Shown here: piece by piece, positions 1 through 32,007 of the stretch | How the letters are laid out: every line of letters starts with the position of its first letter | How positions within the stretch are numbered: the stretch's first letter is position 1 | NCBI GenBank assembly: GCA_026195255.1 | Contig: JAPHSS010000005.1 | Span: 1 to 32,007 of the forward strand | From: Gammaproteobacteria bacterium | Lineage (GTDB): Bacteria; Pseudomonadota; Gammaproteobacteria; SZUA-229 | Reading direction: 5' to 3' | Length of the DNA stretch: 32,007 nucleotides | Notes under the pieces: model-generated | Told to the model about the DNA's origin: nothing | Seen by the model: the letters and a program-made list of their open reading frames with translations, nothing else | Databases searched by the model: none | Program-made: the position numbers and the translations under genes

Positions 1-515
1 AAAGCAAGAATACCTGAGATACTATAACCCAGGGTTTGCAACATAATCAGACCACCAGTGATAAACACTGATATTCTAATAAGTTTACCTATTGCTTGCA
101 CAGTATGTTTATCAACATCCTGATCATCATCTGCAGACTGTTTATTAATAAATATATCTTCTGCACCTCTTATCAGGTGAAGCAAAAAGAAGATTAATAT
201 TGTAACAACACCAATGTCTCGCAATGGGTCAATTACTGCAAAAATAACAGCCTCACTTTGACGTTGCACGATTTCAGCAGCAAACAGAATACCGAGCAAC
301 CAGATAAGATAACTAACCGGGCGGGCAGCCGCATGAACGAGCAAATCATCCCAAGGGTTTTTTGTAATCGTTAACTTATTACGCAGTTTAAAAAAAATAC
401 GTTTTTGAATAAAACTAAAAACAAGTGTTGTTAATACAACAACAAAAACCTGCGTCATCCAGACTGATTCACTTTCAAGGTTAAATTTGCTTAATATGTC
501 TTGTAAAAATTCCAT
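1..515 (-). CDS. MscS-family mechanosensitive channel, N-terminal part
   Basis: The reading frame opens at an ATG at 513-515 and runs without a stop off the left edge, giving about 171 residues. It starts MEFLQDILSKFNLESES and has several hydrophobic helices (near residues 18-33, 62-78 and 92-110). The visible end reads LGYSISGILA, which resembles the start of the pore-lining helix of MscS-type channels, where a glycine- and alanine-rich segment follows. Such channels sit in the inner membrane and release solutes under hypo-osmotic shock. The beta domain and C-terminal cage lie outside the window, so the subfamily cannot be set. The gene lies 63 bases downstream of nagZ on the same strand; no strong ribosome binding site is visible before the ATG. 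Confidence 0.75.
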   Translation of the reverse strand, partial: MEFLQDILSKFNLESESVWMTQVFVVVLTTLVFSFIQKRIFFKLRNKLTITKNPWDDLLVHAAARPVSYLIWLLGILFAAEIVQRQSEAVIFAVIDPLRDIGVVTILIFFLLHLIRGAEDIFINKQSADDDQDVDKHTVQAIGKLIRISVFITGGLIMLQTLGYSISGILA

Positions 516-578
516 AATTGATATTTTATTTATAAATAGTTAAGTTGATATTTAGATATATATTAATAAACACGGCGT

Positions 579-1625
579 TTATACATCCAGTTCTAAATTA
601 GGGCTGTCATCAAGCTGCTTGATTTTATCCACAACATTTTTCCATTTTTCTGATGCCATCAATTCATTTCGATCAATATGCCCTCGACCATGCATTCTAA
701 TTAAACGCATTTGCGAAGCCGGACTGGAATAAGCCTCAAGCGATTCTAAAACCTCTTGAGCGGCATCTGAATGATTACATACAAGTACCATATCGCATCC
801 AGCTTTTAATGCAGTATCTGCTCGCTGGGCAAAATCACCGACAATACCTGCCGCTTGCATACTCAAATCATCGCTGAAAATAACACCTTGAAAATTCAGG
901 CGTTGTCGTAAAATTTGCTGTAACCAGATACTAGAATATCCCGCAGGTTTATTATCAACAGCGGGATAAACAACATGCGCCGGCATAACAGCCGCCAGGC
1001 CAAAATGTATCATTCTCTCAAAAGGAATAACATCTTGCATCATAATATCATTAAGTGAGCGATGATCAGTTGGCTGAGCTATATGTGAGTCTTCTTTTAC
1101 TGAGCCATGTCCTGGAAAATGTTTACCGGTTGCCTGCATACCTGCCTGATTCATACCTGACATATATTCATGTGCTAACTCAGATATAATTTCCGGATTC
1201 GAGTGATATGCCCTGTCACCTATTACACCACTTAAACCGATACCGATATCTAATACCGGGGCGAAACTCATATCGATACCCACGGCACGGCATTCAGCCG
1301 CCATTAACCAACCACAGTCATGAGTTAATTGTTTTGCCCGCTTTTTATCACTGGCATAGGCTTTTCCAAAAACGGCAGCAGGTGGTATGTGTGTAAAACC
1401 ATCACGAAAACGTTGTACTCGCCCGCCTTCATGATCAACAGCAATTAACAGATGTGGAGTACGTAAATCATGTATTTCCTTTATAAGACCAGTTATTTGT
1501 TCAGGCGATTCATAATTTCGAGTAAATAAAATAACGCCACCTGTTTGCGGATGGAGTAACATTTCACGTTCTTGCGGGGTAATTGATGTTCCGACAAGGT
1601 CAAGCATCACCGGGCCAAGTGACAT
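579..1625 (-). CDS. nagZ: Beta-N-acetylhexosaminidase NagZ
   Basis: A glycoside hydrolase family 3 enzyme of 348 residues, the usual NagZ size. It removes N-acetylglucosamine from 1,6-anhydro-muropeptides in the cytoplasm during peptidoglycan recycling. The family signature KHFPGHG lies at residues 168-174, followed by the DSH of the catalytic Asp-His dyad loop (179-181). The nucleophile motif SDDLSM is at 249-254 and the substrate-pocket motif DHEGGRVQR at 64-72. There is no signal peptide, as expected for a cytosolic enzyme. The ATG at 1625 has a good AAGGAA ribosome binding site seven bases upstream. In many gammaproteobacteria nagZ sits next to a YqiA-like esterase, as here. Confidence 0.97.
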   Translation of the reverse strand: MSLGPVMLDLVGTSITPQEREMLLHPQTGGVILFTRNYESPEQITGLIKEIHDLRTPHLLIAVDHEGGRVQRFRDGFTHIPPAAVFGKAYASDKKRAKQLTHDCGWLMAAECRAVGIDMSFAPVLDIGIGLSGVIGDRAYHSNPEIISELAHEYMSGMNQAGMQATGKHFPGHGSVKEDSHIAQPTDHRSLNDIMMQDVIPFERMIHFGLAAVMPAHVVYPAVDNKPAGYSSIWLQQILRQRLNFQGVIFSDDLSMQAAGIVGDFAQRADTALKAGCDMVLVCNHSDAAQEVLESLEAYSSPASQMRLIRMHGRGHIDRNELMASEKWKNVVDKIKQLDDSPNLELDV

Positions 1626-1687
1626 TCGGATTTCCTTCGTAATTTTTGTAATTTAATAGAATTATACAGTAATGATCGAGAGCCGCA

Positions 1688-2287
1688 CTATGAATAGGCT
1701 TTTAAACAATTGATACCACAAAATGCGAGCACGGTTTCAAGATGTCTATCAAACCCTGAGAACTCATGTCCTCCACCTTCTTCTACTATAGTTGGAACAG
1801 CTGCGTACTTTTCTAATGCCTGATTGTAATCAAGGACATCATCTCCAGTTTGCAACATAAGCAGGTAACGATCTGGATTAGTAATTTCTTTAACCTGATA
1901 TTTCTTTAACTGGTTTACATGATCCATTGTCAACATATACTCTTCCCCGGAGTATATATTACGGTTATAACCAAGATAATCTTCGAATAACTCATAGGGC
2001 TTAACAGCAGGATTAATCAAAACTACACGGCTATCAAATTTTTCAGCCAGCCAGGTAGCATAATATCCACCTAAAGAACTGCCAATAAAACATAAGGGCC
2101 GCATAGCGTTATGTTTCTGATATTTGTGAACCAGTTGAATTAGCTGATCCATTGCAATGGCAGGATCATGAGACAAAGCGGGTATTTCCAGCATATCCGG
2201 CATGTTTATTTTATCCGCATAGATTTTAAGCAAACTAGCTTTAAATGATTCTGGCGAACTGTTAAACCCATGGATATAAATCAGCAT
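1688..2287 (-). CDS. YqiA/YcfP-type alpha/beta-hydrolase (esterase)
   Basis: A 199-residue single-domain alpha/beta-hydrolase without a signal peptide. The N-terminus MLIYIHGFNSSP is typical of the YqiA/YcfP group. The nucleophile elbow GSSLGG lies at 69-74 (Ser71); the likely acid is Asp150 in the TGDD segment and the likely base His174 in GGGHEF. Together these make a complete catalytic triad. The E. coli relative YqiA is a short-chain acyl esterase; the natural substrate is not known to me. The gene precedes nagZ on the same strand with a 62-base gap and may be cotranscribed with it. Confidence 0.88.
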   Translation of the reverse strand: MLIYIHGFNSSPESFKASLLKIYADKINMPDMLEIPALSHDPAIAMDQLIQLVHKYQKHNAMRPLCFIGSSLGGYYATWLAEKFDSRVVLINPAVKPYELFEDYLGYNRNIYSGEEYMLTMDHVNQLKKYQVKEITNPDRYLLMLQTGDDVLDYNQALEKYAAVPTIVEEGGGHEFSGFDRHLETVLAFCGINCLKAYS

Positions 2288-2403
2288 ATCTACTTCAACA
2301 AAATAAAGTCATTTATTAACCCCTCTGTTCAGTATATAAGAAATTTTTAAATTGTCTGCACAAAGACACTGATTTTTACTAATAAATGCGCATATTTTGA
2401 AAT

Positions 2404-2883
2404 TTATATCATTTTTTGTAACAAACAGACTGAATGTGCAGCAATACCCTCTTCTTTTCCAATATATCCTAGTTTTTCTGTTGTTGTCGATTTAACATTT
2501 ATACAGTTGATATCGACATGTAAATCATCAGCAAGATTACTTCGCATAAGGTCTATATGGGGCGACATTTTAGGTGCTTGAGCAATTATAGTGACATCAA
2601 GATTTGCAAGAGTAAAATCTGCAGCAAGTACTAATTTATAGACCTGTTTTAACAATTCACGACTATTTATACCTTTATAACTAGTATCTGTATCTGGAAA
2701 GTGCTGACCAATATCGCCTAAAGCCATAGCACCCAGTAATGCATCACATACAGCATGAATTAAAACATCACCATCTGAATGAGCTTTAAATTGCTGATGA
2801 TAGTCTATTTTCACACCGCCTAATATAACGTGATCTCCTGTTTCGAATGCATGAACATCATAACCGTGACCAATTCTAATCAT
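2404..2883 (-). CDS. ispF: 2-C-methyl-D-erythritol 2,4-cyclodiphosphate synthase IspF
   Basis: A 159-residue protein of the normal IspF length. It converts 4-diphosphocytidyl-2-C-methyl-D-erythritol 2-phosphate to the 2,4-cyclodiphosphate with release of CMP, in the MEP route to isoprenoids. The start motif GHGYDVHAF supplies the metal ligands Asp9 and His11; the third ligand His lies in the [11 protein letters not shown] segment. The [11 protein letters not shown] loop and the C-terminal segment [19 protein letters not shown], which binds the cytidine, are intact. The usual upstream partner ispD is absent; here an ABC exporter gene ends 29 bases upstream of ispF's... start region on the same strand (its stop lies at 2913, but it is transcribed before ispF in the minus direction). 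Confidence 0.97.
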
Positions 2884-2912
2884 TGTTTCCCCGCTTTACC
2901 CGTTTATGTTCG

Positions 2913-4709
2913 CTACTCGGTGTGTGCCCCATATAACTGTTTATAGACACCATCTCTTTGCACCATATCATCATGAATACCTTCATCGATAACCTGCCCA
3001 TCTTCAAAAACAAACACCCTGTCAGCCTGTTTAACGGCACTTAAACGATGCGCGATTATCAGCGTGGTGCGATTTTTTAAAAACGACTGCATTGCCTGAT
3101 GTAATTTGGATTCTGTATCAGTATCAAGTGCAGAAGTCGCCTCATCTAAAATAACGACTTTAGGTTTAGACAATACCAGGCGAGCCACCGCAATACGTTG
3201 TCGCTGACCTCCCGATAACCTGACTCCATTTTGACCAAGAATAGTATCTAGCTGACTGGGTAATTCTTCAACAGTATCTTTAAGTTGTGCAACTTCTAAT
3301 GCTGCCCATAAATCAACATCTTTATACTCTTTTCCCAAACTTATATTATTTCGAACAGTGTCATTAAATAAAGCGGGATGCTGTAGTACTGTAGCTACAT
3401 TTTCTCGTACTACATCTAAGCCAATTTCTGTAACATCTACACCACCAAAAAACAATTTCCCCGCTGAAGGTGCATACATTCCCAACAATATCTGCACCAG
3501 TGTTGATTTACCGCCACCACTTGCGCCTACAATGGCAACCTTCTCACCTTTTTTTATATCTAGTGAGAGCCCGTTCAGAACAGGTTCACCCTCGGTATAA
3601 CTGAAGTGAATATTATCAACATGCAAACTCACACTCTGCTGATTTTCGAACGGGTTACTTATATGCGGATATTGTGGTTCGACATCCAGTTTTAACAAAT
3701 TATTCAGACGACTAATAGCTGCATTAGCGGCATAATAACTGTATTGCATACTGAGAATTTCCTGTACAGGAGCCATCATAAACCATAGATATGCGTATAC
3801 GGCAAACATCTGACCAATAGAAAGATCAGAAAAAATTACCATCAACATGCTAACTGCTCGAAAAACCTCAAAGCCCATTAAGAATACAAAAAAAGAAACA
3901 CGATTAGCGGCATCCGTTTTCCAGCTAAAAGATGATGAATGGGTTTTAATTCCGCGGGCTTTATCAATTACTCGCTGTATATAATGGCGCTCTCTATTAG
4001 CTGAGCGAATTTGATGAATTCCATCAAGCGTTTCGCTTAATGATTGCTGAAATAACTCGAAAGCTGAGTTTTCTTTTTTCTTTAAGTGTTTTACTCGTCG
4101 ACCTAACACGGTTGTAAAATATATAACGACTGGATTCATTACCAATATAAACAGAGCCAGTTGCCAGTGTATCCATAATAATATGACGGCAACACCAACA
4201 ATAGATAATACAGCAACAACGAATTTACTTAAGGCACTACCAATGAATGCATCTACTGCTTCTACATCTGTAACAAGGTGTGAGGCTACGGTTCCACTAC
4301 CCAGTGTTTCATATTCAGACATAGAAACAAACTGCAGCTTAGACAATAACTTTAAGCGAATTTGATATGTGATTTCTTTAGCAATTTGCGTGAACTTGAA
4401 GGTTTGCCAAACGGCTAACATCATTGAAGAAAAACGCAAGGCAATGGTAAGGCACATTATAACGATTATATAAAATGCCGGGCTCCACAAACTTTCAGGA
4501 AAAACAACATTCATTGAACCGATCAGAAAACCCGGTTTATCCAATAACACCTCATCAACCAGAATAGGCATTAACATAGGTACTGGAGCACTTAGTATCG
4601 CGGCAAAAATAGCTATCAGATTAGCCTGCCACAAACTTCGTTTAAAAGATTTAGCTGTATTGAAAATTTGTGACCAGCTAATTTGATCGGCCTGGTTATT
4701 ATTACTCAT
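2913..4709 (-). CDS. ABC exporter, fused membrane and ATP-binding domains
   Basis: A 598-residue half-transporter. A type IV exporter membrane domain with about six helices (residues 28-325) precedes the ATPase domain (360-598). The Walker A GASGGGKS lies at 395-402, the signature LSGGQRQR at 498-505, Walker B VVILDEATSALD at 518-529, and the switch histidine in IIAHRLS near the C-terminus. It should work as a homodimer or heterodimer in the inner membrane. The substrate is unknown; lipids, peptides or drugs are all possible, and the absence of a peptidase domain argues against a bacteriocin-processing type. It precedes ispF by 29 bases and may share its transcript. Confidence 0.92.
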   Translation of the reverse strand: MSNNNQADQISWSQIFNTAKSFKRSLWQANLIAIFAAILSAPVPMLMPILVDEVLLDKPGFLIGSMNVVFPESLWSPAFYIIVIMCLTIALRFSSMMLAVWQTFKFTQIAKEITYQIRLKLLSKLQFVSMSEYETLGSGTVASHLVTDVEAVDAFIGSALSKFVVAVLSIVGVAVILLWIHWQLALFILVMNPVVIYFTTVLGRRVKHLKKKENSAFELFQQSLSETLDGIHQIRSANRERHYIQRVIDKARGIKTHSSSFSWKTDAANRVSFFVFLMGFEVFRAVSMLMVIFSDLSIGQMFAVYAYLWFMMAPVQEILSMQYSYYAANAAISRLNNLLKLDVEPQYPHISNPFENQQSVSLHVDNIHFSYTEGEPVLNGLSLDIKKGEKVAIVGASGGGKSTLVQILLGMYAPSAGKLFFGGVDVTEIGLDVVRENVATVLQHPALFNDTVRNNISLGKEYKDVDLWAALEVAQLKDTVEELPSQLDTILGQNGVRLSGGQRQRIAVARLVLSKPKVVILDEATSALDTDTESKLHQAMQSFLKNRTTLIIAHRLSAVKQADRVFVFEDGQVIDEGIHDDMVQRDGVYKQLYGAHTE

Positions 4710-4743
4710 ATATTTGATATTACAGCATTGCTTGAGTTTGATT

Positions 4744-4765
4744 AAAAAGGTTAAACAGAGAACCT
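4744..4765 (-). terminator. Weak intrinsic terminator after the MoxR operon
   Basis: Read on the minus strand, a five-base-pair stem (AGGTT pairing with AACCT, eight-base loop) is followed directly by a run of T (4744-4748). It sits in the 112-base gap after the DUF58 stop at 4822 and before the ABC exporter start at 4709. The stem is short and has only two GC pairs, so it may act weakly or not at all. Confidence 0.3.
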
Positions 4766-4821
4766 AACAGTATTCGGTAAATTATAACACTTATTACTTC
4801 AAGCCTATATTTCTAATTATC

Positions 4822-6165
4822 TTATATCTGACCTGAGGTTTTCAACTCCAGATACGTGTTTGTTAAAGAAAGCGCCAGCTCCCCAGGTAAGACATCAAGT
4901 GTATTAATGCCACTATTACGAAGCTGTTTAACCAGTAAATCACGTTTAGACAGATAGGTATGGGTTGCTGCTACAGTTAAGGCATCTTGTAAATTAATGA
5001 CAGGCTGCTCTAGTCTATCAACTATAACCTGCTCCTGTAGACTGGCAACCACCACTTTATGATATTTTTTAAGTAAATGAACAGCCGCTTTTAAATCATC
5101 ACAATCATCATCTCGAAGATTTGTAAGAATCAGCACCAGTGAACGTTTTCGTTGACGTATAACAAGATCACGAGCCCCGGATGAATAATCTGGTGCCGCT
5201 GAACCGGGTTGTAAATCAAAAACCCCATTAAGCAGTGAGTTAATATTGGCAACGCCTTTAACCGGTTTAATCCAACGCTGATCGTCATGGCTAAATGTTG
5301 AGACACCAACAGAGTCACCCTGCCTTAAAGCAACATACCCTAATAGTAATAATGCATTTAAACTATGGTCAAAGTGTGATAAGTCACCGTCCTGTGCGAG
5401 CATTCGATGCCCACAGTCCATCATTACAATAATTTGTTGATCACGTTCATCCTGATATTCACGAGCGATCATTTTCCTCATTCGAGAGGATGCTTTCCAG
5501 TCAATTTGTTTTAGACTGTCACCTTTTCTGAACTCGCGTAATTGATGAAAATCCATACCCTGACCACGCCGTCGGTGTTTCAGTATTCCCATTAAACTTA
5601 AGTGATTTTCAGTCGCCAGTAACGCATATTCAATTACGGGAGCATAATTTGGATATACACGAATTTCATCTAGAAGCGGCAAATCATGAGTAAACTGCCA
5701 TAATGAAAATGGTGAAGAAACAAGGCATTCTAACTTTTCAAAATATAACATGCCTCGCTTAAGGGGTTTTATAACATATGATAATACAGCCGTTTCATTA
5801 CTATCTAAAAAAAGCCTTCTTGGCAGACCTTCAACTTCAGCTTGTCGCGGAAAGTGATCAAAAACATCTACAACCATTGATGATTGATTATTATTTGTTA
5901 CCGATAGTTTTACCTGATGTTTAATACCAACAGACAAAGTACTCGTTAAACTTCTAGTTATAACAGGTGGTAAAATTTTATAAACCATCCACAGATCAAT
6001 TAATGAAAACAACAGAATAATTAAAGCTGTTATGCCCCAGTAAATTTCAGCCTCAGTCCAGATACTTGATATCAGCCCCATAACGATTAATACAATTAAT
6101 AATTGTATTAATCGAGGAGCTGGTTTGAATTTAATTAATTTCATATTAGTAAAAATTAATGACAC
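4822..6165 (-). CDS. DUF58 protein, partner of MoxR ATPase
   Basis: A 447-residue protein with two adjacent membrane helices (about 20-60), a beta-rich middle segment and a DUF58 domain. The family core LREFRKGDSLKQIDWKASSR is at 209-228. A von Willebrand A-like fold follows; its metal site motif reads DCGHRM (Asp250) rather than DxSxS, so metal binding there is doubtful. DUF58 proteins are regularly paired with MoxR ATPases and are thought to be their clients or adaptors at the membrane. The start is GTG, directly abutting the MoxR stop (TAA then GTG), which suggests translational coupling; an ATG at 6144 (codon 8) is an alternative. It is the last gene of the operon. Confidence 0.88.
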   Translation of the reverse strand: MSLIFTNMKLIKFKPAPRLIQLLIVLIVMGLISSIWTEAEIYWGITALIILLFSLIDLWMVYKILPPVITRSLTSTLSVGIKHQVKLSVTNNNQSSMVVDVFDHFPRQAEVEGLPRRLFLDSNETAVLSYVIKPLKRGMLYFEKLECLVSSPFSLWQFTHDLPLLDEIRVYPNYAPVIEYALLATENHLSLMGILKHRRRGQGMDFHQLREFRKGDSLKQIDWKASSRMRKMIAREYQDERDQQIIVMMDCGHRMLAQDGDLSHFDHSLNALLLLGYVALRQGDSVGVSTFSHDDQRWIKPVKGVANINSLLNGVFDLQPGSAAPDYSSGARDLVIRQRKRSLVLILTNLRDDDCDDLKAAVHLLKKYHKVVVASLQEQVIVDRLEQPVINLQDALTVAATHTYLSKRDLLVKQLRNSGINTLDVLPGELALSLTNTYLELKTSGQI

Positions 6166-7167
6166 TTAATTTCGAGGCGCAGGCACTTTTTCTAAAAGAG
6201 CCGTAATAACTCTATCAGTATCCATAGCCTCTAATTCCATTTCAGGTGAAAGTATGATTCGGTGCCTCAATATAGGAAGCGCGACCGTTTTAATATCGTC
6301 AGGTGTAACAAAATCTCTACCTTGCATAAAAGCATAAGCACGAGCACAACGCACAATTGCGATACCGCCTCTCGGACCGGCCCCATTAGAAATACCTGGC
6401 CAGTCACGTGTTTTTCTAACAATAGCAACAGCATAATGCGAAACAGCATCATCAACTGATATTTCTGCACACTTCTTTTGTAATCTAACTATATCCTGCG
6501 GATTAAATTGTTTATCAACATTTTTAATTGAAAATTGATCTCCTACCTGGTTAGTGGTTACTTCTTTAACCATAAGATGCTCATCTTCCGATTGCGGATA
6601 ATCAATTTTAATTTTTATAATAAACCTGTCCAGTTGAGCCTCTGGTAATGGATATGTACCTTCCTGTTCTATTGGGTTCTGAGTAGCCATTACCATATAG
6701 GGCTCAGGTACAGGCATCGCTTTTCCCTCTAGTGTAACCTGATGTTCCTGCATAACTTCCAGTAAAGCTGACTGGGTTTTAGCAGGCGCACGATTTATTT
6801 CATCGGCAAGTAAAAGATTAGTAAAAACAGGGCCACGGCGCACACGAAATTTATTAGTTTCATTATCAAACATAATATGCCCGGTAATATCCGCCGGCAT
6901 TAAATCTGGTGTAAACTGTATTCGAGAAAATTCACCATTAATAGACCTCGCCAGTAAACGAACTAATAAAGTTTTGCCAAGTCCCGGTACACCTTCAACT
7001 AAAATATGACCTGCTGCTAAAAGAGCAACCATAACCTGATCGACAACTTCACGCTGACCAATAAACACATTATTAATCTGTTGTCTCAACTGCTGCATAA
7101 GTTGTGAGTCAGTTTGCTCATTAAGAGACGATTGCTCTGCTTCTTGCTGATTATCTTCTGAACTCAT
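6166..7167 (-). CDS. MoxR-family AAA+ ATPase
   Basis: A 333-residue cytoplasmic AAA+ ATPase. Walker A GVPGLGKT is at 59-66, Walker B LLLADEI at 118-124, the MoxR signature NRAPAKTQSALLEVMQE follows at 125-141, and the sensor segment ATQNPIEQEGTYPLPEAQLDRF begins at 161. The C-terminal lid domain contains the usual RHRIILSPE segment. MoxR ATPases act as chaperones for assembly or activation of protein complexes, commonly with von Willebrand A proteins. The ATG overlaps the upstream DUF4350 stop in an ATGA arrangement, and DUF58 follows without a gap, so the ATPase and its presumed partner are made together. The target complex is not known. Confidence 0.95.
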   Translation of the reverse strand: MSSEDNQQEAEQSSLNEQTDSQLMQQLRQQINNVFIGQREVVDQVMVALLAAGHILVEGVPGLGKTLLVRLLARSINGEFSRIQFTPDLMPADITGHIMFDNETNKFRVRRGPVFTNLLLADEINRAPAKTQSALLEVMQEHQVTLEGKAMPVPEPYMVMATQNPIEQEGTYPLPEAQLDRFIIKIKIDYPQSEDEHLMVKEVTTNQVGDQFSIKNVDKQFNPQDIVRLQKKCAEISVDDAVSHYAVAIVRKTRDWPGISNGAGPRGGIAIVRCARAYAFMQGRDFVTPDDIKTVALPILRHRIILSPEMELEAMDTDRVITALLEKVPAPRN

Positions 7168-8345
7168 ATACTTTTCCTCAATTTTTCAAGAGTCTTTACT
7201 TTTTTAATAAAATCATTCACCTGTTCTACATCATTATCAAACAAGGCATTTTCAATAGCCATTTCATCAATCTCGCTGATTTCTACAAAATGTACAATTT
7301 GATCATGTTTGCTTAAACCTGACCATTCCGGATACTTCAATTTAACTTTATGGCTTAGTTGTTTACGAACTTCAGTTAACAAAAGAGAGTAATGCCCCTT
7401 TCTCCAGTGATAGTTCCCGGAGGCCTTTAAATGATCCAGAAATTGCCGTCTTACTGGCTGATGAATATTGATTAATGGTCCGAACCTGGGTATTAACATC
7501 CATAAAATAGCCATAATAAATACTATGACAGAAAACATTAATGGTTTCGCGTTTTCCCATAACCATTGATATAACGATAGTTGGTTTTCAAATAAAGAAT
7601 AATAAAATACAGCTGACTCGGAAACTTCGAGTTGATCACTAGCCAATGAAAACAGGAAAGCAGCATGGTCATAACTCGCAATATAATCATTTCTAAACAT
7701 TCTCATATCAGACAATATCGTGATGCGGCCTTGTCCCGCCACTATCTGAAGCGCATGTACTCTTTCATTTTCTTCAACTTTCCATATTACTTCAGATTTG
7801 AAATGCGCTTTATTTGAAATAACCAGATAATCATCGAAATCAACCTGCCAGAAATTATCCTCATCATAAATTGCAATATTAACAGGCTCTTCAAAAAGTT
7901 CAGTTTCATCTCCCAATGCCTGCCTTTCTATAGATAACCCCAGCTTCTCAAATATGTAATCACGTTGACTGGTATTAGATTCAGAAGCAGGTTGCCCGGT
8001 AATTATTAAATGCCCGCCCTGCTCTACCCATTCAAGAATTTCTGTCGAACGACGCTTATCAAAAGCAAGGCGCACGCTGGGCACTAATAAGGTATCACTC
8101 GAACTTAATAATGTTTTTTTGTGGGTAAACAATTCAATCTTCTCAGATTTCTGACCCATCTTACGAAGAAAAAACTCTGCTGCTAAATAAGCATTCGTTT
8201 TTGCTTCCCCCTGATACCCCTGATCTTTTTCTACCAGTTGATAATCAAGCATGGAGTATAACCATGCAGCCATAGCTATAGTGGCGACTATTACGACAGA
8301 ATAAACGAATGTACTGGACGTTTTTTTATTATTTACAAAAGTCAT
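7164..8345 (-). CDS. DUF4350-type membrane protein of the MoxR operon
   Basis: A 393-residue protein with an N-terminal membrane helix (about 14-33) and a second one near 270-290 (PLMFSVIVFIMAILWMLIP). Between them lies a presumably periplasmic domain of about 230 residues with the glutamine amidotransferase-like layout of DUF4350 (segment LLVPSVRLAFDKRRSTEILEWVEQGGHLIITG). The C-terminal hundred residues are predicted cytosolic and helical. DUF4350 proteins recur beside MoxR and DUF58 genes; the function is unknown. Its ATG shares one base with the upstream DUF4129 stop (TAATG), and its stop overlaps the MoxR start by four bases. Confidence 0.75.
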   Translation of the reverse strand: MTFVNNKKTSSTFVYSVVIVATIAMAAWLYSMLDYQLVEKDQGYQGEAKTNAYLAAEFFLRKMGQKSEKIELFTHKKTLLSSSDTLLVPSVRLAFDKRRSTEILEWVEQGGHLIITGQPASESNTSQRDYIFEKLGLSIERQALGDETELFEEPVNIAIYDEDNFWQVDFDDYLVISNKAHFKSEVIWKVEENERVHALQIVAGQGRITILSDMRMFRNDYIASYDHAAFLFSLASDQLEVSESAVFYYSLFENQLSLYQWLWENAKPLMFSVIVFIMAILWMLIPRFGPLINIHQPVRRQFLDHLKASGNYHWRKGHYSLLLTEVRKQLSHKVKLKYPEWSGLSKHDQIVHFVEISEIDEMAIENALFDNDVEQVNDFIKKVKTLEKLRKSI

Positions 8346-9199
8346 TAGTCTTCTGTACCGTGTTTGGAAAAAAACTGATTCCAGTTATTGCAAACTTCTT
8401 CAAACAGGTGATCATCTGGTAATCGATGTGCATACGCCACGGACACCCAGATATCTGTCAACTTTTTAAATTGAATGGTACGTTTGTTTATAACAGATTG
8501 ACTGGTTTCACTATTCGATGCATTAATTATCGGCGAACCTGCTTCAAGCTGACGTATACAATCTTGCTCAGTCGCCCCGGCCGCCAGATCAAAACGATAC
8601 TGTTTAAATAAAGAAGCAAGAGCGCCTCTATACAATAAACTGACGGCTTCTCTGTGCTGAGACTTTAACCATAATAAGTGAGCTTCGTTTTCAATATCAT
8701 CAGGTAAGCTTTGCTGCCTGATATCGAGCCCGAATAATGTTTCGGGTATTTCAGTTTTGTCTTTTTTATATTTTTTGCCCTGTATCAAATTCAACCAGTA
8801 TTCTCTATATCGATATAAATAAAATATAACGATTACAGGTACAAACCAGAGCAGCGCTTCAATTAACATTGTAATAAAGCTTACAAGACCCGTTAACCAT
8901 GCCATGTCCGGGTTAATTTCAGGTTCTTCCTGTGTTTTTTCAAAATTCCAGACTTTCTCTTCTATTATAAAAACAAATGGTTTATTCGACATTATCTCTT
9001 CTATAACCGCTTTTGATTCTTCTATATCTTTACGGTTGTCACTAACATCCGGCCTTTTATCGATAACATCCTGATCTATAACATCATCTGAAAAAGCAGC
9101 ATTTGTGCTTAAGATAAAAGAAACCATGAATACTAATAACAGGACATTTTTAACCACGTGACTTATCCATATCATTATTAACCATATATCGTGGCTCAT
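8345..9199 (-). CDS. DUF4129 membrane protein of the MoxR operon
   Basis: A 284-residue protein with an N-terminal hydrophobic segment ending in SFILSTNAAFS (signal peptide or anchor), a periplasmic stretch of about 70 residues rich in acidic residues, a membrane helix near 104-128, and a cytosolic C-terminal domain containing HREAVSLLYRGALASLF, typical of DUF4129. The ATG at 9199 is preceded by AGAGAA at a suitable distance, which favours it over the ATG at 9175. Either way the start lies inside the end of the upstream gene (overlap 26-50 bases). The role is unknown, but this family is a standing member of MoxR-DUF58 clusters. Confidence 0.72.
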   Translation of the reverse strand: MSHDIWLIMIWISHVVKNVLLLVFMVSFILSTNAAFSDDVIDQDVIDKRPDVSDNRKDIEESKAVIEEIMSNKPFVFIIEEKVWNFEKTQEEPEINPDMAWLTGLVSFITMLIEALLWFVPVIVIFYLYRYREYWLNLIQGKKYKKDKTEIPETLFGLDIRQQSLPDDIENEAHLLWLKSQHREAVSLLYRGALASLFKQYRFDLAAGATEQDCIRQLEAGSPIINASNSETSQSVINKRTIQFKKLTDIWVSVAYAHRLPDDHLFEEVCNNWNQFFSKHGTED

Positions 9200-9941
9200 C
9201 TATTCTCTGTGCTAGTTTTTTAAAATCCAGCTCAATATCCCAGCCTTCCAACTGAGTTCTACGATTTAGATATAACATAAACCCTGATGCAACATAAAAA
9301 GGTTCAAGTATAAATAGTGTGATTGCGTAAAGAACGGAGCCGATGATAAACCAGAGCGTTTGATCATTATTATTATCAACTACAGATTTAAAATACTCGG
9401 TTGTTGACTCTGGTGCTATGAAAAACAGCGTCACATAAAGCGTAATTAGAACAACATATTCAAAATGTACACCAATGATGGTTAAGCCCATTGAGTGAGA
9501 ACCCGCAACGCGATGTAATGACTCAAGCCGTTGTTTACGCCTGGAACCTGAGAGACCTTCTAACAGGTGAACAGGCATATTAAAAGATCGTGATGGAGAC
9601 AACCGCCAGAACAGAAAAGAGGTTAGTAAGCCTGTTTTTAACCATTTTCCCATGGAAGAAAAAACATCGGATGTAGTTAAATACTCACCAAATATGCCAT
9701 GACTTATAATATGTAAAATCATGCTTTCATATACAGGTTTAATCAACCAGATAAAAAATCCTGCAAAATAAAAATACCCTTGATACTCTGCAAAAATAAC
9801 AAATACTAATACACACGACATTAATATCAACCAGGGAAATAATATAACCGGCCATAATTTTCGCATTACCATAACGCCTAAATCCATGGCTTCCCAGGGC
9901 GTGCGCTGTCTGAGTGCGATTATGATTTTATCTAATTGCAC
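9150..9941 (-). CDS. Conserved membrane protein of the MoxR operon, unnamed
   Basis: A 263-residue protein with about four to five hydrophobic stretches (near 30-52, 55-75, 158-176, 196-222). I do not recognise a named domain. The C-terminal segment NRRTQLEGWDIELDFKKL looks like a conserved signature that I associate with membrane proteins located between SpoIIM-like and DUF4129 genes, but I cannot verify this. Between residues 95 and 150 is a loop rich in Arg, Ser and Lys, probably cytosolic. The start is GTG at 9939-9941 with TTAGGT upstream; the frame overlaps the SpoIIM-like stop by 14 bases and the DUF4129 start by 50 bases, so translation is probably coupled. Confidence 0.7.
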   Translation of the reverse strand: MQLDKIIIALRQRTPWEAMDLGVMVMRKLWPVILFPWLILMSCVLVFVIFAEYQGYFYFAGFFIWLIKPVYESMILHIISHGIFGEYLTTSDVFSSMGKWLKTGLLTSFLFWRLSPSRSFNMPVHLLEGLSGSRRKQRLESLHRVAGSHSMGLTIIGVHFEYVVLITLYVTLFFIAPESTTEYFKSVVDNNNDQTLWFIIGSVLYAITLFILEPFYVASGFMLYLNRRTQLEGWDIELDFKKLAQRIDEPRYMVNNDMDKSRG

Positions 9942-10953
9942 GTTGACGACCTAATAACATAAAATATGCAATTAATACTACCCAGTTAATTATTCCAACT
10001 GTATATTTAACAACAGAGGGTATATCAGTCATCGATGACCAGTAAGCTTCAATAAAAGCAGCTATAATGAACATGATAGCAACACCGTACATCATATATA
10101 CCGCTTCACGCGCACTATCAATTAACGATCGAATTCGGCTTTTTCTTCCTGGGCTAATAATTGAAAAACCCAGTTTAAAACCAGCCGCACCCGACAGCAC
10201 AATAGCCGTTAACTCCATTGCGCTATGACCAGATACAAAAGGCCAGAAAGTTGAACTGTAACCTATATATGTTAAGTAACCTGCCACACCGCCAATAGTT
10301 AAGCCATTAAAAACAAGTGTTAGTAGTGAACCTATTCCGAAGACTAAACCGCTTGCAAATGTCCTTAAGCCAATACCAGTATTATTAAAAATATAAAAGC
10401 CAAACATTTCAAAATCGCTGCCCGAATTTCTATCACGACCGATCTTATCCTGTGATGGGTCATACATTGACTCCATTTGAGCCAGTTGTTCACCAGAGAT
10501 CACCGTATACACCATATCTGGATAATATTGCAATGTTACTAACATTCCAAAAAAGGTACCAAAGAATAAAACTGAGGACAACAAAACCCAGCGCCACTCT
10601 TTTCTTACAGACTGAGAAAACCCGGAGGTAAAATATATCAACACAGCTACTAACATATGTGTTTTACGTTTGTAGAATATTTGATGAGCATTAATTACGA
10701 GTTTTTCCAGGCGCTCGACTAATAAAGGGCTATAATGTCTTGAACGTGACAACGAAAGATGATGACATAATAATCGGTAATTTTCGGGAAAATTTTCATC
10801 AGCAGCGGCAACTTGCGAATGCTGTTTTTTTAATCTAATTGAATCATTAATTTGCAGTCGTTTATTCAAAGTAGACTTATCATCTGCAAGCAGCATATTT
10901 TCAAGCTCACTCCAGAATGAATCATATTTTTTTTCAAACTCACTTTGCTTCAT
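9928..10953 (-). CDS. Stage II sporulation protein M (SpoIIM)-like membrane protein
   Basis: A 341-residue protein. The first 100 residues are helical and soluble; they are followed by at least five membrane helices. The region FASGLVFGIGSLLTLVFNG through HSAMELTAIVLSGAAGFKLG (about 198-265) is the SpoIIM/DUF95 core. In Bacillus SpoIIM helps peptidoglycan hydrolysis during engulfment; in non-sporulating bacteria these homologues sit with RDD and MoxR genes and have no established role. The organism shows no other sign of sporulation. Start and stop overlap neighbours (four bases with the RDD stop, 14 bases with the next gene). Confidence 0.85.
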   Translation of the reverse strand: MKQSEFEKKYDSFWSELENMLLADDKSTLNKRLQINDSIRLKKQHSQVAAADENFPENYRLLCHHLSLSRSRHYSPLLVERLEKLVINAHQIFYKRKTHMLVAVLIYFTSGFSQSVRKEWRWVLLSSVLFFGTFFGMLVTLQYYPDMVYTVISGEQLAQMESMYDPSQDKIGRDRNSGSDFEMFGFYIFNNTGIGLRTFASGLVFGIGSLLTLVFNGLTIGGVAGYLTYIGYSSTFWPFVSGHSAMELTAIVLSGAAGFKLGFSIISPGRKSRIRSLIDSAREAVYMMYGVAIMFIIAAFIEAYWSSMTDIPSVVKYTVGIINWVVLIAYFMLLGRQRAIR

Positions 10954-11642
10954 TTTCGCCCTAACAGCCCATTAGCAATACCTAACAACTTGTTTTTAGT
11001 CATTCTATGCTCAGGTATATCAAGTGAATTTAATATTTCAGCTAACTCCTGCATTCTCTCATCTGAAAGTTGCTGAGAACGTTCTGCATAACGTATGATT
11101 GACTGCTGTTCTTTAAGATTTAGTTCATATGCAGGTTTTACAGCTGCTTGTTCGGGAATACTGCTAATACCTGTAGAATTGTTAACGTAAACTACGATTG
11201 TATTTGCCGCTAAATCACCAAGCCGTTGAAATTTATCATTCAATAACATTGATGCGAAACCAAGACCATAAAAAAACGGTAAAAAATCAACCGTTCTAAG
11301 AATATTCCTTAACATTGATGGCGACCAGCCTACCGGTGTTCCATCACTATTTAAAACTTGTATATTGAGAAATTTTTTACCCGGAGTCATGCCTTTATTA
11401 AATACTTCAAATAATACAGGATAAAACCACTCCATAAAGAAAAAACCAATCAACATCAGGCCTGATCCAAACTTTCCGAGCACACCCGCTATTATAGCTA
11501 ACAATGCATACATTAAACCTCTAATTATAAGATCAACCATCCAGGCAACACTACGCGGCCAGACACCTGCAATTCTAAGGTGTATATCAACACCTTCCGG
11601 TGTCTGGATAGTATTTACCGAATCGAGTAATTTTGATTCCAT
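10950..11642 (-). CDS. RDD-family membrane protein, first gene of the MoxR operon
   Basis: A 230-residue protein with an RDD domain: WPRSVAWMVDLIIRG near residue 28, the GMTPGKKFLNIQVLNSDG motif near 85-101, and RLGDLAANTIVVY near 140-152. Three membrane helices are predicted. A soluble C-terminal region of about 75 residues (160-230) is helical and charged. RDD proteins have been linked to ion transport in some bacteria but most are uncharacterised. As the first gene of seven overlapping genes it should define the promoter region of the operon, which would lie in the AT-rich stretch upstream of 11642. Confidence 0.85.
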   Translation of the reverse strand: MESKLLDSVNTIQTPEGVDIHLRIAGVWPRSVAWMVDLIIRGLMYALLAIIAGVLGKFGSGLMLIGFFFMEWFYPVLFEVFNKGMTPGKKFLNIQVLNSDGTPVGWSPSMLRNILRTVDFLPFFYGLGFASMLLNDKFQRLGDLAANTIVVYVNNSTGISSIPEQAAVKPAYELNLKEQQSIIRYAERSQQLSDERMQELAEILNSLDIPEHRMTKNKLLGIANGLLGRK

Positions 11643-12096
11643 TATTAACTGATTACTTCCATTAACATTAATTTAGCTTAACAATCCCGATGCAGGTCTT
11701 TTAGTTGAGAATACTATCTTATGTAAGCAGATAATTCTATTCGACTCACACTCGTGTCTTAAAAATAAATCATTTATATGCTCTGCGCCAACATCTGATA
11801 TTAATGGTATCGTTCTCATACTTTTAACTTTCATACTTACAGCGTATTCATATTATTATGATATTTACACTTGCTGCGTGTAAATCAATAAAGGCCACAA
11901 TTTCTTCTTTAGTAACTTCAGTTGCAGTTACTGCACCACGCCGTATTCAAGTCTGTTTAGCGCCTGAGCTGGTAGATATTTATAACTTGAAGCCTTCATA
12001 AAAGTTATACCTGCTTATGCTTACTTTTTATGACCATTACCTGTTAATCGCTCTGAATAAATTGTATATAGACATACTTAAATGCCAATTTCATAA
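11643..12096. other. Gene-poor 450-base stretch with inverted repeats and gene-like fragments
   Basis: No confident gene is seen. On the minus strand, 11673-11834 can encode 53 residues (start MKVKSMRTIPLISDVG, end KRPASGLLS) without a clear ribosome binding site. Upstream of it an ATG at 11999 opens a 23-residue frame (MKASSYKYLPAQALNRLEYG) that stops at 11928, while a second frame continues with gene-like composition (TEVTKEEIVAFIDLHAAS) to a stop at 11848. This could be a frameshifted relic or chance. Inverted repeats lie at 11863-11885 (8-base arms), 11911-11932 (7-base arms) and 11946-11991 (7-base arms). The promoter of the RDD-to-DUF58 operon probably lies here too. Confidence 0.4.
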
Positions 12097-12276
12097 TCAC
12101 TTAAAACTTAAAGGTTTTATCCTTTTTGCCGATTTTTCCAGAATATCGATCTTTTCACTTTTTGTTGCTGCTTGCCAGCCTTTAATTTCGTTTAATGTAC
12201 GGCCACAGCCAATACACACATCTTTTTTATCAAGACAGCAATTGCGCACACAGGGAGACTCAACCTTATAATCCAT
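12097..12276 (-). CDS. DUF1289 family small cysteine-rich protein
   Basis: A 59-residue protein, normal for this family, starting MDYKVESPCVRNCCLDKKDV and containing CIGCGRTLNEIKGW. The four-cysteine arrangement (SPCxxNCCLD then CxGC) and the ensuing GW are the DUF1289 hallmarks; the cysteines suggest a metal or iron-sulfur site. The function is unknown. The ATG at 12276 has only AGGGT beside it. A strong AGGAGG lies further upstream at 12305-12310, and between them, in the same frame, is ATG-TTA-ACA-TAG (12280-12291). Either this tiny leader is translated and re-initiation follows, or the start region has mutated. An open frame on the opposite strand here is a shadow. Confidence 0.85.
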   Translation of the reverse strand: MDYKVESPCVRNCCLDKKDVCIGCGRTLNEIKGWQAATKSEKIDILEKSAKRIKPLSFK

Positions 12277-12307
12277 ACCCTATGTTAACATTATGCTGAG
12301 TTATCCT

Positions 12308-12347
12308 CCTGAATTGATTAAAAATATGAATTTTTAATCAATTCAGG
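12308..12347. promoter_or_regulatory. Perfect 18-base-pair inverted repeat, four-base loop
   Basis: The arms CCTGAATTGATTAAAAAT (12308-12325) and its exact complement (12330-12347) flank the loop ATGA. It lies in the divergent space between the DUF1289 gene (minus) and the acyl-carrier-like gene (plus). In the minus-strand transcript the base of the hairpin includes the first part of the AGGAGG ribosome binding site (12305-12310), so folding could hide it. No T-run follows on either strand, which argues against an ordinary terminator. As DNA it could also be an operator. Confidence 0.6.
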
Positions 12348-12359
12348 CCTATAATTACT

Positions 12360-12382
12360 TAATATATGTCAAACATATATTA
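12360..12382. promoter_or_regulatory. Inverted repeat, candidate operator upstream of the acyl-carrier-like gene
   Basis: Arms TAATATATG (12360-12368) and CATATATTA (12374-12382) are exact complements around the five-base spacer TCAAA. The site lies 12 bases upstream of a possible -10 box TATACT (12394-12399) of the plus-strand gene starting at 12429. Its size and position fit a dimeric repressor or activator site; no regulator gene is adjacent. Confidence 0.4.
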
Positions 12383-12428
12383 GCAAATGATTATATACTA
12401 CTTGTAACTAACGTTATGGAGAATAATC

Positions 12429-12731
12429 ATGTGTTTAAAAATTGAAGGCTTAAATGAACTGGGCACTGTTAAAGCCTTAATGGCGATGAGCTTGAATTCA
12501 ATAATTGAAGATATATTCGACATTGAACAGAGCAAAATTGAATTAAGTCTTAATTTACGATCCGATCTTAGAATGAGCTCTAATCAGGAAGTTTTACTAG
12601 CAGATGCGATTGCTGATTATTTTGATGGCAGACAGCCTGATCTTAAACAGGTGCAAACCCTGGATAATCTGTTCGATTTAATTGTAGAACAAGAATTCAA
12701 ACACTTACCTGAAGAAGCTTTTCTAATGTAA
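12429..12731 (+). CDS. Acyl-carrier-protein-like small protein with altered attachment motif
   Basis: A 100-residue acidic helical protein. Residues 22-88 follow the acyl carrier protein layout: IIEDIFDIEQSKIELSLNL (first helix and loop), DLRMSSNQEVLLADAIADYF (second helix) and QTLDNLFDLIV (last helix). In a normal carrier the second helix begins DLGADSL with phosphopantetheine on Ser; here it is DLRMSSN, so Ser51 lies at the right place but the Asp and Leu around it are lost. It may be a carrier with unusual specificity or a structural derivative that no longer carries acyl groups. GGAG lies seven bases before the ATG. No synthase or transferase gene is adjacent. The fold assignment rests on my reading of the pattern only. 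Confidence 0.6.
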   Translation: MCLKIEGLNELGTVKALMAMSLNSIIEDIFDIEQSKIELSLNLRSDLRMSSNQEVLLADAIADYFDGRQPDLKQVQTLDNLFDLIVEQEFKHLPEEAFLM

Positions 12732-12785
12732 ATATCATCTTTTTAATCAACAATTTTTGATTTTGTAGAAAAACTGGATTATTAG

Positions 12786-12817
12786 AGGTGATCTTCAATA
12801 GTTAAAGAAGATCACCT
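12786..12817 (+). terminator. Hairpin terminator between convergent genes
   Basis: Arms AGGTGATCTTC (12786-12796) and GAAGATCACCT (12807-12817) form a perfect 11-base-pair stem with a 10-base loop. On the plus strand a T-rich stretch (TTATTGTTTATTT) follows. It lies 55 bases after the stop of the acyl-carrier-like gene and just beyond the stop of the convergent hydrolase gene (12824), so it may serve both. Confidence 0.7.
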
Positions 12818-12823
12818 TATTGT

Positions 12824-13747
12824 TTATTTAGGCATTGCTGAGTACAGGACTTTTAAGAACATTTCAGGACTCAGGAAAGTCTCACCCCATGCCTTATCAA
12901 AATCAGCATTTGGTTTTAAAGTTATAATCTCGTCTAATGTCTTGCCCTGATCCATTAATTTTTGCATACGGTCTCTTACTATAATCAACATTGATCTGAA
13001 TTCTTTTAGGGATTTTCTATCTCCCAATGGCCCATGACCTGGAATTATCTTTGTTTTATCATCACTAATTGCCAATACATAATCAGTAGCTTTAATCATA
13101 CCGTTTACACTACCCTTACTTGAGCCATCAATAAAAGGGTATAAACCATTAAAAAATGTATCTCCCATATGAATAACATTAGCCGACTTGAATAACACAA
13201 TGCTATCCCCATCAGTGTGTGCATTACGCTGATGAATTACATTTATATCAAGATTGTTTAAATGAAAATTAACCGTATCATTAAAGGTAATGACTGGTAA
13301 TGCTAGCTTGGGAGAAGCTGGTATTTTTTTATTAAATGCTTCTATAAACCCGTCTTTACTCATGCGTTCACGAACATTGTTATGCGCAACGATGACCACG
13401 CCATCATTTCCCAGGTTTTCATTACCCCCGGTATGGTCATAATGCCAATGGGTATTAATCATAAAACGAATCGGTTTATCAGAGAGTTTTTTAATAGCAC
13501 TTTTAATTTTAGGTGTCAGCGGTGCAAATTGATCATCAATCATAAATACGCCATCATCACCTACAGAGATGCCTATATTCCCCCCCTTTCCCATAAGCAT
13601 ATATATTCCATTACCTAGATCGATAGATTCAATTTCAACCTTTTGAAAACTATCGTCAGCTTTATCAGACTCTTCAGCGTTAACAGATAAGACACTTGTC
13701 AACATTAGAGACATAAAGGTAATCATTAGTAATTTAGATTTATTCAT
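12824..13747 (-). CDS. Exported metallo-beta-lactamase-fold hydrolase
   Basis: A 307-residue protein with a signal peptide (MNKSKLLMITFMSLMLTSVLSVNA), hence periplasmic. The metal motif HWHYDH (His100, His102, Asp104, His105) is complete, and the remaining ligands His177 (NAHTDGD), Asp196 (HMGDTFF) and His238 (PGHGP) are present, so two zinc ions can be bound. The pattern resembles the exported family near B3 lactamases and quinoprotein-relay hydrolases; true beta-lactamase activity is possible but not implied. The gene is divergent from the exported DUF255 protein, with 172 bases between the starts. Confidence 0.88.
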   Translation of the reverse strand: MNKSKLLMITFMSLMLTSVLSVNAEESDKADDSFQKVEIESIDLGNGIYMLMGKGGNIGISVGDDGVFMIDDQFAPLTPKIKSAIKKLSDKPIRFMINTHWHYDHTGGNENLGNDGVVIVAHNNVRERMSKDGFIEAFNKKIPASPKLALPVITFNDTVNFHLNNLDINVIHQRNAHTDGDSIVLFKSANVIHMGDTFFNGLYPFIDGSSKGSVNGMIKATDYVLAISDDKTKIIPGHGPLGDRKSLKEFRSMLIIVRDRMQKLMDQGKTLDEIITLKPNADFDKAWGETFLSPEMFLKVLYSAMPK

Positions 13748-13919
13748 ATTAATTTTCCTAATTAATAATAATTCTGCACGAGCTTAATATAGATGAATTT
13801 ATTAGCATACACTAATGATTCGCTTGTCGGTTATCAGAAACTTTAACCCGTTATTATTAAACTATACTATGTGAAATAGTCTAATTAAAGATAACCGTCT
13901 CAAAAAAGCAGAATACATA

Positions 13920-16232
13920 ATGAAACGTAACTCTCATCGGCTTATTCAGGTTTTTATAACACTTATATATATCCTCACTATACAAAATTCATTGGCTTCT
14001 GAACCTGCATATCATTCACAATTATCAATACAACTGCCAGGTGCCGATAAACATAACGCTAAGCTGATTAATAAAATTGAAAAACAACGCATAAAAAGAG
14101 GTTTATCATATAAACCACAAACAAAACATTTAGCTGACAACGGTGAAGCTCTTTACACAAATCGACTTTTTTTAGAATCAAGTCCCTACCTATTGCAACA
14201 TGCTCATAACCCGGTTAACTGGTATCCCTGGGGTACTGAGGCATTTGCAACTGCAACAAAACTTAATAGACCTGTTTTATTAAGCATCGGATATTCAACT
14301 TGCCACTGGTGCCATGTAATGGAGTCAGAGTCATTTGAAGACCTGGAGATTGCCCGTTACATTAATGAAAATTTTATAGCGATTAAAGTTGATAGAGAAG
14401 AACGACCAGATATAGATGTTACATATATGGCCGCTCTACACGCACTAGGCCAGGGGGGTGGCTGGCCGTTGAATGTCTGGTTAACACCGCAGAAAGAGCC
14501 TTTTTATGGAGGTACATACTACCCGGCAAGAGATGGTGATAGAGGAGCTGCAATCGGTTTACTCACATTATTAAAAGAATTAAATAAGGTTTATCAAACA
14601 AAACCCGATGAAATATTAAAAGTAAGTCAAAGTTTAGTAAAAGCTATTGAAAAAGACTTTAAAACAGAGTCCAGCTCAACCATGCCATCTATTAAGGTTA
14701 TGCAATTAGCTATGGATTATTATACAGAGCACTTTGATTCATTCTATGGGGGTATTGGCGATGCACCCAAATTCCCTGGCACAACACCTGTCCAGTTTTT
14801 ACTGCGCTATTACAATCGAACAGCTGATAAAAAATCACTTGAGATAGTTACGATAGCCCTGGATAAAATGGCAGCTGGAGGAATATATGATCATGTAGGT
14901 GGTGGCTTTCACCGTTATTCTATAGATAATGAATGGCTTGTGCCGCATTTTGAAAAAATGTTATACGATAACGCCCTGTTAACCATTAATTATCTTGAGG
15001 CTTATCAGTTAACTAAAAACCCTAATTATAAACGTCTGGTTAATGAAATATTAGCTTATGTTTCTCGAGACATGACTTCAGATCAAGGCGCTTTCTACTC
15101 TGCAACTGACGCTGACAGTATGACAGCAGAAGGTTTATACGAAGAAGGTCATTACTTCACATGGGATGAGAAAGAATTAACTAACGTCTTAGGTCTGCAA
15201 CGTAGCAAATTAATAAAGAAATATTATTCAGTAAGTGATCAGGGAAATTTTGAAGGTAGAAACATATTAAATACACCTGTTGATATAAATCAGTTCCAGC
15301 AGAACAACAATATTAGCAAAAGAAAGTTAAGTCAGATCATTAAGGAATCTAAAAAACTGCTTTATAAATTCCGTAACAAAAGAGCAAGACCACGACGAGA
15401 TGAAAAAATTATAACCGCATGGAATGGGCTTATGATTTCTGCTTATTCAAAATCAGGTTTTATACTTAACAATGACGACTATATTAAACAGGCCAGTAAA
15501 TCAGCACAGTTTATTTTAGATAATCTGTACACTAATAATCGTTTATTAAGAATTTTTAAAGACAGTAAGGCAAAACAGAATGGCTTTCTAAATGACTATG
15601 CCTTTTTTATAGCGGGTTTAATTGACCTCTATGAGTCGACGAGTAACATTAAATGGTTAAACCATGCCATTAATCTGGACAAAACATTAGAGTCAGATTT
15701 TGAAGACAAAAACGGGGGTTTTTTCATGACCAGCAATGATCATGAAAAAATTATAGCTCGAGACAAACCCGATTACGATGGTGCACTACCAGGAGGTAAT
15801 TCAGTTCAAATATTAAATTTACTTCGTTTAGGTTTATTTACAGGTAAGAAAAGTTATACACAACGCGCAAGCAGATCATTAAAAGTGTTTACCAGAACAT
15901 TAGAAAAAACACCAATGGAGCTATCAAAAATGTTAGTCGCTTTAGATTTTTATTATAGCGAGGCAAAAGAAATTATTATAATTACACCACCAGGCAAAAA
16001 ACATGAGAGTGAAGTTTTTATTAATGAATTAAGAAAAAACTATTTACCAAACCGCATTCTATCCGTTATATCTGAAGGTAACGACCTGGAACTTCAAACA
16101 AAAACCATAGTTATAGCTGAGGGTAAAACTACTCGAAACGGCAGAACAACAGCTTATGTGTGTAAGTTAGGTTCATGTGAATTACCTACAGATAGTCCAC
16201 ATATATTCTCACAACAATTAAATAACAACTAA
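13920..16232 (+). CDS. Exported DUF255 (YyaL-type) thioredoxin-domain protein
   Basis: A 770-residue protein. A hydrophobic N-terminal segment (8-26, ending NSLA) looks like a signal peptide, and a spacer of about 55 residues precedes the DUF255 thioredoxin-like domain. That domain starts at [21 protein letters not shown] (81 on) and carries a CHWC site (128-131) and the motif [11 protein letters not shown]. The remaining part is an alpha/alpha-barrel related to N-acylglucosamine epimerase-like folds, with WNGLMISAY and the GALPGGNS segment. Homologues (bacterial YyaL, human SPATA20) are generally treated as cytosolic and have no proven function. An exported version is unusual. The stop lies nine bases from the nosL stop on the other strand, with no room for a separate terminator. 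Confidence 0.87.
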
Positions 16233-16241
16233 ACACATATA

Positions 16242-16730
16242 TTATTCTGACGTACTCTGTATATATTCATGTGGAATTGAATCAAAAGAGTAAACAGTGC
16301 CTTTTTCAGTTTTGGCAAATAATTCTGCGTTACTTTTAGTCGAAAAGGGTACGGCTTCAGGTGCATCCATGCCACCGATACGATCACTGCCTAATACATA
16401 CCAGGCGGTCTTCGCATTTATCCAGTTGTCTTCTCCGGGATTATCCCATTCAGCATTCGACATATCGTTTACATATATAGCCGCAATATTTTTAGGCTCT
16501 TCTGGTGACATTGTGAATGCAATCGTGTCGCGCACTGAAGTAAACCACAGCACTTTATCATCCGTAAGAATAATCTGTCCTTTAGGGCCCTTATGATAAA
16601 CCACAGTCATCAAGCAATAATAACCACTTGCTTCTCGAGTTAAAGTTTGAGCTGCTGGTATTTCAGCAGGAGGTGTTTTCTCACAGGCAGTTAAAGCCAC
16701 TATAAATATCAGGGTTAAAAATTTGTACAT
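16242..16730 (-). CDS. nosL: Copper chaperone lipoprotein NosL
   Basis: The ATG at 16730 gives 162 residues beginning MYKFLTLIFIVALTAC, a lipoprotein signal with the lipobox LTAC (Cys16); this start is preferred to the upstream GTG at 16760, which would extend the signal. NosL binds Cu(I) and passes it to the NosDFY machinery or apo-NosZ in the periplasm. The core motif reads CLMTVVYHKGPKGQI (Cys39, Met41); the usual motif is CGM, so Leu replaces Gly. GGMDAPEAVPF (Met121) is intact. The gene lies 255 bases downstream of nosY rather than tightly joined to it. Confidence 0.93.
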   Translation of the reverse strand: MYKFLTLIFIVALTACEKTPPAEIPAAQTLTREASGYYCLMTVVYHKGPKGQIILTDDKVLWFTSVRDTIAFTMSPEEPKNIAAIYVNDMSNAEWDNPGEDNWINAKTAWYVLGSDRIGGMDAPEAVPFSTKSNAELFAKTEKGTVYSFDSIPHEYIQSTSE

Positions 16731-16950
16731 AATATCTCTGCTATATTTTCTCTTTATCACTTCGAGTTAATTTTAGTGGAAATCGAATAATCTACATTGA
16801 CAAAAATCACTTAATGCTCAATAAAGGGATTACTCTGGGCGCCTACCGGTCTACCTTTCAGGTCATTCTTCGAATATTAAAGACCTTTACATGAAATCTT
16901 TTCAGAAATAACGATGTAAGCATTTGTTAACATAAATACGCCATATCTAC

Positions 16951-16985
16951 GACTTAAGACTTACGACTTACGACTTACGACTATT
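16951..16985. repeat. Heptanucleotide tandem repeat after nosY
   Basis: Five consecutive seven-base units: GACTTAA, then GACTTAC three times exactly, then the diverged GACTATT. The array ends at 16985, directly next to the nosY stop codon (16986-16988). It lies in the otherwise empty 255-base gap between nosY and nosL. Such arrays change length by slippage. Confidence 0.85.
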
Positions 16986-17813
16986 CTACAATTCTCTTTT
17001 CTGAAACAAAAATAACGTCAACATCAGGGGAATAACAACCCAGAGCGACATTACACCTATAAGCAGTGAGCCACTCATTCCTGCTTCACTGGCAATACCA
17101 GCAATACCAGCGGCATCACTTACACCTTCGAACATACTCAAATTAAAGATTCGATAACTGTCTGTCGGGCTTATCAGCATTAATATTGAAAATAGTTTCT
17201 GACCAATTAACTGCCCTTCATCCATTAACAGTGCACCAAATAGTATCAGATCATAAATTACAACAAATACTAACCACAAACCAATTGCTGTACCCGCTGC
17301 AGTTGCTCTTTCTTTTACCGACACACTAACCAGATAACCCAGTGCTATAAACACAGCGCCAAGAACCAGTGAGCTTAACATCATCGTGACATAAGCCTGC
17401 CAGCCTTCGAGGCTGCCACCGGTAAAGACTGTCATTAAAATTATGGCGCCGCCATAGCCGGCGAAGATAGCAATAAATAAAATACTCAGGTGTCCGAGAA
17501 ATTTACCCATTATAACTTGCCAGCGTGAAACTGGATAAGTTAATAACAACATCATGGTACCACGCTCAAATTCACCCACTAATGCATCAAACGAAAGCAT
17601 CAGGGCAATTAGGGGTATTAGATATACACTCAGGCTAGATAAACTAATGACAGTAATATCAAGATCACTGGCTTTTACTGAACCTGTTGGTGCCGAACCC
17701 AGTAATGACAAAGCTAATGCCAGGGAGCCAAGCAAAATTATTGCTGCTGCAATCCAGCGGTTACGTAAACCATCGCGTATTTCTTTCATCGCAAGCACCC
17801 ACAACATCTTCAT
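16986..17813 (-). CDS. nosY: ABC permease NosY
   Basis: A 275-residue membrane protein with six predicted helices. It is the permease of the NosDFY complex, which supports maturation of the CuZ copper-sulfide centre of nitrous oxide reductase. The N-terminus (LWVLAMKEIRDGLRNRW) is typical of ABC-2-type permeases, and the segment EFERGTMMLLLTYPVSRWQ is a family feature. Its ATG overlaps the nosF stop by four bases (ATGA). The stop codon lies immediately beside the heptanucleotide repeat. Confidence 0.95.
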   Translation of the reverse strand: MKMLWVLAMKEIRDGLRNRWIAAAIILLGSLALALSLLGSAPTGSVKASDLDITVISLSSLSVYLIPLIALMLSFDALVGEFERGTMMLLLTYPVSRWQVIMGKFLGHLSILFIAIFAGYGGAIILMTVFTGGSLEGWQAYVTMMLSSLVLGAVFIALGYLVSVSVKERATAAGTAIGLWLVFVVIYDLILFGALLMDEGQLIGQKLFSILMLISPTDSYRIFNLSMFEGVSDAAGIAGIASEAGMSGSLLIGVMSLWVVIPLMLTLFLFQKREL

Positions 17814-18745
17814 GATGGATTTCCAGTCATAAAGTGAGTATAAAGCTCATCAAGTCGTGGTGGCATAATTTGCATATCCTGAACGACATCACCTAAATTA
17901 CTAATGTGACGAATAATAGGCATCTTTTCATGCATATCACAGGACAGATTAAAACTCTGATTATTTATCTCGGTGACATTTACGCTTGAGCCCATGCGTT
18001 CAGCAACACTCGAAGCCTGACCCGGCGTAACGGTTACTTTTACACGAACAGGTAACGTTGCCTGTTGATAAAGTTCGTCTAATGTACCACAGGCAACCAC
18101 TACACCTTTTTTCAAAATAACAAAACGACTCGCTCTGGTTTCAACTTCCTGCAAGGCATGAGATGAAATAATTGAAGTCGCACCTTCTTTTTGTAAACCG
18201 TCAATTAACTCATAAAAATGCTGGCGTAAAATTGGATCAAGGCCGGTTGTAGGCTCATCAAGAAAAAGTAACTGCGGATTACCCAGCATTGCCTGCGCCA
18301 GCCCTAACCGTTGACGCATACCTTTTGAATAGGTACCCACTCGACGTTTTGAAGCATCTCCCAGACCAACCAGATCCAGTAGTTTTGCACATTCTACTTT
18401 GCTGGCACCTTTTAACCGGGCATAAAATGCAAGCACTTCACGCCCCGTCATGGCTTCATAAAATGCGACACTTTCAGGTAAATAACCCAGAGACAAGCCC
18501 TGGGCAACAGCTGCACTAAAAGCGGGATCATGACCAAGCACTTTAATCACACCACTTGTCGGGCGCGTTAAACCCAGCATCATTTTGATTAGAGAGGTTT
18601 TGCCTGCACCATTGTGACCAACCAGTACGATACATTCACCTGATTGAATTGATAAATTTACATCATGTAGTACCGCTTCTTTTGCATAATGTTTATTTAC
18701 TGACTGCAGTGAAATAACTTCACTTGCTGAATTTAACGTAACCAT
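17810..18745 (-). CDS. nosF: ABC ATP-binding protein NosF
   Basis: A 311-residue ATPase with Walker A GHNGAGKT (43-50), the GYLPES Q-loop region (87-92), signature YSKGMRQR (139-146) and Walker B LLFLDEP (159-165). It energises NosY in the maturation of the N2O reductase copper site. The C-terminal hundred residues form the extra domain common in this branch. The start at 18745 lies 26 bases inside the end of nosD, and the stop overlaps nosY, so the three genes are probably translated as a coupled unit. By eye its base composition is clearly more GC-rich than the genes left of 16232. Confidence 0.95.
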   Translation of the reverse strand: MVTLNSASEVISLQSVNKHYAKEAVLHDVNLSIQSGECIVLVGHNGAGKTSLIKMMLGLTRPTSGVIKVLGHDPAFSAAVAQGLSLGYLPESVAFYEAMTGREVLAFYARLKGASKVECAKLLDLVGLGDASKRRVGTYSKGMRQRLGLAQAMLGNPQLLFLDEPTTGLDPILRQHFYELIDGLQKEGATSIISSHALQEVETRASRFVILKKGVVVACGTLDELYQQATLPVRVKVTVTPGQASSVAERMGSSVNVTEINNQSFNLSCDMHEKMPIIRHISNLGDVVQDMQIMPPRLDELYTHFMTGNPS

Positions 18746-20057
18746 CGGTTAAATCTCTTTTAATAACTATTCCTACTTCCGGGGGTTTCATCAGTGGAGC
18801 GCTGTCCGTTACACCGCCGGGATGTAATCCGGGGAATTCAGATTGCGCCCATTTCAATAACTTCACAGATGGACTATTTAACAACAATTTTGCCATAGGG
18901 TGGCGCCAGACAATTTGATCTACCAGATCATTTGGCTTATAAATCTGGTCGGCAATACCATTTGCATCTATATCAAATGATACATTATCACTCCAGTAAT
19001 TACCTGTGCCCTCTTTAGACCATTCAAGATATGTTGTACCCACATATTTTACCTGAGTACGATTATTTATAAATGAATTTAAGTATATTTCATTATTCTG
19101 TGACCCGGCGGTAAAGTGAACACCAATGTCACAGCCTTCAAATGAATTATTATGTATATTATTATAATTTGCGTTATAAATAAAAACGCATTTTTTTGCG
19201 CCTCCAGATACACGATTATTTTTAATGGTTGAGTAATTGGTGAAATTAAAAAACAGACCACGCTCATGATCACCGATTGACTGATTACCACTTGCCACAA
19301 TACGATCAGAAAACATTAAAGCAAAACCAACATGGTTATTAATTGAAGTATTATTCTTAACTACGCTATCAAGAGTGTACATATAATGAATAGCGAAACG
19401 TAAATCCCTGAGTCTGTTTCCTTCAAAGGTATTTTTAGTGCTGTAATTTACAAAGATACCATCACGCCCGTAACGAATATCATTATTCTTTACTACGGAA
19501 CCGGGGGTCTTCCATAAATAAATACCGTTGCCCCTGTCATTCATTCTATGAAAGGTACTGCCGATAATTGTATTATTACTAACAACCGCCGAGTCGGGGC
19601 CTTTTAGATATATACCTATTAAATTATTTTCTAAATGATTTGAATCAACAATGGCACGATCACCCTTATCAGTGATAAAAACAGCGCTGTCTTCGGTATC
19701 ATAATCATTACCGGAATGCTGAATATTTAAACCTTTAATTAATACATCTGGCGCTGAAATGATAATAACGTGCGCCGAACCCTGACCATCAATAATACTC
19801 TGTTTATTGCCTGATAAGGTTAATGTCTTATGTATATTTATTGATCCTGAGTATGTACCCGAAGACAATATAAGTTTATCGCCGGGATTAGCTAAATCTA
19901 TGGCTTTCTGTAACACACCTTTTCCGGGTGATACCTGTATTTCTTCAGCCTGAGTGGCAAAAGATAAACACAATAAAGCGATTAATAAAACACCGGCCAG
20001 TCTGTCAAAAATAACAGTGCTGGCCGATGAATTATCAACTTGTTGATTAAACTGCAA
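18720..20057 (-). CDS. nosD: Periplasmic maturation protein NosD
   Basis: A 445-residue protein with a signal peptide (hydrophobic 20-34, cleavage near ATQA at 34-37). The rest is a right-handed parallel beta-helix of carbohydrate-binding/sugar-hydrolase (CASH) repeats, seen as recurring NN and GN turns (VVKNNDIRYG, FEGNRLRDL, VVKNNTSINN). NosD sits on the periplasmic side of NosFY and takes copper or sulfur cargo towards apo-NosZ. The start is a TTG at 20055-20057, 10 bases after the nosZ stop; the frame is closed by a TAG upstream and no ATG precedes the signal peptide, so TTG is the best choice. Confidence 0.95.
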   Translation of the reverse strand: MQFNQQVDNSSASTVIFDRLAGVLLIALLCLSFATQAEEIQVSPGKGVLQKAIDLANPGDKLILSSGTYSGSINIHKTLTLSGNKQSIIDGQGSAHVIIISAPDVLIKGLNIQHSGNDYDTEDSAVFITDKGDRAIVDSNHLENNLIGIYLKGPDSAVVSNNTIIGSTFHRMNDRGNGIYLWKTPGSVVKNNDIRYGRDGIFVNYSTKNTFEGNRLRDLRFAIHYMYTLDSVVKNNTSINNHVGFALMFSDRIVASGNQSIGDHERGLFFNFTNYSTIKNNRVSGGAKKCVFIYNANYNNIHNNSFEGCDIGVHFTAGSQNNEIYLNSFINNRTQVKYVGTTYLEWSKEGTGNYWSDNVSFDIDANGIADQIYKPNDLVDQIVWRHPMAKLLLNSPSVKLLKWAQSEFPGLHPGGVTDSAPLMKPPEVGIVIKRDLTDGYVKFSK

Positions 20058-20067
20058 CGCTTTGATC

Positions 20068-21999
20068 TTATGCAGGTTCTACCAGCATACGACCACGCAT
20101 TTCCATATGTAAAGCGTGACAGAACCACTGACAGTAGAACCAGTGAACACCCGGGCGGTCAGCGGTAAAGGTAATTGATGATGTCTGCTGTGGCCCGACT
20201 TCCATCGCTACACCATAGTTCGCTAAGGTAAAGCCATGTGTCAGATCATCAATCGCATCACTGTTACTGACATAAACCGTTACTTCATCACCCTGCTTAA
20301 CAGTGAATTGCTCCATACTGAAGTTAGGTGCTATAGACCACATGTAAATACGTACTTTTTTACCATCACGTATTACTTTAGAATCAACACCCAGCTCAAC
20401 ACCATCTTTCTTCGCCTGAGCACTTGCTTCAGCCCACATACGATCACCCTTGGTCCATAATGAATCAGGGTTAACGATGTCAGTACGAACGATAACGACA
20501 TCATGTGGTTCCGCATAAGCCGGGCCATCATGAACGACTTTCATCTTCTTACCGGTAATATCAATCAACTGCTCATTCTCAGGTTTTAATGGCCCCACAT
20601 TAATGAAGCGGTCTTTAGAGAATTTGTTAAGTGATATCAGCCATTTACCATCAGCTTCTTTGGTCTCACCCATTGAGGTATGGTTATGCCCAGGCTGATA
20701 ATGAACATCGAGTTTTTCAAGAATCGGATTAACTTTCTTACCATTATAAGAATCAATCGCTTTCTGAATATTCCACTTAACCGCCTGGCTATCAAGGAAT
20801 AAAGTTGTAAAGGCATTACCTTTACCATCAAATGCAGTATGCAAGGGACCCAGACCTAATTCTGGCTCAGCAACAACCGCATCACGTGGCTTGATTTTAT
20901 CTTTAAACAGGTCAGGTAAACGTCTAACGTCTATTACGGTTACTGTTGGTGACAACTTACCATTGAATACAACATGTATGCCATCAGGTGCAGTGTTACA
21001 ACCATGAGGACTGTTAGGCACAGGAATATAACGTGTATATTTAGAGCCCTTACGACCATCAATTACAGGCACGCCTTTAATGCGCTTAAAGTCACCGGTT
21101 TTAACCGCTTTTTCAATGGCTTTAATATCAAACACAACAGCCCAGTCACGTTCATTTGCCATCATGCCAGCGGCATTAACTGCTTCTTCACTGTTGTAAC
21201 AGGTAGAGAAAGCGTACAGCCCCTGGTAATCCGCATCACAGTTATCCAGGTTACCATCAACCATAACCTGCCATTTAACTTCCATTTCATCACCGTCAAT
21301 CGCAGTGAAAATAGCATGATACTTTTCTGGTTCATCAAGAATAGAACCATCATTTGGAATCGGCACACGATGTTCACCGTTAGCAAATACATAACCGGTG
21401 CGTGGATATTTTTGTGGGCGTAAACCATGAATATCTGACGCATTTGGAATTTCAATGATCTTGTCACATTTCATAACATCGCAGCGTACTCGTGCAACAC
21501 GGGTATTTGCTTTATCATTCATAAACAGGTAACGACCATCATATGTGCCGTCTGTGAATGACATGTGAGGGTGATGTAAATCACCATTTAACCAGACACC
21601 GCCACGGTTGCCCGAATCAAGAAACTTTTTAGTTTCAGGTAGTAAACCATCACGTAGAATCTTACGGCTCTCGTTGGTATCACCCCAGCCTGAAGCACTA
21701 CATCTATTGAATACAGGAACACGAAGTAACTCACGCATAGAAGGGATACCTAAAACACGCATCTCACCCGCCTGTCCGCTACTCCAGAAACCATAATACT
21801 CATCAAGATCTCCTGGACCTACATGCGCACTATTTTTTGCAGCAGCAATGGCTGCTTTAGGTGTCAATACACCCACCCCGGTAAGACCGGCAAAACCGGC
21901 CAGTGCAGCTAACTTAACTGAACCACCTAGTAATTGACGTCGGCTAAGCCCAACCTCTTCGAGTTGTTCATTTTCTGATTTATCTTTTTTAATAGCCAT
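20068..21999 (-). CDS. nosZ: Nitrous oxide reductase NosZ, clade I
   Basis: A 643-residue enzyme reducing N2O to N2 in the periplasm as terminal step of denitrification. The N-terminus has a Tat signal (SRRQLLGG, 19-26), marking clade I. All seven CuZ histidines are present: 142 and 143 (DLHHPH), 191 (DIHG), 332 (SPHGCN), 387 (GPLHTAF), 438 (QPGHNH) and 499 (AEPHD). The C-terminal cupredoxin domain carries the CuA ligands His588, Cys623, Trp625, Cys627, His631 and Met634. The enzyme therefore looks fully functional. A strong GAGGAGA ribosome binding site precedes the ATG. It is the second gene of the nosRZDFYL set. Confidence 0.98.
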
Positions 22000-22115
22000 T
22001 ACTCTATCTCCTCATATGCCTTTACTGAATCAGGCGAAATTTCACTCTGATTTTTCAGAGCATGCGTTAATCATTACTTCTTATTTTTTACTAACTACTT
22101 AACTTACTTTTTTAC

Positions 22116-24320
22116 TTACTTCTCCAGCTCTATAGAAATGGCAGAACCACTTTTTCCTTTAACTGATGCAGGATTGACACTTCTACGTTCTTTTTTCAGG
22201 CGTTTTTGTATCATTACCGGGCAGGCATGATCGTCAGAATAAAGCACCTGACAATGCAGACAGTAAAAACACTCATTCACATCAATATCACCTTCAGGAT
22301 GTATCGCCTGAACCATGCATTCATTGCTACAACGCTGACAGGGACTACCACATTCCTTATAACGTTTGAGCCAGGAAAACATGCGCATTTTTCCGGGAAT
22401 TGCCAGTGCCGCACCCAGCGGACACAAATAACGACAGTAAAAACGTTCAATAAAAATACCTGGCAATAATAAAGCCAGTGCAAAGATCACATAGGGCCAT
22501 TCACGCACAAATTTCAGAACAATGGCTGTCTTAAAAGGCTCAACTTCTGCCAGACGTTCAGCCCATTCAAGTGAATAGAGTGAGAAACCAAACAGAAAAA
22601 GAAAAATTAAATACTTAAATGTCCAGATACGTTCGTGAATTGCCCAGGGCACCTTAACCTGCTTAATCTTGAATGCTTTAGCAATTTTATTAAGTAACTC
22701 CTGCAACGCACCAAAAGGACATAACCAGCCACAGTAAACGCCACGACCCCAGAACAATAAAGAAGCTGCAACAGAAGCCCATAAAATAAAAATCAGCGGC
22801 TCCATTAAAAAATAGGCCCAGTCAAAGCCACTTACCAGTGCATTAAACATTGCCAGTATATTTACAACGGATAACTGGGCATTGAAATACCAGCCAATAC
22901 CAAACAGGGTAAAAATTAAAAAACCAATACGAACCTGATCAGTTAATTTTGGACGTTTAACCAGCCAGTTCTGAAAGAAGAATATTAAGGTCAGAACAAA
23001 TAAAGCCAGGCCTAATACAACAACCTCGCCCATCTTTAAATCCCACATTTTCACCCAGATAGCCTGAGATTTTTCTCGATCTTTTACGGTTGTAGTTGTT
23101 TTTTTAACTTTCTTTATTATCAGGTATTCATCGGGGGTTTTATAGTTAAGGTCAAAGGTAAGAAATACTTTTTTGATTGGGCCTATATTACGCCCTACTA
23201 ATAATTCAAGCGTCCATGCATCGGCACCATTAAATTTCAATTCAGCGGGTGTTCTGAATACATCAACATCTTTTAGTTCAGGCGAACCATCAGCCGCAAT
23301 GGAGCGCAAACGTTTGTGATAGCTATCATGAAAACGAATAGACATATCACCCTGAATCACCTGAAAACGATCAAAAATACCACCACGAACATAACCAGAA
23401 CCTTTAAATGAAAAGCGTCCATCACCCGCCAGCATAATAGCCTGTTCGCCTGGTTTTAACTTTTTAAGGAGGTTTTTATACTCACCTTCACCTAGCAGAC
23501 TTTTGCCAATACTTGGCACAGAAACAACAGCTGCATAAAGCTCTATAAATACTTCTGCGTCATCTCCTTCTTCTGGAAAATCAAGCACAAGCTCTTTACC
23601 ACTATCTTTAAAGGCCTGATTAATTTGCCCGACAGTCAGTTTTAAACTTTTAACAGAGCCTTCTTCAAGCAAGCTCTGCCAGTCTTTTACAACGTTAATA
23701 TCAGGATTAATGGTTGCAACCGGACCTACTTTCTTTATTTCAACTTCGAGACCTGATAAACCATAATTTCTGGCGACTTTAATAGATGACCTTAAAATAT
23801 TGTCATCCATTACCATTATGGTAACTGTCGCACCGGATACAACATCAATATCATGATCCTGCGTACCACGAACCAGCTTACCTACATCCAGCCCTTCATA
23901 TTCAGTAAGTACCGCTGTAATTTTGCTTTCTGGAATACCAATTAGAACAATGGGCTCATGATGCTCAACCAGTAATACTTTTTTGATAACACCCTGCATA
24001 TCAAGGGCGACAAGTTGATGTATCGGTTTACCTGAATAGCCGGTTGTATTGGTGTAATCTGACGTTAGAAAAACAAAACCAAGTTGCTTTCCGTCTTTAT
24101 ATACAGGTGCTACTAGAGGGTCGCCAATTGGTGAACCTAGTTTATCTGCACCAGGGAAAATATCTTGCGCTTTAATAACATCAAGAAAACGAGTTAGCTC
24201 TGAATTTGCCTGTACAGCGGTTACGGGTAAACACTGCAATAAAAGTAATAAAATAAGCGATTTCAAGGTGTTACGATAACCCATAATCAGGGTTAAGCCT
24301 TTTTCGAATATATGCAGCAA
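22116..24320 (-). CDS. nosR: N2O respiration flavoprotein NosR
   Basis: A 734-residue membrane protein needed for nos expression and electron supply to NosZ. After a signal region comes a periplasmic FMN-binding domain with the flavinylation motif SGATVT (162-167). Then follow membrane helices with CPFGALQELL and CRYLCPLGAALAIP cysteine motifs, and a C-terminal cytosolic ferredoxin-like part with cysteine clusters CGSPCQRCSNEC and CFYCLHC. The predicted start is TTG at 24320 with AGGAG ten bases upstream; an ATG at 24284 lacks a ribosome binding site but would give a tidier signal peptide. The promoter lies in the 185-base space shared with the divergent ferritin-like gene. Confidence 0.96.
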   Translation of the reverse strand: MLHIFEKGLTLIMGYRNTLKSLILLLLLQCLPVTAVQANSELTRFLDVIKAQDIFPGADKLGSPIGDPLVAPVYKDGKQLGFVFLTSDYTNTTGYSGKPIHQLVALDMQGVIKKVLLVEHHEPIVLIGIPESKITAVLTEYEGLDVGKLVRGTQDHDIDVVSGATVTIMVMDDNILRSSIKVARNYGLSGLEVEIKKVGPVATINPDINVVKDWQSLLEEGSVKSLKLTVGQINQAFKDSGKELVLDFPEEGDDAEVFIELYAAVVSVPSIGKSLLGEGEYKNLLKKLKPGEQAIMLAGDGRFSFKGSGYVRGGIFDRFQVIQGDMSIRFHDSYHKRLRSIAADGSPELKDVDVFRTPAELKFNGADAWTLELLVGRNIGPIKKVFLTFDLNYKTPDEYLIIKKVKKTTTTVKDREKSQAIWVKMWDLKMGEVVVLGLALFVLTLIFFFQNWLVKRPKLTDQVRIGFLIFTLFGIGWYFNAQLSVVNILAMFNALVSGFDWAYFLMEPLIFILWASVAASLLFWGRGVYCGWLCPFGALQELLNKIAKAFKIKQVKVPWAIHERIWTFKYLIFLFLFGFSLYSLEWAERLAEVEPFKTAIVLKFVREWPYVIFALALLLPGIFIERFYCRYLCPLGAALAIPGKMRMFSWLKRYKECGSPCQRCSNECMVQAIHPEGDIDVNECFYCLHCQVLYSDDHACPVMIQKRLKKERRSVNPASVKGKSGSAISIELEK

Positions 24321-24437
24321 GTGCGTTCAACTCCTAAAACATGCAATCGTTTTTATTGCATAAACTAACGGCAATATGGTGGACGCGATAATTGTAATAT
24401 AATGCCCGCTATTGTGCGACATTTTGTCACATCTTAA

Positions 24438-24451
24438 ATGACATAGATCAA
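24438..24451 (-). promoter_or_regulatory. DNR/FNR-type box between nosR and ferritin-like gene
   Basis: Minus-strand reading is TTGAT-CTAT-GTCAT, matching nine of ten defined positions of the nitric-oxide regulator consensus TTGAT-N4-GTCAA (related to FNR's TTGAT-N4-ATCAA). For nosR, a possible -10 TATATT (24396-24401) puts the box near -55. For the plus-strand gene, AATTAT or TTATAC around 24475-24482 puts it near -42 to -45, close to the classical activating position -41.5. It could thus switch on both genes under low oxygen or NO. Confidence 0.65.
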
Positions 24452-24505
24452 GTCAACGTCAGAATTATAGAGTAAATTATACAAATTGAAGGAGCCGCAG
24501 AAAAT

Positions 24506-25450
24506 ATGTTATCAACAAATGTAAAAACCACCAGTGATCTAATGAGTATTGCACTTCAGGCTGAACGTGAAGCAATTCGTCGTTACACAATGCTCGCTGA
24601 ATCAATGCATAAAGGCATGAACGAGTCGGCCGCGGCCCTGTTTGAACGCATGGTCGCTGAAGAGACTGAACACGAACGATTGTTACTTGAGTGGATGGCA
24701 AAAGAAAATATTAGTGAAAACCCGGATATAGGCCCCATAAAGTGGAAAGACCCTCATGTCTCAACTGTTTACAACGATGAAGCCTACGACCCATATTACA
24801 GCACGCCTTATAAAGCATTAGCGTTTGCAGTGCATAACGAAGAAATTGCATTTAAATTTTATACACATGTGACAGCAAATTCTGAAAATGAAGCCGTTCG
24901 TAAATATGCTGAGATTCTGGCCCGAGAAGAACTGGGTCATGCTGCTCTGCTCAGAGCTGAACGCAGGCTTGCTTATCACAAAGAACTCAAATCACATAAC
25001 ACACCGCCGAAAATTGATCCTGAAATAATTCAAAACCAGTCGGACCTGTTAGCCGCTGCAATACATATAGATGAATATTTAGAAAGTCAGATGGCGATAG
25101 TGGCTGAGAAAAATCCAGAAATAGAAACACTAAGAAAAGACACACAACAACAAATAAGTATTAATAAAAAAACACTAAGCCATCAAGAGCCACCGGGTGA
25201 TGAAATTACCCAATCACTTGATCAACTTAAAACCTATAACTCTGAAACTAATGAGCGCCTTGATAATCCAGACCTTCAGGTACAACGATTATGGTCGTGC
25301 TGTGACCGAAGTTTCGCATTCTATGATGCTGTTGTTGAATCAACGACTGATGAAGCGGTTATGTTGACAGCACAGAACCTTACAACAACGGCGCTTGATC
25401 GAATTGGGGTTTTAAAACAGGTATTTGCCGAAACAACAGACCAGCCTTAA
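24506..25450 (+). CDS. Tandem ferritin-like di-iron protein, second domain degenerate
   Basis: A 314-residue soluble protein. Residues 11-158 form a rubrerythrin/ferritin-like four-helix bundle with a full di-iron set: Glu20 or 22 (QAEREAIRRY), Glu53 and His56 (EETEH), Glu112 or 113 (HNEEIAFKFY), Glu142 and His145 (EELGH). Residues 180-308 repeat the same pattern: DLLAAAIHIDEYLESQ matches DLMSIALQAEREAIRR, and FYDAVVESTTDEAVMLTAQNL matches FYTHVTANSENEAVRKYAEIL. In this second copy the last ExxH becomes AxxR (296-299), so it should not bind iron. There is no rubredoxin domain. An iron store, peroxidase or NO-related role is possible. GGAG (24490-24493) precedes the ATG. The stop overlaps the convergent cyclase stop. 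Confidence 0.82.
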   Translation: MLSTNVKTTSDLMSIALQAEREAIRRYTMLAESMHKGMNESAAALFERMVAEETEHERLLLEWMAKENISENPDIGPIKWKDPHVSTVYNDEAYDPYYSTPYKALAFAVHNEEIAFKFYTHVTANSENEAVRKYAEILAREELGHAALLRAERRLAYHKELKSHNTPPKIDPEIIQNQSDLLAAAIHIDEYLESQMAIVAEKNPEIETLRKDTQQQISINKKTLSHQEPPGDEITQSLDQLKTYNSETNERLDNPDLQVQRLWSCCDRSFAFYDAVVESTTDEAVMLTAQNLTTTALDRIGVLKQVFAETTDQP

Positions 25451-26631
25451 CTACAAACACAGTTACGGCCTTTTTTCTTGGCTCGGTAGAGGGCCTTATC
25501 TGCGTTCTTGAGTAATGCCCATGGTGATAAGTCATTATCTCTGGAGTCTGCTACTCCAATGGAAACCGTCACTCTCACCGATTTGTTTTTAACCTTGCGT
25601 GATTTTGCATCATTCTTTCTTCTACTTGCTCTATTAATTACAAAAGGTGTATTAGCAATTTTCTCTCGAAGTTCTTCAAGGTGCTGATTAGTGTCGGCAC
25701 CGTCTTTTCCATTAAAAACAATGGTAAATTCCTCTCCACCATATCGGTATGGAACTCCGCCTCCACTAACTTTATTCATTTTAGTAGCGATCATACGTAA
25801 AACCGCATCACCGGTATCGTGGCCAAAAGTATCATTAAATTTCTTAAAGTGATCAACATCTAACATAGCAACAGTATACACCCCACCCAAAGACTGAAAC
25901 TTTTCACGTAAAGCCCTTCTAGTGGGTAATTCAGTTAATTCATCTAAATATGCCATTCTCCAGGATTCATGAATAACCGCATAAATACACATTAACAGCG
26001 CCATAACACTAAACACATTTAAACTATCGGCATCCCTCCCAAAGTGCAATTGGGCGACCAACATTATTAACACACCTAAACCTGTTGCCATCTGTAAAGT
26101 TAAACGAATAAAGTAAAGTACTAACATTGTTATAAAAACAAACACAGATGCAAAAACAACCATTTGATACTGCTGCGTCCAGTCAAAATATTTTCCTGGT
26201 AGCCAGTCGGTTAACATAATAAAAATCGCCCACTCAGGCTGATTACTGGTGATGACCAGGGAAATAATAAGAGGAAGTATGAGTAATAAATAAACGGGAA
26301 CAGTTCGCACACTTATAATTCCACGCTCGGGTAAAACAGTAACACCAAGTAATAAAAGAGGTATAAATAGTGAAAGCAATGAATAAGCCAGATCAGATAT
26401 TGCAAGCTGCATACCCAAAAACACATTATTGACAATAATTAATACAACATAGAAAAAAATATGACTTCGATTAAAATGAAAACTAACCGCAATGGCTATC
26501 AAGGCAAGCATAACAGGTAAAAACACCGTTCCTGTTAATATAGCCTCTGGAATATTATAATAATTATTATAAGCATAAAAACCAAGAATAATTAACACCA
26601 AAACAGGAAACAAGGACTTTAAAGGCCTCAT
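25447..26631 (-). CDS. Membrane-bound diguanylate cyclase (GGDEF)
   Basis: A 394-residue protein with about eight hydrophobic helices (residues 5-222) and a C-terminal GGDEF domain. That domain starts at DELTELPTRR (230-239), has the substrate motif DVDHFKKFNDTFGHDTGD (258-275) and an active-site GGEEF at 298-302, so it should make cyclic di-GMP from two GTP. The RxxD inhibitory site normally placed five residues before GGEEF is missing (the segment there is GGGV), so product inhibition at that site is unlikely. The membrane part resembles a sensor module without a named domain. The stop shares bases with the convergent ferritin-like gene stop (four-base overlap). Confidence 0.93.
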   Translation of the reverse strand: MRPLKSLFPVLVLIILGFYAYNNYYNIPEAILTGTVFLPVMLALIAIAVSFHFNRSHIFFYVVLIIVNNVFLGMQLAISDLAYSLLSLFIPLLLLGVTVLPERGIISVRTVPVYLLLILPLIISLVITSNQPEWAIFIMLTDWLPGKYFDWTQQYQMVVFASVFVFITMLVLYFIRLTLQMATGLGVLIMLVAQLHFGRDADSLNVFSVMALLMCIYAVIHESWRMAYLDELTELPTRRALREKFQSLGGVYTVAMLDVDHFKKFNDTFGHDTGDAVLRMIATKMNKVSGGGVPYRYGGEEFTIVFNGKDGADTNQHLEELREKIANTPFVINRASRRKNDAKSRKVKNKSVRVTVSIGVADSRDNDLSPWALLKNADKALYRAKKKGRNCVCS

Positions 26632-26705
26632 GAATTGACAGACTTAATTATCAAACACGAAGTAACGCCCAGAAAAATCTGTGCGAATAGCATATTTTCA
26701 CTTTG

Positions 26706-26749
26706 AACAGAACACATAGAAACTCTTGATAAATCACAAACAGAACACA
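26706..26749. repeat. Direct repeat upstream of the diguanylate cyclase
   Basis: AACAGAACACA occurs exactly at 26706-26716 and 26739-26749, 33 bases apart (about three helical turns). Both copies lie 75-118 bases upstream of the cyclase start at 26631, in the gap after the 464-residue protein gene. They could be paired binding sites for a regulator or chance in AT-rich DNA. Confidence 0.4.
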
Positions 26750-26776
26750 AAATATAATTAATGCTTATTATACATA

Positions 26777-28171
26777 TTAATTGATATTAAATAATTTGCC
26801 TTCTTTAATTACCTGCTTTACCTTTTCAGGTACTTTACTCTCCCACTCACTATTTCCATTCTTAATATTATCTAACACCTCATGAGAGTGTATACACAAA
26901 AATTCTTCATTTACTGTATTTAGTGGAGAAATAAAATCATTCTCAAGCAAATACTGATATAAGTGTTTTAAATTTTCTTCAGGTTCAAAATTTTCCGTAT
27001 TGGTTATTTGGCTAGTTTCTAAATTATTACAGGGCGAAACATAAAGACGTAAATCATATTTAAACAACCTGCCAAAAGCTTCAAGTATTCCACCCGGCAG
27101 GTTATCATAATATTTTTCATTGAATATTTCTTTAAGAGTTGGAATCCCCAGAGCTATTGCCATAGGCCTTTGTGTGCATCTGAATAAATAATCAGCGAGT
27201 TTATAGTATTCACCCATATTAGAGATAAGTACATTTTTACCTAATGCACATAAAATATTAGCCCTTTGTAAAAAATCTTCCGCATTTATATCTTTACCGT
27301 CTTTTAAGTTATGTAGTGTCATTTCAGAAATAACCACCAGCTCCTGTTCCTCTATCGCGTGATCACTTAAAAACATTTTTTGCGCACAATCAAGCATATC
27401 CATGGTTAACAATGTTGGTGGGTTAAAGCGGCTTCTTTCAATTAATACTGCTTTTTTATACAGGATGTCAGCCGGATGAACGATTTCACCATTAGCATTA
27501 AACATAGCCCCATGAGTCATACCTAATTCAACTAACCTTAGAGCCATTAACCTGTTATCAACATTCTCAAATGCCGGGCCTGAAAAATCAACCATATCAA
27601 TTTCGAGTAAGTCAGGTGACAAATCATCCATTAAAGATTTAAGTAAACTTAAAGGATCATCAAAATAATGCAATGCTGCATAAATAAGGTTAACCCCCAG
27701 AATTCCTAACGTTTCCTGATCCTGGATACTTTTTTTGCCCTGCAGATGAACATGTAAATCTATTTGTGATGGTTCACTACAGGCGGTACTTTGAAATTTG
27801 ACCCCCATCCAGCCCTGCCCATCTAAATCTCTTGAAAAGCTACGTGAGGCAACAGTATTAGCAAAAGAAAAAAATGTACTTTCAGCGCCTCTCTTATTAC
27901 CCAGGCGTTCAATAATAAGATTGTATTCAAGCTCGAGCATAGCGCTTAAGCGGTCTCGACTAACGTAACGTGACGATTCTCCATAAATTGAGTCACTAAA
28001 CTGCATATCATAGGCAGAAATTGCTTTTGCAATAGTGCCTGCAGCTCCACCTACTCTAAAAAACCACCTGGCTGTTTCCTGACCAGCTCCAATTTCGGCT
28101 ATTGTGCCATACTGGCCTTTATCAAGATTTATAGAAAGTGCTTTTTGATGAATGTCAGATATTTTATCCAC
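26777..28171 (-). CDS. Large conserved protein of uncertain function
   Basis: A 464-residue soluble protein with no signal peptide or membrane helix. The start (DKISDIHQKALSINLDKGQYG) and the motif EIGAGQETARWFFRVGGAAGT near 26-46 belong to a family that I recall as widespread in bacteria and carrying inconsistent database names (nicotinate-nucleotide adenylyltransferase, TonB receptor), none of which this sequence supports by motif. Another conserved-looking stretch is LGVNLIYAALHYFDDP (near 156-172). The start is GTG at 28169-28171, since no other start exists for about 60 codons. Its ribosome binding site AGGA lies in the arm of a perfect hairpin (28181-28206). Confidence 0.75.
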   Translation of the reverse strand: MDKISDIHQKALSINLDKGQYGTIAEIGAGQETARWFFRVGGAAGTIAKAISAYDMQFSDSIYGESSRYVSRDRLSAMLELEYNLIIERLGNKRGAESTFFSFANTVASRSFSRDLDGQGWMGVKFQSTACSEPSQIDLHVHLQGKKSIQDQETLGILGVNLIYAALHYFDDPLSLLKSLMDDLSPDLLEIDMVDFSGPAFENVDNRLMALRLVELGMTHGAMFNANGEIVHPADILYKKAVLIERSRFNPPTLLTMDMLDCAQKMFLSDHAIEEQELVVISEMTLHNLKDGKDINAEDFLQRANILCALGKNVLISNMGEYYKLADYLFRCTQRPMAIALGIPTLKEIFNEKYYDNLPGGILEAFGRLFKYDLRLYVSPCNNLETSQITNTENFEPEENLKHLYQYLLENDFISPLNTVNEEFLCIHSHEVLDNIKNGNSEWESKVPEKVKQVIKEGKLFNIN

Positions 28172-28180
28172 GTAAGGAAT

Positions 28181-28206
28181 TCCTGATTATTATTATATAA
28201 TCAGGA
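28181..28206 (-). promoter_or_regulatory. Hairpin covering the ribosome binding site of the 464-residue protein
   Basis: Arms TCCTGATTAT (28181-28190) and ATAATCAGGA (28197-28206) are exact complements with a six-base loop. In the minus-strand transcript the second arm ends in CAGGA, nine bases before the GTG start, so the stem would hide the ribosome binding site. Right after it, AGGAATTCCT (28175-28184) is a palindrome that could compete for pairing. Confidence 0.5.
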
Positions 28207-28255
28207 GTATAGACACTTTTAAATTAAAGTATGGCGGATTCTGGCTAAGCTTAAG

Positions 28256-28777
28256 TTACGCTTTAACCTTTAGATTATTATTAGTATCACGACTATTTGA
28301 TATCAGTTCTTCATTAGCGTAATTTATAGATGACTTACTTAACCTGTCATAAAGCACAACATTAACGGTAGCGGCCAGGTTCATACAGCCAATTGTAGGG
28401 ATATATACTACCGAATCTGCGCTATCTATTATTTCCTGACTGAGCGTGCCGTCTTCAGGTCCAAAGATATACATAACGTTATCAGGATGTTTAAATTCAG
28501 GTAAAGGTATAGCACCTTGTGCAAATTCAACACATACAATTTGCATTTTCCCGGTCACCTGATCAAACAGGTCATCAACACTGTTTACAGGAATGCTCAA
28601 ACTAACATCTCTGTTGATTTTTGCAAAACCTGGATTTAATTTTAAAGCTCGTGGATAACGCGAGCCCGTATAATAAATTGAATCAACACGGTAATTTCCA
28701 GCTGCACGTCTTACAGAATTAACATTATCAGGGCTTTTAGGGTTACTCAGCCCAATACTGACTATTGTATTATTCAT
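28256..28777 (-). CDS. SpoU/TrmH-family RNA 2'-O-methyltransferase
   Basis: A 173-residue single-domain SPOUT methyltransferase without extra RNA-binding domain. Motif 1 (SNPKSPDNVNSVRRAAGNY, 11-29), motif 2 (FGPEDGTLSQE, 105-115) and motif 3 (IPTIGCMNLAATVNVVLYDR, 126-145) form the S-adenosylmethionine-binding knot. In motif 3 the usual SLN of TrmL/TrmH is CMN, so the branch is somewhat divergent. Substrate is probably a tRNA or rRNA nucleotide, not determinable here. It precedes the 464-residue protein by 84 bases on the same strand. Confidence 0.88.
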   Translation of the reverse strand: MNNTIVSIGLSNPKSPDNVNSVRRAAGNYRVDSIYYTGSRYPRALKLNPGFAKINRDVSLSIPVNSVDDLFDQVTGKMQIVCVEFAQGAIPLPEFKHPDNVMYIFGPEDGTLSQEIIDSADSVVYIPTIGCMNLAATVNVVLYDRLSKSSINYANEELISNSRDTNNNLKVKA

Positions 28778-28868
28778 CTGGTTTTACTTAATTGATTTGA
28801 ATGTTCATTACAGGTGTTTTAACAAAGACCCCCTGTTAATGAAATATTTTGAAATACTATATGGTTAT

Positions 28869-29726
28869 CTAAACTGAAACTTCATCACCATTGATGCGTA
28901 TTAAACGTTCTTGCTCTTCTTCCCATGCGGCTTTTATTTCCTGCAATACCGTATCAACATCCGCTTCCTGCTCATTCTCCTCAAAAAGCCCTGTCAATTC
29001 AGTATCAGGGTGTAACTCTCCATTTTCATACAGATTCCAGATTTCCTGAGCATATTTACTTAGCTTTAATTCAGGTGCAAATAAAGAATAATAACTGGTA
29101 ATTTTATTTACATCACGCGTCAACATACGTTCGGCATGATTATTTGCCGCTGCATCAACCGCTTGTGGTAAATCGATAATGACCGGCCCTGCGCCATCAA
29201 CTAGAACATTAAATTCTGATAGATCCCCATGAACTAAACCAGCGCATAACATACGGGTTATATACTGCATCACAACATGATGATCTTCAATTGCATGCTC
29301 TGCAGACATCTCAACATCACCGAGACGTGGCGCTACATCACCGTCTTCATCGGTGATTAGCTCCATAAGTAATACTCCATCGACACAGCCATAAGGTTCT
29401 GGCACACGAACACCGGCTGCTGCTAAACGATATAATGCGTCTACTTCTGCAGTTTGCCAGGTTTGCTCCTGTTCCTGACGTCCAAATTTTGAGCTCTTGC
29501 CCATTGCACGGGCTCGTCGACTATTACGTACCTTGCGACCTTCCTGATATTCAGAGGCTTTTTTAAAGCTACGCTGATTAGCTTCTTTATAAACTTTTGC
29601 ACAGCGAACCTCTGAACCACAGCGAACAACGTATACAGTTGCCTCTTTGCCACTCATTAACTGATGTATTACTTCATCCACCAGACCATCTTCGACCAGT
29701 GACTTTAAACGTTTAGGCGTTTTCAT
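28869..29726 (-). CDS. RIO1-type serine protein kinase
   Basis: A 285-residue RIO kinase. The ATP loop SGKEATVY is at 25-32, the ATP-anchoring lysine is Lys44 (CAKVYK), the catalytic loop HGDLSEFNVL begins at 166 and the metal-binding IDLPQ is at 184-188. The insert at 53-90 rich in Arg and Lys (GRKVRNSRRARAMGK) is typical of this bacterial form. RIO kinases in eukaryotes and archaea act in ribosome maturation; the role in bacteria is poorly defined. All catalytic residues are present. The gene is divergent from the RND operon. Confidence 0.93.
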   Translation of the reverse strand: MKTPKRLKSLVEDGLVDEVIHQLMSGKEATVYVVRCGSEVRCAKVYKEANQRSFKKASEYQEGRKVRNSRRARAMGKSSKFGRQEQEQTWQTAEVDALYRLAAAGVRVPEPYGCVDGVLLMELITDEDGDVAPRLGDVEMSAEHAIEDHHVVMQYITRMLCAGLVHGDLSEFNVLVDGAGPVIIDLPQAVDAAANNHAERMLTRDVNKITSYYSLFAPELKLSKYAQEIWNLYENGELHPDTELTGLFEENEQEADVDTVLQEIKAAWEEEQERLIRINGDEVSV

Positions 29727-29872
29727 GGGGCTTTTATACCTTAGTTACACATAGGATGAAATAACTTCCTACAAAGATTGCGGATGAATTAGTTATATTA
29801 GCCATATTTTCGCGTTTTCTCGTTAGTTATGTGCAAATTTTAAGTTATATTATGATAAAAGTAGCACTATTG

Positions 29873-29900
29873 AATATATTAGATTGTGCTAATATATTAG
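29873..29900. repeat. Twin AATATATTAG sites before the efflux operon
   Basis: AATATATTAG occurs at 29873-29882 and 29891-29900, 18 bases apart. The second copy is part of the perfect 12-base palindrome CTAATATATTAG (29889-29900). They lie about 90-130 bases before the membrane fusion protein start, where a regulator of the efflux operon might bind; no regulator gene is adjacent. AT-rich chance is possible. Confidence 0.35.
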
Positions 29901-29988
29901 TTTATTGAACTTTATACTAGAATTGTACATAGCAAAAGTTACATGAGCCCAGGTTATCAACGCTGAATGTGTAAAACATCTAATTTTA

Positions 29989-31038
29989 ATGAGAAGCCCT
30001 ATGCCAATGGTTAACCTTCATCCACATCCACTGCTTTACATAATAATGACTAGCTTTATCTATGTAACAAGCAGTTACGCGACGCCAGAAATAAAACAGG
30101 CAGACACCAGAATAGACCTGGAAACAGCCAGGGTCATCTATCACGATATTCAACAAACACGTGTTTTAGATGCGTTAGTTGAGGCCGTAAATAAAGCAAC
30201 TGTCTCAGCACAGACATCTGGGCGGGTTAGTAAAATTTATTTTGATGTAAATGATTACGCTAAAAAAGGCGATGTTTTACTTCGTCTACGGGATAAAGAT
30301 CAGCAAGCAAAACTAAAAGTTACACAAGCGGATTACAATCAGGCCCTGACCGAATTTAATCGGGCACAGGAATTATACACTAAAAAGTTAATTGCCAGAT
30401 CGATTGTTGATAAAGCAGAGTCTGTACTTAAATCGACATCAGCAAGACTTGAACAGGCTCAGGAAAACCTGGAGCACACTGTCGTCAGGGCCCCTTACAG
30501 TGGCATTATGGTAAAACGTCATATTGAAGCAGGTGAAACAGCGCAACCCGGAGCAGCTCTTTTTACCGGCTTATCTCTTGAGAGTTTACGAGTAGCGGTC
30601 AATTTGCCCCAGGACATCATTAATCAGGTTAGATTACATAAAAGCGCACGAATTAGATTAATTGACAACGAAAATAAAATTCTGACAAGCTCATCAATGA
30701 CCATCAGCCCTTACGCCGATGCAGATAGTCATACATTTCTAGTGAGAGTTAACTTACCAGAAGGTGATCACAAACTTTATCCCGGTATGGCCGTAAAAGT
30801 CGAATTCATATTAGGTTCTAACAAAGTATTAATGGTTCCTGCTTCTTCAATTATTCATAGAAGCGAAGTGACTGCTGTTTATGTTATGGATGATAATCAA
30901 AAACTTACAATGAGACAAATACGCGCAGGTTCAACTACTGATGACAATCTGGTAGAAGTTCTTGCTGGTTTATCTGAAAATGAACAAGTTACACTTGACC
31001 CGATAAGTGCAGTTAGATATTTAAAAGAGCAGCAATAA
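29989..31038 (+). CDS. RND efflux periplasmic adaptor (membrane fusion protein)
   Basis: A 349-residue HlyD/AcrA-type adaptor that links an inner-membrane RND pump to an outer-membrane channel. A signal peptide is present (ending TSSYA near residue 31). Then come the first lipoyl half (ATVSAQTSGRVSKIYFDVND), an alpha-hairpin (about 100-150), the second lipoyl half (TVVRAPYSGIMVKRHIEAGE) and a beta-barrel plus membrane-proximal domain. The ATG at 29989 gives MRSPMPMV; an ATG at 30001 preceded by GAGAAG looks the better start and would shorten the protein by four residues. No lipid-attachment cysteine is present. The pump gene follows after 57 bases. Confidence 0.92.
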   Translation: MRSPMPMVNLHPHPLLYIIMTSFIYVTSSYATPEIKQADTRIDLETARVIYHDIQQTRVLDALVEAVNKATVSAQTSGRVSKIYFDVNDYAKKGDVLLRLRDKDQQAKLKVTQADYNQALTEFNRAQELYTKKLIARSIVDKAESVLKSTSARLEQAQENLEHTVVRAPYSGIMVKRHIEAGETAQPGAALFTGLSLESLRVAVNLPQDIINQVRLHKSARIRLIDNENKILTSSSMTISPYADADSHTFLVRVNLPEGDHKLYPGMAVKVEFILGSNKVLMVPASSIIHRSEVTAVYVMDDNQKLTMRQIRAGSTTDDNLVEVLAGLSENEQVTLDPISAVRYLKEQQ

Positions 31039-31095
31039 CTGAATACTTTTAAATAATAATATAATTTTACGCATACTTTATACGAGTAGTTATTA

Positions 31096-32007
31096 ATGAA
31101 TTCTAAATTAGGTATATCAGGCACGGTTGCGAAATATTTTCTTAATACTGAAATTACGCCTCTATTAGCCATACTTGGTTTCCTAATTGGTGTATACGCA
31201 GTTATGGTTACACCTCGTGAGGAAGAGCCTCAGATAGATGTAACTTTTGCAAATATATTCATTGCTTTTCCTGGTGCATCTGCCAGTGATGTTGAACAAC
31301 TAGTCAGTATACCCGCCGAACAGGTCTTGTCAGAAATTGAAGGTATAAAACATATCTACTCTGTTTCTAAACCAGGTATGTCAGCACTAACAGTTCAATT
31401 TAAAGTCGGTAAAGATCGTACCCAGTCAATCGTACGTTTATATAATGCTATATATTCAAATCAGGACTGGCTACCCCCGGGTTTAGGCGTTGCACAACCT
31501 ATTATAAAACCAAAAGGTATTGACGATGTTCCCATAATTACTTTAACTTTATGGACTCAGAATCAGCAAAAGGGGCGTTATGAACTAACTCAGGTCGCTC
31601 ACTCCATAGAAGCCGAATTAAAAAGAGTTCCAGGAACGCGAGAAATTTATACCATTGGAGAAGCTAACGACATAGTTAAATTAGTTTTAAATGCCTCAGC
31701 ACTCGCAGCATATAATTTATCAGTTAATGATTTACGTAATGCACTACAACTGGGTAACATTTCAGAAAAATCTGGTCACCTTATTGCCGATAATAAACAG
31801 ATAGAAGTTCAAAGTGGACAATTTTTAAGTTCAGTTACAGAAGTTAAAAATCTCGTTGTCGGCATACAAAATAACAAAGCCATATATTTAAGAGATGTAG
31901 CAGAAATTCAACGTGGTGCTGACCAACCAGAGCAATATAGCTGGTTTGGCGTAGGTGCTGCTTCCAGTTTACATAACAGACAAATAAAAGGTGAATTCCC
32001 TTCAGTA
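31096..32007 (+). CDS. RND efflux inner-membrane pump, N-terminal part
   Basis: An open frame of 304 codons from the ATG at 31096 to the right edge without a stop. It starts MNSKLGISGTVAKYFLNTEI, has the first membrane helix (LLAILGFLIGVYAVMV) and continues into the pore domain with TPREEEPQI and IAFPGASASDVEQLVSIPAEQ, as in AcrB/HAE-1-type pumps. A full pump has about 1000-1050 residues, so roughly a third is visible. The TPREEEPQI form is common in a group of uncharacterised RND pumps; the substrate cannot be deduced. It is cotranscribed with the adaptor. Confidence 0.92.
   Translation, partial: MNSKLGISGTVAKYFLNTEITPLLAILGFLIGVYAVMVTPREEEPQIDVTFANIFIAFPGASASDVEQLVSIPAEQVLSEIEGIKHIYSVSKPGMSALTVQFKVGKDRTQSIVRLYNAIYSNQDWLPPGLGVAQPIIKPKGIDDVPIITLTLWTQNQQKGRYELTQVAHSIEAELKRVPGTREIYTIGEANDIVKLVLNASALAAYNLSVNDLRNALQLGNISEKSGHLIADNKQIEVQSGQFLSSVTEVKNLVVGIQNNKAIYLRDVAEIQRGADQPEQYSWFGVGAASSLHNRQIKGEFPSV

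Follow-up and report, generated by a model that had tools for sequence, protein, structure and literature searches.

Organization of the locus

The window, by which we mean the entire 32,007-nucleotide stretch of gammaproteobacterial DNA analyzed here, carries a nitrous oxide reductase cluster and, divergent from nosR, a gene for a two-domain ferritin-like protein, for which we coin the name FLP (Table 1). Homologues are similar to FLP in length and, where annotated on plasmids, are called 'ferritin family protein' or 'rubrerythrin family protein'. By eye, no signal peptide or membrane helix was recognizable in the chain, and we therefore place FLP, provisionally, in the cytoplasm.

Table 1. 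Features of the FLP locus; positions refer to the window and residue numbers to the FLP protein.
Feature	Position	Strand	Basis or remark
FLP (two-domain ferritin-like gene)	24506..25450	+	ATG start, 314 aa
AGGAG, likely ribosome binding site of FLP	24490..24494	+	read from sequence
Domain 1 (residues 9-162), rubrerythrin/COG1633-type four-helix bundle	24530..24991	+	PF02915, AlphaFold2 helices, 2oh3 match
Domain 2 (residues 178-311), ferritin-like bundle without di-iron ligand set	25037..25438	+	AlphaFold2, 2oh3, ligand counts
Di-iron ligand codons: E20 (24563), E53 (24662), H56 (24671), E112 (24839), E142 (24929), H145 (24938)	24563..24940	+	
A296-L-D-R299, degenerate ExxH of domain 2	25391..25402	+	A, V or M at 296 in 33/33 and R at 299 in 31/33 gammaproteobacterial rows
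FNR/DNR-type box ATGACATAGATCAA, one mismatch to TTGAYNNNNRTCAA	24438..24451	+	in the nosR-FLP intergenic region, centred ~61 bp ahead of the FLP start
nosR, divergent neighbour of FLP	22116..24320	-	51-53% to annotated NosR/NirI of five plasmid nos clusters
nosZ, Tat-type (clade I) N2O reductase	20068..21999	-	65-72% to the TAT-dependent nitrous-oxide reductases annotated in these same clusters
nosD, nosF, nosY and a nosL-like gene	16242..20057	-	tblastn against annotated nos clusters

FLP is a tandem duplication of a ferritin-like domain

To place the two halves of FLP, we combined profile searches with structure prediction. The Rubrerythrin family PF02915 matches domain 1 at 5.5e-16 (59.6 bits against a cut-off of 22.8; best stretch residues 12-72), and the best solved sequence match of this domain is PDB 2oh3 (1e-7). 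Residues 175-314, searched alone, gave no Pfam or NCBIfam family above cut-off, the sole match of domain 2 in the profile libraries being Swi5 at E 0.13, below the cut-off of that family. The AlphaFold2 model of the full chain (pLDDT 84.4) places the main helices of domain 1 at residues 9-36, 40-66, 101-125 and 129-162, and those of domain 2 at 178-200, 206-225, 232-251, 255-279 and 283-311; domain 2 folded alone yields four long helices and one crossing helix (pLDDT 91.1, pTM 0.86). As to the packing of the two halves into a fixed heterodimer, the pTM of the full model is only 0.57.

Using VIA-align, 2oh3 ranked first for the full model (Z 15.8 over residues 7-168) as well as for domain 2 alone (Z 14.2, rmsd 2.6, 125 residues), followed in the latter case by a Pyrococcus relative, symerythrin, rubrerythrin and bacterioferritins (Z 13.0 to 12.7). 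Residues 178-311 accordingly form a predicted bundle that matches 2oh3 as residues 7-168 do, the likeness of the halves being judged indirectly, through this common match. The Foldseek E-values were weak, at best 0.0065 for the full model and 0.06 for domain 2, where the top row was a designed bundle. Because helical bundles without kinship can reach Z 13-14 by common arrangement, part of the fold argument is carried by the in-register sequence repeat. A profile of domain 1 scored 23.4 against domain 2, aligning residues 113-150 with 267-304, a score reached by one of 300 column shuffles; a second match aligned 6-21 with 175-190. In single chains, BLASTP of the front against the back half gave 21.9 bits for the protein of the window, 26.6 bits for G188 (E 6e-5, helices A-B), 23.5 bits for G222, and 21.6 and 21.9 bits for two Azospirillum chains; 5 of 13 chains scored above all of their shuffles (0/100 as high for each), and the other eight were not clear of their own shuffles. 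On the column shuffles and the single-chain shuffles together, we rejected a chance resemblance of the two halves. In FLP, a COG1633-type ferritin-like domain has been duplicated in tandem.

The two tandem ferritin-like domains proposed in a sequence-only reading of the window are thus borne out by the predicted bundles, the common 2oh3 match and the in-register repeat, and so is its remark that no named family of this layout is known: the two-domain, half-dead, nosR-paired family is unnamed in Pfam and NCBIfam, domain 1 alone being of a known kind. Full-text literature searches, with subscription journals mostly outside their scope, returned no title or abstract describing FLP among the matches listed (for two of the searches, the best 20 of 467 and the best 15 of 59), and the portions available of PMC6515984, PMC5582078, PMC6710368, PMC7762939, PMC5658584 and PMC3317640 do not mention it.

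Free-standing copies of domain 2 occur at L054:9162-9665, L063:9133-9660 (G035) and G753:C15:967-1410, from which it follows that the domain can be a unit of its own. The first two lie ~200 bp downstream of FLP and carry a Cys-rich tail (ECGC...C). A CxC tail (ECGC or KCGC) also forms the C-terminus of FLP itself at L054, L056, L059, L064 and L072; it is absent from the protein of the window.

The di-iron ligand set is complete in domain 1 and lost from domain 2

The series E, ExxH, E, ExxH, which we take to be the di-iron ligand set of ferritin-like domains, is complete in domain 1 (E20, E53xxH56, E112, E142xxH145), as had been claimed from the window alone. E20, E53, H56, E142 and H145 are invariant in 33 of 33 gammaproteobacterial rows and E112 is present in 32, while all six are kept in 12 of 12 alphaproteobacterial rows of our alignment (A4). 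By analogy with the family, these six residues would bind iron. Residue 115, three residues after the helix-C ligand and presumably the place of the extra helix-C Glu of rubrerythrin, is Ala in 32/33 gammaproteobacterial and 12/12 alphaproteobacterial rows.

The set is incomplete in domain 2, with Glu at neither 266 nor 296 in any of the 33 gammaproteobacterial or 12 alphaproteobacterial rows. In the window, C266 takes the place of E112, A296 that of E142 and R299 that of H145; position 266 is Cys, Ser, Ala or Thr throughout the gammaproteobacterial rows, and two of the 12 alphaproteobacterial rows carry a His at 299 that is not accompanied by the Glu. The register of the helix-B equivalents is less certain; they do not form an ExxH, and the counterparts of E53 and H56 have very probably been lost as well. 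The second domain is therefore dead, as the sequence-only reading held to be probable, and the loss goes beyond the final ExxH to which that reading had limited it. Acidic residues persist at 189 (D or E in 32/33 gammaproteobacterial rows) and at 267 (33/33 gammaproteobacterial and 11/12 alphaproteobacterial rows); Arg299 is a candidate to fill the former metal site against the retained acid. Across the two classes the equivalences in helices A-B of domain 2 are unsure, because MAFFT sets Glu200 of G188 on Leu182 of the window and a direct reading of the DL starts equates it with Asp189; helices C-D are in register.

FLP is paired with nosR in two classes of bacteria

Next, we surveyed the neighborhood of FLP in other genomes. 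Scanning genome contigs with domain-1 patterns alone gave 37 gammaproteobacterial loci (a second match at L064, which soon runs into a stop in the frame tried, was left out of the count). A divergent nosR lies upstream of FLP at 35 of them, bearing out the position opposite nosR first noted in the window; at the remaining two loci, L071 and L080, the start is separated from a contig edge by 2 and 74 bases. Among 58 relatives, FLP is present in 16 genomes of the family of the window, a NosZ at least 85% identical to that of the window in 16, and both in 15. The two exceptions fall at contig edges, with FLP starting from base 2 in G032 and NosZ lying at base 212 in G007, which has only a weak, partial 29% NosR match elsewhere. 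Ten family genomes with a distant NosZ type (36-38%) gave no FLP (0/10, some genomes being incomplete); nine of these have no NosR match at 1e-10, and in the last one, G009, a 38% NosR match goes with a 62% NosZ fragment. Two further genomes of the window's class, G013 and G053, combine a more distant nosR (36-38%) and a NosZ of ~50% with absence of FLP. The genes downstream of FLP differ between loci by eye, and on this ground we rejected general synteny as the cause of the linkage.

Wider surveys gave a comparable picture. Of 397 Pseudomonadota genomes, seven have an FLP match above 110 bits, all other matches reaching at most 50, and all seven have a clade-I NosZ within ~5 kb on the same contig; NosZ carriers number 63 in this set, with a strong FLP match in those seven and in none of 20 others of the window's class. 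The 337 alphaproteobacterial genomes yielded 30 with a match at 1e-15, and in 16 of these the match is full-length and two-domain. NosZ is no more than 5.3 kb away in fourteen of the 16, and in the other two (G510, G589) FLP adjoins nosR on a contig that ends inside or just after that gene. Two-domain FLP matches occur in 15 of the 32 alphaproteobacterial NosZ carriers. Both surveys together comprise 21 two-domain genomes, every one with FLP beside nos genes and 19 with FLP divergent from nosR; in G222 and G568, FLP stands downstream of nosL on the same strand. The divergent arrangement includes G451, where ~1.4 kb separates FLP from the nosR match, and G587 and G660, where nosR has its place beyond nosL, at the distal end of the cluster, again with FLP as its divergent neighbor. 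Since FLP goes with nosR in the latter two genomes, it is nosR, and not nosZ as such, to which FLP is linked, and on their layouts we rejected a nosZ-only link. Between the two classes the link holds at 24-30% identity.

On plasmids, 50 of the 60 FLP rows listed (of 64), including that on pSymA of Sinorhizobium meliloti 2011, are divergent from NosR within 600 bp. Nine of the ten others have no NosR among the 60 of 224 NosR rows listed, so that NosR need not be absent; among these nine, the A. thermophilum FLP adjoins NosR and that of CP140953 stands beside a NosR fragment. For the remaining row, NZ_CP144206, each search gives two places, one of them listed. Together, these data establish that FLP is paired with nosR in two bacterial classes, a conserved linkage as expected of a nos accessory gene; as many nosZ carriers lack FLP, it is not essential to N2O reduction in general. 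The claimed tie to the N2O reductase genes consequently stands for the nos cluster and for nosR, and not for nosZ as such, and the two-domain homologues are nos-connected throughout apart from one extra paralogue. This second FLP-like gene of G673 (G673:C1:2040057-2040548, L187), matched over residues 8-168 and with its domain-1 ligands apparently intact by eye, lies ~62 kb from the nos-linked FLP, with no nos neighbors within a 16-kb stretch.

Several loci have neighbors of separate note. On pSymA of Sinorhizobium meliloti ml47 (L087, 6977-8801), FLP lies beside a NosR fragment match only, next to ric and NnrS, and no nosZ match occurs in the 8 kb upstream, possibly a natural nos loss that spared FLP. 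Near the nos-FLP locus of Azospirillum plasmids (L088, L092) we observed U32 peptidase and SCP2-domain genes (A. thermophilum), and in the vicinity of that of A. brasilense a family 2A encapsulin with a cysteine desulfurase cargo.

A shared box in the nosR-FLP intergenic region

Of 58 nosR-FLP intergenic regions, 44 carry an FNR/DNR-type box that deviates by no more than one mismatch, compared to 1.9 expected from base shuffles (some rows are near-copies), and 25 carry an exact box, compared to 0.02 expected. Among the 36 gammaproteobacterial regions, 35 have the box to within one mismatch, in line with the shared NO/low-oxygen box proposed from the window, and in 31/36 it is centred 46-79 bp ahead of the FLP start. 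Exact TTGM-N6-KCAA boxes were found in 15 of 25 alphaproteobacterial regions (0.32 expected), the other 10 being without. The window scanned alone gives 18 matches to the box against 7.3 expected, so that its own box is not significant by itself. In Bradyrhizobium diazoefficiens, a FixK2-type box precedes nosR at -131, according to the part of the paper available (PMC6710368). Just upstream of the box of the window, an imperfect inverted repeat (24413-24431, TGTGCGACA-TTT-TGTCACA) is possibly the site of a second regulator.

Domain 2 is constrained, and domain 1 ligands are lost in some relatives

In six within-genus pairs, the dN/dS of domain 2 was 0.14-0.24, compared to 0.05-0.07 for domain 1 (rough values, with dS above 1 in several pairs). 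Judged by these ratios, domain 2 is evolving under purifying selection, and on this ground we rejected its decay into junk. Its helices C-D are better conserved than helices A-B (mean identity 0.59 versus 0.38).

We then counted ligands in 36 aligned members, comprising 22 of alignment A4 (10 of them gammaproteobacterial) and 14 further alphaproteobacterial rows. All six domain-1 ligands are present in 28 members and all but one in L085, which has K at 112; the remaining seven, all alphaproteobacterial (7 of the 14 further rows), have lost two or more. G587 and G660 have lost two (Y for H56 and K for E142), G490 three, G715 four, and G741, G451 and G494 five each. All seven nonetheless give a full-length match beside nosR, and this loss of ligands with retention of the locus makes a purely catalytic role doubtful. 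In a tree of the 36 members, the five most damaged rows sit on very long branches, compatible with one loss or several. By its residues, domain 2 is a putative pseudo-ferritin in every member examined. Of the catalytic/pseudo-domain pair envisaged for the window, the pseudo half therefore holds in general, and the catalytic half is not always intact. A tie between a damaged domain 1 and an extra single-domain copy (5/7 versus 1/9 genomes) was considered and dropped, as the extra copies of the five genomes are 2oh3-like by eye and have no nos genes nearby.

A putative accessory of NosR

NosR is a membrane iron-sulfur flavoprotein of the NosZ pathway. In Pseudomonas aeruginosa, it has redox centres on the cytoplasmic side and serves as an interaction platform with many partners, according to the portion available of PMC5658584. 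We tentatively favor, at somewhat less than even odds, a reading of FLP as a cytoplasmic accessory of NosR-type N2O respiration, with an iron-active domain 1 and a pseudo-ferritin domain 2 that serves in binding. Low oxygen or NO would switch on nosR and FLP together via the intergenic FNR/DNR/NnrR/FixK-type box, and FLP would act at the cytoplasmic side of NosR. Domain 2 would serve as a module for binding or assembly, whereas domain 1, through its di-iron site, would remove or handle peroxide, O2, NO or iron that is harmful to, or needed by, the cytoplasmic Fe-S centres of NosR. The roles suggested from the window alone, in nitrosative stress, iron supply or NosZ protection, are no more than candidates. 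In lineages in which domain 1 is dead too, the binding role alone would remain; as the locus is retained even where the iron site is gone, we rank binding to the Nos machinery before catalysis. Against this accessory role we count the many nosZ carriers without FLP, its absence from G013 and G053, the G673 paralogue, and the layouts of G222, G568 and G451. Divergent pairing with a shared promoter could, moreover, by itself hold nosR and FLP together.

A bolder version, which we consider possible though on balance unlikely, makes FLP an unrecognized NosR subunit or dedicated chaperone, a duplicated ferritin fold turned protein binder that has become a double pseudo-ferritin in some lineages. 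Somewhat less probable to us is a stand-alone, rubrerythrin-like scavenger of peroxide, O2 or NO that is merely co-expressed with nos at low oxygen and whose domain 2 is a structural leftover. Such an enzyme would account for the intact ligands of most members and for the ric (YtfE-type) and NnrS genes among the neighbors in some alphaproteobacteria; it also has a precedent in ferriperoxin, a rubrerythrin-like protein without a rubredoxin domain, which the part of PMC3317640 available describes as a peroxidase driven by ferredoxin:NADPH reductase. A free enzyme, however, need not adjoin nosR where nosR is elsewhere in the cluster, and the explanation is at odds with the 7 of 36 members that keep their place with damaged or absent ligands, and with the purifying selection on domain 2.

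It appears less likely again that FLP is an iron handler, that is, a ferroxidase, an iron chaperone or an Fe-S repair factor feeding the Fe-S assembly of NosR. Ala115 at the presumed place of the extra helix-C Glu fits this explanation, since we take a ligand set without that glutamate to be closer to the bacterioferritin type, as do the weak relation to the iron exporter MbfA (35.9 bits) and the ric neighbors in Shinella and Sinorhizobium; ligand-less members that keep the locus speak against it. Hitch-hiking of an old divergent pair, inherited together without working together, is improbable: most gammaproteobacterial loci are close relatives and a shared regulator alone could hold the pair, but the link spans two classes at low identity and several layouts (two with nosR beyond nosL, two with FLP downstream), and the genes flanking FLP on its other side vary by eye.

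NosZ is the enzyme that converts the greenhouse gas N2O to N2, with NosR serving it in a manner so far poorly understood. FLP, which accompanies nosR in alpha- and gammaproteobacteria, the laboratory strain Sinorhizobium meliloti 2011 included, and has an anaerobic-type box in common with it, is a testable lead on an overlooked accessory of N2O respiration. It also shows, within a single chain, how a metalloenzyme domain can turn into a pseudo-domain in nature, and the further step, loss of the first site as well, is visible in its relatives.

Comparison with known systems

By fold, the best solved match of both FLP domains is a COG1633 single-domain protein, 2oh3 of Magnetospirillum magnetotacticum, whose alignment with domain 1 agrees at five of the six ligand positions, with Ser in place of E53. 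Proteins of COG1633 have one domain, whereas FLP adds a second, ligand-less copy and the tie to nosR; single-domain copies of COG1633 type in five FLP genomes have no nos gene within ~8 kb. Rubrerythrin, sulerythrin and ferriperoxin have the PF02915 domain, above cut-off, in common with FLP, and differ from it in that FLP has a pseudo-bundle after domain 1. Classical rubrerythrin ends in a rubredoxin-like FeS4 domain, whereas the C-terminal half of FLP is all-helical and matched no rubredoxin family, and the extra helix-C carboxylate of rubrerythrin presumably corresponds to Ala115; on these two grounds we rejected an identification of FLP as a classical rubrerythrin.

MbfA, an iron exporter in which a ferritin-like domain is fused to a VIT1-like transporter, resembles FLP in its N-terminal domain. 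The MbfA model NF045676 reaches 35.9 bits against residues 9-151, its cut-off being 450, and with no match in the C-terminal half and no transporter half in FLP, we rejected this identity as well. RIC/YtfE, an annotated di-iron protein that is sometimes a neighbor of FLP, is encoded by a separate gene, and the Pfam and NCBIfam scans of FLP returned no RIC family. Pairs of a di-iron subunit and a homologue without a full site are familiar from the alpha and beta subunits of bacterial multicomponent monooxygenases, from ferritin H and L, and from yeast R2. In those systems the two partners are separate chains, whereas FLP holds both in one.
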